64,000 nucleotides of DNA from Candidatus Bathyarchaeota archaeon (GTDB taxonomy: Archaea; Thermoproteota; Bathyarchaeia; Bathyarchaeales; Bathycorpusculaceae): positions 1 through 64,000 of the forward strand of contig JAOZIH010000002.1 of assembly GCA_026014545.1 (NCBI GenBank). Direction: 5' to 3'. Each line of letters starts with the position of its first letter. The first letter of the stretch is position 1. The notes under the pieces are model-generated. The model had not been told where the DNA came from. It ran no database searches and was given only the letters and a program-made list of their open reading frames with translations. A program made the position numbers and the translations under genes. Of the stretch, positions 1 through 64,000 are shown one piece after another.

Positions 1-227
1 ATCCTAATTGCTGGATTCTTTTAGAAGTGAGTTTCGCTAATATAAGTGTTGTGTCCTCTGTTATAAGGGTTTTTGTAGCGATTGTTAGGGTAATGCACTG
101 TACATTTTACTATTATTTGCTGCTTTGCCGCTTTTTTAGGCTTGAAGATTTTCGTTAAATAACATAGTTTGATGTGTTTAAAGGTGCATAATATTTAATT
201 TGAGAAACTGAATTAATATTGGTAAGC

Positions 228-932
228 ATGGAGTTCTTCGTTGGCACTTCTGGCTGGTATTACCCATGGAATGAAAAGCGGAGCTTAGACTGGTTTGTCA
301 CAAACGCACGTCTAAACGCTGTAGAATTGAACGCAAGCTTTTACAGGTCCCCCTTAAGCAGCAAGATCAAATCATGGGCCAAGAAGGGCAAAAGCTTGAG
401 ATGGGCGGTTAAGGTAAACCGTCTCATAACGCATACATTCAAATTCAGCGAAAAGGCATTAAATACCTGGCAAAAGTTCCGCGAACTCTTCGCTCCTCTC
501 GATGAGTGTATAGATTTTTATCTGTTTCAGCTTCCGCCGAGAACAACGCCTGAATCTGAAGCCGCCCTTATCGAAGAATTTGCTGAGAAAACGGGTCTTC
601 GAAGGCGATTTGCCCTTGAAGTTAGAAACCTCGAATGGTTTAATGATGCATGGGTTAACTGGGCTTCCAAAGTGGGGATTACATTGGTAAGTGTGGATTC
701 GCCAGATTTTCCGCTCAGCGTATTCAACACAAGCGGTTTGGTCTACGAAAGAATGCATGGGAGAACAGAATGGTACGCTTACACCTACAGCGACAGAGAA
801 CTGGAAGAGACCGCGGAGAAGATTGTGAAGGCGAAACCGGAAAAGGCTTATGTGTTCTTTAACAATGATGTGGCGATGCTGGAGAATGCGAGGACGATGC
901 TGAAAATCCTCAAAGGCAAAGCATCATCATGA
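228..932 (+). CDS. DUF72 (YecE-like) family protein
   Basis: The 234-residue product opens with FVGTSGWYYPWN, the usual start of DUF72 proteins, and carries the family landmarks NASFYRSP (about residue 37), the FQLPP segment near residue 100, ALEVRN near 130 and VFFNNDV near the C-terminus. The family has a TIM-barrel-like fold and no settled biochemical role. I chose the ATG at 228; a TTG nine bases earlier is also in frame but would add only three residues. It stands alone on the plus strand and converges with the RNA-binding gene that follows, overlapping it by a few bases. Family assignment is firm; function is unknown. Confidence 0.85.
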   Translation: MEFFVGTSGWYYPWNEKRSLDWFVTNARLNAVELNASFYRSPLSSKIKSWAKKGKSLRWAVKVNRLITHTFKFSEKALNTWQKFRELFAPLDECIDFYLFQLPPRTTPESEAALIEEFAEKTGLRRRFALEVRNLEWFNDAWVNWASKVGITLVSVDSPDFPLSVFNTSGLVYERMHGRTEWYAYTYSDRELEETAEKIVKAKPEKAYVFFNNDVAMLENARTMLKILKGKASS

Positions 933-1217
933 AGCAGACTTTTTGTGTCGCCTGTAAATAATGAAAACGTGCCCTCTAACTTCCACCAACGCTGCGCCAA
1001 CCTGCTCAGCTGCTTTCACTGCTATCGCTTGAGTAGTCTCATGTTCTAAGGCGGTTTTCAAAATTTTTATTTTAAGCATTTTCTTCTGCGTCAACTGCTT
1101 CTCAATCTCGTTTGAAAGCTGAGGCGTCAAGCCTTCCTTGCCAATCCATATGGTTGGACTCTCGTCTTTCAACTTATACTTGATATGACGCTTCATTCGA
1201 CTGGTTATTTGACTCAA
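927..1217 (-). CDS. YhbY/CRM-domain RNA-binding protein
   Basis: A 96-residue protein matching the single CRM (YhbY) domain: an N-terminal helix with MKRHIKYKLKDE, then IWIGKEGLTPQLSNEIEK, a basic KIKILK strand and a C-terminal GHVFIIYRR strand. CRM domains bind structured RNA and are linked in bacteria and archaea to ribosome assembly. Its start lies inside the end of the upstream Rpp21 gene (about 44 bases overlap), so the two are almost certainly co-transcribed and translationally coupled, which fits a shared role in RNA processing. The precise RNA target cannot be read from the sequence. Confidence 0.85.
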   Translation of the reverse strand: MSQITSRMKRHIKYKLKDESPTIWIGKEGLTPQLSNEIEKQLTQKKMLKIKILKTALEHETTQAIAVKAAEQVGAALVEVRGHVFIIYRRHKKSAS

Positions 1218-1536
1218 ATTTCATTGTCTCCTTTTTCTTTCTTAACATGATGCGGGTCTTGCGTCCACAGTTTAGACAGGTTATTACTACATGAGGCTCT
1301 CGTTTTTGCTTTATGCGTACGCGGCAATTGTCACCGGGCACGAGTAGGGTATTGCATTTTCTGCAAATCTGGCGTCTATAAACTGTTGGTAAGCGTATTT
1401 TTGTAGCCATAGCGATTTTTCTGGCGGTGGCTATATAGCGGCGGGACAGCTGAGGATTGCTTTTATGGACGCGTTGAGCCTGATGGAAGAGTATCCTTAT
1501 TCGCTGCTTAGCTATTTGCTTTACTGTGGACTTCAT
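1174..1536 (-). CDS. rnp4: Ribonuclease P protein component 4 (Rpp21/Rpr2)
   Basis: The 120-residue product has the archaeal Rpp21 layout: two basic N-terminal helices with AKQRIRILFHQAQ and RRYIATARKIA, then a zinc ribbon built from CRKC near residue 58 and CLNC about 28 residues later, with a GRKTRIML strand. In archaea this protein partners Rpp29 and supports the specificity domain of RNase P RNA during 5-prime processing of pre-tRNA. It is the first gene of a two-gene minus-strand unit with the CRM protein. Length and zinc ligands are those of an intact family member. Confidence 0.88.
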   Translation of the reverse strand: MKSTVKQIAKQRIRILFHQAQRVHKSNPQLSRRYIATARKIAMATKIRLPTVYRRQICRKCNTLLVPGDNCRVRIKQKREPHVVITCLNCGRKTRIMLRKKKETMKFESNNQSNEASYQV

Positions 1537-1576
1537 TTTTTAATTATCCCTGCCGCATAGTCAGCACTAACCCAGC

Positions 1577-1586
1577 CTATAAATAG
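1577..1586 (+). promoter_or_regulatory. Possible TATA box in the rnp4/flippase divergent region
   Basis: The stretch CCTATAAATAGAG lies between the divergent rnp4 and flippase-like genes and resembles an archaeal TATA box. It is about 140 bases before the flippase start, so the transcript would carry a leader of roughly 110 bases. The element is near-symmetric and could instead serve rnp4. Confidence 0.35.
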
Positions 1587-1719
1587 AGTTCTCGACTCAT
1601 AATGCTTTTGTGCAAAATGAAAATTTCGAAGCCGGCGTCGACAACAAAAAGGGATTCAGCCAGCCGAGATACTTTTTAATAATTACCCGTTATCTTATTC
1701 AAGACTTAAGTGAAGGCTA

Positions 1720-2796
1720 TTGAGTCTCAGCAAAAGAAACATAATTAGAATTGGCGTTTCTCTCGTCATCGGCGTCCTCCTGCTCATCGTTTTGCTCTGG
1801 TGGACGGGAATAGACAAAATAATAGAGCAGATAAGCTCTGTGTCGCCATTATGGCTTGCAGTATCCGCAGTTGTCATTATACCCGCATATGCCGTAAAGG
1901 CATTACGCTGGAAGCTACTGCTGAAGCCTGTTAAAAATGGGATACACGTTAGCAACGCGTTCTGGTCTACAGCCCTCGGCTCCATGGTTAACACGTTAAT
2001 TCCGATCAGAATAGGTGAATTCGCAAGGGCTTATGTGCTGGGAGAAAAAGAAAAAACAGGTTTCGCACCAGCCTTTTCATCAATAGTCGTGGAGCGAACC
2101 CTTGACCTAATAGGACTTCTAACCATAGGAGTCGCCACAATGCTGATTGTATCCACGCAAACAAGCTTGGATCAGTTGGTGGCGAATATCTTCACGGCTG
2201 TAGCTCTGCTCATCATTGCGATACTTGCAGTTATAGTTGTAGGAACAAAAAAAGAAGCGGCAATTATCAAACTAGTAATGCAGGTTACATCGAAAATTCC
2301 TTTTGTTAAGAAATACTCTGCAAGAATTGCAGAGTTCGCAAGTTCACTAATCAAGGGGCTACAAGGGCTAAGCCAAAACCCCAGGATGCTCGCCGTGAAC
2401 TTCTCGCTGACTTGGGCTGCATGGCTTGTGCATACATCCGCCATCTACTTCGTATTTATGGCATTCAACTACCCAATTTCAATTGCAGCCGCAACGCTTG
2501 GCGGAACGCTCATGTCGCTTTCGCACATATTACCTGCAACACCAGGCTATGTCGGATCATACGAAGCCTTTTGGGCGCTGATTTTCACCATGCTTGGCGT
2601 AACAGAAATGGATGTGCTGTTATCCATCGGCTTAATAAGCCACATCATAGGAGCGCTACCTGTCGTCGCCGTAGGCTGCATAAGCGTCATTTGGCTTGGC
2701 GTCTCTTTTGAAGAAATTTTCTCATTCAAAAAATACAATGAGACACATAACACAGAACATGGGAATTTAGAAGCTAACAGAAGAAAGCTGCAATGA
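1720..2796 (+). CDS. Lysylphosphatidylglycerol synthase TM-type (UPF0104) membrane protein, putative flippase
   Basis: A 358-residue polytopic protein of the LPG-synthase transmembrane/UPF0104 family, with about eight hydrophobic segments and the signatures NTLIPIRIGEFARAYVLG near residue 92 and SHILPATPGYVGSYEAFW near residue 270. Relatives move or modify lipid-linked sugars in the membrane. No ATG is available; the product appears to start at TTG (1720). It faces a GT2 glycosyltransferase and an epimerase in a convergent arrangement, which supports a role in surface glycan or polyprenyl-lipid handling. A second copy of the family lies at 31994-33037. The transported lipid is not known. Confidence 0.75.
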   Translation: MSLSKRNIIRIGVSLVIGVLLLIVLLWWTGIDKIIEQISSVSPLWLAVSAVVIIPAYAVKALRWKLLLKPVKNGIHVSNAFWSTALGSMVNTLIPIRIGEFARAYVLGEKEKTGFAPAFSSIVVERTLDLIGLLTIGVATMLIVSTQTSLDQLVANIFTAVALLIIAILAVIVVGTKKEAAIIKLVMQVTSKIPFVKKYSARIAEFASSLIKGLQGLSQNPRMLAVNFSLTWAAWLVHTSAIYFVFMAFNYPISIAAATLGGTLMSLSHILPATPGYVGSYEAFWALIFTMLGVTEMDVLLSIGLISHIIGALPVVAVGCISVIWLGVSFEEIFSFKKYNETHNTEHGNLEANRRKLQ

Positions 2797-2828
2797 AGTT
2801 TTCTAAACAAGCAACGGAAAAAAATGCA

Positions 2829-3629
2829 TTATGGATTAGGCTGTTTGAGGCGTTTACCGTTATATTCCTGCTTAACAGCGCGGAGCGCACGAAACTCGGA
2901 CAACACAACCTTGGGCATCTTTCGCAAGCTATACACCTTGCTACCTCCTGAGCGCGCCCGGTAGGCAATTGGCACCTCAATAACGCTATAACGCTTCACG
3001 GACATACGCGCAGTGAACTCGAGCCAAAAGTTATACGGTGAATACTTAACTTCCTTAGCCACATCCTGCGCTAAAGGAACCCGCATGAGGCGCATAACAC
3101 TTGTAACATCCCTACATTGCAGGGGAAACATCATGCGCTCCAGAAGCTGAAGCCCCTTTGAAAGAAAACGGCGATACAGAGGCTCCCGTCTAACAACTCG
3201 GCAGCCCATAACAATGTCAGGAGCGTAGCGTTGCATAATCCGCCACAGTCGGAAAAGGTCATTCGGCTCGTATTGCCCGTCCGAATCGATGGCTACAACA
3301 TACTCGTAATCAGCTGGGCTTATACTGAGAAAAGCTTCTCGCATAGCGCGGGGATAACCCTTCTTTGCCGCAGCCATCCTAACGCGGAGCCGCGGGAACT
3401 CCGCCGCTAACTTGCGAAGAACTTCTTTGGTGCCGTCGGTGCTGCCGTCCTCAAAAACCCATATGTCAATGTTGCCCATTTTGCTGGCTACTTTCTCGTA
3501 AAGTTCTTTTATGGTGCTTTCAATTGTAGCTGCTTCGTTGTAAACGGGCATTATGAGTGCTACGCGCTCTTTACCAGAAAGCTGACCCGATGCACTTGCC
3601 GTTAAGTTATTAGCCATCTGCTTCTTCAT
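2829..3629 (-). CDS. GT2 family glycosyltransferase (dolichyl-phosphate mannose synthase-like)
   Basis: The 266-residue protein begins its GT-A domain with VALIMPVYNEAATIE near residue 24, followed by VFEDGSTDGT, the AIDSDGQYEP metal-binding DxD near residue 115, and a C-terminal MPKVVLSEFRALR amphipathic stretch. This is the pattern of enzymes that transfer sugars to polyprenyl or dolichyl phosphate. There is no clear C-terminal transmembrane domain. The first Met is close to a second (MKKQMANN), so the start is uncertain by four residues. It lies just downstream of the epimerase on the same strand, and they likely form one glycan-synthesis unit. Confidence 0.82.
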   Translation of the reverse strand: MKKQMANNLTASASGQLSGKERVALIMPVYNEAATIESTIKELYEKVASKMGNIDIWVFEDGSTDGTKEVLRKLAAEFPRLRVRMAAAKKGYPRAMREAFLSISPADYEYVVAIDSDGQYEPNDLFRLWRIMQRYAPDIVMGCRVVRREPLYRRFLSKGLQLLERMMFPLQCRDVTSVMRLMRVPLAQDVAKEVKYSPYNFWLEFTARMSVKRYSVIEVPIAYRARSGGSKVYSLRKMPKVVLSEFRALRAVKQEYNGKRLKQPNP

Positions 3630-3674
3630 TACTGCGCTGACTTGTTTTAAATTTTTTTAAAGGTAAGCCATGGC

Positions 3675-4724
3675 TCAGCGTTCGAAAAGCGCTTTCTCCA
3701 AATTTGCCTTAACCGCGGCGACATCGTGGTTTGCGAAATACCAGTCGATGGTTTTTTGGAAGCCTTCTTTGTAAGAGACTTTGGGAGCCCAGCCCAAGAT
3801 GCGAAGCGCTTTAGTCAAGTCTGCAGCTCTTGATGCGACGCCTTGAGGCTTGCTCAAGTCATGGATGATACGCTTTGGCCTCCAGCCTACTATGTCAAAC
3901 ACTAATTCAGCAGCTTGATTAAGCGTTAGGCGGTCGCTACGTCCCGCGTTCACGGCGGAGCCATCTTCGATTTTCTCTGAAGCCAATATGAGGGCGTCAA
4001 CTATGTCTTGGACATAAGTGAAGTTTCGGTCTTGCTCGCCGGTGCCCCATATGACAAAAGGGTCCATTTTGATGAATGCCTTAGCTATTAGGGCAATAAT
4101 GGCGTGGGTTTCGTTTTCTCTCGGTCCGTAAGCCGTGAATATCCGCACTGACGCGGTTTTCATGCCATACTCCCTGTGGTAAGCGCGCAGGGCCATTTCA
4201 CCCATTAGCTTGGCCCAGCCGTATTCCAAATCAGCAAGCGCCTTGTCCCGCATGAAGGGGTCAGCATCGTCTTCCTTAAGCAGATAGCTGGAACCCGACT
4301 TTTCTTGGAGATAGGCAGGGTATACGCAGGCGGAGCTTGCGAAGCATACGCGGTCTACGCCGGCTTTACATGCTTCTTCGAAGACTAATTGGTCCAAAAT
4401 CATGTTTGTGCAGCACTCAGCGGGATGCGACGCAATGTAGCCTCGTCCTCCATGAAGCGCAGCAAGATGGAATACTACATCGACATCTTCAACCATGCGT
4501 TTTGTGAAGCTCTTATCCTTAAGGTCGCCGCGGTACACTGTTAATCCATTATGAACCCATATGTCTGAGCCTTTCTTTGTTAACGGATATTCTAAATTTG
4601 ATAGTTTTCCGCTGGAAAAGTCGTCGCCAACCCTGACTTCGGCGCCCCGGGCTATCAGTGCATCAACCAGATGGCTTCCTATGAAGGAGGCGCCGCCTGT
4701 TACCAGCACCAATTTGCCTTTCAA
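3675..4724 (-). CDS. NAD-dependent epimerase/dehydratase (extended SDR, sugar nucleotide)
   Basis: A 349-residue extended short-chain dehydrogenase. The Rossmann motif appears as VTGGASFIGSHLVDAL at residues 8-23, the HLAALHGGRG segment near 87, the catalytic YGWAKLMGE (YxxxK) near 168, and RIFTAYGPRENE near 194. These mark nucleotide-sugar epimerases and dehydratases related to GDP-mannose-3,5-epimerase and UDP-glucose 4-epimerase. It is the upstream gene of a short minus-strand unit with the GT2 glycosyltransferase, so it probably supplies a modified sugar donor for surface glycosylation. The exact substrate cannot be fixed by reading alone. Confidence 0.83.
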   Translation of the reverse strand: MKGKLVLVTGGASFIGSHLVDALIARGAEVRVGDDFSSGKLSNLEYPLTKKGSDIWVHNGLTVYRGDLKDKSFTKRMVEDVDVVFHLAALHGGRGYIASHPAECCTNMILDQLVFEEACKAGVDRVCFASSACVYPAYLQEKSGSSYLLKEDDADPFMRDKALADLEYGWAKLMGEMALRAYHREYGMKTASVRIFTAYGPRENETHAIIALIAKAFIKMDPFVIWGTGEQDRNFTYVQDIVDALILASEKIEDGSAVNAGRSDRLTLNQAAELVFDIVGWRPKRIIHDLSKPQGVASRAADLTKALRILGWAPKVSYKEGFQKTIDWYFANHDVAAVKANLEKALFER

Positions 4725-4968
4725 CTTTTCAGCCCCGCGATTGTAAATGCTTACTTAATGCGGCTACAGCAATTAAACTTTTCATGTTTCAATAATCATG
4801 TGCATGAACGATTTCGGAAAAGTGGATTATTAAATTTGAATGAGTATTAGCTGCAAACTCTTGCGGTAGCTCCCTTAGGCGCGTTAACGTGTGTTCCTTT
4901 AGCAGAACAAAATGTTCCGCGAGAAGAGTGAAATATGCTCCTCTACACCTTACATAATAGTGAAAAGC

Positions 4969-6222
4969 ATGAACAAGACTCTTTTGCTTAAAGCACTTGC
5001 TCTGTTGCTGCTTTTCTCTTCAACCGATAAAATAAATCTCACATCTACGGTTAAGGCATACACTATAGTTGTGCCAGATAATTATCCCACAATTCAGGAG
5101 GCAATAACCCACGCAGTTGACGGAGATACCGTGTTTGTTAAATCGGGAACGTATCTGGTGGATGAAAACACGACGATTGTGGTAAATAAGACGCTGTCTT
5201 TAATTGGCGAAGATCCAGCAGCCACGGTGATTCTCGGCGCCACCAATGAAAGTTATGAGAATGGCATCGCGATTAGACTTGCAGCGCCGAACAGCACTGT
5301 TTCAGGTTTTACAATAACAAATTTCGTAGTGGCAATTGCAGTTGCAAACTATTATGATGAACCATACCCGTCAGGTTGCAAGATAATTAATAACAACATC
5401 GTTAACAATTCGGAAGGCATACGACCCCAGAGAAACAACTTGCTCATATCGGAAAACAACATAACCAAAAACAATGTGGGCATCTCGGGGTATAATACAC
5501 AAAACATCATTATTACACGCAACAGAATAATTGGGAATGGATACGGCGTAAACATCGGTGCATGCAGAAACGTAACTGTGACCGAAAACCAAATCGCCAA
5601 TAACACATATGGATTAAATCTTGTTTATTACGGACCCTACCTGATCAGCGGCAACAGCATAACTGGTAACAGTTGCGGAATAAGATTTGCAGAAGCATGC
5701 AACAACGCAACAGTCTACGGCAATAGTATCACGCAAAACACTGTTGGAGCCGCGCTTCTGATTTTCCCGAACGCCGGAGACTTGGTTGTCAGCGGCGTCG
5801 GCAACATCGTTTTCGGCAACCTGTTTATTGATAATACTAAGCAGGTAGCGCAGGAAAAGAGCCCGTATAATTACCCGTCTACAACGAGGATGGGCACAGA
5901 TATTGTGGTATGGGATAATGGTACATTAGGCAACAACTGGGATGATTATTCTGGCATAGACGCGGATAATGATGGAATAGGAGATACCCCATACATCATA
6001 GACGGAGATAACAAAGATTATTATCCACTTATTACACAGAATATTAACAGGCCACCCACCACGTCGACTCCGCCTTCCACAGCATCCCCTTCGTTAAGCA
6101 CAGAGCCCACGCCAGAGCAAGCGACCGTAACAGCGCTTATTGCCGTTGCAATCGCGGCAATCACTTTTGCAGTAAGTGGACTGGTCTACTTCAAAAAGCG
6201 CCAAAAGGGTAAGAAGCTATGA
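4969..6222 (+). CDS. NosD-like right-handed beta-helix surface protein
   Basis: I choose ATG at 4969, giving 417 residues that open with MNKTLLLKALALLLLFSS, a clean signal peptide; an in-frame ATG at 4912 would hide it behind a polar tail. The body begins with YPTIQEAITHAVDGDTVFV, typical of pectate-lyase-like and NosD proteins, and continues with many Asn-rich beta-helix turns such as NNNIVNNSEGI and ENNITKNNVGI. Near the end come a calcium-like DADNDGIGDTPYIIDG turn, a Pro/Ser/Thr linker, and a C-terminal membrane helix followed by KKRQKGKK. It is first in a three-gene operon, overlapping the next gene by four bases. Confidence 0.85.
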   Translation: MNKTLLLKALALLLLFSSTDKINLTSTVKAYTIVVPDNYPTIQEAITHAVDGDTVFVKSGTYLVDENTTIVVNKTLSLIGEDPAATVILGATNESYENGIAIRLAAPNSTVSGFTITNFVVAIAVANYYDEPYPSGCKIINNNIVNNSEGIRPQRNNLLISENNITKNNVGISGYNTQNIIITRNRIIGNGYGVNIGACRNVTVTENQIANNTYGLNLVYYGPYLISGNSITGNSCGIRFAEACNNATVYGNSITQNTVGAALLIFPNAGDLVVSGVGNIVFGNLFIDNTKQVAQEKSPYNYPSTTRMGTDIVVWDNGTLGNNWDDYSGIDADNDGIGDTPYIIDGDNKDYYPLITQNINRPPTTSTPPSTASPSLSTEPTPEQATVTALIAVAIAAITFAVSGLVYFKKRQKGKKL

Positions 6223-8969
6223 AGAAAACAACTTTGTTGTCAACACTTGCAGCTGTGATCCTTTTATCAGCTACTTTTAGTTTACAATTTAACTGGAAGG
6301 CAGAGGCTAACTTCTTGCCATTACCTACCCCCTCGCCTGCGATTACCATAAAAAGCGATGGAAGCATCGACCCCTCAACAGTGCCGATTCAACGTTCAGG
6401 GAACACGTACACGCTAACTGCGAACCTCTCGGGCTACACAATTGTAATAGAACGCGATTACATCGTGTTTGACGGCGCAGGCTATACTATTATGGGCAAT
6501 GGAAGCTCCATTGGAATTTTTCTTAGAAACACGCAAGGTGTTACAATCAGAAATATTAGAGTAGTTAATTTTGACTGCGGCATAGAAGTCTTTTCTGAGT
6601 TTTTTGTTAGCGGAACTTCTAGTGATAATAAATTTTTAGACAACATTGTTGAAGGCAACACTGTCGGAATACGTTTAGGCAACTCGTACAATAACATGTT
6701 AAGAAATAACAGTATGCGCAATAACAAAAGGAACCTCTGGTTGGCAAGTAGCTACATAAATGACATTGACGCGTCCAACACGGTGAACGGCAAGCCAGTA
6801 ATCTACTGGGTAAACCAAACGGGCCGAACCGTGCCGGCTGACGCGGGGTTTGTCGCGCTTATAAACTGCACGAATATGAAAGTTCAAGGGTTAAACTTAA
6901 CCAACAATGGAAATAGCATTCTTCTTGTTAATACAACGGAATCAGAGGTTGTCAGGAACAGCGTTAAGGAATGTGAAAAGGGCATTTATCTAATTAACTG
7001 CCAGCGCATCCTCATCAGCGAAAACGCCATTGAAAACAACGAGGAAGGCATAAGTCTGGAAAACTCACAAAACAATACAATAGCTTTGAATAACATAGCA
7101 GAAAACAGGATTGGCGTTTACGCCTTGTCTTCAAGCGCTAACAACATTTTTGACAATGTGATTGCGCGCAACACTGAAGATGGAATGGATCTTTGCGGCG
7201 AGCGAAATTCAACCATCCTCAATAATATGGTAGTTGACAATAACCAAACAGGCATAAGCGTTTTTGATTCTATGGGCAATAGTATAGTGGCTAACAGGAT
7301 AACCGGCACTGCAGGAAATGGAGTCAAGTTATGGTATAACGCAAACAGCAACAAGATTCTGCAAAATCACGTAGCGGCCAACGGTGTAGGCATATTGATA
7401 GCTGATTCAGGGGATAATCTTCTGATTGGAAATAATTTTACAGGAAACAGCGAATGGGGCTTGCGTCTGGAGGGAACCCAGAACAACAACAAGATTTACC
7501 TTAACAACTTTGTCAGCAACAAAAGCGAGCGACTACCAGTCTCTATTCCCGGTATATGGTCGCTGCAGGAAACGAAGCCTGGAGGCGGAAACGTCTGGGA
7601 TAACGGCACCGCGGGAAATTACTGGAGCGACTATACTAAACGGTACCCAAACGCCTCAGAGAGCGGCAATTCAGGAATAGGAGACACACCCTACTACATC
7701 AACGAGAACAACATTGACCGCTACCCGTTGATGAGGCCTGTTTCAGCTTTTGAGTTTAATGAAGAAACAGTTAATGGCGATTATGATTGGCCAATGTTTA
7801 GAGCCAACGCGGCGAGAACAGGCTATGCTGAAGCGGACGCGCCAGACAGCAACCAACTTTTCTGGAGGTTCAAAACTGGAGGCGCAGTTACTTCTTCGCC
7901 TACTGTGGCTGAAGGCGTAGTATATTTCAGTTCAGAAGAAGGCTACCTATACGCGGTTACCATTGCTTCTGGCAGAGAGGTCTGGCGGGTCCACTTGGGC
8001 GCAGGCATAAGCTCACCTGCGGTTGCTTCAGGCAAAGTTCTCGTAACCTGCAAGCTAGGCGATGTTGTCGCTGTTGACGCAAAGTCGGGAACGCAGGTTT
8101 GGCGGCAGCCGCTTGGCGAAGAGGCAGGGTTCGGTTCTCCGCTGGTTGTGGGCTCGCGTGTCTTCGTGAACGGGAAACGTAGCGTTCATGTTTTTAACTT
8201 GGAGGTAGGTGCGAACCTCTATAATGAAGAGGTTAACCTTCGCGGTTCTGGCAGTGTAGCGCCTTTGGCTTATGATGGCAACTTGATTCTGGCTTTGGCT
8301 GCCACGGGCGAAACGTTTGGGTGTAACGGTTTTGAAGCTGCAAATGGCTATGGACGCTTCTGGGTCACAATTGGCCCTTCAAGCGTTGACTTGCTAAAGA
8401 GTGGGGCAGTGGTCAGCGATGGCAAAGTGTTCGCGGTTAATGTTAATCCAGAAGGTTACAGCACAGTGTACGCCATGAATGACTTTGGAATGACTGCGTG
8501 GAATCAGCAGTTGGATGGTGTCACGGAAGCTTCGCCTGCTGTTGCCTACGGCAGGGTTTATGTGCCCACTGACAGGCATGCTTATGCGCTTAATGCCACC
8601 GATGGCGCGATAATGTGGAGTTACCCTGTGGAAGGCAAGGGTTCAATTTCTTCACCTGCAATAGCGGATGGAAAGGTGTTCTTCGGCTTTGATAATGGGC
8701 ACATTTATGCTCTGGACGCTTATACTGGCGCGCTGATTTGGGAGTACAGGACAGGAGGCGCTGTGCGGTCTTCGCCTGCCATTTCAGAAGGGCTGTTGTT
8801 TGTGGGCTCAAATGATGGGTATCTTTACGCGATAGGGCGGCAGCCTGAAACGGGCACCGTGTCGATAGGCTTGCAATACTTGATTGCTTTAGGCGTTTCT
8901 GGCGTTTTGGCGGTTGCAGGCGTGCTGTTTTACTTTAAGAGGCGCAACTCAAAGGCGAACGGTGCATGA
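6219..8969 (+). CDS. NosD beta-helix fused to a PQQ-type beta-propeller, membrane-anchored
   Basis: A 916-residue secreted protein with three parts. A signal peptide is followed by a beta-helix of NosD/CASH-type repeats (about residues 50-500) that ends with the same GIGDTPYYI turn as its neighbour. From WPMFRANAARTGYAEADAP (about 520) a PQQ-like propeller runs to about 870 with repeats of the form SSPTVAEGVVYFSS. A C-terminal membrane helix ends in FKRRNSK. The propeller entry is very close to that of the protein at 14940-17078, so the two share ancestry. Start and stop overlap both neighbours by ATGA, indicating one operon. The ligand is unknown; no enzymatic residues are evident. Confidence 0.83.
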   Translation: MKKTTLLSTLAAVILLSATFSLQFNWKAEANFLPLPTPSPAITIKSDGSIDPSTVPIQRSGNTYTLTANLSGYTIVIERDYIVFDGAGYTIMGNGSSIGIFLRNTQGVTIRNIRVVNFDCGIEVFSEFFVSGTSSDNKFLDNIVEGNTVGIRLGNSYNNMLRNNSMRNNKRNLWLASSYINDIDASNTVNGKPVIYWVNQTGRTVPADAGFVALINCTNMKVQGLNLTNNGNSILLVNTTESEVVRNSVKECEKGIYLINCQRILISENAIENNEEGISLENSQNNTIALNNIAENRIGVYALSSSANNIFDNVIARNTEDGMDLCGERNSTILNNMVVDNNQTGISVFDSMGNSIVANRITGTAGNGVKLWYNANSNKILQNHVAANGVGILIADSGDNLLIGNNFTGNSEWGLRLEGTQNNNKIYLNNFVSNKSERLPVSIPGIWSLQETKPGGGNVWDNGTAGNYWSDYTKRYPNASESGNSGIGDTPYYINENNIDRYPLMRPVSAFEFNEETVNGDYDWPMFRANAARTGYAEADAPDSNQLFWRFKTGGAVTSSPTVAEGVVYFSSEEGYLYAVTIASGREVWRVHLGAGISSPAVASGKVLVTCKLGDVVAVDAKSGTQVWRQPLGEEAGFGSPLVVGSRVFVNGKRSVHVFNLEVGANLYNEEVNLRGSGSVAPLAYDGNLILALAATGETFGCNGFEAANGYGRFWVTIGPSSVDLLKSGAVVSDGKVFAVNVNPEGYSTVYAMNDFGMTAWNQQLDGVTEASPAVAYGRVYVPTDRHAYALNATDGAIMWSYPVEGKGSISSPAIADGKVFFGFDNGHIYALDAYTGALIWEYRTGGAVRSSPAISEGLLFVGSNDGYLYAIGRQPETGTVSIGLQYLIALGVSGVLAVAGVLFYFKRRNSKANGA

Positions 8970-9436
8970 GGAAGCAATCTTGGATTATTATAGCCGTTGT
9001 CGCTGCGGGTTTGGTGGTTGCTGGCGCGTTCTTCCTTAATCAAGAACTTGTTGTTAAGCACATGTATCCGCAGGATGCGCTTCACAGGGATGCTAATCTC
9101 GCGGTTAGGGGCATCGTTACTTCAGTTGAGCGGAATCATGTCACTAGCGGTTTAGTCGCCACCAACTATCATATCTGGCGCTTCTTTGTTCGGTTGAATA
9201 TAACTGAAGTGCTGTGGACAAGCGAGGAGTATCTTAATTCGTCGGTAGGTGGCTGCGTGGTTTTTGGCAGCAACAGTATCTGCGTTGGCTATGATTATCT
9301 GGATGATCCACAGCTTGCGTTGGGTCAGGAAATTGAATGCAAAGGCTTCTATCTTGGAGTAACTGACACCGCATATTCTTTTGTTTTAACAGTCGCGCCA
9401 AGCATAAACGGCAGTTACCTCAAACCAAGGATTTAA
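8966..9436 (+). CDS. Small membrane-anchored extracytoplasmic protein, unknown function
   Basis: A 156-residue protein with a single N-terminal membrane segment (MRKQSWIIIAVVAAGLVVAG) and a beta-rich outside domain containing NLAVRGIVTSVERN, a TEVLW segment and GQEIECKGFYLG. The strand pattern is OB-fold-like, but I do not recognise a named family. It overlaps the preceding NosD-PQQ gene by the ATGA tetranucleotide, so it is the last gene of the surface operon and probably works at the membrane with the two larger proteins. Confidence 0.7.
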   Translation: MRKQSWIIIAVVAAGLVVAGAFFLNQELVVKHMYPQDALHRDANLAVRGIVTSVERNHVTSGLVATNYHIWRFFVRLNITEVLWTSEEYLNSSVGGCVVFGSNSICVGYDYLDDPQLALGQEIECKGFYLGVTDTAYSFVLTVAPSINGSYLKPRI

Positions 9437-9505
9437 GAGCTATGGTTTGGTTTTGAGGTGTTTTTGTGGATAGTTTTAAATGTGCTTATTCCGCATGTAT
9501 GAAGC

Positions 9506-10099
9506 GTGGGCCGTGTGATGTTGTCGTCACTGGTTGGTTTGGACCTTTCGGTTTTGGCTATTTTAGCGCCGTATATTTTGATTTTAGGCGGGGTTGTGGC
9601 TTTAGCTAAGCTTGCGGGCGTTTTCGCGAAGGGCACGGCGGGCACGGTCGCCAAGGCGGTAGGGTTCTTCGGGTTTTTTGTGGGCTTGGTCCTGCTGGCG
9701 GCTGGAGTGGTTGTTTTTCTTGGGCAAACGGCGAATTTTGAAGTTTGGGGTTTGCTTGTTGTTACGGGTTTGGGGTTGGTGCTTAAGCCTTTGAGCCAAG
9801 TGCCTTTCAGCGCCCTGCTGGGTTTAGCGGCGGGCTTGGCGTGTGCTGGGCTTTTGTACTGGTATTTCCCACTGCCTGAAACAGTGCTGGGTATTTCCTC
9901 GCTGTGGATTTATTTTGTGGTGTTTCTTGTTCCAGCCGTGATTGTGTTTCTAATCTTCAAGTTTGCTGAGGACTTAGCTAAGTTTTTCGGGATGATTTTA
10001 GGTTCCTGGCCCGTTATGGCTGTGCTGGGTTTGCTTTGCTTAGCGCAGGGAGCGCTCCTGCTGATAAATCAGAGCCTGCTGGCGATCTTTGGATTATAA
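9506..10099 (+). CDS. Polytopic membrane protein, unknown function
   Basis: A 197-residue, very hydrophobic protein with about five or six predicted membrane helices rich in Gly, Leu, Val and Phe, with almost no charged residues outside KFAEDLAKFFG. I do not recognise a family. Two starts are possible: GTG at 9506 or the in-frame ATG at 9518, which begins directly at MLSSLVGL. It lies 70 bases after the NosD operon and converges with the S-layer-like gene, so it may be a late member of that operon or a separate gene. Confidence 0.6.
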   Translation: MGRVMLSSLVGLDLSVLAILAPYILILGGVVALAKLAGVFAKGTAGTVAKAVGFFGFFVGLVLLAAGVVVFLGQTANFEVWGLLVVTGLGLVLKPLSQVPFSALLGLAAGLACAGLLYWYFPLPETVLGISSLWIYFVVFLVPAVIVFLIFKFAEDLAKFFGMILGSWPVMAVLGLLCLAQGALLLINQSLLAIFGL

Positions 10100-10372
10100 A
10101 ACAGCTTTTATGAAAGCAGCAATCTTCCATTTTGTATGTAAACCCTGAAATTGAGCTTCAAATACGTTCCTGAAAAAGGCTCAGCGGGAGTTAGCTTTTG
10201 CGTTTATCGTGCTTGTTGGGTAAAATGGCGCTTTCATAAGATATAGCATCTCTGGTAAGAACAAAGTTTACTCGATCCAAGTTTGCTATTTAAATAATTA
10301 AATTGCTTGAAGAATTCTAAAAAAATAAAATGGGGGAGTTGAGTTGGCCCGTTTTCACGGCCGCTCAGTTGT

Positions 10373-12775
10373 TTACCCTGCTATTTTTCCGCGGATGGTG
10401 ATTACAGCGAAGATGGCTGCGATTGCGGCTACCAATGAGAGGACAACCGCTACCCAAACAGCCATTGAGACGCCTTCAGCTGCTGCCTTGGCGGCTTCAG
10501 CTGCGGTGGTGGCGTCGTCGATTGCGCTGGCTGCGCTGTCAGCTGACGACTTTGCAGCGTTTGCTGCGCTGGCTGCTGATTGGGCAGCACTTGTGGCGCC
10601 AGAAACTGCGCTAACTGCGTTGTCAGCTGATGCTTTTGCGGCGTCAGCAGCAGCCTTTGCGGCGTCGGCGGATGCTTTAGCGGAGTCAGCAGCGCTCTTT
10701 GCGGAGTTAGCTGCTGAGGCTGCGCTGGATGCAGCTCCGCTGATGCCTGAGACTTCACTGCGGATGGCGTTTAGCTGGTTGTTTATGGCTGAAAGGTCTA
10801 ATGCGCTAACTTTGCCCTCTAGTGAGGTAATCTTGTCGCTTAATGCGTTAATTTGGGCTTGTACTGAAGCTAATGTGGGTTTCTCGACTACTGTGAAGAG
10901 GTTTGTCGCTGCAACTTTGCTTGCAGTGTCGTAGGCTGTGAAGTTCCAGGAGCCTAGGGTGGCGTCATCTGTGAGTTTAGGTGGAAGTATCGTCCAGCTG
11001 AGGTAGTTGAATCCTGTTATTGGGTCTGTGACTACGTCACTTGCTTGTATTGTATATTGCCAGAAGGTGATTTTTGATGGGTCTGTGATTACTAGCTTAT
11101 AGCCGGTTATTGACTCTGTTGATTTAACGTAGATGCTTATTTGGTCGCCTTGCACGTAAGTTGTTGCTCGTGTGCGGATTTCAACTACTGGCGCGGTAAG
11201 TGTGAACAGGGCTGTTGCAGTTACTCCTCTAGCGTCTGTGGCGGTTACATTGTAGGCGCCAACTGCGACGTTGGGAACTTTGAAGGTTGCGTAGAAGCTG
11301 CCGTCAGAAGCTGTGTACACGGATGATGGTGTTGTGCTCATGGTTGTAGTGTCAAAGGTTATTGTTATCTTAGAGTTGCTTGTGAACCATGTGCCTGTAA
11401 CGCCCACGGTAGTGTCAACGTAGCCTAACTTGGGAGACAGCGTAATCTTCGCTGTTTCGACAACCATAAAGTTAGCCCAGGCACTGTTTGGCGTAGAAGC
11501 GGTGTCTGTTGCCAGAACTTGGTAGTATGTTCCGGGAGCTGTGGGATCAGCTACTGTCGGCACAGTAAAGGTTACTGTGAAGGTGCCGTCTGTAGCAACT
11601 GGTGCGTCATTAACTACGGTGACATAGTTTGTTCCGGTAGGTGCAGCCATAGGTGGAGTTTGGGATGGATTCATGTACCATAGGACATCAACTGTTTCTC
11701 CGGCTGCAAAGCCTCTGCCCTTAACGGTTACTGTTGAGCCTCTCAGTCCAGAGGAAGGTGTCAATGTGAGCGTTGATTTAACCACAGTGACAGACCAAGT
11801 AGCCGTGTTCCCCTTGCCGTCAATCGCAAGTACGGTTAACATTCCAGTGGATGCGGTAGTAGGCACTTGAAGGGATTCTGAAAATCCTCCAAGTTCGCTT
11901 GAAACGGTTGCTACGGATGCCAAAGCTTTAGTCGCGTTATAGAATGTGTATGTTGCGTTTACGAACAGTGTTCCCGGCAGCGCCCAATTCCAGCTTAGGG
12001 CGACTGCGCCAGTTACGTAGTCGATTGTGCCGCTTCCACTAACAGCAGTAGTGTTACCATCTGTATAGTTCAATTTGAGCGCGCCTTTGCCATCATCAAC
12101 GAAGCCTAAGTAGCCTACGGTACTGCCTGTGGAGTTCGTGACGTTCATCATCACACTGTTGGGTTTTATTGGTTTCTTGGATAGAACTCCGCTGCCAAGT
12201 TGGCTTCCCCATGAACCGCTAACAGTTTCGTTATTTACTGGGTCCTCGATTAATGCGCCGTACAAGAGGATGTTGACGTCTTTTGAGCCTGCGAAGCCTG
12301 AGCCAAAAACGCTTATAGTGTCGCCTGGAAGCACGCTAAAGGGCATCGCCATTAGAAATGCGTTAACAGTGAAATCAGCATAAGCTGATTTAGAGGGGTT
12401 TTCAACATCTCTGGCGATGATCTTATGGACACCGTTGACAGCTTGAGGAACCGTAAAGGTGATGACTGCAGTTGTACCTACTGCGTAGTCTTCAGCTACG
12501 TAACCAGCTTTTCCATCCCAGTCTTTAATTTGATCCCAGTAGACTTTAACCAAGCCACCGGGCGTTGCGTCGATCACGGTTATCCTTATTTTTGTTCCCA
12601 CGGATGCCGCAGGATTGGTTGTAATATCAGTCCATACAAATGTCTGAGGATCTTGTGATTCAATTTTGCTTATGCTAAAGGTTTGAGCGCTTGCTAGTGG
12701 CACTGCAGCGACTATCATTGAGAGTGTAAGCAATGCGGTGATGAGCAGGGATAGTGTTTTCTTGCTTTTTTGCAT
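10373..12775 (-). CDS. S-layer-like secreted protein: Ig/IPT domains, alanine heptad stalk and C-terminal anchor
   Basis: I place the start at 12775, giving 800 residues and a signal peptide MQKSKKTLSLLITALLTLS ending near ASAQT; the AGGAG motif ten bases before supports it over a longer frame beginning at 12847. The body holds several Ig-like domains, including IPT/TIG-type stretches such as LTLTPSSGLRGSTVTVKG and repeated GxYNVTATDxxG endings. The last 170 residues change character: a short heptad region (ALSDKITSLEGKVSAL), then about twelve consecutive alanine-rich heptads, then a single membrane helix ending RGKIAG. This is the architecture of a stalk that holds a surface layer above the membrane. 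A strong TATA element lies upstream. Confidence 0.8.
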   Translation of the reverse strand: MQKSKKTLSLLITALLTLSMIVAAVPLASAQTFSISKIESQDPQTFVWTDITTNPAASVGTKIRITVIDATPGGLVKVYWDQIKDWDGKAGYVAEDYAVGTTAVITFTVPQAVNGVHKIIARDVENPSKSAYADFTVNAFLMAMPFSVLPGDTISVFGSGFAGSKDVNILLYGALIEDPVNNETVSGSWGSQLGSGVLSKKPIKPNSVMMNVTNSTGSTVGYLGFVDDGKGALKLNYTDGNTTAVSGSGTIDYVTGAVALSWNWALPGTLFVNATYTFYNATKALASVATVSSELGGFSESLQVPTTASTGMLTVLAIDGKGNTATWSVTVVKSTLTLTPSSGLRGSTVTVKGRGFAAGETVDVLWYMNPSQTPPMAAPTGTNYVTVVNDAPVATDGTFTVTFTVPTVADPTAPGTYYQVLATDTASTPNSAWANFMVVETAKITLSPKLGYVDTTVGVTGTWFTSNSKITITFDTTTMSTTPSSVYTASDGSFYATFKVPNVAVGAYNVTATDARGVTATALFTLTAPVVEIRTRATTYVQGDQISIYVKSTESITGYKLVITDPSKITFWQYTIQASDVVTDPITGFNYLSWTILPPKLTDDATLGSWNFTAYDTASKVAATNLFTVVEKPTLASVQAQINALSDKITSLEGKVSALDLSAINNQLNAIRSEVSGISGAASSAASAANSAKSAADSAKASADAAKAAADAAKASADNAVSAVSGATSAAQSAASAANAAKSSADSAASAIDDATTAAEAAKAAAEGVSMAVWVAVVLSLVAAIAAIFAVITIRGKIAG
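10440..10770 (-). repeat. Alanine/serine heptad-coding repeat tract (21-base periodicity)
   Basis: The 3-prime part of the S-layer-like gene encodes successive seven-residue units such as SAANSAK, SAADSAK, ASADAAK and AAADAAK, giving an imperfect 21-base DNA repeat. Ala occupies the core positions, with Lys/Asp/Ser outside, which predicts a tightly packed Ala-coil. The periodicity also creates a long alanine-rich open frame on the opposite strand that should not be taken as a gene. Confidence 0.75.
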
Positions 12776-12824
12776 TTTCGTATTTCTCCTAATTTTTTTG
12801 TGTATAAGGTTATCTGCAGACACC

Positions 12825-12833
12825 ATATTTATA
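12825..12833 (-). promoter_or_regulatory. TATA box of the S-layer-like gene
   Basis: On the minus strand the sequence reads GGTATAAATATGG. Counting about 26 bases downstream puts transcription start near 12803, leaving a short leader of about 28 bases that contains the AGGAG ribosome binding site before ATG 12775. Confidence 0.55.
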
Positions 12834-12923
12834 CCTAGTGTAAACAAAAATTAACTCCAACTAGAAACTGTGCACATTTCCAATACCCACATATACACAT
12901 AGATATTATGCGCAACAGCCAGT

Positions 12924-13496
12924 TCAGAGCTTAAAAGTCAATATAACCATGCCCTTAAGGCATTCAACATTCTGAACCGCAAGGCCCAAACCCTTCACGA
13001 CGCCCTCCAGAAACCTGCACAGAAGTTCCGTGGACTCCAAAGACAAAGCCGTGGAAACACACCTCAAACGCGCCTCACCGTCTTCCCGTACAGCGTCAAC
13101 CTCATTCAAATCCCAACGTGTCGCCTCAAGAAAACACTTCAAAGCCTCAACAGGGTCTTTGAACCTCTCCTTCAAGTACCTTCCATGAAGCACGCCGCCC
13201 TCAAACCACTTCGCAAGCAGCCCGTCACGCCCAGTCTTGTAAGCGGTTTCCAGCATGTAATCCAACGCTTCCTGAGGCACAAAAGCGCCGCCCAGCACCT
13301 TCTGCGCTTGCAAAACCTCCAATGCTTCAGCGGCTTTTTCAGGCGTCAACCCCACGCTGCTGGCTTTAACGGCTAATCTAACGGCCTCCTCCACGAACTT
13401 GGCAACGGTCTCGCCTCTGCCACGCGAAACCTCCAAAACATCCTCTATCAAATCCTCAGGAACATAAACCAGCCGCTTACCTTTACCTTCAGGCAT
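12924..13496 (-). CDS. Conserved unknown protein with ribbon-helix-helix-like N-terminus (downstream paralogue)
   Basis: A 190-residue protein whose first 50 residues (KRLVYVPEDLIEDVL ... FVEEAVRLAVKASSVGLTP) look like a ribbon-helix-helix DNA-binding or dimerisation unit. The C-terminal third, with FLEGVVKGLGLAVQNVECLKG, resembles the end of V4R-type ligand-binding domains, but I cannot confirm that. It is clearly related to the gene just upstream, sharing the same N-terminus, a WF-x-G-V-x-x-x-RY segment and the KDPxEAL motif. The two reading frames overlap by eight bases, so they are co-translated and may form a heteromer. Function is not known. Confidence 0.65.
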   Translation of the reverse strand: MPEGKGKRLVYVPEDLIEDVLEVSRGRGETVAKFVEEAVRLAVKASSVGLTPEKAAEALEVLQAQKVLGGAFVPQEALDYMLETAYKTGRDGLLAKWFEGGVLHGRYLKERFKDPVEALKCFLEATRWDLNEVDAVREDGEARLRCVSTALSLESTELLCRFLEGVVKGLGLAVQNVECLKGMVILTFKL

Positions 13497-14100
13497 TACT
13501 CTTCTTCCTCACAGCCTCCAAACGAATATTACCCTTAAACACTTCCTTCTCGGCAATTTCATAGCCAAGCGCGTCTAACATTCCCTCAAACAAGGAAGCC
13601 AACAGAAAACTGTAAGCCTCACTGAACCTTGGGCTAAAAACACTAACAGAGGCCTTATCGCCGCCTCCCTCAAGCGAAAAGCGCGAGGCATTCCACATGA
13701 AGGTGCCTAAATCCCTCCGCAAAGCCTCAAGCGGATCCTTAACGCCGCTGGTGGCGTAACGTTTAGCAAGCCAAACCCCAGCATCAAACCAGCTCTTAGC
13801 GGCTTTGCTCTTAGCCTTCTCATAGGCTAAATCGCTCATGTCATAGCAGAGGCTTTCCAGCGCCAAAACAAAACCCGCTCGCTTAGCAGTCTCCAGCACG
13901 CCACGTTCATCCAAAACACGCCGCAAATCCAAACCCAACGCGTCAGCCCGCAAAGCCAAATCGAAAAGGTCGTTCACCAAAGCGTATAGGCTATAGCCAC
14001 GCTCGTCGGCAACCTTGCTAAGACGGTCAAGCAAATCCTCGCGAGCCACAAAAGTCTTGCGCTTCACCTTGGCATCAGAGGAAACAGCCAACAAATCCAC
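13489..14100 (-). CDS. Conserved unknown protein with ribbon-helix-helix-like N-terminus (upstream paralogue)
   Basis: A 203-residue protein paralogous to its downstream neighbour: KTFVAREDLLDRLSKVADE at the N-terminus, LALRADALGLD, then SWFDAGVWLAKRY, KDPLEAL, and a C-terminal domain with SLFEGMLDALGYEI and EVFKGNIRL. The N-terminal part fits a ribbon-helix-helix fold; the C-terminal part has the pattern of a V4R-like or other small-ligand sensor domain, which is inference only. It is first of the two-gene unit, lying 75 bases after the MBL hydrolase gene on the same strand. A role as a paired regulator of the adjacent surface-protein gene is possible but unproven. Confidence 0.65.
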   Translation of the reverse strand: MDLLAVSSDAKVKRKTFVAREDLLDRLSKVADERGYSLYALVNDLFDLALRADALGLDLRRVLDERGVLETAKRAGFVLALESLCYDMSDLAYEKAKSKAAKSWFDAGVWLAKRYATSGVKDPLEALRRDLGTFMWNASRFSLEGGGDKASVSVFSPRFSEAYSFLLASLFEGMLDALGYEIAEKEVFKGNIRLEAVRKKSNA

Positions 14101-14175
14101 CAGCAGAACTATAAATATACCCGATAAGGCTTAAAGGTTTCCCTCAAAAAACACCCAAAACCAGCAGACAGCGCC

Positions 14176-14793
14176 TCAGGGCGTCCGCATAAACTCCACG
14201 AACTCCTCCAGACTCCGAGGCTGCAAAGTGTAATTTGACCGCCGCTCCTCGCCAATCGTTGAGCTTGGGCGCACGCCATAATCATGGCCAGGATAAACCT
14301 CAACGTCGTCATCAAGCCGCAGCAACTTGTTGAATAGGCTGTCGTACATGCTTCTGGCGTTGCCGCCTGGCAAATCCGTTCGACCACACTCGCCAACAAA
14401 CAAGGTATCACCCGTCAAAAGCTTCTTTCCATCCACCAAAAGGCAGATGCTATCAGGAGTATGCCCAGGCGTATGGATAACCTTCACAGGAACAGCGCCC
14501 ACGTACAACACATCGCCGTCATCCACCAGCAGGTCAGCGGGAACACGCGAAAGCCGATGCACAACCGTCTTCGCGCCAGCAAACATCGAACACAGCTCCG
14601 CGTTTCCCGCAGTGTGATCAGAATGCCCATGCGTGTTAATAATAAACCGCAACGCTAAACGCTCCTTCTGCAGTATGCGGATTAACTCGCCAGCGTTAAA
14701 GCTCGGATCCACCACGACCGCGTCGCCGACAGCCTCATCTGCTATTACATACGAGAAATTGTCGCCATGCTTCTGAACTTGCCTGAAAAGCAT
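14176..14793 (-). CDS. MBL-fold hydrolase, glyoxalase II / persulfide dioxygenase-like
   Basis: The 205-residue protein carries the metallo-beta-lactamase zinc motif as NTHGHSDHTAGN near residue 53, a second ligand in HTPGHTPDS, the metal-bridging Asp in LTGDTLFVGECGRTDLPGG and the last His in YPGHDYG. The GCGRTD-like turn followed by a single-domain end resembles ETHE1-type persulfide dioxygenases and short glyoxalase II proteins. Length fits those enzymes. It lies between the PQQ propeller gene and the ribbon-helix-helix pair on the same strand. Family is sure; choosing between thioester hydrolysis and persulfide oxidation would need structural comparison. Confidence 0.85.
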   Translation of the reverse strand: MLFRQVQKHGDNFSYVIADEAVGDAVVVDPSFNAGELIRILQKERLALRFIINTHGHSDHTAGNAELCSMFAGAKTVVHRLSRVPADLLVDDGDVLYVGAVPVKVIHTPGHTPDSICLLVDGKKLLTGDTLFVGECGRTDLPGGNARSMYDSLFNKLLRLDDDVEVYPGHDYGVRPSSTIGEERRSNYTLQPRSLEEFVEFMRTP

Positions 14794-14939
14794 CGGGCAT
14801 CAACCGACAAGGGGAATATCAAGGCTTAAGCGCTTAAAAACGTATCTTGCGCTCACGGTGCAGTTGAGAAAACACGGGAACACTTCAAAGCGCATAATTG
14901 CCGAGCCATACTAAGCGAAAAATCAGCGGAATTAGCCAG

Positions 14940-17078
14940 CTACTTGGAACCAAAAGCATAAACCACATGATCATAAGAGCCCACATAGACAACGCCGCCA
15001 GCCACAGCAGGCGAAGAAACCACCATGCCACCCGTCAGATAACTCCATACAAAACTGCCGTCTGAAGCGCTTAAACCATAAACTTTGCCGTCATGAGAGC
15101 CGAAGAAGACTTTGCCGTCGGCAACAGCCGGAGAAGACGCAACTGCACCCCCAGTCTGGAAAGCCCAAACAAGCTTGCCGTCAGAAGCCGCTAAAGCGTA
15201 AAGTTTCCCATCATAAGAGCCCACGAAAACCAAGCCTTCAGCCACAGCAGGCGAAGAAGCAACTTGGCCGCCCGTCTGGTAACTCCAAGCAATCTCGCCA
15301 GAAGAAGCAGTTAACGCGTAAAGCTTTCCGTCACAAGAGCCCACGAAAACTTTGCCGCCCACAATGGCAGGAGAAGAAATCACCGCGTCGCCAGTCGTGA
15401 AATTCCACAATAAAGCGCCCGTATGAGCATTTAAGGCGTAAATGTTGCGGTCGTTTGAGCCGATATAGACCACGCCATCGGCAACTGCAGGCGAGGAGAA
15501 GTGAATCTGGCCGCCTGTCAGGTAACGCCAAATCACAGCGCCAGTTGAAGCATTCAAAGCGTAAACATAATGGTCTTCTGAGCCAATGTAGACGATGCCC
15601 TCTGCAATGGCAGGTGAGGAGACCACCGCGAAGCCCGTTGTATAATTCCATATTAAGGCGCCGTTTGAAGCGTTCAAGGCGTAAACTTGGCCATCATAGG
15701 AGCCCACATAAACCACGCCGTCTGCAACTGCAGGCGACGACAGCAGCACCTTGTTGCCAGTCGAAAAGCGCCAAACCACAGAGCTGGTAAATTCGTCCAT
15801 TGGCACGGCGCCCGTAGTAGCGTTTAGAGCGTAGATGTTACCGTCCCAGCAGCCCACAAACACCAAACCATAGGCAACAACTGGAGAGGAATCCACTACG
15901 CCGCCAGTATTGTAGCACCAAACAAGCGAGCCCGTTGCGGCGTCCAAAGCGTAGAGGCAACCATCCCATGCACCCACATAAACCATGCCGTAAGCCACGG
16001 CTGGCAAAGAAATCACCATATCTCTTGTAGCGTAGCGCCATAGGAGAGCGCCATTTTTCGCGTTCAAAGCGTAGATGTTGCAGTCGTTTGAGCCCACATA
16101 AACAACATCATCTGCCACTGCTGGCGAGGAAGACACCATATCGTCAGTCTGGTAGCTCCAAACAACTACGCCAGAGGCAGCATCCAACGCGTAAACCCGG
16201 CCATCACAGGAACCCACATAAATCACGCCATCTGCTACCGTAGGCGAAGAGAATACAGGCCCGTCTGTGGCATAGCTCCAGATGACACTGCCATTGAAAG
16301 CGCTTAAAGCGTAAACGTTGCGGTCATTTGAGCCCACGTAAACCACGCCATCGGCTACAGCGGGCGTTGAGACCACCATGTCGCCTGTAGCGTAGCGCCA
16401 CATCAAACTGCCGGTTGTAGCATTCAAAGCGTAAACATAGTGGTCTTCTGAGCCCACGTAGACCATGCCGCCGGCGATTATGGGTGAAGACAGCATAATT
16501 TGGCCGCCCGTAGCGTAAGTCCATAATACGGTGCCAGTAGAAGCGTTAAAGGCGTACACGTTCCAGTCTTCCGAAGCAGCATAGACTACGCCGTCCGCGT
16601 ATGCAATTGCGGAATCCACAAAGTACCCTGTTTTATAGCTCCATATGTAGGCGCCTGTTGTGGCATTCAACGCGTAAACATGGAAGTCCTCCGAACCGAA
16701 GAAAACCATGCCCTCGGCGACAGCAGCAGGAGATAACACGTTGGCTCCAGTCTTGTAAGTCCATATGACTGCGCCTGTCGTGGCGTTTAAGGCGTAAACT
16801 TTGTCGTCTAACGAGCCGAAGTAAACGACGCCCTCGGAGACCACGGGGGAATCCACCGGTCCGCCTGTGTGAAAGCGCCAAAGGGTCTGGTTGGTGTTCG
16901 GCGCCGCTGAAGCGGAAAAGCCTGTGTGCGCCAAATCGTGGTGGAACATGGGCCACGCGTTTGCATTGGACTGCCGCCCGCTGAAGTTGTGGAAGCTGTC
17001 CAAGATTAACGCCGCTGAAAGGAGCAGTATCAAAGACAAAGCGGCTAAAGTAAAGCTGATGACTGCTTTTCTCTTAAT
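14940..17078 (-). CDS. Secreted 15-repeat PQQ-like beta-propeller protein
   Basis: The product is made of 15 repeats of about 40 residues with the pattern SSPAVADGVVYVGS then YALNATTGxxxW, plus a closing half-repeat (VVYAFGSK), enough for two seven- or eight-bladed propellers. Repeat nine carries an eight-residue insertion (PMDEFTSS) that may mark the join. The entry WPMFHHDLAHTGFSA matches the NosD-PQQ protein at 6219-8969. The first ATG-type codon in frame is TTG at 17039, but that cuts off the basic end of the signal peptide; an ATT at 17078, nine bases after GGGAGG, gives a start reading (M)KRKAVISFTLAALSL, 712 residues. I prefer ATT. No C-terminal anchor is seen. Confidence 0.8.
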   Translation of the reverse strand: MKRKAVISFTLAALSLILLLSAALILDSFHNFSGRQSNANAWPMFHHDLAHTGFSASAAPNTNQTLWRFHTGGPVDSPVVSEGVVYFGSLDDKVYALNATTGAVIWTYKTGANVLSPAAVAEGMVFFGSEDFHVYALNATTGAYIWSYKTGYFVDSAIAYADGVVYAASEDWNVYAFNASTGTVLWTYATGGQIMLSSPIIAGGMVYVGSEDHYVYALNATTGSLMWRYATGDMVVSTPAVADGVVYVGSNDRNVYALSAFNGSVIWSYATDGPVFSSPTVADGVIYVGSCDGRVYALDAASGVVVWSYQTDDMVSSSPAVADDVVYVGSNDCNIYALNAKNGALLWRYATRDMVISLPAVAYGMVYVGAWDGCLYALDAATGSLVWCYNTGGVVDSSPVVAYGLVFVGCWDGNIYALNATTGAVPMDEFTSSVVWRFSTGNKVLLSSPAVADGVVYVGSYDGQVYALNASNGALIWNYTTGFAVVSSPAIAEGIVYIGSEDHYVYALNASTGAVIWRYLTGGQIHFSSPAVADGVVYIGSNDRNIYALNAHTGALLWNFTTGDAVISSPAIVGGKVFVGSCDGKLYALTASSGEIAWSYQTGGQVASSPAVAEGLVFVGSYDGKLYALAASDGKLVWAFQTGGAVASSPAVADGKVFFGSHDGKVYGLSASDGSFVWSYLTGGMVVSSPAVAGGVVYVGSYDHVVYAFGSK
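14950..16880 (-). repeat. Tandem DNA repeats encoding PQQ propeller blades
   Basis: Roughly 120-base imperfect direct repeats run through the whole propeller gene, each with a stretch that encodes VVYVGS and another that encodes YALNA. The high similarity between distant copies suggests blade duplication and makes the region prone to recombination or assembly error. Confidence 0.75.
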
Positions 17079-17293
17079 TTTCTATATCCTCCCTTTCTTG
17101 GGCAGTAATAATGGATTTACGGAAAGACAGAGGCCTAAAGCTGGCAAGCCAAGCGGCGGGTACCTTATTGCGCCGTGATTGTTAATAAATTAGGAATTCA
17201 ATAAAAGAGTTGCTTCTCAAAGCTACCGCTCAGCAGCTAAGCGCATATGGGGGAGGCAAAAGAACGCGGGTCGTTCAGCCGCTTGCGGAGTTT

Positions 17294-17467
17294 TCACGTG
17301 AGCGATTCACCGCAAACCGGGCATTTTGGGCTACTGCGCTCGGCGCGCATTTTTTCTGCCATGCAATAAAAGCACACGGAGGTTCCGCATTTCGGGCATG
17401 TGAAGTTAGCGCCTTCTGTGCTTTTACCACATAGCTTACAGGGCTTGGCTAAACAAATACTCGGCAT
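17294..17467 (-). CDS. 57-residue RING-like double zinc-finger protein
   Basis: A short frame starting at ATG 17467 encodes 57 residues with eight cysteines in four CxxC-type pairs: CKLC (10, 13), CPKC (24, 27), CFYC (32, 35) and CPVC (49, 52). The spacing (two loops of 10 and 13, a short link of 4) is compatible with a cross-brace C4C4 zinc-binding unit such as a RING or small treble-clef domain. Nearly all non-cysteine residues are charged or polar. It stands between the PQQ gene and the Pcc1-like gene. Such mini zinc proteins are common in archaea and usually uncharacterised; I infer a protein or nucleic-acid binding role only. Confidence 0.7.
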   Translation of the reverse strand: MPSICLAKPCKLCGKSTEGANFTCPKCGTSVCFYCMAEKMRAERSSPKCPVCGESLT

Positions 17468-17623
17468 TCAAATTCACAATATTAAGTGGGCAGCGTGAGA
17501 ATAAAAAGCCAGCGGAAAAAAGGGCGTAATGGTTTCTAAAAAACGGTTTTGCAGAGCAGCTAAATAGCCTATTTAGTCTATTGGTGCAACTTTTAATTTT
17601 AACGCTATATCTTCAGCACTCAA

Positions 17624-17953
17624 GTGGCAGAAATGCACAGACACAAGCACCACAACGCTTTAAGGGACAATATGGCTCCGCGGATGGAACTCCACTTTAC
17701 CACAAGCGAGCAGGCGCAGAAGGCGGTTGCGTTACTGGAAAAGGCACAATTAGATAACTCGCAAATTGCCATAAGAGACGTTTCATTTGAAGACAGAGGG
17801 AGAAGAGTAATTTTGAAAGTTAGCGCATCAATCGCGAAACCATCCGAAATTGCTGCTTTCGTATTCAATATAGCGGGTATTGTTTCGGCAGCGCGTCCGT
17901 TAACACGTGAAATTTTAATCCCATTTAGTGCAGAAACAAGAAGCAACACTTGA
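17624..17953 (+). CDS. Probable KEOPS complex subunit Pcc1
   Basis: A 109-residue protein with the strand-helix-strand-strand-helix pattern of Pcc1: MELHFTTSEQAQKAVALLEKA, then RRVILKVSASIAKPSEIAAFVF, and a closing helix. In archaea Pcc1 is the dimerising subunit of KEOPS, which makes the t6A modification of tRNA. The signature is weak, and the 16 residues before MAPRMELHF look dispensable, so the true start may be a later Met near 17672. It lies next to the tRNA-Leu gene but points away from it. Treat the name as a working assignment. Confidence 0.45.
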   Translation: MAEMHRHKHHNALRDNMAPRMELHFTTSEQAQKAVALLEKAQLDNSQIAIRDVSFEDRGRRVILKVSASIAKPSEIAAFVFNIAGIVSAARPLTREILIPFSAETRSNT

Positions 17954-18067
17954 AAATCACATACATTTAGCAGAATACAAGAACCAGCCACTTCATACTA
18001 AAAAAAGAAGCAAACCAATCATAACAATACAAGAGCGGATTTTAGCATAAACTTGCTAGCAAAATAG

Positions 18068-18152
18068 TGCGGGGGGTGGGATTTGAACCCACGAACCCCT
18101 ATGGGATAGGAGCCTCAGTCCTACGCCTTTGGCCATGCTTGGCAACCCCCGC
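18068..18152 (-). tRNA. tRNA-Leu (anticodon GAG)
   Basis: The minus strand folds into a full class II tRNA of 85 bases: acceptor stem GCGGGGG/CCCCCGC, an anticodon loop CTGAGGC inside the stem TAGGA/TCCTA, a long variable arm (CCCATAGGGG) and the T-arm GTGGGTTCAAATCCCAC. The long variable arm and GAG anticodon identify leucine. The discriminator is A and CCA is not encoded. No intron is seen. Confidence 0.93.
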
Positions 18153-18282
18153 TCTTCCGCGAATTAGCCTGTTTTCATGTGTTGGAGTTGTTTTTGTATG
18201 GCAGATAATAGAATATGGTGCATATTAAAAGGCTTACTTTATTTTCTTGAAAAATAGGTTTGGTTATTGCGTTCATTGCAGG

Positions 18283-18900
18283 TTAATGTATATTTTTACT
18301 GTTTTTTAGCCTGTTGGATAAGAGAAAGAAGCCGAATTCTGCTCTCAAATTCGGTAGGAGCATAATTTTTTTATTTCGTGCGGTGAAAGCGGCATCTTCA
18401 ATTGTTATATTTTTCTTTTTGCAGTAATTTTTGAAGTCAGTTATACTTAAAAAATGCAGATTTGGTGTATTGTACCATGCATATGGAAGCGCCGGCGTTA
18501 CAGGAACTTTTCCTTTGAAAAATATTGAAATTCTGGCTGAGTAATGAGCAAAGTTTGGAAAGCTAACGATGACTTTTTTGCCCACGCGTAATGCTTCTTT
18601 TAGAACGAAACTTGGGTTTTTCACTTGTTGGAGAGTTTGGTTCAACATAACGTAGGAGAAAGATTTGTCTGCATATTCGGATAGGCCAGTATCGATGTCT
18701 TGTTGAAAAACGTTTAGTCCTTTTGTCACACAGTCGTGCACAGCATTTTCGTTTATTTCTATGCCCTGCGCGTGAACATCTTTAATTTTGATAAGCAATG
18801 TGAGGAGTGTGCCATCTCCGCAACCAAGATCCAGAACTGAACTTCTATGGCTTATCCAATTTAAAATAATTTGATAGTCAAGTCTAACGGCAGAGTTCAC
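18283..18900 (-). CDS. metW: MetW-like methyltransferase-fold protein
   Basis: The 205-residue protein shows a class I methyltransferase core with VLDLGCGDGTLL near residue 22, GIEINENAV near 46, FSYVMLNQTLQQV near 82 and KKVIVSFPNFAHYSARI near 109. This FPNFAHW/Y-like signature belongs to MetW, which in bacteria stimulates homoserine acetylation by MetX. It follows metX by five bases on the same strand and is the last gene of metY-metX-metW, so function with MetX is well supported by context. Length is that of the family. Confidence 0.88.
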   Translation of the reverse strand: MNSAVRLDYQIILNWISHRSSVLDLGCGDGTLLTLLIKIKDVHAQGIEINENAVHDCVTKGLNVFQQDIDTGLSEYADKSFSYVMLNQTLQQVKNPSFVLKEALRVGKKVIVSFPNFAHYSARISIFFKGKVPVTPALPYAWYNTPNLHFLSITDFKNYCKKKNITIEDAAFTARNKKIMLLPNLRAEFGFFLLSNRLKNSKNIH

Positions 18901-18905
18901 TTAAG

Positions 18906-20108
18906 TCACACTCCAGGTCTTTGATCATTTGAAGCTCTGCTTAAGAAGTGCTTGATAAGGTGGGCTTCTTCCTCTATCTCCAATAGGAAGGCATCATGAC
19001 CATATATTGAGTCAATTTCGCAGTAGGTGGCTTCGACACCTGCAAGTTTACAAGCCTTGACTATTTCTTGTGATTGATATGGGGGATAGAGCCAATCGGA
19101 TTTGAAGGCTATTACTAGAACTTTAGCTTTTAGACCCTTGAAAACGTCGCGGAGGTGTTTTCCATTTAGCAGGTCAAAGTAGTCCATGGCTTTGGTTATG
19201 TACAAGTAGGAGTTGGCGTCAAATCGCTTGACAAAGTTGTCGCCGCGATAGCGCAGGTATCCTTCCACTTCGAATTCTGCGCCGAATTTGTAGGGTTCTT
19301 TCTCTGTTCTGAAGCGTCTGCCAAACTTCTTTTCCATGGAAACATCGCTCATATAGGTGATGTGACCGATCATTCGCGCTACCGCTAAGCCTTTAACAGG
19401 CTTGGGTCCACCATAATAGTCGCCCATGCGCCAGTTTGGATCAACCATTATCGCCTGCCGACCAACTTCGTTGAATGCTATCTGCTGGGGCGTATGCTTT
19501 AGCGTGGTAGCTATTGGGATGGCGGCACGTATCCTTTCGGGATAGGATACCATCCACTGGAGCACTTGCATGCCGCCCATTGAGCCGCCAACAACAGCCA
19601 AAAGTTTCTCTATGCCCAGGTAGTCAATTAAATGTCGTTGTGCGTTTACCATATCGCCGATTGTTATTAATGGAAAATCTATGCCGTAGGGTTTACCCGT
19701 TGCGGGATTAATTGAAGAAGGACCTGTGGAGCCTTTGCAGCCGCCTAGAACATTGGAGCAGATAACAAAGTACTTGTTGGTGTCTATGCCTTTACTGGGC
19801 CCAATCAAGTTGTCCCACCAGCCAATAGCGCCGTCGTTTTTGCTTATTCCAGCAGCGTGAGCATCTCCTGAAAGGGCGTGAAGAACAAGTATGGCGTTTG
19901 ATTTTTGCTTGTTGAGTTCGCCGTATGTTTCATACGCCAGTGTAATAGGCCCTAATTTCCCGCCAAATTCTAGGCTTAACTCGCTTGGCGGATTAGCGAA
20001 AGTGAAGTATTTTGTTTCCGTTTTTTCTATCAGTTCGGTTGAGGCGAGTTCTTTTGCCCTCCCTAAAATGTTGGTTCGCTCCAAAGCGCCACATTGATAA
20101 GCCTTCAA
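18906..20108 (-). CDS. metX: Homoserine O-acetyltransferase (MetX)
   Basis: A 400-residue alpha/beta hydrolase of the MetX family. Key features are the oxyanion region [14 protein letters not shown] near residue 74, [12 protein letters not shown] near 121, the nucleophile elbow [12 protein letters not shown] with Ser176, and the C-terminal acid KSDWLYPP and base GHDAFL. The enzyme transfers an acetyl group from acetyl-CoA to L-homoserine, the first committed step of methionine synthesis by direct sulfhydrylation. Its ATG overlaps the metY stop by four bases, so the two are translationally coupled, and metW follows closely. The homologue could prefer succinyl-CoA; residues deciding this were not checked. 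Confidence 0.92.
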
Positions 20109-21409
20109 GATTTAGCTGCCAGCTTCAATGCTTGATCGAGATCAGCTATTATATCCTCAGGATCCTCTAACCCGATGGATAATCTAATGTAGTCTTCAGT
20201 GACCCCTGTGGCTAATTGTTCTTCCTTCGTTAGTTGTTGATGTGTTGTTGAGGCAGGATGCACAATGAGGCTTTTAGTATCTCCGATGTTTACTAGATGC
20301 GATAGTAGCTTCACTGATTCGATAAGTTTACGGCCTGCTTCTTTGCCGCCTTTTATTCCGAAGCCAACGAGACCTCCATAGTAGCCCTTTAGATATTTAG
20401 ATGCAATTTTATAGTTTGGATTGTCAGGCAGGCCAGGATAAAGAACCCAGTTCACAAGCGGATGCTGCTTTAAGAACCGAGCTACTTTTAGTGCGTTCTC
20501 GGAGTGCCTGCGCTGCCGAAGTGGAAGAGTTTCTATGCCTTGTAGAAACAGCCACGCGTTAAAGGGGCTTAATGCTGGTCCAATATCACGTAGCAGTTGT
20601 GCCCGAACTTTAACAATGAAAGCTACATTGCCTAAGCCTGGGAAATTGCCAAACGCATCCCAGTATACTATTCCATGGTAGCTTGGGTCAAGTTCCGTGA
20701 ACTCTGGAAACTTGCCATTATTCCATTGGAACTTGCCACTATCAACTATTATGCCGCCTATGCTTGTACCATGGCCGCCGATGTATTTTGTGGCTGAAGC
20801 AACCACTATGTCCGCGCCATAGTCGATTGGACGAACTAATCCCACGCCTACAGTGTTGTCTATAACCAGCGGGATTCCCGCCTCGTGTGCTATTTCAGCG
20901 AGAGCCTCAAAATCTGGTACATCAAGTTTCGGGTTGCCTATTGTTTCAGCGTAGATGGCGCGGGTTTTTGGTGCTAGGGCTTTTTTGAATTCATCGGGTT
21001 TCTGTGAATCGACGAATTTAACGGTGCGACCTAGTTTCGGGAAAGTGTGGCGGAAAAGTTGGTAAGTGCCTCCGTATAAGTTGTTTGCTGAAACTATTTC
21101 ATCGCCCACCTGCGTTATCGCAAGCAAAGCTAATGTTTCCGCCGCTTGCCCTGATGCAACAGCTAATGCTGCTGTTCCACCTTCAATGGCGGCAACACGC
21201 TTTTCAAAAACTTCGTTAGTTGGGTTTATTATCCTCGTATAGATGTTACCAAGTTCCTTTAAAGCGAAGAGATTTGCCGCGTGTTCGGTGCTTTTGAAGA
21301 CATAAGAGGTTGTTTGATATATGGGGACCGCTCGTGAACCTGTTGCTGGATCAGGGAATTCTTGTCCTGCATGTATGGCTATTGTGCCTAATCCTTTTTT
21401 GTGTGTCAT
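20105..21409 (-). CDS. metY: O-acetylhomoserine sulfhydrylase (MetY)
   Basis: I start at ATG 21409, preceded by GGAGGA at eleven bases, giving a 434-residue protein that begins [16 protein letters not shown], a normal start for the family; a longer frame back to 21523 would run through the control region. The PLP fold is shown by [22 protein letters not shown] and the Schiff-base lysine in [15 protein letters not shown]. MetY condenses O-acetylhomoserine with sulfide to make homocysteine. It leads metY-metX-metW and faces the XRE-CBS regulator across a 117-base region holding two palindromes, so sulfur or S-adenosylmethionine control is likely. Confidence 0.92.
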
Positions 21410-21452
21410 TTCTCGAGTTTTCCTCCTTTGGTTTTGTTTTGACCTATGGTTG

Positions 21453-21467
21453 TATAACGATGTTATA
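21453..21467. promoter_or_regulatory. Candidate operator TATAAC-GAT-GTTATA
   Basis: A perfect 6+3+6 inverted repeat between metY and the XRE-CBS gene. The same half-sites with the same spacing recur, in longer form, just before cysK (22225-22245). It overlaps the probable TATA element of the XRE-CBS gene and lies near the expected metY transcription start, so a bound repressor could shut both. Confidence 0.6.
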
Positions 21468-21482
21468 TGCTTTTTTGAACAA

Positions 21483-21502
21483 AATATTCCAAAAGGAATA
21501 TT
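21483..21502. promoter_or_regulatory. Palindrome AATATTCC-AAAA-GGAATATT
   Basis: A perfect inverted repeat with 8-base arms and a 4-base centre, 24 bases before the XRE-CBS start. Its AATATT arms may double as the TATA element of metY on the minus strand. It differs in sequence from the TATAAC/GTTATA site, so it may be read by a different protein or by the core machinery. Confidence 0.5.
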
Positions 21503-21526
21503 ACCAGCCGCGCAAAATAACAAAGC

Positions 21527-22081
21527 ATGTTTCCAGCCATAGAGGAAATAGGCAAACGCCGGAAAAAACTAGGCCTAAAACAATCAGAATTAGCTAAAAT
21601 GGCAGGCGTAAGCCAATCCTTAATAGCCAAGATAGAATCAGGGAAGATCGACCCCGCATACACAAAAGTAAAAACAATTTTTGACATTCTCGAACATCTC
21701 GAAGCGAAAAACAAAATTCAAGAGGAAAAAGTTGTTCCTAACAAAGTCATCGGCGTACAGAAGCATGAGTCAATCTCAAAAGTTGTTAAGCTGATGAAAG
21801 AACATGGATTCTCGCAAATTCCTGTATTTGATGGAAAGCAAGTAGTTGGAAGTATTTCTGAAAAAACAATTTTGCATCAAATAATAGCAGGAAGAGATCT
21901 GCCACAAATTTCCAATCTACCGGCCGAAGCAATCATGGAGGAGCCTTTTCCGCAAATAAGCGAAGATGCACCATTATCCTTAATCTCAAGTCTCCTTCAA
22001 ACTTATCCTGCAGTCTTGGTTTTTAAAAAAGGCGAAATCACTGGGATTATTACCAAAGCAGACTTGCTGAGGCTGCTTTAA
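21527..22081 (+). CDS. XRE-family transcriptional regulator with two CBS domains
   Basis: A 184-residue protein with an N-terminal helix-turn-helix ([17 protein letters not shown] and [16 protein letters not shown], residues 11-43) followed by a CBS pair: [20 protein letters not shown] with [18 protein letters not shown], then [16 protein letters not shown] with [23 protein letters not shown] pairs commonly bind adenosyl compounds, so S-adenosylmethionine or an adenine nucleotide is a reasonable effector guess. It sits between metY and cysK, and matching palindromes precede both, so I infer it is the local regulator of sulfur amino acid synthesis. Repression rather than activation is inferred from site positions. 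Confidence 0.88.
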
Positions 22082-22207
22082 TTCTATTAGGCATTATTTA
22101 GATAAGCGAGATTAATACGGTTTTACCAAATGGTCTGTCAGCAATACTAATTTTGATTTAAACTGTTATTCCCGTATTCGTGTTGGCTCTGATTTGAGCG
22201 ATAAAAG

Positions 22208-22215
22208 TTTTATAC
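22208..22215 (+). promoter_or_regulatory. TATA box of cysK
   Basis: The stretch AGTTTTATAC lies about 50 bases before the cysK ATG. The expected start of transcription, some 26 bases on, falls inside the 22225-22245 palindrome. Confidence 0.45.
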
Positions 22216-22224
22216 AACAATACC

Positions 22225-22245
22225 GTTTATAACACTGTTATAAAC
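22225..22245. promoter_or_regulatory. Candidate operator GTTTATAAC-ACT-GTTATAAAC
   Basis: A perfect 9+3+9 inverted repeat ending 13 bases before the cysK ATG. The core TATAAC-N3-GTTATA is the same as that at 21453-21467 in front of metY and the XRE-CBS gene. Position over the probable transcription start and ribosome-entry region fits repression. Confidence 0.68.
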
Positions 22246-22258
22246 TGGGTGTGAACAC

Positions 22259-23215
22259 ATGAGTAAAATACACAACAACGTTCTTGAAACAATAGGCAAA
22301 ACTCCACTAATACGCCTAAACCGCTTAACAGCGGATCTAAAAGCTACGGTAGTAGCAAAGTTGGAATCGCGGAATCCAGGAGGCAGCGTAAAAGACCGCA
22401 TATGCCTAAGCATGATTATCGAAGCTGAGAAACAAGGACTAATTAAGCCAGGAACTACTGTCCTAATTGAGCCGACAAGTGGCAACACGGGCATAGGTTT
22501 AGCCATGGTTGCAGCAGTAAAAGGCTACCGCCTAATCCTCACAATGCCAGAAACCATGAGCATTGAACGCCGCAATTTGCTGAAGGCCTATGGTGCCGAG
22601 CTTGTTCTTACGCCAGGCGCGGAGGGCATGAAAGGCGCAGTCAAAAAAGCAGAAGAGCTTGCGGCGACAACACCGAACGCGTTTATTCCGCAGCAGTTCA
22701 AGAACCTGGCAAATCCGAAAATTCACAGAGAAACTACTGGGCCAGAAATCTGGAACGACACAGATGGGCAAGTTGACATACTGGTCGCTGGTGTCGGCAC
22801 AGGAGGCACAATCACAGGCGTTGCCGAATATATTAAACCGCTCAAGCCTGCCTTTAAGGCCATTGCAGTTGAACCTGCTAACTCGCCGGTGCTAAGCGGC
22901 GGCAAGCCTGGGCCACATAAGATTCAAGGCATCGGCGCAGGTTTCATCCCAGACGTGCTGAGACTGAATTTAGTTGACGAGATAATTCAGGTTAAGGATG
23001 AAGATGCCATGCAAACCTCGCGGCTACTCGCCTTGAAAGAGGGCTTGCTAGTAGGAATCTCTGCAGGCGCGGCAACATACGCAGCGTTAAAAGTTGCTAG
23101 AAGACCAGAAAATGAAGGTAAACTGATAGTGGTCATCCTTCCAGACACCGGAGAACGCTACCTGAGCACACCACTATTCCAAGAAGCCCCGACAACATCC
23201 ACCTTTAGTATCTAA
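22259..23215 (+). CDS. cysK: Cysteine synthase (O-acetylserine sulfhydrylase)
   Basis: A 318-residue fold-type II PLP enzyme. It starts with the family opening [18 protein letters not shown], has the PLP lysine in NPGGSVKDR (Lys45), the substrate loop [12 protein letters not shown] near residue 77, the phosphate cup [10 protein letters not shown] near 181 and the GISAGAA segment near 264. It joins O-acetylserine and sulfide to make cysteine. The next gene, 65 bases on, encodes the serine acetyltransferase that supplies its substrate. A strong palindrome right before the start indicates specific repression. The pair looks bacterial in type, which may reflect ancient transfer. Confidence 0.92.
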
Positions 23216-23280
23216 CCCTGTTGTTATTGAACTGATTCCTTATATCCAGCGCCACCTCACTATAAAATAAGAGGAATAAG

Positions 23281-24330
23281 ATGAGCACCGAAACAAATCA
23301 ACAAAAAGAAGCGAAGGAAAACACACAAAAACAAAATGCTGAAACTTACTGTTGGATACCTGAGCGGATGCTGGAAGCACTGATGAAAGGCGAGCTAAGC
23401 ATAGAGAACAACTGGCCTGAAAAAGGCTTACCGCAACTCGTTGAGGAAATGGTCAGGAACTATGAGGCTTTCGGCGGCATGGACCACCTTGAAGGCAGAG
23501 ACTTGCCATCCAAAAAAGTCGTCATAGAAGTTCTCGAGGACTTGTTTAAAGTGCTCTTCCCAGGATACTTCGGCAAAGAAGAAGTCACTAAGGCGAATAT
23601 CCGCTATTTCTTGGGCAACACGTTAATGTCAATTTACACTCGGCTCACAAGCGAAGTGGAAAAAAGCCTCAAGTACATCTGCCGAAAAATCACCGAGTGC
23701 CCACATGATGTTTGCCAACGAAGAGCGCAAGTGGTTGTTAAAGAGCTTTTAGAGAAACTTCCTGAGATACGGGCAATGCTCAGCGGCGACATCAAAGCCG
23801 CCTACAGCGGAGACCCAGCCGCAGTAAGCACAGAAGAGGTCATCCTAAGCTATCCATGCGTTTTGGCGATAACAACCTATCGCATAGCACATGAACTTTA
23901 CATACGCGGCGTCCCGCTGATTCCCAGAATAATGAGCGAGCACGTGCATTCCTTGACTGGCATAGATATTCATCCAGGCGCGAAAATCGGCAAGAACTTC
24001 TTCATAGACCATGGCACAGGCGTGGTTATAGGCGAAACCGCGGAAATAGGCGACAACGTGAAGCTGTATCAGGGAGTAACCTTGGGCGCCTTAAGCTTCC
24101 CGAAAGACGAGAAGGGAAACATAATCAAGGGCAGAAAGCGACATCCAACCGTTGGAAACAACGTAGTGATCTATTCAGGCGCTACACTTCTTGGACCTGA
24201 CGCAGTAATAGGCGACAACGTAGTTATAGGCGGAAACGTCTGGATTACCTCTCCAGTCGCCTCGGATACAAAAATAACTTTAGCGCCTCCAGAACTCAAA
24301 CTCCAAAAGAAGAAGCGAGAACCAAGCTAA
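23281..24330 (+). CDS. cysE: Serine O-acetyltransferase
   Basis: A 349-residue protein with a helical N-terminal domain (residues 30-190), then the serine acetyltransferase core: ARI-like [24 protein letters not shown], the catalytic [20 protein letters not shown], and hexapeptide left-handed beta-helix turns to [11 protein letters not shown]. It acetylates serine from acetyl-CoA, feeding CysK. The long N-terminus is that of the plant/anaerobe-type enzymes rather than the short Bacillus form. It follows cysK on the same strand with no obvious separate promoter, so the two form an operon. Confidence 0.9.
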
Positions 24331-24392
24331 AGCCCTCTGCCTTCCACACGGAAGAGGATACGCTGCAGCGCATTGAGCACGCGGGAGAGATG

Positions 24393-25568
24393 CTAACCTT
24401 TTTGTTTATCCGCGTCTTCTGATTTAAGTCGCAGCATAAGCCTATTTTTAACGCTTCGAATCGCGGTGCAAAGCACGCTGAAGGCGTGGCGGCTTCTTTC
24501 CACCAACATGAATCTCTGAACGAAGCCTATTAAGAGTATATACAGCAGAATCCAGATAATCGAGTACATTTCGCCGTAGGTGTTATGGAAAAGCATTCCA
24601 GCATCGCGTCCCTGGTCAAGCATGATAAGAAGGATTGAGATTACTCTGGAGACGTTTACGAAGAAAGTGCCGAATAAGCCTATAACGAAGTAGGCTAATT
24701 TGCGGAAGGCTGAAAGCTCTGCTTTTTTGAAGAAAACAAGGATTATAACGGTGTAAAGCAGTAGGCTTTGAACGCCCGCGCATGCCCAAGCGATTACAAC
24801 GCTCGCAGATTGTCCACCCATGCTAATCGATAGAGATGGAAGATAAGAGTCGAAGGCGTATACTGGAAAAGTTAACCGCACCGCATACCCGAGCAAATCA
24901 AGGAGCGCTGCGGCCACGGCTGCTGTTGGAAGCGCAAACGCTTGGAGAGGGCGAAAAACGCCGAATGGATAAACCGTGTCAAACATGTATGCCACAGCTA
25001 TCCCGCCGAGCAGAGCGAAGGAAATTGAGAAGTATTTGAGCCCCCTTGTTTTGTAAGTCAGCAGCACGGCGCTGATGAAAAACAATGTGAATACTACGTA
25101 CTCGCATGATATTGGCCACTGTAAGTATAGGAAGTCCCACGGCTGATTTTCCGGCGTAATGCTGCGTATTCCAACGTCACGACCAAACTGGAGCAGAGCC
25201 AGGTCTAAGCCGAGAAAGTTTATGGCGATGACGTAAAACGTGGGGATTAGCGCGCAGATAAGCGAGGCTAGGATTATGGAGCGGTTTTTCGGAGTTTCGT
25301 CGGCGATGCTGTTCCAGTCGAGGGCTGATTCAATCAAGAAAAGCCATATAAACACGAGCAGAAACATTCTGCCTTTCCATGTTAATTCGAAAAGGAAATT
25401 TTGATTGAAAAACACGTTAGACCAGCTTTCGAAGGCGTTTGTTTCAGCGTTGTAAACGTAGTTGTAGCCCTCGAGATTACAGTAATCCAGGAAGAGCAGC
25501 AGCAATATTGGGATGGCAATGCAAACCAGCAGTGTTATGTGAAACCATGATTTCTTCAATGCAGCCAC
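24393..25568 (-). CDS. Archaeosortase/exosortase family membrane transpeptidase
   Basis: A 391-residue polytopic protein with about nine membrane helices. The three invariant catalytic residues of the exosortase/archaeosortase superfamily are in place: Cys263 in AWACAGVQSL, Arg308 in NVSRVISILL and His328 in FHNTYGEMYS. These enzymes cut secreted proteins near a C-terminal motif-helix-basic tail and pass them to a lipid. The N-terminal extension with an extracytoplasmic NLEGYNYVYNAE loop is unusual for the core family. It diverges from a PGF-pre-PGF-like protein and two glycosyltransferases, and two candidate substrates with IPE-helix-RKRPK ends lie at 33.2-35.1 kb. Confidence 0.8.
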   Translation of the reverse strand: MAALKKSWFHITLLVCIAIPILLLLFLDYCNLEGYNYVYNAETNAFESWSNVFFNQNFLFELTWKGRMFLLVFIWLFLIESALDWNSIADETPKNRSIILASLICALIPTFYVIAINFLGLDLALLQFGRDVGIRSITPENQPWDFLYLQWPISCEYVVFTLFFISAVLLTYKTRGLKYFSISFALLGGIAVAYMFDTVYPFGVFRPLQAFALPTAAVAAALLDLLGYAVRLTFPVYAFDSYLPSLSISMGGQSASVVIAWACAGVQSLLLYTVIILVFFKKAELSAFRKLAYFVIGLFGTFFVNVSRVISILLIMLDQGRDAGMLFHNTYGEMYSIIWILLYILLIGFVQRFMLVERSRHAFSVLCTAIRSVKNRLMLRLKSEDADKQKG

Positions 25569-25720
25569 ATCTTAGTAAATTAGGCTTTAGCTAATTTAAT
25601 TCGTTGGTTATAGCAATAAAATTTGCTGTTTAATTGAAAACTGCGGGCGGAGCAGCGTGCCAAGCAGAGGTTTTAAATAGAGTTGCATTTAACTACGGAA
25701 CCAAGGGCAGCTAGGAACGT

Positions 25721-26488
25721 GTGGTTTTAATGCCCGGAAAGCATAGGCTACGTGCAGCCTCTGCAAGCATGCTTCAAGCGGCGGGAAAAAATAGGATAGA
25801 GAATAGAAAACTTTGCATCCGGCTAAAATCGACAGTCGCCGCGGTTATCGTACTTTTAGTTTTGCTGATTCTTTGTGAAACCGCAAGTGCGGATACATTT
25901 TTCCCACAGCTTTATCAGCATACAATTGTCGAGGAAACCGTGGCTTCTGAAGCTTCAACCACGCCGTCAAACGTCTTTTTTATAGATTTCACTAAATATG
26001 CGGCTCAGCCGTTTGTGAGAAACATGACAGTAGAGCTAAACGAGCCAGTTGCTTACTTTAGTTGCGCATTGAATGTTGTAAGCGAAAAACCGTTTTATGC
26101 GGATATACCAGACGTCGAAAATGTTTCTCGATATTATACTATTAGATTTTTGAGTGAAACAACCAGCAAAATTGCTAATGTAACATTGTTCTTCGCCATA
26201 GAAAAAGACGAGATATATAAGAAGGCGGAAGAAGCCACTTTTACGCTTTACCGTTATGATAGAAGTGAAATTTACGAGTGCCCAATAGAGAAGATTGCAG
26301 AAGATGATGACTTTCTATACTTTAAGACGACAACGAAAGGATACTCGTTCATAGCATTCGTTCGAACAACAGCTACGGGGGAGCCTTGGTGGCCTACTAC
26401 GGCGGTAATCGCAATTGTAATGCTTATGACTTCAACAGCGGTAATTGTTTACAAACGGCTCAGAACAGATGGGCGCGGAGAACGGTGA
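25721..26488 (+). CDS. PGF-pre-PGF-like secreted membrane protein
   Basis: A 255-residue protein with a signal/membrane segment (TVAAVIVLLVLLILCETASA) near residues 38-58, a beta-rich outside domain and a C-terminal helix followed by YKRLRTDGRGER. The domain reads like the PGF-pre-PGF family: NMTVELNEPV, NVTLFFAIEKDEI, FTLYRYDRSEIYECPI, then a closing TKGYSFIAFVRT. Members of that family usually accompany archaeosortase systems. Start may be GTG 25721 or ATG 25730. It diverges from the archaeosortase and runs into a GT-C glycosyltransferase by a short overlap. The family call is by pattern and moderate. Confidence 0.55.
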   Translation: MVLMPGKHRLRAASASMLQAAGKNRIENRKLCIRLKSTVAAVIVLLVLLILCETASADTFFPQLYQHTIVEETVASEASTTPSNVFFIDFTKYAAQPFVRNMTVELNEPVAYFSCALNVVSEKPFYADIPDVENVSRYYTIRFLSETTSKIANVTLFFAIEKDEIYKKAEEATFTLYRYDRSEIYECPIEKIAEDDDFLYFKTTTKGYSFIAFVRTTATGEPWWPTTAVIAIVMLMTSTAVIVYKRLRTDGRGER

Positions 26489-29400
26489 AGAAATCGAAAT
26501 GGAATCCAACGCGATGGCGGAAGCAGACGAGAAACAGGCAAAAGCGAATTTAGCGGTGCCGCTGGCAGTTCTAACACTTCTCGCATTTGCGTGGGTTGTT
26601 TACGTTTACGCGAATCAAACATGGTTGGAAACGCTGGAGCAAGTTGCAGATTGGATAGCCAAGCCCGTAATCAATTTTGGACCACTTCAAGTTGGAGGGA
26701 TACCACATGCGGCTTTGGGTACCGTGGAGATTTTAGTTCTCGGCGTCATCTCAGTGCACGTGCTATTGCCCAAAGAGAAAGACACGCTTGTCAAGTTGCT
26801 AAGCGCGCTTGGGTTGGGAGTCGGATTAACTGGGTTAATAACTATCATCTTAGGAATCTTTGGAGCCCTGTTTCAACTTCACTTGAACGCTGCAATCCTG
26901 CTGCTCTGCATTGGCTTTCTACTTGCAGTCTTTCGCAGGCATAAAGGGCAGATTGAATCTTCAGTATGCGTGTTCTTAAAAGCGCGGTTAGCCATCATCA
27001 AACTTAGACCAGGCAACCTTAGGTTTTGGTTGCTGCCCTGCATTGCCATCGGCGTGATGTTTGCTTTATGCTTCTATCATGCCCTGTTTACTGTTGTTAT
27101 GCATTGGGATGCTACTGTTTACCATGCAGTGATGGCTGTAATCATGTACAATAATCACGGCATCCCCGTGATAGCTGGACCGTCTATTGGCATACAGATG
27201 AGTGCAAACTTTCCGCCGCTGTTCTCCGCATTGGGTGCCTTCTATTACATCCAGATGGGTTTAATTGAAGATTTCTACCTTAGGGCTATTCCTCCCGTGA
27301 TGGGTGTACTGACAGCTTTGGCAACGTATAAGATTGGGGAAACCCTTGCCGGCAAAAGATATGGCCTAATAGCAGCATTGCTTCTTGCGATGACGCCGCT
27401 GTTTTTCAGGTATTCCATTTATGCAACAAGCTATTCCACATTGACCTTCTTCGGCACAGCAGCAGTCATGTTCATGTTTCTTGCCATGAAAAAAGGAGAA
27501 AATAGATACTGGGCCATGTGCGGCGTCTTCTATGGCTTTGCACTGTTAACATCATATATAGCCATGTATCTTGCACCGTTTTTCCTCATCACCTTGACTG
27601 CAGTATTCATCAAAAATAAGCAGCGTATCAAACTGAGCGCAAAGATTTTCGTGCTGCTATTTTTGCCCGCTTTGCTCGTTGGCGGAGCATGGTATATCAG
27701 AAATTTTGTCCTACTCGGAAACCCAGTTTACCCAAATGCCTACACAGTGCTCGGCGGCATAAACATTGACCCGTTGATTATGGAAACAACTGTTAATGGC
27801 ATAAAATGGTCAGCTACGCGAAGCCTATTTGGCGGCGACGTAGCATTACTAGATAAAATTGACATATTGCTCACTTTTAGAATCCATTTTCCAGCAATTT
27901 CCCTGTTAACGATTCTTGGCGTCGCGCTGGTTCCAACCCAGAACAGGAAGTTTTGGCTGCTGTTGGCATGGCCCTTGATTCTGGTCGCGTTTATACTCAG
28001 CGGGTTAACATGGGGGTTTCCGAGGCACATTGTATTCGCAACTCCTGGCTTTGCGCTCTTAAGTGCTCTACCCCTCGCAAAAGCTCTGGAGCACTGCGAG
28101 AAGTATGACAAAAACGTGATGATGCAGGCTAAAGATGCGCTGGGAAAAATGCGAAAAAGGCTGAAGCTTCCCCGCAAAAGTGATTTACTTAGAATTTCCA
28201 TCGTGATAATTCTAATCGTCGCCTTCATATTTCCCAGTTTAACGTTTTGTATGGGTGGCAAAATATTCATGGAAAACCTTAACGACAAGCCGCCTTACAA
28301 TTTCTTATGGTTCCTAGAAAATCCTAATGCAGAAAAGTGGACGGCGCTGAGCCTTTCTTACCCCGAAGCCGCAGCGTGGAAATGGCTAAATGAGCATCTG
28401 AACGAAGGCGAAAAAGTCGGCACCATCGAAAACCGAGTCTACTACGTGAAAAACTGCAGTAACGACTACTTCTTCTACCTGGACGGCTGGGAAGCACGCT
28501 ACCTCTACAACATGACTGAGATGACGGCTATACTGCGGTACCTGCAAAGCGAGAACGTGCGGTATATTTTGGATGTGGATTGGGCGCGTGAACATGGACA
28601 CTTCGATGTGCTGCCGCTGGCAAGGTTTTTGGGAACACCGTTTTTCCCCAGAATACCATACGGCGGAAGCCAAAAACTCTACAAAGTCGGCCCGCTTGTA
28701 AATTCGCCGATAACAGAAAATTCAGCTTTGCCCACAGCCATTAATGAGAAAGGTTGGACTGAGCCGCAGTTAGTTAACGGAGTACTTGCGCAGTCGGTTA
28801 TTGCAGGAAGCAACGCACCACGATTTTTTGTGGCAACACCGAATTTAACATGCGTAGAGATAACTTACCTCGACGCTGGAGTAGACAAGTTAAGCATATA
28901 CCTTTACAACCCATACTCCGAGGCATGGTTTGAATACTCATTCATTGAGAAAACTGACACGAAAGAGTGGAAGACACACAAGTTCCTTGTGCCAATCAAC
29001 AAGGAAGGGTATGCGGAATTTGGGCTCCACTCGTACACTGGAAATTTCACGATAAGCAGGATAGAAGCCAAGCCCGTTGAAGCTGAAGGAAAAGCGTCAT
29101 TATACTCGCTGGAGGGAAAAATAACCAGTAACACTTGGCCGCAGACGTTGATGGTTTATCTGCCAATTTTAGGCGAAAACCAAACCGTTACCGTTCAGAC
29201 TGAAACGTTTGGGAATAAAGTGTGCATAGAAATCTTTGAAGGTGTCATTCAGCCGTGGGAAACCACTGAGTGGTGGATGCACCGCGAGTTAGCAACGCGA
29301 ACGCCAGACTCGATAACTCAGGGAGAAGTTAACCCATCACTGGTTTGGAAAGTTGAGAAATCAGGGTTGTATACGCTGGTCGTAGTTTTGAGAGAAGAAA

Positions 29401-29516
29401 ATGTTGAAGATGCAAGCGTGAATCTCCAGATAAACATCGGCGGAGCAAGACAAAGCGAGCCAGTAGAGAAAATTAGAGAAGGAGGAGCAGGAATACGCGT
29501 GATCGTGATGCGCTAG
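26469..29516 (+). CDS. GT-C membrane glycosyltransferase-like protein (first copy)
   Basis: About 1,015 residues: a short cytoplasmic tail, some twelve to fourteen membrane helices over residues 30-600, then a large extracytoplasmic domain. The first outer loop has MHWDATVYHAVMA, placing an Asp where GT-C enzymes (PMT/ArnT/Pgl types) keep their catalytic acid, followed by IAGPSIGIQMSANFPP. These enzymes use polyprenyl-phosphate sugars to glycosylate proteins or lipids outside the cell. I set the start at ATG 26469, overlapping the preceding gene by 20 bases; ATG 26496 is also possible. The next gene is a clear paralogue. Sugar and acceptor are unknown. Confidence 0.72.
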   Translation: MGAENGEEIEMESNAMAEADEKQAKANLAVPLAVLTLLAFAWVVYVYANQTWLETLEQVADWIAKPVINFGPLQVGGIPHAALGTVEILVLGVISVHVLLPKEKDTLVKLLSALGLGVGLTGLITIILGIFGALFQLHLNAAILLLCIGFLLAVFRRHKGQIESSVCVFLKARLAIIKLRPGNLRFWLLPCIAIGVMFALCFYHALFTVVMHWDATVYHAVMAVIMYNNHGIPVIAGPSIGIQMSANFPPLFSALGAFYYIQMGLIEDFYLRAIPPVMGVLTALATYKIGETLAGKRYGLIAALLLAMTPLFFRYSIYATSYSTLTFFGTAAVMFMFLAMKKGENRYWAMCGVFYGFALLTSYIAMYLAPFFLITLTAVFIKNKQRIKLSAKIFVLLFLPALLVGGAWYIRNFVLLGNPVYPNAYTVLGGINIDPLIMETTVNGIKWSATRSLFGGDVALLDKIDILLTFRIHFPAISLLTILGVALVPTQNRKFWLLLAWPLILVAFILSGLTWGFPRHIVFATPGFALLSALPLAKALEHCEKYDKNVMMQAKDALGKMRKRLKLPRKSDLLRISIVIILIVAFIFPSLTFCMGGKIFMENLNDKPPYNFLWFLENPNAEKWTALSLSYPEAAAWKWLNEHLNEGEKVGTIENRVYYVKNCSNDYFFYLDGWEARYLYNMTEMTAILRYLQSENVRYILDVDWAREHGHFDVLPLARFLGTPFFPRIPYGGSQKLYKVGPLVNSPITENSALPTAINEKGWTEPQLVNGVLAQSVIAGSNAPRFFVATPNLTCVEITYLDAGVDKLSIYLYNPYSEAWFEYSFIEKTDTKEWKTHKFLVPINKEGYAEFGLHSYTGNFTISRIEAKPVEAEGKASLYSLEGKITSNTWPQTLMVYLPILGENQTVTVQTETFGNKVCIEIFEGVIQPWETTEWWMHRELATRTPDSITQGEVNPSLVWKVEKSGLYTLVVVLREENVEDASVNLQINIGGARQSEPVEKIREGGAGIRVIVMR

Positions 29517-29542
29517 TTATTATTTGGATTACGATAATTCTG

Positions 29543-31894
29543 ATGATTGGAAGCATTTTCAGCCTTATCTATTATCAACCGCCAGAATTCACTTTACCGA
29601 ATATATTTCACGCTTCGATTGCAACTGTTCCCTTTGATTGGGGCTGGCTGGGTTTCGTTTTTATAATTGCTAACGGCTTTTTGCTCTCTTGCGGCATCGC
29701 TAAAAATGGATTAGACACCGCAGAAAGGCTGCTTTCCGCCATTGGCTTGGGATTCGGAATTACAATCGTAGCGATGATTTTGATTGGAATTTTATGGGAA
29801 ATCTCTCTGTTAACAGTGCTGCTCGTACAAATAAGCCTATTTATTGTTCTATTATATGCGGCGCTACGTCGTGGACTAAAGCCGAGCATCAACGTGAAGC
29901 TGGAAAATTTTTCTATGCCAAGATTCAGCCATATCGAAGCGGCAGTGCTTGCTGTGATTGCCGCATATGCCTGCATTGCAACGTATCAGACCTTGGCTTA
30001 TCCAGCGGTAGAGTGGGATTCGCTGGCTTATGGTGTTAACTACGCGAAAATCATATTTGAAAATGGCAGAATCCCGTTGATTGCAGGGCCATCGATTGGT
30101 TTGGAAATGAGCGCAAGTTACCCGCCGGGAACGCAGCTGCTTGCCGTTTACCTCTATGCGCTTGCTGGAGCTGCTGATGATTTTTATTTTAGGATTTTGC
30201 AGCCAATTTTTGGTTTAGCAGCGATAGCGGTCACGTACAAATTTGCAGCTGTTATCACCAGAAGCCGCACCGCCTCAGTTTTCGCCACATTTATACTAGC
30301 GAGCATACCTACTTTTTGGGAGCTTTTTATTCACGAAACTTATCTCATGTGCTTAACTTTTATGCTGACGATGGCCGCGTTCTTCTTCTTCAAAGCCTAT
30401 AATGCAGAAGTAGCTGAAGCTGGAAAATATGAAGTCGCTGGGACAGTGTTTTGCTGTTTCGCGGCGCTTACGAGCTACATAGGTCTAGTCGCATTCGGTT
30501 TGTTGCTTCTTTACGCCGTAAATAAGCGTTTATCTGCGAAGCGCTTCGGTTTGCTAGTCGCCTTGGCGGCGCTGCTTGTTTTGCCATGGTACATGCGGAA
30601 TTTTCTGCTGCTTGGAAACCCTGTTTTCCCATTTCTCAGCATAGGCAACCACTTAGACCCACTGCTCTTGAGTTCCACAATGCAGCATTTCAGGAACTGG
30701 TCCACTGTGCCATTCTTCGGTTTGATCAGCACAGCGGCTAAAATAGGCACTGCAGCACTATTTTTAGCCATCATTTACCTGCATTTTGCCAAGCCAAAGC
30801 AGTTCACGCTGATTTTTCCCTGCTACCTATTGCTGGCTGGCGTCGCGATCATGGCAGTTCACATTCCATTCATGCGCTATCTCATCATCGCGCTGCCTGC
30901 CTTAGCGGTTATCTTCTCTTTAAGCATTAAAACACTTCTAACAAAACCAAACAATGCGAAACGGGCAACCTCGATTATCTTCATAGCGTTCCTGCTTATT
31001 TCAAGCATAGCGATTTTGCCATGCATAAATTCCTTTAAGCCAGCGCCTTCACGCGGCAACGACAAATGGAGCTACCTAGCGCAGATATTCGAAGAAGCAG
31101 ACGCATGGAAATGGATAAATGAGAACACGCCGCCAACCGCGAGAATAGCGACCTATGACATAAAGGAGTACTACATTGAACGCGACATCTTCACGCTTGA
31201 CGGCATCGAGGCAGCACCGCTTTACAGAATGAATATGATTGAAGATGCAATAAATTTCCTAAAGGAAAGAAACGTGACCTATATTCTCAGCGTGCCTTGG
31301 GCGGCGCCACTTGACACGAGGATGCCGCCGGCGTACAAATGGTGCGTGCTCACGAGATACTTGGGCGATCCGCGTTATTTGCCGCCTGTCTATGCTGGAT
31401 TGAATGGCACCGCGGTTTATCATGTTGGCCCGCTAGAGGAAGAAGCGGTGTACGCGCTGTTTGCAGAGCAAAACTTTGCTCCGCCGCTGAAGCACGTGAC
31501 CGTTAATTTGACAGTAACAAACGCCACGGCGCTGCCCAGCGCCAAATTGCACATGCCCATCCCCTGTGATTACAGGGAAGGCCTAATGATGGTTTCAGTT
31601 AACAGCGCGAATCACTCAGCCAGCATTGAATTGTGGCAAGGGATAATTCCAGAAGTGGTCACTAACCCTTCGGGAACATATAAGCCCTTAAAGCAGTGGC
31701 CCGAGACGTCTGCGAATTATTCTGGTGCTGAGGATCCGTCGTTTGTTTGGCAGATAAATAAGTGGGGATACTTCACACTCTTTGTGGTTGACCGAGAGGA
31801 AACTTTCACAGAAAGCTTCAACGTCACGGTGGACATAAGATTTTACAATTATTGGGATGTGAAGTCACTCTTCGCGTCTGAACGACCGTTATAA
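29543..31894 (+). CDS. GT-C membrane glycosyltransferase-like protein (second copy)
   Basis: A 783-residue paralogue of the preceding gene. The signature loop reads VEWDSLAYGVNYAKI then IAGPSIGLEMSASYPPG, matching the first copy residue for residue at the key positions, and the C-terminal outer domain ends with a similar FVWQINKWGYFTLFVV strand. The ATG at 29543 cuts into what looks like the first membrane helix; the open frame continues upstream (LVIIWITIIL) to 29477 without an ATG, GTG or TTG, so a non-standard start is possible. It lies 26 bases after the first copy and is presumably co-transcribed. Confidence 0.7.
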   Translation: MIGSIFSLIYYQPPEFTLPNIFHASIATVPFDWGWLGFVFIIANGFLLSCGIAKNGLDTAERLLSAIGLGFGITIVAMILIGILWEISLLTVLLVQISLFIVLLYAALRRGLKPSINVKLENFSMPRFSHIEAAVLAVIAAYACIATYQTLAYPAVEWDSLAYGVNYAKIIFENGRIPLIAGPSIGLEMSASYPPGTQLLAVYLYALAGAADDFYFRILQPIFGLAAIAVTYKFAAVITRSRTASVFATFILASIPTFWELFIHETYLMCLTFMLTMAAFFFFKAYNAEVAEAGKYEVAGTVFCCFAALTSYIGLVAFGLLLLYAVNKRLSAKRFGLLVALAALLVLPWYMRNFLLLGNPVFPFLSIGNHLDPLLLSSTMQHFRNWSTVPFFGLISTAAKIGTAALFLAIIYLHFAKPKQFTLIFPCYLLLAGVAIMAVHIPFMRYLIIALPALAVIFSLSIKTLLTKPNNAKRATSIIFIAFLLISSIAILPCINSFKPAPSRGNDKWSYLAQIFEEADAWKWINENTPPTARIATYDIKEYYIERDIFTLDGIEAAPLYRMNMIEDAINFLKERNVTYILSVPWAAPLDTRMPPAYKWCVLTRYLGDPRYLPPVYAGLNGTAVYHVGPLEEEAVYALFAEQNFAPPLKHVTVNLTVTNATALPSAKLHMPIPCDYREGLMMVSVNSANHSASIELWQGIIPEVVTNPSGTYKPLKQWPETSANYSGAEDPSFVWQINKWGYFTLFVVDREETFTESFNVTVDIRFYNYWDVKSLFASERPL

Positions 31895-31993
31895 GCCACA
31901 AAAAAATGGGTTAAATCGCATTTGAAAAAGGAGGCTGGTTTTCAGGAATAGCCAAGCTTTGCCGCAAATATTTGCTCTGCGAGGGAAAACGGG

Positions 31994-33037
31994 CTATACA
32001 GGGCGTGTTGACCTGTCGCCTGAAGTTACTTCATGCATGGACTCTTGGACAGCAGGCGCCAAGCCCGCTTTGAGCAGGGGACTAATGCCGATTATGTCTG
32101 TTCCAGTGAATAAGGCGCGGGTTATCAATGCGAACGCCACAAGCTTCGGGTTAACGGCGGAAAGAGGCAGCCCAAGAAGCAATTGAAGGAATAGAACATA
32201 GCCTGCTTCTTGCACGCCCAGCCCTGCGATTGTAACGGGGATATAAGTCAAAGCTGAGGCGAAGGCTGCTATGAAGATGAAGTCGATCAGATGAAGCGAA
32301 AGATAATACCATAAGCCGTTAAAAATCAAGTACAGCGCGGTGGCATGGGCGATTACAGATAATAATATCAGAGCGGCAACGAATATCAGCGAGTACCGTA
32401 TTTTTCGGCCTTCCCTCTGAACATTGCTGAATACCGCAGTAAACTTGCTTAATCGTTTACCCAAAACAGGTATTCTCTCGAGCTTGGCAACTAGTTTTGA
32501 GAAGCGCTTATCCCACATGATCAGCAGCAGAATCGCGCCGGCAACGAGTAGAACGATTATGCCCACGAGTAGCGCGTTGGTAATTTCCGCAGGCAGAGAC
32601 AGATAGCCTGCAAAGTAGCCTAAACCTATCAGGCAGATGGCCACTTTCACAAAGGAGTTTACGCCTCCAGTGGCGAGGACACCAGTCATGCCTTGCTCGA
32701 CGGGGATGCTGGCTAACTGCTTCAGGAAAACAGGTGTGAGGAAGTAGCCGGAGCGGACGGGCGTTACGTCACTTAGCAGTTGCCCAGCGAAACTTGCCAT
32801 TATCATATGCCGCAGCGGTGCATCCGGGTTAGAGCGTCTCAGGGTGACGCAGAGTGCAAGCGCCACGAAGGTGGACGCTGTTATGAAGAAGGCTACTGCG
32901 CCGATGAGGTTTACGGGGTTGAACTGCAGGATTGTTGCGAATACTTCGCCTGAATTTGCTATCTGGAGCAGCCAGAGTAGTATGGCGACGCCTACGATAA
33001 GTTGGATTATGACTTTTATGCGGCTGAGTTTTGTCAT
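31994..33037 (-). CDS. Lysylphosphatidylglycerol synthase TM-type (UPF0104) membrane protein, second copy
   Basis: A 347-residue polytopic protein with the same landmarks as the copy at 1720: QLLSDVTPVRSGYFLTPVFL near residue 88 and SALTYIPVTIAGLGVQEAGY near residue 270, with about eight membrane helices. The family is found with archaeal N-glycosylation and S-layer genes and probably moves lipid-linked intermediates. It lies between the two GT-C enzymes, with which it converges, and the two candidate archaeosortase substrates, so a role in the local surface-glycan pathway is likely. Confidence 0.75.
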   Translation of the reverse strand: MTKLSRIKVIIQLIVGVAILLWLLQIANSGEVFATILQFNPVNLIGAVAFFITASTFVALALCVTLRRSNPDAPLRHMIMASFAGQLLSDVTPVRSGYFLTPVFLKQLASIPVEQGMTGVLATGGVNSFVKVAICLIGLGYFAGYLSLPAEITNALLVGIIVLLVAGAILLLIMWDKRFSKLVAKLERIPVLGKRLSKFTAVFSNVQREGRKIRYSLIFVAALILLSVIAHATALYLIFNGLWYYLSLHLIDFIFIAAFASALTYIPVTIAGLGVQEAGYVLFLQLLLGLPLSAVNPKLVAFALITRALFTGTDIIGISPLLKAGLAPAVQESMHEVTSGDRSTRPV

Positions 33038-33241
33038 TTAGTTTCCTCATTTTGGTCGCAGCATAAATTTAAGCTTTAAAGTTGCATGCAAAAAATTTTT
33101 GTTTTATTCATCTTTTTAGGCAATACAAACATTTAATTGTTCACTCTTGTTAAATTTCACGACGCAGAGGTTAGCAGTAAAAGAAAAAAAGAGTAAACTA
33201 TCTTCCCGGTTCGGCTCGACTTCACCGCAAATAGCTGACGG

Positions 33242-34048
33242 CTACAGTTTAATGGTGCCGTAAGTTGGGGTTTTTGGGCGCTTCCGTAAGCAATAGAAGC
33301 TGACAGCAAACGCAGCACAAGTAAGCAAGACCACAACGCCAACGCCGAAGCCTTCAGGAATTGGCTCCGTTGAATATCCGGCGACTACACCCCAGGTATT
33401 TGGAACGTTCGCAGAGCTGTTAGGTGCCCACGCTGCCAGAGTGCTTGTGCTTGCGTCGTAAGCCGCAATTCTCATCCCCGTTGGCGGCGGATTTGGAATC
33501 TGAACTTGGCCACTTGTTTTGCTTGTATCAACTATTTCCAGAATCCAGTGGGGCGTGCTATTCCATGGCGAGGCGCTAATTGTGTTATTCCATCTTATTT
33601 CTCCTGCTTCAGGAGTAAATTCCTGCCAGCCAGTGCCTGTCCCTTTATACACCTTCAAGGTGGTGTGGCCGATAATTTCTATTTTAAAGTCATCAGTGTC
33701 AGGTGTTGTGCCGCCATCGTTGCCGTCGTCAAAGCAGATTTGCCAATAATCTCCTGCGTCGTTAGTGTTGTCAGTGAAGATTTCAATAATCCACTCTACG
33801 CCTAAATTGGTGAAGTCCTGTATGTTGTATCCGAATTTTCCTGTGGCATTGCCTGTTAGGTCAGTGGCAGGAGTGTCTGTCCATTCGTCATTACTGGTCC
33901 ATTTTCCGTCAACTGTTGCTGTATTGACGCTTGGGTACTCTGTAATTGAGTAGGCGGGATTGCCTGCTTTGGAAACGCCGGCGATTATAGGGAGTAGTAA
34001 ACTGCAGACAAAGAGCATGGAAAGTGCAGAACGCAAAAGTTTGTTCAT
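33242..34048 (-). CDS. Secreted CBM9/DOMON-like protein with archaeosortase-type C-terminus (copy A)
   Basis: I choose ATG 34048 (268 residues), which has an AGGGGA motif just before it and opens with the signal peptide MNKLLRSALSMLFVCSLLLP. The mature part begins with a carbohydrate-binding-9/DOMON-like pattern (VDGKWTSNDEW, EIFTDNTNDAGDYWQICFD, PHWILEIVD). The C-terminus is tripartite: the IPEGFG motif, a hydrophobic helix, and FYCLRKRPK. That is the form of an archaeosortase sorting signal, and copy B has the same tail. A shared promoter element lies 53 bases upstream. Ligand and role are unknown. Confidence 0.72.
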   Translation of the reverse strand: MNKLLRSALSMLFVCSLLLPIIAGVSKAGNPAYSITEYPSVNTATVDGKWTSNDEWTDTPATDLTGNATGKFGYNIQDFTNLGVEWIIEIFTDNTNDAGDYWQICFDDGNDGGTTPDTDDFKIEIIGHTTLKVYKGTGTGWQEFTPEAGEIRWNNTISASPWNSTPHWILEIVDTSKTSGQVQIPNPPPTGMRIAAYDASTSTLAAWAPNSSANVPNTWGVVAGYSTEPIPEGFGVGVVVLLTCAAFAVSFYCLRKRPKTPTYGTIKL

Positions 34049-34100
34049 TCCCCTTTCTTCTCCTTTAATTTGGCTAATTAGTTTATTTAACTCGTTAGCC

Positions 34101-34113
34101 TTAAAAATTTTTC
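34101..34113 (-). promoter_or_regulatory. Promoter element shared by both CBM9-like genes (copy A)
   Basis: The plus strand reads TTAGCCTTAAAAATTTTTC, 53 bases before the copy A ATG. Almost the same string occurs at the same distance before copy B, so it is probably their common TATA/BRE region. Confidence 0.5.
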
Positions 34114-34312
34114 CTATATCATAAAGAAGGCGACGTTTTATGGTGCATTCGAAAAAGTGTAATAAAATAACTTTCACTGGAAAATAACGAAGGGGGATAA
34201 CAAGATGAGCAAATGTCATGTGTTGCCTGACTTTTGCTTAAATAGCATCTGCTTCGATTATTCCACAACTAATCGAGTTACAAAGATAAAAAGGGCGATT
34301 GAAGTGAAAGGC

Positions 34313-35116
34313 TCACATACAGGAGTGTGTTTGGCCACCTGTTTTGATGGAAGCGACACTTTCGATTTTTGGTCGTTTTCGCAGGAAGTAGAAGCTAACT
34401 ACAGCCGCAGTGGATAGTAGCAGCACCACGACGGCGATGCTGAGCGTTTCTGGGATGACTCCTGAAACATAATTTTGAACTCCCCAGCGGGCTGGTTCAT
34501 CTCTGGGAGTGGGCGGCCACGCTACAAGTTTGTCAGTGGTTTTGTCATATGCTGCCAATCTAAAGTTCCAGGTAATACCGGCTCCGACATCTGGCTTATT
34601 AAACCTGAGTTCCAAAATCCAGTGAGGCGTACTATTTGTCGGCGAAGCACTTAGCGAATTAGCCCATACTATGGAGGCTGGAGGAGTAGCCACTGTCCAA
34701 CCTGTCCCATTTCCTTGATACACTATTAGATTAGTGTGATTTACAATATCTATTCTATAATCACCGGTCTGTGGAACAGTACCACCGCTTTGGTCACCAT
34801 CAATGCACATTTGCCAGTAGTCACCCACATCGTTGGTGGTGTCATCGAGAAACTCGACAAGCCAGGTATCGTATACCTCTGACATCGAAACAAATTCCCA
34901 TACACTTCTGAAAACAACACTGGTACCTATCAGGGTAGGTTCGCCATTCAAGGTCCATTCAGTATCATTAGTCCATTTTCCATCAATGGTAATCGCGTTG
35001 TTAGGATTGTAGTCTATTCTTGTGTAGCCTGGTTCGGCGGCTTTGATGGGCCCAGCTTTTACTAGCAGTAGACTGCACAACGCCAAAACACAGATTGTCA
35101 TAAAAGTTTTGCGCAT
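34313..35116 (-). CDS. Secreted CBM9/DOMON-like protein with archaeosortase-type C-terminus (copy B)
   Basis: A 267-residue paralogue of copy A. It opens with the signal peptide MRKTFMTICVLALCSLLLV, has GGAGTGAT before the ATG, and repeats the same fold markers: IDGKWTNDTEW, EFLDDTTNDVGDYWQMCID, and PHWILELRF. Its tail is IPETLS, a hydrophobic helix with VVVLLL, then FYFLRKRPK and a polar extension ending HSCM. The extension after RKRPK is longer than in copy A. The matching tail and promoter argue that both are handled by the same sorting enzyme. No catalytic residues are visible. Confidence 0.72.
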   Translation of the reverse strand: MRKTFMTICVLALCSLLLVKAGPIKAAEPGYTRIDYNPNNAITIDGKWTNDTEWTLNGEPTLIGTSVVFRSVWEFVSMSEVYDTWLVEFLDDTTNDVGDYWQMCIDGDQSGGTVPQTGDYRIDIVNHTNLIVYQGNGTGWTVATPPASIVWANSLSASPTNSTPHWILELRFNKPDVGAGITWNFRLAAYDKTTDKLVAWPPTPRDEPARWGVQNYVSGVIPETLSIAVVVLLLSTAAVVSFYFLRKRPKIESVASIKTGGQTHSCM

Positions 35117-35170
35117 GTTTATAATATCACTCCTTTAATTTTTGGCGGTTACTTGTTTGATTCAGATAGC

Positions 35171-35183
35171 TTAAAAATTTTTC
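35171..35183 (-). promoter_or_regulatory. Promoter element shared by both CBM9-like genes (copy B)
   Basis: The plus strand reads ATAGCTTAAAAATTTTTC, 55 bases before the copy B ATG, matching the element at 34101-34113 base for base over TTAAAAATTTTTC. Confidence 0.5.
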
Positions 35184-35349
35184 TGTAACGAAAAATAATG
35201 CAGTCGACTATAGAATAATTCATGAGTGTTCATTGAGGTAGGCAACATTTCTTTTTGATTGCGACTGGAAAGTGCGGTGCCTCATGTCTTTATAGCAATA
35301 AATAGAGCAGCAGCTAAGCAAGTCAGAAGTAGAGATAAAGGGAACATTT

Positions 35350-35793
35350 TTAGAGTAAGCGGAAGTTTTCTTTTACTGTGGTTAACACGACATGGGTGTT
35401 TGTCCGCTCAACATATGGCAAGGCTAGCAGGTGCTTCGTGAATTTTCCAAGGTCTTCGCGGCTTTTGAATTTGGCGATGATGATGGCGTCTGTTAAGCCT
35501 GTTACGTCGTAAACGCAGCAGACGCCAGGCAGTTTGGCTACCTCATTTTCCATCTCCACAAGCTTACCCTTCGAAACGGTTATCTCCGTTACTACTGTGA
35601 GTTCGTAGCCGAGTTTTTCATGGTCAAGGAGGGCCGAGTAGCCCTTTATTAAACCGTCTTCTTCCATTTTCTTTACTCTTGAAAGCACAGTGCCAACAGA
35701 CACGCCGACGTTCTTCGCGATTTGCCTGCTTGAAAGCCGTGCATCCATCAAGAGGTTTTCTAAGATTTTTTTATCAGTTTCGTTTAATTCCAT
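35350..35793 (-). CDS. Lrp/AsnC family transcriptional regulator
   Basis: A 147-residue regulator starting at MELNETDKKILENLL (ATG 35793; an upstream in-frame ATG at 35823 adds ten residues). The helix-turn-helix runs through SSRQIAKNVGVSVGTVLSRVKKMEEDGLI, and the RAM effector domain follows with VVTEITVSKGKL, VCCVYDVTGLTDAI and YVERTNTHVVL. Such proteins usually form octamers that sense amino acids. A perfect 14-base palindrome lies 62 bases before the start, near a TATA-like element, which suggests self-control. It diverges from guaA. Confidence 0.88.
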   Translation of the reverse strand: MELNETDKKILENLLMDARLSSRQIAKNVGVSVGTVLSRVKKMEEDGLIKGYSALLDHEKLGYELTVVTEITVSKGKLVEMENEVAKLPGVCCVYDVTGLTDAIIIAKFKSREDLGKFTKHLLALPYVERTNTHVVLTTVKENFRLL

Positions 35794-35854
35794 AATATTA
35801 TCTCCTACTGCACATTTTTTCAATCAAACCGTATTTTCAGCGACACTCTTTTGA

Positions 35855-35880
35855 TAGTCAATTGACTAAGTTTATATAAT
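35855..35880. promoter_or_regulatory. 14-base palindrome TAGTCAATTGACTA next to a TATA-like element
   Basis: The palindrome (35855-35868) is perfect and is followed at once by TTTATATAAT (35871-35880). For the Lrp gene, the palindrome would lie between TATA and transcription start, a repressing position; for guaA it would be upstream of TATA. Confidence 0.5.
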
Positions 35881-36012
35881 TTTAGTTTCATTCACCTAAA
35901 TTGGAATGTCAAGAAACTTCCTTTAGAAAGAAAATAGCGTAACGCAAAACGTGTCGTTGCAATTGACAGTAACGTGATGATAACGTTAAATTAGTAGGGA
36001 AAATCAATAGGC

Positions 36013-37572
36013 GTGAGCAAGATGCAGACTAAATATGACACTATACTGGTGCTGGATTTCGGCGGGCAATACTGCCACCTCATAGGCAGAAGAATAAGAG
36101 AGCACGGTGTCTACTCGGAAATCGTGCCGCCCGACATAACGCCCGACAAAATTCGCAGCATGAGCCGCGAATTTAACATTAAAGGGATAATTCTTTCAGG
36201 CGGACCCTCAAGCGTTTATGAGCCTAATGCACCGCGTATTGATGCCGGAATTTTAGAGTTAAACTTGCCAGTTTTAGGCTTATGCTACGGCCACCAGCTT
36301 ATAGCCCAAATGTGCAAGGGAAAAGTGGAACCGGCAGCTTGCAGAGAATATGGCGTTTCTTACGTCGAGATCGATAAGCCTGTCGGCGTTCTTGCTGGCC
36401 TGAGCAGCCGAGAAAAAGTGTGGATGAGCCACGGCGACACGGTCTTTTCGCTACCGCCTGAGTTTGAGGTGCTGGCGCATACGGAAAGCTGCCCAGTTGC
36501 AGCTTTTAGGCACAAGACGAAGCCCATCTACGGCTTGCAGTGGCATCCTGAGGTTGTCCACACCGAAAACGGCACGCTCATGCTCCGCAACTTCATCTTT
36601 GAGGTTTGCGGCTGCACCGCGAACTGGCAGATGGAAGACCTAATAACGAAAATGATTAACGAGTTGAGGACGGAAGTAGGCAACGCCAAAGCCATAATCG
36701 GCCTAAGCGGCGGCATAGACTCCAGCGTTGCAACGGCGCTTGCCGCCCAAGCGCTGAATGACAGGTTAACGGCGGTTTTTGTTGACCACGGCTTCATGCG
36801 GGAAGGCGAACCGGAAGCCATCAGAGAAGCGTTCAAGAAATTCAAAATCAACTTTGTAGTGGCCAATGCGCAGCAGCGGTTCTTGGAGAAGCTTAAAGGC
36901 GTTGTGGATCCAGAAGCGAAAAGGAAAATCATCGGTGAAGAATTCATACGAGTTTTTGAGGAAATAGCCGAGAAAGTAGGCGCCGAATACCTCATCCAAG
37001 GCACTATTTACCCGGACAGAATCGAGTCAGGCTTCAGGAAGCACTCGGACAAAATTAAGACGCATCATAACGTGGCGGGGTTGCCGGCGAAAATCAAATT
37101 CAAGAAGATCCTGGAGCCGCTTCGAGACCTGTATAAGGACGAGGTGAGGCGCGTAGCGAAAATGCTGGGTTTGCCGCGGGAAATCGTCTCTAGGCAACCG
37201 TTTCCAGGGCCAGGTTTAGCGGTTAGAATAATTGGGGAATTAACTGAAGAGAAGGTTAGAATCGCGAAGAAGGCCGATACCATAGTCAGAGAGGAAATCG
37301 AGCGCGGAGGCTTAGAGGATAATTTGTGGCAGTACTTCGCGGTTTTAACAGACACCAAGGCTACAGGCGTCAAGGGCGACGCAAGAGCCTACGGCTACGT
37401 TGTCGCAGTCCGCGCCGCAGAAAGCCGCGAAGCCATGACCGCCAGCTTCGCCAAAATCCCCTACCCCATCCTAGAAAGAATCTCCACAAGGATAACGAAT
37501 GAGATTCCAGAAGTAACCCGGGTAGTCTACGACATCACACACAAGCCGCCCGCAACAATAGAGTGGGAGTGA
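36013..37572 (+). CDS. guaA: GMP synthase (glutamine-hydrolysing), single-chain form
   Basis: A 519-residue fused enzyme. The class I amidotransferase half has LSGGPSSVYE near residue 61, the nucleophile cysteine in LGLCYGHQLIA near 92 and the catalytic LQWHPEVVHT near 176. The ATP-pyrophosphatase half has the P-loop LSGGIDSSVA near 233, and the dimerisation part ends with the classic KPPATIEWE. It converts XMP to GMP. The start is GTG 36013 or ATG 36022. Many archaea encode the two halves separately; here they are joined. The stop codon lies one base from the stop of the convergent TnpB gene. Confidence 0.95.
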   Translation: MSKMQTKYDTILVLDFGGQYCHLIGRRIREHGVYSEIVPPDITPDKIRSMSREFNIKGIILSGGPSSVYEPNAPRIDAGILELNLPVLGLCYGHQLIAQMCKGKVEPAACREYGVSYVEIDKPVGVLAGLSSREKVWMSHGDTVFSLPPEFEVLAHTESCPVAAFRHKTKPIYGLQWHPEVVHTENGTLMLRNFIFEVCGCTANWQMEDLITKMINELRTEVGNAKAIIGLSGGIDSSVATALAAQALNDRLTAVFVDHGFMREGEPEAIREAFKKFKINFVVANAQQRFLEKLKGVVDPEAKRKIIGEEFIRVFEEIAEKVGAEYLIQGTIYPDRIESGFRKHSDKIKTHHNVAGLPAKIKFKKILEPLRDLYKDEVRRVAKMLGLPREIVSRQPFPGPGLAVRIIGELTEEKVRIAKKADTIVREEIERGGLEDNLWQYFAVLTDTKATGVKGDARAYGYVVAVRAAESREAMTASFAKIPYPILERISTRITNEIPEVTRVVYDITHKPPATIEWE

Positions 37573-37573
37573 A

Positions 37574-38623
37574 CTACCCCATCCTTTCGGATGGGGCTTC
37601 CAGCATAGGCTGGTTTAGGGCTGGTTCACAGGCAGCCCCGTGGAGAGGCATGTAGCCTAACCACCTCTCAAATTTTTTAGCGATGTTTACGGCTCCGTTT
37701 AAGTCAGCGTTGTATTCTCCGCAGTGAGGACATAGGAATAGTCCTTGAGTTTTGCGTTTTCCCTCACACCCGCAGACGTGGCATGTTTGGCTTGTGTAGG
37801 ATTCACTTGTAGTTATCACTGGGATACCTACGAGCATAGCCTTGTATTCGACCATTTTTGTTAGGTGATAGAAGGGCATGTTGCTAACTATGCGGTTGAA
37901 ACGTTTGCCTTTACCGTTCGCTCGCTGTCTAATCCCAGTGAGGTCTCCCAAGACTATGCAAGAGCTGGATGCAAAAGCGAGGCTGACTATCCTTTTGCTG
38001 ATTCGGTGGAGGATGGCGTCAACCACCCTTCTCTCCTTCCTTCCAACCTTTTTTACAACTTGGGTTAGACCTCTCTCCTGAAGTCTTCTGCGGAGCCACG
38101 CGTAATGGCGTCTCACTCCTCTAATTTCCCTGCCGAGGAAAAGGGTTTTCATTACGGTTCCATTCTGCCAAAGCACCGCAGTGGCAGCGAACCGCTCACC
38201 CAAATCAATGGCAAGGATAGAGGAGCATTCTCGCATTGGTGGGGCTGGAAACTCGAAGGTTAACATGGCGATATAGCGGTCTTTCCTCTTGACTATTTTA
38301 CTCTCGCAGAGTTTTCCTTGTGGGAATTCTCGATGAGTTTTCACTGGAACTTTGATTCCGCCTCTAACGCCATACACTGGAATTTTCAAGAACCAGAACG
38401 CCTTAGCCTTCCTGAGGTTAATCAGGTCGTTTCTCAAACTGAGAGGATACTCTTTTAACTTCACTTTTTTATAGTATCTTAATGCTTGCTGTTTGTTTGC
38501 CGAATACAACGGGACAGCCTTGTCTCCTCTGAGAAACCTCTGAAGGTTGGAATATTCTCTATCCAACAGCTCTTTTTTCCTTTGAGTCAGCCCAACAATG
38601 CCTGCTTGGATAGTCAACTTCAT
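37574..38623 (-). CDS. tnpB: TnpB RNA-guided nuclease-like protein
   Basis: A 349-residue TnpB. RuvC-I is present as LAIDLGERFAAT with Asp140. The zinc ribbon is CHVC (281, 284) and CPHC (298, 301), and RuvC-III is NADLNGAVNIAKK with Asp307. The RuvC-II site reads CIVLGDLTGIR, with Gly226 where most TnpBs have Glu; Glu259 in MVEYKAML is a candidate replacement, as described for rearranged TnpB/Fanzor groups. The N-terminus is shorter than ISDra2 TnpB (408 residues). TnpB guide RNA normally comes from the 3-prime end of this gene and the right end, so its guide would read into guaA. Confidence 0.85.
   Translation of the reverse strand: MKLTIQAGIVGLTQRKKELLDREYSNLQRFLRGDKAVPLYSANKQQALRYYKKVKLKEYPLSLRNDLINLRKAKAFWFLKIPVYGVRGGIKVPVKTHREFPQGKLCESKIVKRKDRYIAMLTFEFPAPPMRECSSILAIDLGERFAATAVLWQNGTVMKTLFLGREIRGVRRHYAWLRRRLQERGLTQVVKKVGRKERRVVDAILHRISKRIVSLAFASSSCIVLGDLTGIRQRANGKGKRFNRIVSNMPFYHLTKMVEYKAMLVGIPVITTSESYTSQTCHVCGCEGKRKTQGLFLCPHCGEYNADLNGAVNIAKKFERWLGYMPLHGAACEPALNQPMLEAPSERMG
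37577..37596. repeat. Right-end hairpin of the TnpB element
   Basis: A perfect 8-base-pair stem with a TTTC loop at the tnpB 3-prime end. In TnpB systems this region forms the scaffold of the guide RNA. Confidence 0.65.
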
Positions 38624-38673
38624 AGCAACCTTTAACTAACGTTTTGAGATATTTAATTCTAATCGCAATTCAT

Positions 38674-38693
38674 TCCCGCCCTTTCGGACAGGG
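38674..38693. repeat. Left-end imperfect hairpin of the TnpB element
   Basis: The stretch CCCGCCC-TTTC-GGACAGGG forms a hairpin with two mismatches and is closely similar to the right-end hairpin, including the TTTC loop and the following TCTTC. It lies about 50 bases before the tnpB start. Beyond it, 38701-39002 holds no gene I can support. Confidence 0.5.
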
Positions 38694-39002
38694 TCTTCTT
38701 GCGAGGTTTAGATAAAATCAGGCTAAAATTCTAAAACACTTAATCCACTACAGTGCGCATCAGGAATATTACTGTGGGCTATTTCACTTTCAACAACAAA
38801 CCATCATATTTGGCGCATATTAGAGATTCATTGCAGAAACCTATAGAGGGTCTATTCCGCAACCGCAGAATAGCTGGAGGCTCATATCCAAAAGCATAGA
38901 ATAAGCCCGGTCTATTCTCAACTTGGTCTTTTACAGCTTTAAATTTGCGCGGGTAATTTCTGATTTGCGAATTTTTCTCGAGAAAATTGGAAAAGGGAGA
39001 AG

Positions 39003-39977
39003 CTATGTTTTTGCGGTTATGCCGCATTTTGCGAGGAGACGTTGCCAGCGTTCGTCTGTAACGCGCTGGAATTCTTCCAGCAGGTGCTTGTTTTTTGGTG
39101 TGAACAGATGCCGGAATCTGCCTTGTCCTTGCAGGTAATCTGTTACGGGTCGCTTCTTTTGTGGTGCAAGCGCGATAAGCTTGCTTGCCACAGACAGCTG
39201 ATACTGTCCGTTAACGGCTTCCCATAGCGGGAACACGCAGGTTTCCACCGCCAGCCTTGAGTATTCGATGGATTTAGCTTGGTCGCTGCGCCAACCACGC
39301 GGGCATGGTGCAAGCACATGCAGAAACGCGGGACCTTCCACTTCTAAGCCTTTTCGCACTTTCGCCAGCAGGTCACGCCAGTAATACGGCGATGCAGTAG
39401 CCACATAGGGGATTTCATGCGCTACCATAATGTCGGCAATAGGCTTCTTATACTCCAGCTTACCTGGAATTGCGGTGCCAGCTGGCGAAGTAGTCGTTGC
39501 CGCGCCTTTCGGTGTGCCGCCGCTTCTTTGGATGCCTGTATTCATGTAAGCCTCATTATCATAAAGCACAAAGAGGAAGTCGTGTCCACGCTCAACCGCG
39601 CCTGAAAGCGCCTGAAAGCCGATGTCGTATGTGCCGCCGTCGCCTGCAATCGCGATGACATCCACGTGCTCATGCTTCAACTTGCCTTTCTTCTTCAGCG
39701 CCTTCAAAGCCGCTTCGATTCCTGAGGCGTTTGCCGCGGCGGTTTCAAAAGCAGTGTGCAACCATGGCACAGCCCAAGATGTGTACGGGTAAATTGATGA
39801 GACTACCTCCATGCAGCCTGTAGCTTGAGTAACAATTGTAGGTCCTCGAATAGCCTTCATAATCAATCGCAGCACTACTGTAGGCGCGCATCCTGCGCAT
39901 GCACGGTGTCCTGAAAGGAACAGGTCTGGCTTTTCAGCGATGTCTTTTGTGGTGAATTTCCATTCTTGTGTTGCCAT
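39003..39977 (-). CDS. porB: Pyruvate:ferredoxin oxidoreductase, beta subunit
   Basis: A 324-residue thiamine-diphosphate subunit. It shows CAGCAPTVVLRLIMKAI near residue 28 (two of the 4Fe-4S cysteines), QATGCMEVVSSIYPYTSW near 51, the TPP/Mg motif IAGDGGTYDIGFQAL near 109, and the later conserved APCPRGWR near 220. It decarboxylates pyruvate within the four-subunit complex, passing electrons to ferredoxin while forming acetyl-CoA. It is the last gene of porG-porD-porA-porB, following porA by 17 bases. Confidence 0.92.
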   Translation of the reverse strand: MATQEWKFTTKDIAEKPDLFLSGHRACAGCAPTVVLRLIMKAIRGPTIVTQATGCMEVVSSIYPYTSWAVPWLHTAFETAAANASGIEAALKALKKKGKLKHEHVDVIAIAGDGGTYDIGFQALSGAVERGHDFLFVLYDNEAYMNTGIQRSGGTPKGAATTTSPAGTAIPGKLEYKKPIADIMVAHEIPYVATASPYYWRDLLAKVRKGLEVEGPAFLHVLAPCPRGWRSDQAKSIEYSRLAVETCVFPLWEAVNGQYQLSVASKLIALAPQKKRPVTDYLQGQGRFRHLFTPKNKHLLEEFQRVTDERWQRLLAKCGITAKT

Positions 39978-39994
39978 CTACATTCACTTCTCCA

Positions 39995-41227
39995 TTATTC
40001 TCTTAATCCCAAATATTGAATTGGCTTCTCAACACGCTTTGCCGCTACTATGCGCTGCAAATCCGAGTAGATGCTTCGCAGCTCCAGCGGGCTTGTGTCT
40101 CTTCCGCCTAATCCGTAGATGTAGTTGACAACGTAAGGTCGAACATCCGCGTCGTAAAGTACATTGCGAATTTCATGGAATACTGGGCCGCCGTGCCCGC
40201 CGAAACTCATGCACCTGTCCATGACCGCCACAGCTTTCACATTGCAAAGCGCACTTCGAAGATCTTCGATGGGCAGAGGTCGGAACGTGCGAAGTCGAAG
40301 CAGGCCAGCCTTAACGCCTTTCTCTCTAAGCGCGTCTACAATTGTCTTCATGGTTCCCGCTGTCGAACCTAAACAAACCGCTGCAATTTCCGCGTCATCA
40401 AGGCGGTATGGCTCAATTAGGCCGTTTCCGTAGCTTCGGTCGCTTATTTTCGCGTATTCGCTGTTAACTTTCTGAATGACTGAAAGCGCGTTTTTCATGG
40501 CTTCTTCCTGCTGGCGCTTAAACTCGAAGTAGTAATTCGGCAGCGCTATCGGTCCCATAGTCATCGGTGTTTCAGGGTCAAGCTTGAAAGGCGCTTTCTT
40601 CCCTTCATGCGTAAGCACGTTCGGAAACTTGCGTGAGCCGACAAACTGCTTCACAGCGTCATCGGGTAAAGTGTCCACGTTCTCAAGCGTGTGGCTCAAT
40701 GTAAAGCCATCCAAGCCCACCATTATAGGCAGAAGCACATCCACATCTTCAGCTATCCTGAACGCTTGTATTATCGAGTCGTAAACTTCCTGAGCGTTCT
40801 CGGCGTACAGCTGTATCCAGCCGCTGTCTCTCTGCGCCATGCTGTCAGAATGATCGCCATGAATGTTAAGCGGAGCAGACAACGCACGATTAGCAATTGC
40901 CATAACAACTGGCGCGCGGCATCCAGATGTAACAAAAAGCATCTCATGCATAAGTGCCAAACCAGCAGATGCACTTGCGGTGAAAGTCCGCGCGCCCGTA
41001 ACAGACGCGGCAAGACACGCAGCTAACGCGCTGTGCTCTGATTCGGTGCAGATATATTCCGTTTGCACCTCGCCATTAGCGACATACTCGCTGAAGCGCT
41101 CCACAATAATTGTTTGCGGTGTTATTGGGTAAGCAGCCACAACATCCACATCTGACTGCTTAACGGCATAAGCAACAGCTTCGTCGCCTGACAAAGCCAT
41201 TCTTTCTTGCTTAACAACACTTTTCAC
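39995..41227 (-). CDS. porA: Pyruvate:ferredoxin oxidoreductase, alpha subunit
   Basis: The 410-residue protein starts with LSGDEAVAYAVKQSDVDVVAAYPITPQT, the PP-domain opening of Por alpha chains, and continues with YICTESEHSALAACLAAS near residue 58, ASAGLALMHEML near 86, and a C-terminal VAVMDRCMSFGGHGGPVFHE stretch typical of pyruvate-specific enzymes. It supplies the pyrimidine-binding half of the active site. Gene order gamma-delta-alpha-beta on one strand with short gaps shows a single operon. Confidence 0.92.
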   Translation of the reverse strand: MKSVVKQERMALSGDEAVAYAVKQSDVDVVAAYPITPQTIIVERFSEYVANGEVQTEYICTESEHSALAACLAASVTGARTFTASASAGLALMHEMLFVTSGCRAPVVMAIANRALSAPLNIHGDHSDSMAQRDSGWIQLYAENAQEVYDSIIQAFRIAEDVDVLLPIMVGLDGFTLSHTLENVDTLPDDAVKQFVGSRKFPNVLTHEGKKAPFKLDPETPMTMGPIALPNYYFEFKRQQEEAMKNALSVIQKVNSEYAKISDRSYGNGLIEPYRLDDAEIAAVCLGSTAGTMKTIVDALREKGVKAGLLRLRTFRPLPIEDLRSALCNVKAVAVMDRCMSFGGHGGPVFHEIRNVLYDADVRPYVVNYIYGLGGRDTSPLELRSIYSDLQRIVAAKRVEKPIQYLGLRE

Positions 41228-41240
41228 TTAACATCAGCTC

Positions 41241-41519
41241 CTATTCAACCTTCATTGTTATAGCCTTAGTTGGGCACTCGTTAGCGCAGATCCCGCAGCC
41301 CTTACAAAAATTATAATCAAACTCGATATCCGACTTCTCTGGTTTCCAGTGTATGGCGCCGTCAGGACAGAAAAGCACGCACAATAGGCACCGCGTGCAC
41401 TTCTCCAAATCCCGCACGGGCATGTATGTTTTCCAATCGCCCGTCAGGAAAGTTATGCTTGGCTTGGAGCAGACTCCTGCAGGCGCAATTTCCTTCCAGC
41501 CTTTTTCTCGTGCACTCAT
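41241..41519 (-). CDS. porD: Pyruvate:ferredoxin oxidoreductase, delta (ferredoxin) subunit
   Basis: A 92-residue protein with two 4Fe-4S clusters: CTRCLLCVLFCPDGAI and CKGCGICANECPTKAI, each CxxCxxCxxxCP. The N-terminus (GWKEIAPAGVCSKPS) is typical of Por delta. It carries electrons from the TPP site to the outside ferredoxin. Its ATG overlaps the porG stop by four bases, indicating coupled translation. Confidence 0.92.
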   Translation of the reverse strand: MSAREKGWKEIAPAGVCSKPSITFLTGDWKTYMPVRDLEKCTRCLLCVLFCPDGAIHWKPEKSDIEFDYNFCKGCGICANECPTKAITMKVE

Positions 41520-42076
41520 TCTTGTTTTGCCTCCTTAAAGGCTTCTTTTATTACTGCAAAGTTTTTCTCTGCAACATCCGCTCTGAAGCGCTCTTTAACA
41601 GTTTTCTCTATGCTTTCCAAAGCGACTATCGATGTAGCGCGGGCCGCAGCACCAAGCATTGCTGTGTTCATTATGGGCATCCCCAGAATTCTAAGAGCAA
41701 TTTCCGTTGCAGGCACAGTCCACACCTGCCCTTTTTCCAGTTTAAGAGATTTCTTAACTTTCTCGGGTTTATCTGCGGAATTCACGATAACTATGCCATC
41801 CTCCTTCAGTCCAGCAACAACCGGAACAGTCTTCAGCAACGTGTGATCCAGAACGGCAACTACATCAGGCTCGTAGATTGAGCAATGTAGCCGAATAAGC
41901 TCGGTGCTTATCCGCGTAAAAGCCGTTACTGGAGCACCCATTCTTTCGGGGCCGAACTCTGGAAAAGATTGTATGTACTTGCCCTCGTAGATTGCTGCGC
42001 GCGCAAGCAACTCGCTCGCTGTCCATGCACCTTGACCGCCTCTGCCATGCCACCTGAACTCCAACATTTTCTTCAA
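41516..42076 (-). CDS. porG: Pyruvate:ferredoxin oxidoreductase, gamma subunit
   Basis: A 186-residue subunit beginning MKKMLEFRWHGRGGQGAWTASELLARAA, the hallmark GRGGQG of Por/Kor gamma chains, followed by IQSFPEFGPERMGAPV and a closing VGMP-like ALRILGMPIMNTAMLGA. This subunit binds the CoA end of the reaction. It is the first gene of porGDAB; about 285 bases separate it from the divergent radical SAM gene, and both promoters should lie there. Confidence 0.92.
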   Translation of the reverse strand: MKKMLEFRWHGRGGQGAWTASELLARAAIYEGKYIQSFPEFGPERMGAPVTAFTRISTELIRLHCSIYEPDVVAVLDHTLLKTVPVVAGLKEDGIVIVNSADKPEKVKKSLKLEKGQVWTVPATEIALRILGMPIMNTAMLGAAARATSIVALESIEKTVKERFRADVAEKNFAVIKEAFKEAKQE

Positions 42077-42280
42077 TTAGCCCTTCTACTCTCCATGAAT
42101 AGTTTCCCACTTAATTGGTGAACCGCTTCATATACATTTTTCTCTTTAAACACATATTTAGCCATCACAATGTAAAAATGCAAGACAGAAATATTGACCT
42201 ATCTACGCAAAAAGTTTCCTATAAAAATTATTAAGAATATGCCAATCAAACTATTGTTAACGACGATAGTGCAATAAAGT

Positions 42281-42288
42281 TTTATATG
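42281..42288 (+). promoter_or_regulatory. TATA box of the radical SAM gene
   Basis: TTTATATGG lies 73 to 80 bases before the TTG start. The leader that follows contains a strong GGGAGGGGGAG ribosome binding site seven bases from the start codon, which supports the TTG at 42361. Confidence 0.5.
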
Positions 42289-42360
42289 GAAGTTTAACTC
42301 TTCATAAAAGGGCTTAAGCATCAGAAATTCCCGAATAAAATAAAAACGGGAGGGGGAGAA

Positions 42361-43848
42361 TTGGCTGAGGTACTTTTAACGGCTGATAGAACCCTCATGA
42401 GCAATTATCACAACAATGAGTTCTTGGGTTTTGGGACTTGTGCCCCTCCAAACTTCCTGCCTGAATGGTTCTATAGTTTCCTGTTTTTCCCGCCCATAAG
42501 AGAGAGTAAAGGAATTCCTGCGGCGGCGCCTTACGGCTTGAGAAAAATTGAAGCCCAGCTTTTGAAGGCTGGCTTTGACGTCTTAACAGTAAGCCCAGAC
42601 CACATTGAAGATTACATCACCGATGCCAAAGTGTTGGGTATCCACACGATGGACCCTTTCGGTTTAGGCCCAGCTTCAAGCACGCTTGCAGCTATCTTCA
42701 AAAAAGAACCGTACTTGGCCAAGTACTTCCAAATGTTACTCAGCAACCCAGCGATTAAGAAGGCAAAAAAGAACGGATTAAAGGTTATAGTCGGAGGACC
42801 AGGCGCATGGCAGTTCAAGTACAGACCGAAATTTGTTGAGGAACATGGAATAGACTGCATAATTGAAGGAGAAGCGGAGAAGGTTGTTGGCAAATTCTTC
42901 AGGGACGCCCTTGAGGGCAAGGAGTTACCGAAATATTACGAGGTCAACGTCAGCGAAGCACCTGCCTTAGAGGAAATTCCAGACATAGTTAATCCCTCAA
43001 TCAACGGGTTAATCGAAATCGGCAGAGGCTGCTGCAGAGGCTGCGAATTCTGCAACGTAACGCTTAGGCCCCTGCGCTGGTATCCGCTTGAGAAAATAAA
43101 GCGGGAAATCACGCTTAACATTACTTCAGGGAAAATAAGCGGATGCTGTCTTCACGCGGAAGACGTAATGCTGTATGGCTCAAGAAACACGCGGCCAAAC
43201 GAGGAGAAACTAATAAAACTTCACGAGTACGTGGTGAAAAGCAATAATGGCGGCTTAAGCTGGAGCCACTGTTCGCTGGCGGCGGTAGCCTCAAATCCTC
43301 AGCTTTTCGCTAAAGTTGCCGAAATCATACTGCAAAAACAGCCATGGTGGGGCGCAGAAATAGGCATCGAAACAGGCTCAAGGAAATTAGCCAGGAAGAT
43401 CATGCCCGCTAAAGCGCACCCGTTCAAGGCGGAAGAATGGCCAGAAGTTGTTAAAACCGGGATGGGACTGATGCATGACAACAGACTGGTGCCAGCCTGC
43501 ACACTAATCGTGGGACTACCAGAAGAAACAGAAGACGACATCATCAAAACAATGGAGCTGGTTGACGACCTTAAGCATGTTCGAAGCCTCATTGTGCCCC
43601 TGTTTTTTGTCCCATTGGGCCGACTGAAGCAGAGGGACTGGTTCAAGCGAGCTGAGTTAACCAATTTGCATAAGCAGTTGCTGTTACAGTGCGTAGAGCA
43701 CGATTTTCACTGGGTGGACGACCTGCTCGATCTATCGTTTAGAGACAAATGGTACGGCCGCTTCTTGAGGGAATTCTACAGGGGCTTCGCGGGAATAGCC
43801 AAACGCAAAGTGAGGCAGATAGAGCAACCGCTTGTTTTAAATGGCTAA
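42361..43848 (+). CDS. Radical SAM protein with B12-binding-like N-terminal domain
   Basis: A 495-residue protein. The first 200 residues form a Rossmann-like domain (YGLRKIEAQLLKAGFDV, VIVGGPGAWQF, CIIEGEAEKVV) like the cobalamin-binding domain of class B radical SAM enzymes, though the usual DxHxxG cobalamin motif is not clear. The SAM cluster is GRGCCRGCEFC, with Cys224, Cys228 and Cys231, then EIGIETGSRKLARKIM and TLIVGLPEETEDD. The start is TTG, supported by the ribosome binding site. Substrate unknown; similar proteins act in lipid, cofactor or methylthiolation chemistry. It stands alone before tRNA-Asn. Confidence 0.82.
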   Translation: MAEVLLTADRTLMSNYHNNEFLGFGTCAPPNFLPEWFYSFLFFPPIRESKGIPAAAPYGLRKIEAQLLKAGFDVLTVSPDHIEDYITDAKVLGIHTMDPFGLGPASSTLAAIFKKEPYLAKYFQMLLSNPAIKKAKKNGLKVIVGGPGAWQFKYRPKFVEEHGIDCIIEGEAEKVVGKFFRDALEGKELPKYYEVNVSEAPALEEIPDIVNPSINGLIEIGRGCCRGCEFCNVTLRPLRWYPLEKIKREITLNITSGKISGCCLHAEDVMLYGSRNTRPNEEKLIKLHEYVVKSNNGGLSWSHCSLAAVASNPQLFAKVAEIILQKQPWWGAEIGIETGSRKLARKIMPAKAHPFKAEEWPEVVKTGMGLMHDNRLVPACTLIVGLPEETEDDIIKTMELVDDLKHVRSLIVPLFFVPLGRLKQRDWFKRAELTNLHKQLLLQCVEHDFHWVDDLLDLSFRDKWYGRFLREFYRGFAGIAKRKVRQIEQPLVLNG

Positions 43849-43890
43849 CCTTAAATACTTTTATGAAACTCTGCATTAATGCTCGGGTGT

Positions 43891-43964
43891 GCCGCCGTAG
43901 CTCAGCTAGGTAGAGCGGCTGGCTGTTAACCAGTCGGTCATAGGTTCAAGTCCTATCGGCGGCG
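43891..43964 (+). tRNA. tRNA-Asn (anticodon GTT)
   Basis: A complete 74-base cloverleaf: acceptor GCCGCCG/CGGCGGC, D-arm GCTCAGCTAGGTAGAGC, anticodon stem-loop CTGGCTGTTAACCAG with GTT, and T-arm TAGGTTCAAGTCCTA. The discriminator is G, and CCA is encoded right after (43965-43967). Confidence 0.95.
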
Positions 43965-44164
43965 CCAACACTGTTAAATTATTGATGGAATAATGTTGGC
44001 TGCGGCTTTGCTAAATGATGATGGCACTTTATCTGAAGTGTATTCTTGCTGCGTCGAAAAGGCGATGGCAACAACAGTTCTTTAGTAAAAGTGAACTCCG
44101 TTCTCTTTTTCCGAAACCTTAATTCACTTGGCCGCGAAATTAAACTACAGCAGAGGCGAATCAA

Positions 44165-44305
44165 ATGTCAAAAAAGAAAAGTGAATTGCCTCGCTGCGAC
44201 AGATGCGGAGAAATAATCGATAACTGCAAATGCGTATGCCCATATTGTGGCGAAACCTCAGGTTGCGATTGCTGCACCGGCTACGGCAAGGCAACTGGCG
44301 GCTAA
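44165..44305 (+). CDS. 46-residue cysteine-rich zinc-binding mini-protein
   Basis: An ATG at 44165 opens a 46-residue frame starting MSKKKSELPRCDRCGE. It has nine cysteines, including CDRC, CKCVC, CPYC and CDCC, spaced as in small zinc ribbons or double treble clefs, and ends in a Gly-rich KATGG tail. Composition, a run of basic residues at the start and position 45 bases before the 2-oxoacid oxidoreductase gene suggest a real gene, perhaps co-transcribed with it. I do not recognise a named family. Confidence 0.6.
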   Translation: MSKKKSELPRCDRCGEIIDNCKCVCPYCGETSGCDCCTGYGKATGG

Positions 44306-44349
44306 AACACGCGGTTCTTCGCCTTATGTTATTTAGGTTGTGAAGAAGA

Positions 44350-47230
<2,881 letters not shown>

Positions 47231-47296
47231 GCAGCACCTATAAAATTGCGGAAAAGATAATTACTTTTTTTATTCTATGCTAACTGTAGAAAAGAA

Positions 47297-47737
47297 ATGA
47301 GTCTAGATGAATATCGGAAAAAGCGAAACTTTGAGAAGACAAGTGAACCTAAAGGCGAAGTAGTCGTGAGTGAAAGCAAAATTTACGTGATTCAAAAGCA
47401 CGCTGCTACACACTTGCACTTTGACCTGCGACTAGAGATGGATGGCGTGCTGAAAAGCTGGGCTGTTCCTAAAGAGCCATCCACCGAGGTAGGCTTAAAG
47501 CGGCTGGCGGTGCAGGTAGAAGATCACCCGATTGAGTATGCAAATTTTGAGGGAACAATACCTGAAGGCGAGTATGGCGCGGGTACTGTAGAAATTTGGG
47601 ATAAAGGAACCTACAAATTAATCGATAGAAAGGAAGATAAGCTAATTGTTGATATTGAAGGCAAGAGACTACGCGGCACTTACGTGTTGATAAGGCTTAA
47701 AGACAAGAAAAATTGGCTTTTCTTCAAAAAGAAATAA
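47297..47737 (+). CDS. Stand-alone LigD-type 3'-phosphoesterase
   Basis: A 146-residue protein equal to the phosphoesterase domain of bacterial Lig[32 protein letters not shown] in the metal-binding half (His and Asp ligands in HLHFDLR), then [23 protein letters not shown]. In LigD this domain trims 3-prime ribonucleotides and phosphates during end joining. Here it is a separate gene, as in some other archaea, with no Ku or LigD polymerase domain beside it. Role in DNA break repair is inferred from the family. Confidence 0.88.
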
Positions 47738-47847
47738 ACCCAGCAAACCTGACAAACACCCAAAAGACGCCTATTGCGTGTACTCTGGAATCCCGCGCAG
47801 CGTTCATTGTTTTTGAAGCGAAGAAATTGTTTCTGCTAAAAGATTTT

Positions 47848-48138
47848 TTACAGGACAATTAATGTTCCGAATTTTCCAACGTTAAGCTGGATTTCACCCT
47901 TGAAGCTGGTCACGTAGCCGTTTTCAATTCTTATTGTGTCATTGACGTTTACTTGATCGATCTGTTCGTTCCATAGCGTCAGCTTTATGCTTCCTGTTTC
48001 ATCAGCTATCATGGCGTCTGCCACCGTGTAAGTTTCATCCTTGTACCTGGACATAACTTGGCGTGGCATGCCTTTCTCAACAACTTTGGCTTCCACATTA
48101 ACACGCTTCATTCCATTCTTCAATTCGCTAATTTTCAT
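47848..48138 (-). CDS. OB-fold single-stranded nucleic acid-binding protein (RPA/SSB-like)
   Basis: A 96-residue single OB fold with KISELKNGMKRVNVEAKVVEKG, TVADAMIADETGSIKLTLWNEQIDQV, and DTIRIENGYVTSFKGEIQLNVG, the typical core of archaeal SSB and RPA-family DNA-binding domains. It lacks the acidic or zinc-finger tail of longer RPA proteins. It converges with the LigD-like phosphoesterase gene, so both may relate to DNA repair, though they are on opposite strands. Confidence 0.83.
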   Translation of the reverse strand: MKISELKNGMKRVNVEAKVVEKGMPRQVMSRYKDETYTVADAMIADETGSIKLTLWNEQIDQVNVNDTIRIENGYVTSFKGEIQLNVGKFGTLIVL

Positions 48139-48309
48139 TTCTGATCACCGCACTATTCTAACATGAATTCTTGAACCCCTGTTGCCAAGGTTTCAACCGA
48201 GTTTACTTGCAAAAGTTTCCTTTTAAACCATATAAATCTTGCTAGCTGCCGCATGAACAGTCCATAGAAAAGTGGAAGCAACATTCAACCGTTTTCTTGT
48301 GCACTTCAG

Positions 48310-49557
48310 CTATATTCCCAATAAGAAGCCCAAAATTATAACCGTCAAAAACAGGCTTATTCCTGACACAAAAAGGCACTTCATCCATCCGAACGCCACG
48401 GCGCCACGGCTGACACTGGTGTCCAGCGCAGTCTTTCCAAGCTGTTCTGCAATTTTCTCGTCGCCAGTTACAGCGCGAATTATAAAGGCGCCCAAGGCGA
48501 TAATCCACACGTAAACGGCAATTTGGACTACGCCTCCAACAGAAGAGACAAACGAGATCGAGTTTAAAAGCACCTGACGTGCTACTTCATATTCTCCAGG
48601 AGCGCCAGCTAACACCTCAAGCGAATAATAAAGGTTAGGCAACGCAGTATAAACCACTGCAATTATGAAAGCTTGTATAACCAAAACAACCAGCGCGAAG
48701 CCTACAGCAATCATCAACGGCAGCCAAATCACATTACCATTTAACCCCTTGATTATTATGTACATTAGCCCGGTCAGCAAGAGCCATTCAAAAAGAAACG
48801 GGGCAATCCCAGTTAACACCACATTAGCGAGGTATGAGACTCCATAGAGATCAAGCAGCAACTCATAATCGCCTTTGAAAAACAGCTGATCAACCAGCAA
48901 ATCAACATCAACGCTACTTGCCCATGCAAATTCTATTTTCAATCCTGTTATGTTTTCCCATTTGGCCGAAGCATCGCTTACCGTCCATCTTTCAGCGCCA
49001 GCACCGACAGAGAGGGTCATGTTGTTCCAAATGTTAACAGCGCCGCTCTGGATTGCGTCAGTTAAGTCATAGTAAAAGCTTGAATCGCCTAGGGAATACA
49101 GATAGAGAGAAACTTTTTCAGGCTTTGCGCCGCTGGGCGCCACCTGCTTCACGCGAAAGGAGATGTTCTGAAATCCACCCGCACCGCAATTGATTGATCC
49201 GTTGAAGCGAATTTCCATCCAAACATTGCTGAAGTTGTGGGCGGTGAACTCGATGCTGGCGGTGGCGTAGGTGCTGTTTATGTAGTCGCCAGTGTTATTG
49301 CGAACAGCGACGCCTTCGCTTGCCTTCCAAAACAGAGCATTGTCAGTCCATAAATCTCCCTGCGCAGTTAAAGGCACTGTTTGAGGCGCGGTTAACTCAA
49401 CGTAGGAACGCGATGCAACCACGTAAGAACTGCCGACCTGAGCTAAAACGAAAAATATCAGCAGAAGAATAGGCCCAAGATAACTGGTTCTTTGCAAGAT
49501 TTCTTTGAATGCCTTATGAGGCGCATAAAGAACCTTTAGGATTTCTTTGATTGGCAC
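48310..49557 (-). CDS. Yip1-domain-like membrane protein with large extracytoplasmic domain
   Basis: A 415-residue protein whose N-terminus KVLYAPHKAFKEILQRTSYLGPILLLIF is typical of Yip1-domain proteins. A beta-rich outer domain of about 170 residues follows the first helix, with SIEFTAHNFSNVWMEIRFNG and NITGLKIEFAWASSVDVDLLVDQLFFKG resembling a carbohydrate-binding jelly roll. Four to five further membrane helices close the protein. The insertion of an outer domain between the first and second helix is a noticeable feature. Function unknown. It lies downstream of the thiolase-HMG-CoA synthase unit. Confidence 0.62.
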   Translation of the reverse strand: MPIKEILKVLYAPHKAFKEILQRTSYLGPILLLIFFVLAQVGSSYVVASRSYVELTAPQTVPLTAQGDLWTDNALFWKASEGVAVRNNTGDYINSTYATASIEFTAHNFSNVWMEIRFNGSINCGAGGFQNISFRVKQVAPSGAKPEKVSLYLYSLGDSSFYYDLTDAIQSGAVNIWNNMTLSVGAGAERWTVSDASAKWENITGLKIEFAWASSVDVDLLVDQLFFKGDYELLLDLYGVSYLANVVLTGIAPFLFEWLLLTGLMYIIIKGLNGNVIWLPLMIAVGFALVVLVIQAFIIAVVYTALPNLYYSLEVLAGAPGEYEVARQVLLNSISFVSSVGGVVQIAVYVWIIALGAFIIRAVTGDEKIAEQLGKTALDTSVSRGAVAFGWMKCLFVSGISLFLTVIILGFLLGI

Positions 49558-49608
49558 GAGGGTTAAGCTCCGCTTATCACATCAACATACACAGTTATTA
49601 ACTGTTCG

Positions 49609-51123
49609 TTACAACCCAAGCTTCAGCCGCCGATAAGTGGGGTAGTCAACATACTTCACAAATGGGTTATCCGCCTGCGCGCGGACGGTGAGCTTTTGAC
49701 GCTGCCGCTTATCCACGATTTGGCTTGTTGTTCTTAGGAGATAAGCGTCGCTTCCTGCTCCTGAGCCGTAGCTGGTGATTATTATGAGCTCGTCAGGTTT
49801 GGCAACATCCAGTATTGACGCTAAACCTATGGGTGAGCAACCGGAGTAAGTATTGCCGAACTTGTTGATTTGAAGCGAAGCCGCATACTGCTCTTCTTTG
49901 AAGCCAAGTTCCTTTGCGACTCTGACTGGAAACTGGGGGTTAGGCTGGTGTGTAACAAAATAGTTAATGTCGCTTGCTTTCAAATTGAGTTTTTCCATAA
50001 GTTTCGAAGTTGCCTTCTTAACATGCTTAAAGTATGCTGGGTCTCCTGTGAATCTGCCACCATGCATTGGGAAGGGCTCTCCATCTCTGCGCCAAAAGTC
50101 AGGCGTGTCAGAAGTGCATGAGTACCAGCCTTCGATTTCGGCGATGACGTCGTGCTTGCCGAAGATAAAAGCAGCGGCACCGTAGCCAACGAAGAGATCT
50201 AATTCTCCGCCTGGGCAGCCTCGAGGCGCCGCTTGAGAATTATCGGCGCCGATAACCATAGCGTACTTTATGCCTAAATTGGGATAGTTAACAAGTGCGG
50301 CAGCGTCTTTGAACATGCTTGAGGCTGCCTTGCACGCGAATTCCGTGTCCACAGCATCAACGCCTTGAACGTCACCTTCTTCTTCTCCAAGCTTCAAGAC
50401 TTGCGCGACCTTTGAGGCTATGGGCTTAACGGCGTATGGGTTTGATTCTGAGCCAACGTAGATTTTGCCGACCAGCGCGCTGTCTACGCCGGAGTGGATT
50501 AGGGCGAGTTTTCCAGCTTCAACCGCGGCGGTTATGGCGTCTTCGTCGATGAATGGAACTGCACGTTCGATGTTGCCTTCCTTTATTCTGAAACGTGAAA
50601 CGTAAACGCCATAGCCCACAATGCCCGGCACGTCATACTCTTTGGTAGGCTGAACAGTCTTGTATTCTTGGTGTGGATAATATTCGTCGGCAAATGTGAA
50701 TGCCAAAGAAATTGTGGGGACAACATCGCTTTTACCCACCGAGTATCGCCGTCTAAAGCGTGGAACCACCTCCCTGCCCTCAAGGCTTGAGAAGTCAATT
50801 TCCTCGTTGTCTCCTATTATTTGATCCGTGAGTCTACCGGGTACTCTGATTTGCCCATTATGGAAGGAAATTATACCATAGATGTAGTTGCCTAGCTTCG
50901 TGAACTTGTTTGTAGGCTCCCTAACAAGAGTGCACAGCTCGAGTTTGCCCTTTTCATAGAAGAGGTCTATGCTTTCCATCTTTCCGAAGCTTTTTCTGCC
51001 GCAGTTTCCGCAGTAGTCTCGCACTTCAAAGTATTCTTTGCCGCAGATCTTGCAGCGGCTAGCCTTCAGTCTGTCGCCGAGGTAAGAAACACGTCTCTCT
51101 ATAGGTTCACTGCTCATTTTCAC
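49609..51123 (-). CDS. DUF35 zinc ribbon/OB-fold protein fused to HMG-CoA synthase
   Basis: A 504-residue fusion. Residues 10-150 are a DUF35 unit: a zinc ribbon with Cys24, Cys27, Cys38 and Cys41 and an OB fold (IYGIISFHNGQIRVPGRL). Residues 165-500 are an archaeal HMG-CoA synthase with the acid Glu226 (VGSESNPYAVKP), the nucleophile Cys264 (DTEFACKAAS) and His392 (FVTHQPN). The enzyme condenses acetyl-CoA with acetoacetyl-CoA for mevalonate and archaeal lipids. In most archaea DUF35 is a separate bridge between thiolase and this enzyme. Its ATG overlaps the thiolase gene stop by four bases. Confidence 0.88.
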   Translation of the reverse strand: MKMSSEPIERRVSYLGDRLKASRCKICGKEYFEVRDYCGNCGRKSFGKMESIDLFYEKGKLELCTLVREPTNKFTKLGNYIYGIISFHNGQIRVPGRLTDQIIGDNEEIDFSSLEGREVVPRFRRRYSVGKSDVVPTISLAFTFADEYYPHQEYKTVQPTKEYDVPGIVGYGVYVSRFRIKEGNIERAVPFIDEDAITAAVEAGKLALIHSGVDSALVGKIYVGSESNPYAVKPIASKVAQVLKLGEEEGDVQGVDAVDTEFACKAASSMFKDAAALVNYPNLGIKYAMVIGADNSQAAPRGCPGGELDLFVGYGAAAFIFGKHDVIAEIEGWYSCTSDTPDFWRRDGEPFPMHGGRFTGDPAYFKHVKKATSKLMEKLNLKASDINYFVTHQPNPQFPVRVAKELGFKEEQYAASLQINKFGNTYSGCSPIGLASILDVAKPDELIIITSYGSGAGSDAYLLRTTSQIVDKRQRQKLTVRAQADNPFVKYVDYPTYRRLKLGL

Positions 51124-52319
51124 TCTCTCCCTAAAATGGTAACGTACGCTTTTGTGCCGAAGCCCTCAAACTCCAGAGCACAACCAAAACGCGGTGATAC
51201 TTGGTCAATTTTAACTTGGCGTGCACCAGCCTCGCCTCTTAACTGCTTAAAGAGCTCGAATATTTGAGCCCCGCCAGTAGCACCTAGTGGATTCCCATCA
51301 GCCTTCAAGCCGCCGTTCATGTTAACAAAAATGGGCTTACCATTTATTTCATAGTAGCCGCTGCCATCTTGGCAGTCTCCCCGTATATTTCTCCACGCGG
51401 TGCCAGGCTCACAGAAGCCTAAATCCTCCAGAGACACCATTTCCATCACGGTAGACTGATCGTACACTTCGACAACTGGTATGTCCATAGGCGTTATTCC
51501 AGCCATTTTCAATGAGTTTTTCATGGCGAGGCGAGCAGCGGCAAAATGCGTCAAGTCATCTCTTCCTGGAAAGTTCAGGTAATCTGTAGCTGAAGATATG
51601 CCTAAAACGTAAATAGGCTGTGGCGTCATTTTTTCGGCTTGCTCTTCGCTTGTGAGAATAAGCGCGGATGCACCGTCGGAAATTGGAGCGAAATCATAAA
51701 GCCCCAACGGCTTGTTCACAGCTTTCCTTGCGCCTAAAACTTGCTCGATTGTTATTTTTCTCTGAAATTGGGCATACTCATTTTTTGTGGCATGCGCGTG
51801 ATTTTTAACGGCAACTTGCGCTAAAGCCACATTGAGTTTCTCAAGTTTTTCGCCTGTTATTCCATACTTCTTTATGTAAGCTCTAAGCATGAGTTCGTGG
51901 TTTGTTTCCGGCGTGCCGCCAGCGTAGTAGCTCCACGTATCCTCAAGAAGCATAAGATCATCACGGATTTTGTCCCAGCGATCCGTCATCTTCTCTATGC
52001 CGCCTACCAAAACAGTGCTGTATATGCCAGCTTGTATGGCGTGGCACGCTGCTAATAGCGCAGCGCTGACTGAGCGGGTAACTTCCATGGGAACGTGAAG
52101 CTCAGTGAGTTCAGATAAGAAACCTTCCTCTAAACCTAGCTTATTGGTGATTGGGAGAAAACAGTCTGAAAGATAGCATGCTTCCAAGTCTTTGCGCTCT
52201 ATGTTGCATTCTTGTGAAGCAGCAAGCCAAGCTTCTTCGATTAGCTGTTCTGGCTCTTTTCCATAGTGTTCTCCAAATTTAGTTCGGCCAACAGCAACTA
52301 TGGCTGGGCGAGTTTTCAT
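51120..52319 (-). CDS. Thiolase-superfamily protein lacking the catalytic Cys and His
   Basis: A 399-residue protein that aligns along its whole length with archaeal SCP2-type acetyl-CoA acetyltransferases: VGGIEKMTDRWDK near residue 105, FAPISDGASALILTS near 210, VYDQSTVMEM and GGLKADGNPLGATGG near 337. Two active-site positions differ. The nucleophile region, usually EAACASGSxA, reads MEVTRSVSAALLAA (residues 78-91) with no Cys. The catalytic GHPxGATG reads GNPLGATG with Asn343. It is translationally coupled to the DUF35-HMG-CoA synthase fusion. It may be a structural partner or use other chemistry. Confidence 0.8.
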   Translation of the reverse strand: MKTRPAIVAVGRTKFGEHYGKEPEQLIEEAWLAASQECNIERKDLEACYLSDCFLPITNKLGLEEGFLSELTELHVPMEVTRSVSAALLAACHAIQAGIYSTVLVGGIEKMTDRWDKIRDDLMLLEDTWSYYAGGTPETNHELMLRAYIKKYGITGEKLEKLNVALAQVAVKNHAHATKNEYAQFQRKITIEQVLGARKAVNKPLGLYDFAPISDGASALILTSEEQAEKMTPQPIYVLGISSATDYLNFPGRDDLTHFAAARLAMKNSLKMAGITPMDIPVVEVYDQSTVMEMVSLEDLGFCEPGTAWRNIRGDCQDGSGYYEINGKPIFVNMNGGLKADGNPLGATGGAQIFELFKQLRGEAGARQVKIDQVSPRFGCALEFEGFGTKAYVTILGRE

Positions 52320-52689
52320 GATATTTCCCCCTTTGATAGCAAATATCCTTTTCCAAAATGGCTATTAAGTGTTTGCCATATTCGGTTTGATTTGCAGGGC
52401 AAGACAGGGAGCATATGCTTCTTTTTCTGTGATAGTAACAATATTGTTTATGGGAATATAGGTTGTGGAAAGATGTTCTTAGACGGTTCAGCTTAATTTT
52501 CAGAGCGCTAGATAGGCGGAATTGAGAAATGTGTTTATTTGAATAGAAAAGTGAGAAAATTAAAGTAAGGAGTATGTTAATTAGAAATTCTATCAAAAAA
52601 TCTTTGAAGCGAATAACATGATATAGTATAAGTATGCAGCAAGATAAATACGCCGGCGGAAGTTAGAACGCTGAGCAATATTATAGGTT

Positions 52690-52829
52690 TTGTTATAGCA
52701 ATAGCTGCTCTCAATACGCTAGGGAATACACAGACCGTGTGCTTTACATGGAGGATGGAAAACTCCACACGAATACCAAAATTAGGAAGCGAGATACCAA
52801 AAATAGCCCTCCGCTTAGATTGTGCTGAT
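52690..52829 (+). pseudogene. Remnant of an ABC transporter ATP-binding subunit (C-terminal end)
   Basis: One plus-strand frame reads QYAREYTDRVLYMEDGKLH (about 52712-52765), which is the H-loop-to-C-terminus pattern of MacB/LolD-type ABC ATPases (AxxADRVIxMxDGKI). It ends at TGA 52829. No Walker A, signature or Walker B region is seen upstream; the preceding bases look frame-shifted. It is probably a decayed fragment. Apart from this, 52320-52814 contains no gene I can support. Confidence 0.42.
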
Positions 52830-53111
52830 AACCACTATGATGTTGTTGGCAACTACAGCGGTAAGTGTTGTAAGCGACGCGAAATAGCCAGAGCCAAGAA
52901 AAAGTTTTCCTAAACGCGAGTTAATTCCTGGAGTTTCTTCAGCTGCATACCCCTTGTAAAATAAAAGACCTATTAGGACAGCGGTGGTGAGTTTTATAAC
53001 GCTGAAAACCAGAACATTTGAGTTTACTACGCTCGCAAATATGGGATTAAGTTCTACGGCGCCGAGGTAATGCACGCCCAGAAGGGTAGTTAGCCAGTCT
53101 AGTACGCCCAA
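52815..53111 (-). CDS. DUF5658-like small membrane protein
   Basis: A 98-residue protein with three membrane helices and the DUF5658 hallmark LDWLTTLLGVHYLGAVELNPIF. The frame stays open upstream (FKKALTLGLILIFLGVLDW), which supplies the missing first half of helix one, but offers no ATG or GTG before an in-frame TGA at 53174-53172; an ATG at 53180 precedes that TGA by one codon. TTG 53111 is therefore a minimal start. Either a rare start codon, a nonsense mutation or a sequencing change explains this. Function unknown. Confidence 0.6.
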   Translation of the reverse strand: MGVLDWLTTLLGVHYLGAVELNPIFASVVNSNVLVFSVIKLTTAVLIGLLFYKGYAAEETPGINSRLGKLFLGSGYFASLTTLTAVVANNIIVVISTI

Positions 53112-53441
53112 AAAAATTAGAATGAGACCCAGCGTCAGTGCCTTTTTGAACGTGGATTTTCCCTCGGTTTTTCAGCACATGTTACCTATTGCTATGGCGT
53201 TATGCTAGATACGAGTTTTGAATGTTGGTTGGTAAGAACTGATGTACACTTGCACAAGAACGTACATTCAAAAATGTAAAAATTAAATGCAATAGCGAGG
53301 CTATTTTACCTTTGAATGTTAAAAATATGCAGCACATATGTTGAACAATAAATCAATGCATTACATGTCACGATTTTCAATAAAGGATACATTGCACATG
53401 CAAAATGACAGCTTTTTCAGAGTAATCGTGATTACGCGCGC
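53112..53441. other. 330-base stretch with no recognisable gene
   Basis: The first 70 bases are the open upstream extension of the DUF5658-like frame. The rest is AT-rich between two same-strand genes and has short repeats of ACATT and TGCAxATG but no coding frame, tRNA or clear hairpin that I could recognise. It should contain the promoter of the DUF5658-like gene and the 3-prime end of the pncB transcript. Confidence 0.5.
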
Positions 53442-54833
53442 TTAGCTGAAAATAAACTCTGTTTTCTTCAATCGCCTCTTCAATCTTCGAATAAGCGCCT
53501 CCAACTCGCGGCTTAGTTCCACTGGATACATTGGCGCATTCGTCAACTTCTTGTATTTCTCAGGAAGCCGTGCCAAGTTTTCCGCTGCGGTTTCACGTAT
53601 CCTTTCCAAGGATGGAAGGTCATATACTATTTCGCCTTTTTCCATGACTTTAACGAGTAAAGGTTCACCTTCCATTTTCTCATCCGCCAATGCAATAACG
53701 TCTTTTGCAAAGTTACCATTTTCGTCTTTAAATCTGTAAACTTGCTTACGACCAGGCAAGGTGGCTTTACCTTCACTGAGCTTCATTATCGGCGAAAACG
53801 TGCCCTTTTTATTCATTGTCTCGCATAGCTTGTAGATCACGTCAACATAGGGTCTGTCGGCTGAAGTGCCCATTTTAGTGCCGACCCCGAAAGCATCAAT
53901 CTTGGCGCCTTTATTGAGTAATTCCTCTATTCTAAATTCGTCAAGGTCGCCGCTCGCAAAAATCTTAACATACTGCAATCCATTCTCATCCAATATTTTC
54001 CTAACCTTTTTGCTTAACTCAGCGAGGTCGCCACTGTCCAATCTCACACCGCCGAGCCTGCAACCCTTTGCCTCAAGTTCTTTGGCAACAGCAACAGCCT
54101 TTTCTGCCCCAGCAATTTCATCATAAGTATCAATCAGAAGCGTAGACTTATCGGGGAATGTCTTAACAAATGCGCGAAAGGCTTCTATCTCCCTCTCGTA
54201 GGACATAACGAAGCTATGCGCCATGGTGCCGAATACTGGAATACCATATGCTAATCCCGCCAGCACATTAGAGGTGCCCCGGCAACCGGCGATGTAGCTG
54301 CACCGTGCCACTTTCATTCCCGCATCGATGCCGTGCTCACGTCTCAAGCCGAATTCGATTACTGCTTTGCCCTTTGCCGCTTGCACAACGCGGGACGCTT
54401 TAGTTGCAATCGTTGTTTGCAGGTTGACGGTATTAAGTAGAAATGTCTCAACTAGCTGTGCCTCTATTATGGGAGCGGTTACACGAATCAGTGGTTCACA
54501 TGGAAACGCCACTGTGCCCTCGGGAACAGCCCACACATCACCTGTGAAACGGAAATCGCGAAGGTAATCGAGAAACTGCTGGTTAAAACCTTGCTTTTTT
54601 AAGTAAGCAAGATGCTCTTCGGTGAACTTGAGGTTTTTAAGGTAAAGAAGAACTTGCTCCAGCCCTGCGAAGAGAAAATATGAACGGGTTTCGGGTAGCC
54701 TTCTTATTAACAGGTCGAAGGTGGCTGGCTCAAACTTTTGGTTGTCAAAATAGCTTGCGCACATCGTTAACTCATAAAAGTCAGTGAACAAACTCATGTT
54801 TTGTTCATTCTGATAATCAAGAAAAGAGTTCAT
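53442..54833 (-). CDS. pncB: Nicotinate phosphoribosyltransferase
   Basis: A 463-residue enzyme of the NAPRTase family. It opens with MSLFTDFYELTMCASYF, shows FDLLIRRLPETRSYFLFAGLEQVL near residue 40, the catalytic-His region IEFGLRREHGIDAGMKVAR, SFVMSYERE, the LIDTYDE loop near 238, GVRLDSGDLAEL near 277 and AFGVGTKMGTSADRPYVDVIYKL near 330. It joins nicotinate with phosphoribosyl pyrophosphate to make NaMN for NAD salvage. The start could be ATG 54833 or the Met at MSLFTDF, 12 residues later. No linked NAD genes are seen. Confidence 0.92.
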   Translation of the reverse strand: MNSFLDYQNEQNMSLFTDFYELTMCASYFDNQKFEPATFDLLIRRLPETRSYFLFAGLEQVLLYLKNLKFTEEHLAYLKKQGFNQQFLDYLRDFRFTGDVWAVPEGTVAFPCEPLIRVTAPIIEAQLVETFLLNTVNLQTTIATKASRVVQAAKGKAVIEFGLRREHGIDAGMKVARCSYIAGCRGTSNVLAGLAYGIPVFGTMAHSFVMSYEREIEAFRAFVKTFPDKSTLLIDTYDEIAGAEKAVAVAKELEAKGCRLGGVRLDSGDLAELSKKVRKILDENGLQYVKIFASGDLDEFRIEELLNKGAKIDAFGVGTKMGTSADRPYVDVIYKLCETMNKKGTFSPIMKLSEGKATLPGRKQVYRFKDENGNFAKDVIALADEKMEGEPLLVKVMEKGEIVYDLPSLERIRETAAENLARLPEKYKKLTNAPMYPVELSRELEALIRRLKRRLKKTEFIFS

Positions 54834-55083
54834 GCGCTATACTGAAAGCCTAAGGAAATTTAATCCTTTCTGAAACAGAGACGTCAGGCCGCTATAATGC
54901 GCGGCTGCGGTAACGTGGCTTATGCACGAAGTCACAGGTAAACTCCATTTCCAAGTCTACCAATAGTTCAAGCTATAAATAGAGGAGTATAAGTTCCGCC
55001 GACCACAATAGCGCAATTTCTGCGGCTATAAGTGGCCAACTTGTTTCTTCAAACTCGGCGTAATCTGGATTTTGGCTTTGAAA

Positions 55084-55094
55084 CTTTTATATAT
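55084..55094 (+). promoter_or_regulatory. TATA box of the SUI1 gene
   Basis: CTTTTATATATG lies about 30-40 bases before ATG 55123, so transcription should start about 8 to 12 bases before the start codon, giving a nearly leaderless message. Confidence 0.5.
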
Positions 55095-55122
55095 GCCGAT
55101 ATCAATGCTATTTTTGAGCGTC

Positions 55123-55431
55123 ATGGCTGAAGTTTGTTCAACATGCGGCCTTCCAAAGGACCTATGCGTTTGTGGCGAAATCGAAAAAGAGCAACAGCGA
55201 ATCCGCATCAGACTTGAAACAAGAAAATTCGGCAGACCAATAACCATCGTCGACGGCATAGAAGACAGAAACTCAAACCTTGCGCAGACAGCACAGAAGC
55301 TAAAAAGTTTTTGCGCTTGCGGCGGAACATCAAAAAACGGTCAAATAATGCTGCAAGGCGACCACCGCGAAAAAGTCCGAGAATTTCTCATCAAACATGG
55401 ATACCCAGAAGACAACATCGAACTGCAATAG
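55123..55431 (+). CDS. SUI1/eIF1-type translation initiation factor
   Basis: The 102-residue product has an archaeal zinc knuckle, CSTCGLPKDLCVCGE, followed by the SUI1 fold: QRIRIRLETRKFGRPITIVDGIE, then LAQTAQKLKSFCACGGTSKNGQIMLQGDHREKVREFLIKHG. It assists start-codon choice on the small ribosomal subunit. I chose ATG 55123 because it follows the TATA box at the right distance and gives the usual zinc-knuckle start; an in-frame ATG at 55072 lies before that TATA box. Confidence 0.93.
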   Translation: MAEVCSTCGLPKDLCVCGEIEKEQQRIRIRLETRKFGRPITIVDGIEDRNSNLAQTAQKLKSFCACGGTSKNGQIMLQGDHREKVREFLIKHGYPEDNIELQ

Positions 55432-55459
55432 CCACATACCACTATGTGCAAAGTCCAGG

Positions 55460-55666
55460 ATGAAACTGCTGCAAAATATTCGTGAAGTATTTAGAACCCT
55501 AAAACACGGAAAACCATCGCAGATTTTTTGCCTAAGGTGCTGCAGCTCAAACATGCGCTTATACAGCAGCTTAGACTTTTGGCTAACACCTAAACAATAT
55601 GTGTGCGAAAACTGCGGTTACATAGGATCTATAATCATGGAACTAGAAAAAGAAAAGAGCAATTGA
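55460..55666 (+). CDS. Small zinc-ribbon protein
   Basis: From ATG 55460 the frame encodes 68 residues with one zinc ribbon: CLRC near residue 25 and CENC about 25 residues later, separated by LYSSLDFWLTPKQY. The ending GYIGSIIMELEKEK is typical of small archaeal zinc-ribbon proteins. A longer frame from 55397 would overlap the SUI1 gene. It lies 28 bases after SUI1 and probably shares its transcript. It converges with the TFB gene. No named family recognised. Confidence 0.65.
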   Translation: MKLLQNIREVFRTLKHGKPSQIFCLRCCSSNMRLYSSLDFWLTPKQYVCENCGYIGSIIMELEKEKSN

Positions 55667-55674
55667 TGAAGCGC

Positions 55675-56628
55675 TTAGTCAGGCAACTCTAAGCCCAATT
55701 GCTTCTTTAAAGTCTTGTAGCGGTTTCGCACAGTAACCTCAGTCACGCCAGCAGCTTCCGCAATATCCTTCTGCGTCTTTTTCTCATTATTCTGCAAACA
55801 AGCAATGTAAAGCGCTGCAGCAGCCAGCCCCATCGGATCTTTACCAGCCGCAGCACGCTTCCTTCTTGCCTCTCGCAGAATCTGTATAGCCAAACCTTGA
55901 GTTTTACCTGAAATCCCAGTCCGCTCCGCAATCTTTGAAACATAAGTCAGCGGATCAGCAATCGGCATATGCACCTCAAGCTCACGCAGCAAAAGCCTGT
56001 AACAGCGCGCAACATCCTTCTTATCCACAAGACTTGCCTCAGCAATCTCGCGAAGCGTTCGCGGTGTTCCACTACCACGGCAAGCTGCATACAGAGCCGC
56101 AGCCGCAATCGCAGCAATCGATCTACCGCGAACAAGCCCTTTATCCAAAGCTTTACGGTAGATTACAGCGGCTTTCTCCTTAATTGGTGGTGGAATGTAA
56201 ACTTTATCAGAAAGACGATCCAACTCCGCCATAGCTTGAGCGAGATTTCTATCGATGGAAGAATGAACGCGAGATCGAATTTGCCATTTCCTCAAACGCC
56301 ACATTTGAAGCCTTGTGGATAGAGGAAGCTTCCTGCCGAATGCGTCGCGATCAAGCTGGCTTATAGCAGTGGATAAACCCTTGTCGTGCACAGAGTACGA
56401 TGTCGGAACTCCAACACGGCTTCTTGATGCTTTCTCTTCCTGAGTGAAAGCTCGCCATTCGGGTCCTTTATCCATCATCTGCTCGTATAAAACGAGACCA
56501 CAATCTCCGCAGACAGTCTCTCCTGTATCATAATCGTGGATGAGATTGCCGCTTCCGCATTCTGGGCATTTGTCAACCAAGCGCTGTTGCGTTCTAGCTT
56601 CTTTTTTGCTCAATTTCCTATACTCCAT
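55675..56628 (-). CDS. tfb: Transcription initiation factor B (TFB)
   Basis: A 317-residue TFB with the N-terminal zinc ribbon CPECGSGNLIHDYDTGETVCGDCG (two CxxC pairs, residues 18-41), the B-finger/linker region GPEWRAFTQEEKASRSRVG, and two cyclin repeats that begin near residues 125 (LAQAMAELDRLSDKV) and 220 (LTYVSKIAERTGISG). It ends with a helix-turn-helix-like KTQKDIAEAAGVTEVTVRNRYKTLKK that reads the BRE. It recruits RNA polymerase to TATA-bound TBP. Full-length and unremarkable. Confidence 0.96.
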   Translation of the reverse strand: MEYRKLSKKEARTQQRLVDKCPECGSGNLIHDYDTGETVCGDCGLVLYEQMMDKGPEWRAFTQEEKASRSRVGVPTSYSVHDKGLSTAISQLDRDAFGRKLPLSTRLQMWRLRKWQIRSRVHSSIDRNLAQAMAELDRLSDKVYIPPPIKEKAAVIYRKALDKGLVRGRSIAAIAAAALYAACRGSGTPRTLREIAEASLVDKKDVARCYRLLLRELEVHMPIADPLTYVSKIAERTGISGKTQGLAIQILREARRKRAAAGKDPMGLAAAALYIACLQNNEKKTQKDIAEAAGVTEVTVRNRYKTLKKQLGLELPD

Positions 56629-56894
56629 TCAGCATATTTTGCGTAGAACCGTCACCATATCCCTTTCGAGCTGAGAAAACAGCACATTCGGTTCGCGCAG
56701 TCTATGCAGATGAACAGATTTAATATATAAGCTTTACGGTTTAAATAAAGAGATTCAGCAAACAATCTATGAATACTTATCCACGCTACTTACACCCCTA
56801 ACAGCATCAAAAAATTATGCGATAGTAGAGTCTTGAGAAGAGGAAAACTTTAAGCAATTGATTTAAAAATTAGCTTTAACACTTAGGAACACGA

Positions 56895-56967
56895 AGCCCG
56901 GTGGTGTAGTGGCCAAGCATAGCGGGCTTTGGACCCGCCGACGAGAGTTCGAATCTCTCCCGGGCTA
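56895..56967 (+). tRNA. tRNA-Gln (anticodon TTG)
   Basis: A 73-base cloverleaf: acceptor AGCCCGG/CCGGGCT, D-arm GTGTAGTGGCCAAGCAT, anticodon stem-loop GCGGGCTTTGGACCCGC with TTG, and T-arm GAGAGTTCGAATCTCTC. Discriminator A, with CCA encoded directly after (56968-56970). Confidence 0.95.
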
Positions 56968-57043
56968 CCATGAGCTCTTCTTAAGGGTTTAATATGCAAG
57001 CTGTAATAATTCTATCCCTACAAATTAGATAGGAAAGATCGTT

Positions 57044-57643
57044 ATGAAAGTATGTGGGCTTGTCGGTAGTTCAAAGAAAAATGGGAACGTGGATTTGCTT
57101 GTCTCTCAAGTATTGGAAGGCGCGAGCAGAGAAGGAGCAGAAAAACATAAAATCCACCTTAACGATTTGCACATTAAGCCATGCCAGAGTTGCGGCGTCG
57201 ACCCCTATCCAAAATACTGCTTATTTGATGGCGACATGAAAGTTATCTATGACGCGCTAGAATCTTGCGATGTGGTTGTTCTTGGTTCTCCCGTATACTT
57301 TGACACCGTTAGTGCACAAACCAAACTTGTGATAGACCGCGTCAACTGCCTAATGCCCTACATTAAAAGACCCGATGGAAGCTTTGACTTTGAAAGAAGA
57401 ATAAAGAAGCGGAAAAAAGGAGTTTTCATTGCGGTCACAGGCGTAGACCAGGAATTCAACACAATTTTGACCACGGTCAAAGGTTTCTTTAACTGGGCTA
57501 ATATCGAGTTGGCCGAGACAATTCTATACACTCATGATGATAATGAAGTCGGCGGTGTGAAAGATAATAAGGAAAGAATGAACTACGCTTTTGGCGTTGG
57601 AATTCGAATTGCAAAGAATTTTTTGCATACTCAGACTATATAA
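57044..57643 (+). CDS. Flavodoxin-fold NAD(P)H-dependent oxidoreductase (iron-sulfur flavoprotein-like)
   Basis: A 199-residue flavodoxin-like protein: VCGLVGSSKKNGNVDLLVSQVL at the FMN phosphate loop, then PCQSCGVDPYPKYC near residue 45, YDALESCDVVVLGSPVYFDTVSAQTKLVIDRVN near 67-99, and a late VTGVDQEFNTI. The compact cysteine set near residue 45 resembles, but does not exactly match, the CxxCxxCx(4-7)C cluster motif of archaeal iron-sulfur flavoproteins, so a 4Fe-4S site is possible rather than certain. It stands alone after tRNA-Gln. Physiological partner unknown. Confidence 0.78.
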   Translation: MKVCGLVGSSKKNGNVDLLVSQVLEGASREGAEKHKIHLNDLHIKPCQSCGVDPYPKYCLFDGDMKVIYDALESCDVVVLGSPVYFDTVSAQTKLVIDRVNCLMPYIKRPDGSFDFERRIKKRKKGVFIAVTGVDQEFNTILTTVKGFFNWANIELAETILYTHDDNEVGGVKDNKERMNYAFGVGIRIAKNFLHTQTI

Positions 57644-58043
57644 GGTTAAGATTGGAGGTCTTTCGAAAATTGTGAACACCAGTAGATTAGTCTCTTGTTT
57701 TATACCAATTTGCGAACATTTCCCAGAAAGAATCTGGACTCGTATTAAAGCTGATGTTTTAAACTGATACTTGAACCTATCCTATTTTACCAGAATCGCC
57801 TACTGTATAGCAAAAAATTGCGAATATGCGTTTACATCTTGGATTGTTTTGATTTTGGTGGGTTAAGCGTCTCGTTGTGTTCGATTGTGTGTTGCATTAG
57901 TGAGGGCATGATTTTGTTATAGTATATGAGGCGTTACAAAAAAGACTACTTACAACGCGGTTCCAACTTGGTGCAAGGCGATAATCGAAAATTGGATGTC
58001 ACCAAACCATTATTAAACGCTTGAGCCTATAATGTAGAGTGGG
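57644..58043. other. 400-base intergenic stretch without a supported gene
   Basis: No long frame, tRNA or clear hairpin is visible. Part of it (about 57845-57935) has a base composition unlike its surroundings, with TTGTTTTGATTTTGGTGGG and GTTGTGTTCGATTGTGTGTTGC, and the minus strand gives short peptide scraps that could be decayed coding sequence, but I could not name a source. Confidence 0.4.
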
Positions 58044-58571
58044 GTGTGTCCCAGATTGAAAGCCTATATCGGTCTAACATGTAAGGCCGGAGGCTTCAAT
58101 GAAGTCTTGAAAAAGCTTCTACACCAGCACCTTATTGACCCGCGAGATATATTCCTACTTTTCGGCCCTGTCGATATTCTAATACGGTTCGCCAACATCC
58201 ATAGCTTAGAGGAGTTCATTGAGAAGTATTTTAACCCTGTGCGGTTGATTGGCGCCGAAGAAAGCTTGATTACTAAGACTTTGAGTTTTATCGTTGTAAA
58301 TGAGGGGCCTTCGCTTGCTGAAAGCCCATTTGCGTTTGTATTCCTAAACGTGCAACCTAAAAATTTGGATAGCGTACACAGAACGCTGCTTAGTTTCCCC
58401 GAAGTGCTTTCGGCGGATACCGTATTCGGTCCTTATGATATTATATGCTCAGTTAAAGCAGCTGACCAAATGGATCTTTTGTGTACCGTAACTAAAATTC
58501 AAGAAATTCCAGGCGTGGAAAACTCGGTTACCTCCATAGTGTCGCCGATACCGATTTTCCCTGAGTGGTAG
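58044..58571 (+). CDS. Tandem RAM-domain protein (Lrp/AsnC effector domains without HTH)
   Basis: A 175-residue protein from GTG 58044 with two AsnC/Lrp-type ligand-binding (RAM) domains and no DNA-binding domain. The first runs over KAYIGLTCKAGGFNEVLKKLL and VDILIRFANIHSLEEFIEKYF; the second over FAFVFLNVQPKNLDSVHRTLL, VLSADTVFGPYDIICSVKAAD and IPGVENSVTSIVS. Each has the beta-alpha-beta-beta-alpha-beta pattern. Such proteins may modulate Lrp regulators or sense amino acids. The second domain is the better match. It stands alone. Confidence 0.7.
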   Translation: MCPRLKAYIGLTCKAGGFNEVLKKLLHQHLIDPRDIFLLFGPVDILIRFANIHSLEEFIEKYFNPVRLIGAEESLITKTLSFIVVNEGPSLAESPFAFVFLNVQPKNLDSVHRTLLSFPEVLSADTVFGPYDIICSVKAADQMDLLCTVTKIQEIPGVENSVTSIVSPIPIFPEW

Positions 58572-58732
58572 CGTAGCTGAGAGATAAGCGCTGGCTAACA
58601 TGCTTTCTTTTTCTATTCGAGGCTGATGCTTTTGTTAAGTCTTGTTTTAAAAAGCGGCGAAGATAAGCGAATATTCATTAAAGGCTTGGCATCCATAAAC
58701 CTTTAGAAAGCAGTTACAAAATGAATTTTACA

Positions 58733-58990
58733 CTAAACCTTAATCGAGCTACCGCATTTCTTGCATCTAACGGTTTTCTCAGCCACATTTTTCAATTTGT
58801 ACGGTGTATAAAGTCCACAGTCCGCGCATTTGGCAAATCTCAGCTCATTTAGCGCCTTCTCCCGCATAACGTCATGCAACGCAGTAAAGATGCTAATACG
58901 CTGATACTCCTTGGAGCCCACTCTAATCCCTTTGCTTACGACAGACTCAGCGGTTAATAAAAGCGAAATTTCAAGCTGCAATATATTCAA
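58733..58990 (-). CDS. Conserved small zinc-ribbon protein
   Basis: An 85-residue protein with a helical N-terminal half (EISLLLTAESVVSKGIR and FTALHDVMREKALNELR) and a C-terminal zinc ribbon made by CADC (near residue 55) and CKKC (near residue 77). The pattern is like archaeal single-ribbon proteins often found near translation genes, but I cannot name it. No close neighbour on the same strand. Confidence 0.6.
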   Translation of the reverse strand: MNILQLEISLLLTAESVVSKGIRVGSKEYQRISIFTALHDVMREKALNELRFAKCADCGLYTPYKLKNVAEKTVRCKKCGSSIKV

Positions 58991-59057
58991 AAAACCAGAA
59001 TATAACCCAAACGAAATAACTATTTTTATTTGCCTAATTGTTGAATAGCAAAAGGAT

Positions 59058-59174
59058 ATGATAGAAATGAACTGGACAGGACTATTCGCTCTTGGATTTT
59101 ATGGATTAGTAGCAATAATGATAACCGTGGTAATCTCAAGCATCTTGTGGGCTAGGTACAATCGATATCGATGA
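59058..59174 (+). CDS. 38-residue single-span membrane peptide (candidate)
   Basis: ATG 59058 opens a frame encoding one membrane helix (TGLFALGFYGLVAIMITVV then ISSILW) flanked by MIEMNW and the basic end ARYNRYR. Clean helix boundaries and an AAAGGA-like stretch just before the start make a real gene plausible. It is too short for confident family assignment. Confidence 0.42.
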   Translation: MIEMNWTGLFALGFYGLVAIMITVVISSILWARYNRYR

Positions 59175-59275
59175 AAAATAAGTCAACAAGATAGCTTAGT
59201 AACAAAATTTTCTATTAGCTTAGCGCTTGAAAATATAAAATGTAGAAAATATGGATGCTTCTGCCGTTTTCTCTT

Positions 59276-61288
59276 TTATCTGCGTCTTTGGATTAACAGG
59301 AAAGCAACCACTACCACAATGACAACGCCGACAATTGTGAATGTGATAGTTAACCATGTCATGTCGCCGACGCCTTGAATCATCAAAAGCTCCGGAGTGC
59401 ACATTGCAGTGCCGCCTGCGGTTACGGTGACATCCGCAGTTACTGGTTCATATCCTTCTTTGCTTACTTCAATGACGTAGACTCCTGCGGTAATATCCTT
59501 GAATGAAACATAACCTTGCAAGTCTGTAATACCATTCAGCGGGCTTGCGTCACTCGGATGTGATATTGAAGTGACATTTGCTTCGCTTACAGGATTCCCA
59601 TCTGCGTCTTTGACGAATACGTCAAGAGTTCCTGTGCGGATGGTAGGCACCACCTTAACTTGGATGCTGGCGTTGCCTGTTGTATATCCAGTTTTAGAGG
59701 CATTTATCGAAATCGTGCATACTGTATCCTTTGTAACTTTAGGCGCAGTGAACACACAGACGTAATATCCATCTTTTTCGTCAGAGACAGCAGAAAAGCT
59801 TCCGCCCTTATCTGAAGCAAGCTTAACCGTAGCACCAGATGCCGGTGCAAGACCACTATAAGAAACATAAATCCGCAAAGTTGCTTGTGCACTGGAGTTG
59901 ACGGGGTTCGGCTCCGCTGTAGCGGAAATAGTTAAAGTATACTTGTCGATAAGGCTGACGGTCATTGAGGCTTGCCCCGCAGTATAACCTGCAGACTGCG
60001 CAGTAATCGCGGTTGACCCAGCAGCATACATGGAGCTGAATTTGGCAACAGCAAAAGTTTCGCCAAAAGGAATCATCATTTCCTGATCCACATCGCCTAT
60101 TTCTGTTTTAGAAGAGAAGAGACTAACTTTAATGGCGCCAACAGGATCCTTCGCTGGGTTCCCAGAAGAATCCTGAAGCTGAACTATAACAGCCTCGTAA
60201 GATTGACCGTCCGCAGGTAAGCTGGAGGGCGCGCAGAACACAGCAAGTTTTGTCGGGATATACCCCACAGTAGTTATTGAAGCCTGACTAGTTGTGTATC
60301 CAGGCGCTGCTGCTGTGACAGTCGTTGAACCTGGACGGTATGTTGAATACAACTTTGCCATAGCATAGGTGGAACCCGCACTTATAATCACAGATGAATC
60401 CACTGTCCCTATGTCCATATCCGATGAGGATAAGCTAATTAATTGACTGGAAGTAGCAACTGCCAATTTGCCGCTCGCATCTTGCAACTGAACCGCAATC
60501 ATGTTATAGCCAACTCCATCAGCAGGCACTTTTAATGGGGCAACATAAACCTTCAATTTTACAGCCTCTGTACTGTTCAACTCTGTCTTGATAGTCGCTT
60601 GCCCTGAGGAATAGCCTGATGCAATTGCGGTAATTGTTGTTGAACCAGTATTATTTGCGAAGAAATTAGCCGTAGCGTAGGTGCTTCCAGCCCTTATAGT
60701 AACAGTCGAGGCAACGGTGCCTACGGTAGTATTTGATGAGGCTAAAGTTACAACTAAATCGCCTAGAGGTGCTCGTGCAGGCATACCTGACGCATCTTGA
60801 AGTTGAACCACTATTGCCTCGTAACTGCGACCATCAGCGGGAAGAACAGGCGGGAACCCGTAGACTGCGAGCTTAGAAGGGACAGGCCCAACAGTGGTGA
60901 TAGACGCTTGTACAGTTGCAAATCCAGGTGCTGTCGCAGTTATTGTTGTAGTGCCAGGTGTATAGGTTGAGTAAAATTTGGCTTTCGCGTAAGTTTCGCC
61001 CTTCTGTATAGTGATTGTTGAGTCAACGGAGCCAATGTCGGTCTGCGATGAGGATAAATATATGGTGATGCTTTCAGTCGCTCGTGCAGGATTATTTTTT
61101 GAATCTTGAAGTTGCACATAAATCACTTCATAAGGCCTATTATCCGCGGGTACCTTCGTCGGTGCTACATAGATCTTCAGCTTTGAGGGCTCAGTTGACT
61201 GCGCATTAACATCAAAATTAACCACTGCTTGAACAGTAAATAGCATAACAAGGAATATTAAAAGTGCATGAATTACGCGCTTGGACAT
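59276..61288 (-). CDS. Surface protein with four invasin-like Ig repeats, PEGA-like domain and C-terminal anchor
   Basis: A 670-residue protein with an N-terminal signal (HALLIFLVMLFTVQAVVNF). Four Ig repeats of about 103 residues follow, each with KLxxYxxPxxxPADxxxYExIxVQLQD near the start and GSTxITAxAxGYxxxQASI at the end, like bacterial Ig group 1/invasin domains. Repeats one and three are closer to each other than to two and four. Next come an Ig-like domain, a carboxypeptidase-regulatory/PEGA-type domain (GTLDVFVKDADGNPVSEANV), and a membrane helix ending QRRR. It stands alone on the minus strand and may act in adhesion or surface structure. Confidence 0.8.
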   Translation of the reverse strand: MSKRVIHALLIFLVMLFTVQAVVNFDVNAQSTEPSKLKIYVAPTKVPADNRPYEVIYVQLQDSKNNPARATESITIYLSSSQTDIGSVDSTITIQKGETYAKAKFYSTYTPGTTTITATAPGFATVQASITTVGPVPSKLAVYGFPPVLPADGRSYEAIVVQLQDASGMPARAPLGDLVVTLASSNTTVGTVASTVTIRAGSTYATANFFANNTGSTTITAIASGYSSGQATIKTELNSTEAVKLKVYVAPLKVPADGVGYNMIAVQLQDASGKLAVATSSQLISLSSSDMDIGTVDSSVIISAGSTYAMAKLYSTYRPGSTTVTAAAPGYTTSQASITTVGYIPTKLAVFCAPSSLPADGQSYEAVIVQLQDSSGNPAKDPVGAIKVSLFSSKTEIGDVDQEMMIPFGETFAVAKFSSMYAAGSTAITAQSAGYTAGQASMTVSLIDKYTLTISATAEPNPVNSSAQATLRIYVSYSGLAPASGATVKLASDKGGSFSAVSDEKDGYYVCVFTAPKVTKDTVCTISINASKTGYTTGNASIQVKVVPTIRTGTLDVFVKDADGNPVSEANVTSISHPSDASPLNGITDLQGYVSFKDITAGVYVIEVSKEGYEPVTADVTVTAGGTAMCTPELLMIQGVGDMTWLTITFTIVGVVIVVVVAFLLIQRRR

Positions 61289-61450
61289 TTTTAAATCCCT
61301 TTTTGAACAAAAGTTTCGGTTCCGAGCTTATATTAACATTATGAACCTATAATTCACATTAATTTTCAGCGTTTTCCAGTAAAGTTATTACACATTTAAG
61401 CGCCCTATTATCGGAATCCTTTTAGCTCAAAAAAAGGTAAAGTAGATGTC

Positions 61451-61882
61451 ATGTCGTCAGTTAAGCGCATGATTGTAGAGTGGCATGGCAACTACCGCTT
61501 AGAAGCTAAAAACGAGAGAGGCTTAGCGGTGAAGTTTGACGCGCCAAAAGCGTATGGCGGCGAAGAAACGGCGCTTTCGCCCATGGAAAATGTACTCGCA
61601 AGCTTGGCGGCATGCAGCAGCTTCCATGTTTTAACCATATTGCGAAAGAAGAGGCAGAAGGTGACTGGCTACTCAGTGGAGGCCACGGCGGAAAGAAGAG
61701 AAGACACCCCGCCTAGAGTTTTTACACGCATTCACCTAAAATATAAGGTAAAAGGTGAAAACATCAACCCGCAAGCAGTGGAAACAGCCATCAAACTCTC
61801 GGAGGAGAAGTACTGCTCTGTAGGCGGCATGCTGAAGAAGGCAGTTGAAATCACCTCATCCTTCGAAATAACAAACGAGTAA
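61451..61882 (+). CDS. OsmC/Ohr family protein
   Basis: A 143-residue OsmC-fold protein: VEWHGNYRLEAKNERGLAVKFDAPKAYGG, then the active-site region LSPMENVLASLAACSSFHVLTILRKK with the first Cys, and LSEEKYCSVGGMLKK with the second. The two Cys spaced about 60 residues apart define organic hydroperoxide reductases of this family. The ATG at 61451 fits the usual start. It converges with nothing close and likely guards against peroxides. Confidence 0.87.
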   Translation: MSSVKRMIVEWHGNYRLEAKNERGLAVKFDAPKAYGGEETALSPMENVLASLAACSSFHVLTILRKKRQKVTGYSVEATAERREDTPPRVFTRIHLKYKVKGENINPQAVETAIKLSEEKYCSVGGMLKKAVEITSSFEITNE

Positions 61883-61888
61883 ACTGGT

Positions 61889-62184
61889 CACGCGAGAGCT
61901 ATATTTAATCAAGAAAACTAAAAGGTTGATATAAGCCTTTTAAAAGCTTTTATAAAACATCGTTTTCAGCAGAGAGAATACAATATATCACTTTAAATGT
62001 TTTAGAGCCCACCGCGCAGATGCATGCATGCTCAAGCTTTCAGAAAAAATTTTGAAACCGAACGTGCTATAGATCACATGAAAACAATGTTTAATCATAT
62101 TTTTAGCTCGAATCAAATTTGGGTAAAAGAGGAAAACCGTGATCTATACACAAACTATGTAAAGGATTAAGCGAAATTATATAG
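61889..62184. other. Intergenic stretch with a long-range inverted repeat
   Basis: No gene is visible between the OsmC gene and the polyferredoxin gene. The stretch holds TATAGATCAC at 62068-62077 and its complement GTGATCTATA at 62139-62148, a 10-base inverted repeat with a 61-base loop, plus an ATGCATGC run near 62020. Confidence 0.45.
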
Positions 62185-62202
62185 ATGCTGGTGAGGGAAC
62201 GT

Positions 62203-63795
62203 ATGAAACAGCAGCTTGTTTTCTGCGTTACTCTCACAATAATGCTATGCTTGTATTTTATTAGCATAAGCGATTTTTCCGTTGCAATGGGCTGCTATGG
62301 TCCGCACATAACCGCAGAAATAAGCGCGACTGAAGCATACATAAATGAGAACGTAACTGTAACAGGGAAAATTTGCCCTGCAGAACCAAACGCAACCGTA
62401 AGAGTAACCTTCACCAGACCAGATTACACATGGATAGACCACTACGTCACTGCTGACCCAGAGACGGGCGAATTCACAGTTACCCAAACACTCGACATGG
62501 TTGGATACTGGAACATATTCCCAATCTACGGGCACCTATGCGACCGATTATATGTAAACGTAACTGACCCCGCGGATCCACTGGCGCCGTTGCCAATGCC
62601 CACATTGCCGCCGTACAGGCCTAACGTGCCGCTCGTGACAGCAACCGCCATCTCAATAAGCATTGGCGTAGTAGCGGTGACTACTGGAAGAAAAAACAAA
62701 ACGAGAAACGTAAGCTCCCTGAGGTTGTTTGTCCAAATAGGCATGGTCTTCCTTATATTCTTCGGCATGTTCATCGACCACCGAATCATACCCGTGCCTG
62801 CTGAGCAGATTACACCCCATGAATTCCTTGTTGTTACAAACGTTTTTGGCGTGTCAATGCCCGATGGATTTCCCGTGCCATTCTTCGGATGCTATTATCC
62901 TTGCGGCAAAACGGTGACTTGCGCACTCTGGGAACTTCAAACATACCTCTACCCATTCTGGGATACTGGACGCGGGTGGGGAGTAGAATACGTGTCTCAT
63001 GGCATAATGAGGCTATCCGTTGTCCTAGGCGCATTATTCGTATTGTCGCTGCTTCTCGGAAAATTCTTCTGCGGCTGGATTTGCCCCTTCGGCTTATACA
63101 TGGATCTGCTTTCGCGATTCAGAAAAGCACTAAGGATAGAGCATCGAAACTTTTCAGACCGTTTCAACGAGAAGTTCCATCAACTAGGCTACGTTATTTT
63201 GGCGCTCATCATAATCCTAAGCGTTCTCTTCGGTTCACAAGCCATATTCGGCACTCAATTGGTGCCTGGAACAGAAAAGGGCGGATTCATTTACACTTAC
63301 TTTTCAGCACCCTTCTGCCAAGTCTGCCCCATGAAGCCACTATGCGTCATGCTTCAAGCTTCTGTTGGTCTTATGCGGCCAGAGTGGCTCACTGAAAACA
63401 CTACAGGCGAATTCTACCAACTAGGCCTCTATCTGACCTCGATAAATCTATTTGTTCTTGGTCTAGTTACAGTAGCCGCCTTCTTTTATAGACGCGTCTG
63501 GTGTAGAATCTGCCCTCTCGGCGCCTTAATCGCCTTGTTCAGTCGTTTTCCACCATTCAAACGCTTTTCAGGCGTCAGATTAGAAAAGGAGGAGCAAAAA
63601 TGCACCAAATGCGGTATCTGCAAGCGCGTCTGCCCCACGCAGGTGACGGATGTTTATGAAAAGAAAAGCGGTGATGTGACTAGCTCCAACTGTATACTGT
63701 GTTTGCGCTGCGTTGAAATGTGTCCGTATGAAGATACTTTGAAGGCGAAGTTTCTCGGAAAAACAGTATTTAAATCACGCAACTGGCTAGAATAA
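62203..63795 (+). CDS. NapH/NosR-like membrane polyferredoxin with Ig-like N-terminal domain
   Basis: From ATG 62203 (530 residues) the protein has a signal/membrane segment, an outer Ig-like domain (ITAEISATEAYINENVTVTG ... YVNVTDP), then about five membrane helices with the motifs CGWICPFGLYMD and CRICPLGAL, and a C-terminal two-cluster ferredoxin (CTKCGICKRVCPTQV and CILCLRCVEMCPYEDTL). This is the NapH/NosR/CcoG group, which moves electrons across the membrane or protects metal sites. An ATG at 62185 is also in frame. The next gene is NosD-like, and nosZ clusters join these two families, but no nosZ is seen here. Confidence 0.83.
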   Translation: MKQQLVFCVTLTIMLCLYFISISDFSVAMGCYGPHITAEISATEAYINENVTVTGKICPAEPNATVRVTFTRPDYTWIDHYVTADPETGEFTVTQTLDMVGYWNIFPIYGHLCDRLYVNVTDPADPLAPLPMPTLPPYRPNVPLVTATAISISIGVVAVTTGRKNKTRNVSSLRLFVQIGMVFLIFFGMFIDHRIIPVPAEQITPHEFLVVTNVFGVSMPDGFPVPFFGCYYPCGKTVTCALWELQTYLYPFWDTGRGWGVEYVSHGIMRLSVVLGALFVLSLLLGKFFCGWICPFGLYMDLLSRFRKALRIEHRNFSDRFNEKFHQLGYVILALIIILSVLFGSQAIFGTQLVPGTEKGGFIYTYFSAPFCQVCPMKPLCVMLQASVGLMRPEWLTENTTGEFYQLGLYLTSINLFVLGLVTVAAFFYRRVWCRICPLGALIALFSRFPPFKRFSGVRLEKEEQKCTKCGICKRVCPTQVTDVYEKKSGDVTSSNCILCLRCVEMCPYEDTLKAKFLGKTVFKSRNWLE

Positions 63796-63817
63796 CAAAG
63801 TGGAAGATGAACGGAAA

Positions 63818-64000
63818 ATGAAACAAATCATGGCCGTTGCCGTTATACTGTTGCTCCTAACAGCAGCGCTTTCATCAAGTTTGGCACGCTCGTCAATACC
63901 AATCTTACCGGTGATTCGCATATTACCAGATGGCAATATTGACCCACCAAACGTGCCGATTCAACGCAGCGGCGACTTGTATATGTTTACTGATAATATT
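63818..64000 (+). CDS. NosD-like secreted protein, N-terminal part only
   Basis: The frame starts at ATG 63818 with a signal peptide (MKQIMAVAVILLLLTAALSS) and reaches DGNIDPPNVPIQRSGDLY, which matches the start of the NosD-PQQ protein at 6219 (DGSIDPSTVPIQRSG). It is cut by the end of the window at about residue 61. It begins 23 bases after the polyferredoxin stop, so they are likely one operon. Confidence 0.7.
   Translation, partial: MKQIMAVAVILLLLTAALSSSLARSSIPILPVIRILPDGNIDPPNVPIQRSGDLYMFTDNI

Follow-up and report, generated by a model that had tools for sequence, protein, structure and literature searches.

We analysed a 64,000-nucleotide stretch (the window) of a bathyarchaeal genome, G000, whose 1.86-Mb assembly is 98% complete; judged by the window archaeosortase, its nearest named relative is SG8-32-3 (MCG-1 archaeon, phylum Bathyarchaeota). 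All seven genes that an earlier note had placed at 24393-35116 were found at about the positions it gave. An archaeosortase (24393-25568, minus strand) lies next to a secreted protein with a C-terminal membrane anchor and a PGF-pre-PGF domain (25721-26488, plus), two GT-C glycosyltransferases (26445-29516 and 29543-31894, both plus), a flippase-like membrane protein of the LPG_synthase_TM/UPF0104 type (31994-33037, minus) and two secreted paralogues, the candidate substrates 1 (33242-34048, minus) and 2 (34313-35116, minus). Elsewhere in the window, 37574-38623 (minus) encodes a TnpB-like protein with a Cas12f1-like TNB domain (PF07282, 71 bits).

The archaeosortase scores over the curated cut-offs of both TIGR04178 (44 versus 23 bits, E=2e-11) and PF09721 (33 versus 25.7 bits, E=5e-8), and its C263, R308 and H328 are invariant in a nine-member alignment of the window enzyme with eight relatives, which bears out the family and the residues claimed earlier. 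An order-wide search returned two groups of archaeosortases: in one, the alignment to the window enzyme spans the full length; in the second, common group, which is thaumarchaeosortase-like, it begins only near residue 59, with 30-43% identity. Members of the window-type clade share a conserved N-terminal stretch of ~60 residues, which cannot be aligned with the common enzyme. A maximum-likelihood tree recovers this distinct bathyarchaeal clade ('ArtS') as monophyletic and apart from the common bathyarchaeal enzyme with support of 100/100, and divides it into two subclades, the second made up of the enzymes of G040, G056 and G114. A distant sequence from G011 joins the clade on a very long branch; its position is uncertain and it was left out of the counts. 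A window-type enzyme also occurs, in the gene order of the bathyarchaeal locus L087, on a contig labelled 'Caldiserica bacterium UBA646' (DBOM01000073.1, L084) that is probably mis-binned.

Archaeosortases as a kind were reportedly described by Haft and colleagues. Thaumarchaeosortase (TIGR04297) belongs to the same superfamily, and a PE motif is common to the tails; the window enzyme matches this model at 39.6 bits, far short of the 250-bit cut-off, and thus falls outside the thaumarchaeosortase/PEFG-CTERM family. The tails differ as well, those of the window reading PEG or PET and those of the clade PE[GSTN]-LSS, whereas thaumarchaeosortase-type tails read PEF(G). Profile similarity to archaeosortase C (TIGR03762, 35 bits versus a cut-off of 100) and to ArtF (TIGR04293, 23 versus 150 bits) is weak. 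With the ArtA/PGF-CTERM system the locus shares two features: the enzyme is a polytopic membrane protein carrying Cys and Arg, and the tail is tripartite, made up of motif, helix and basic end (PMC7157517, PMC9263693). ArtA of Haloferax volcanii requires Cys173, Arg214 and Arg253 (PMC9263693), whereas the window enzyme has His in the third position. Membership of ArtA/PGF-CTERM was rejected, as the enzyme gives no ArtA model match and the tails no PGF-CTERM match; a further difference is that the window locus contains no archaetidylserine synthase gene. The third conserved residue differs from that of ArtA in many exosortases too. Our literature searches found no experimental archaeosortase work in Bathyarchaeia and no paper naming thaumarchaeosortase, nor one naming exosortase together with PEFG-CTERM, and a PDB sequence search with the archaeosortase, the GT-C proteins and the substrates gave nothing useful.

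Each candidate substrate consists of a signal peptide, a CBM9-like domain and a tail, EPIPEGFGVGVVVLLTCAAFAVSFYCLRKRPK in substrate 1 (33272-33367, minus) and GVIPETLSIAVVVLLLSTAAVVSFYFLRKRPK in substrate 2 (34367-34462, minus), and the two share 44% identity. The reading frame of substrate 1 extends to 34219 and is longer than the gene; alignment indicates that translation and the signal peptide begin at 34048, which is therefore probably the true start. The substrate domain is predicted to adopt a CBM9 fold (pLDDT 86; Foldseek probability 1.00, best E=7.5e-7), and the three best PDB matches of the model are all CBM9 (E 7.5e-7 to 2.4e-6). Identity to CBM9 modules of this fold (7nwn, 1i82) is just 12-14%, and sugar binding is putative.

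Substrate homologues that adjoin the enzyme in relatives carry matching C-terminal ends. Over 27 tails the consensus is [DE]P[IV]PE[GS]L[TNS], a helix with a near-invariant LSS and then LRKR (in compact form, [DE]P[IV]PE[GS]L..LSS..LRKR), with a PE-to-RK spacing of 22 residues in most of them. As a test we built a tail profile from eight tails, all from distant genomes outside the window's subclade. Run against 7,988 ORFs, this profile recovered the remaining tails, those of the window among them (E 7e-6 and 9e-6), no unrelated match and no IPEF tail, in agreement with the initial description of two secreted paralogues ending in PE, a helix and RKRPK. Isolated tails exceeded the cut-off of none of the NCBIfam CTERM models, the best being Loki-CTERM at 14.6 versus 19.9 bits; the tail is thus distinct from PGF-CTERM, as had been proposed, and from every other catalogued NCBIfam CTERM model. 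Neither the enzyme clade nor the tail class matches a specific curated model. A genome-wide collection of such tails, which the earlier note had called for and which we made with profile and pattern searches, left the window pair as the only strong matches in G000, with a third that is marginal (E=0.006).

The tail also occurs on proteins without a CBM9-like domain, for example in G050, G065, G137 and G041, and is therefore a portable module. The CBM9-like domain in turn bears IPEF tails in G020, G089, G086, G146 and G101, and in G054 and G068 it ends in a Thr/Pro-rich stalk followed by a different helix. All of these genomes lack the window-type enzyme. Tails are thus swapped on homologous domains.

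Co-occurrence of enzyme and tail was evaluated in 163 analysed genomes of the order. The enzyme clade is present in 12 (counting G073, whose copy an assembly gap interrupts), strong tails in 14 and both in 10, so that tails accompany the enzyme in 10 of 12 genomes and occur in 4 of the 151 that lack it (Fisher p = 2.3e-11, among related genomes). This strong association across relatives is what the archaeosortase reading had predicted; it is weaker at genus level (p=6e-4). Within genus g4, of at least 32 genomes, those with tails are exactly the four with the enzyme (chance 2.8e-5), and in genus g38 the two sets are again identical, at 3 of at least 8 genomes (chance 0.018), giving a combined chance of about 5e-7. 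Both subclades are represented among the g4 enzymes, and tails accompany each of them, a pattern suggestive of more than one joint acquisition of enzyme and tail. In nine of the ten genomes with both, the distance between the enzyme and the nearest tail gene is 36 bp to 9.5 kb, the exception being G050, where both tail genes are on other contigs than the enzyme; unlinked tail genes are present in G050, G065 and G121. A phylum sample of 398 genomes contained no such tail outside the order.

These patterns bear on a simpler explanation, that the tails do no more than anchor proteins in the membrane by their C-termini and that their tie to the archaeosortase is just neighbourhood and shared ancestry. 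A hydrophobic helix with basic residues would indeed fit simple anchoring, and some homologues end in unrelated helices behind the Thr/Pro stalk. Plain anchoring, however, would not lead one to expect a strict PE, a fixed 22-residue spacing and a mid-helix LSS to be kept across different protein families, nor the within-genus coincidence and the unlinked tail genes, and we regard it as very improbable.

The exceptions run in both directions. The earlier note had held that the tails should not occur apart from this archaeosortase, and four enzyme-less genomes (G097, G115, G041 and G137) do have them; an assembly gap is the probable cause in one of them, and another lineage shows signs of tail decay. 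In G137, 50 bp separate the tail gene from the end of its contig, at a guaA-asnC junction, the junction that precedes the archaeosortase locus in the window, so its enzyme may be in the gap. In G097 the second substrate (L107, G097:C1:205261-205943) is frame-broken and reads PISEN where PE is expected, which, with the enzyme absent, suggests signal decay, possibly after enzyme loss. The G041 assembly is a single contig, 90% complete. The enzyme occurs without tails in G161 (71% complete) and in G111. The G111 enzyme (L032/L083, JAGTQI010000019.1) occupies the slot of the common one, beside the same two neighbour genes and with a truncated flippase gene upstream, and looks like a replacement in place of the common thaumarchaeosortase-like enzyme. 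G111 retains IPEF tails, and the window-type enzyme may therefore also serve PEF tails.

This last genome raises the alternative that the window-type and common enzymes share one specificity for PE tails, PEF and PEG/PES alike, the LSS tail being a lineage-specific flavour. In keeping with it, the four genomes that have LSS tails without the window-type enzyme all have the common one, and both enzymes match the thaumarchaeosortase model. Yet the tail classes separate cleanly. Many genomes with the common enzyme and IPEF tails have zero LSS tails, and both tail types are found where both enzymes occur (G040, G050, G065, G121 and G134). G000, in which the common enzyme was not detected, has a single weak PEF match against many in relatives. 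On balance we consider shared specificity unlikely. Across the window's genus we found no copy of the common enzyme and hardly any PEF tails, the other single match being in G133. Of the 13 sites that an exact IPEF scan gave in G000, none makes a convincing tail, except perhaps for one case of 225 aa (L195). The position where the common enzyme normally sits is cut off by a contig end in G000; in the sister genome G133 it is intact and empty.

Archaeosortase-family proteins number two in G000, the second being a 677-residue XrtA-like exosortase on contig C33 (L136:8380-10413, minus). The adjoining genes (10499-11245 and 11191-12084) encode surface proteins whose tails read NNIPDVPLGT and NVVPELPLGT; G000 apparently has a further enzyme-tail pair here.

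The remaining genes of the locus also have the identities first proposed for them. The PGF-pre-PGF domain scores 34 bits against the TIGR04213 cut-off of 28; the protein has no PGF tail and was found near the enzyme only in G000 and its closest kin, G134 and SG8-32-3. The GT-C proteins are paralogues that can be aligned over 681 columns at 30%. The first matches PMT_2 and has an extracytoplasmic C-terminal domain and a WD motif in its first loop; the second has a GT-C fold by structure prediction at moderate model confidence (pLDDT 69), a fold shared by prediction with ArnT, DPY19, Pmt4 and AftD, with no sequence match to solved structures. The flippase-like protein reaches 83 bits against PF03706 (cut-off 33) and is slightly below the cut-off of TIGR00374 (42.6 versus 43.2 bits). 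We rejected the GT-C pair as the oligosaccharyltransferase (AglB/STT3) of the genome because a canonical STT3 is present at G000:C21; the pair falls under the STT3 cut-offs (TIGR04154, 30 versus 450 bits; PF02516, 19.6 versus 24.5 bits for the first protein). With the true oligosaccharyltransferase elsewhere in the genome, the pair is a separate machine.

Both GT-C genes and the flippase gene lie near the enzyme in five genomes (G000, G134, G065, G050 and G121). Epimerase-like and second glycosyltransferase-like genes join the locus in the last four, and in G121 profiles identify a nucleotide-sugar epimerase and a family-2 glycosyltransferase. In the surroundings of the enzyme that were covered, 20 kb in G040 and G056 and shorter contigs in G114 and G073, the GT-C and flippase genes were not seen. 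It is conceivable, at somewhat less than even odds in our judgement, that glycosyltransferases and flippase form an unrelated surface-glycan module adjacent by chance, which would explain their absence near the enzyme in the second subclade and would sit well with a separate STT3/AglB for N-glycosylation; chance adjacency accounts poorly for a group that stays near the enzyme in five genomes despite rearrangement. The link between sorting and glycosylation that had been put forward for the locus is plausible from gene neighbourhoods and conserved in part of the clade, being kept in these five genomes and not seen in the other four.

Taken together, we think it likely that the locus encodes an archaeosortase-type system dedicated to sorting two CBM9-like surface proteins. 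The two proteins would be exported by Sec and held in the membrane by the C-terminal helix and RKRPK. The polytopic archaeosortase, with its Cys, Arg and His, would recognise the PE[G/S/T/N]-LSS tail and cut near the PE motif, and the new C-terminus would be passed to an acceptor, which by analogy with Haloferax ArtA may be a lipid (PMC7157517); a lipid-acceptor gene is absent from the locus. Polyprenyl-phosphate sugars should be the donors of the GT-C enzymes, which, together with the flippase-like protein, probably add glycans to the two surface proteins themselves or to the acceptor, a role that we infer from synteny.

On sequence evidence, the window archaeosortase and its tail probably form a new pair within the known archaeosortase kind. 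The suggestion that the tail defines another sorting class holds insofar as it matches no catalogued CTERM model and co-occurs strongly with the enzyme; the pairing is not exclusive. A broader reading, to which we give even chances, is that of a new archaeosortase class with a PEG/PES-LSS tail, restricted to one bathyarchaeal order, standing beside the PEF and PLGT pairs in the cell and coupled to polyprenyl-phosphate-sugar glycosylation enzymes of its own; one CBM9-like surface protein family would then record, in nature, successive swaps of tails and replacements of enzymes. The locus offers a defined enzyme, a defined tag and, in a genome that is nearly complete, only two strong candidate substrates. 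Since relatives carry another tag on the same domain, the specificity of the tag can be tested by tail swaps.
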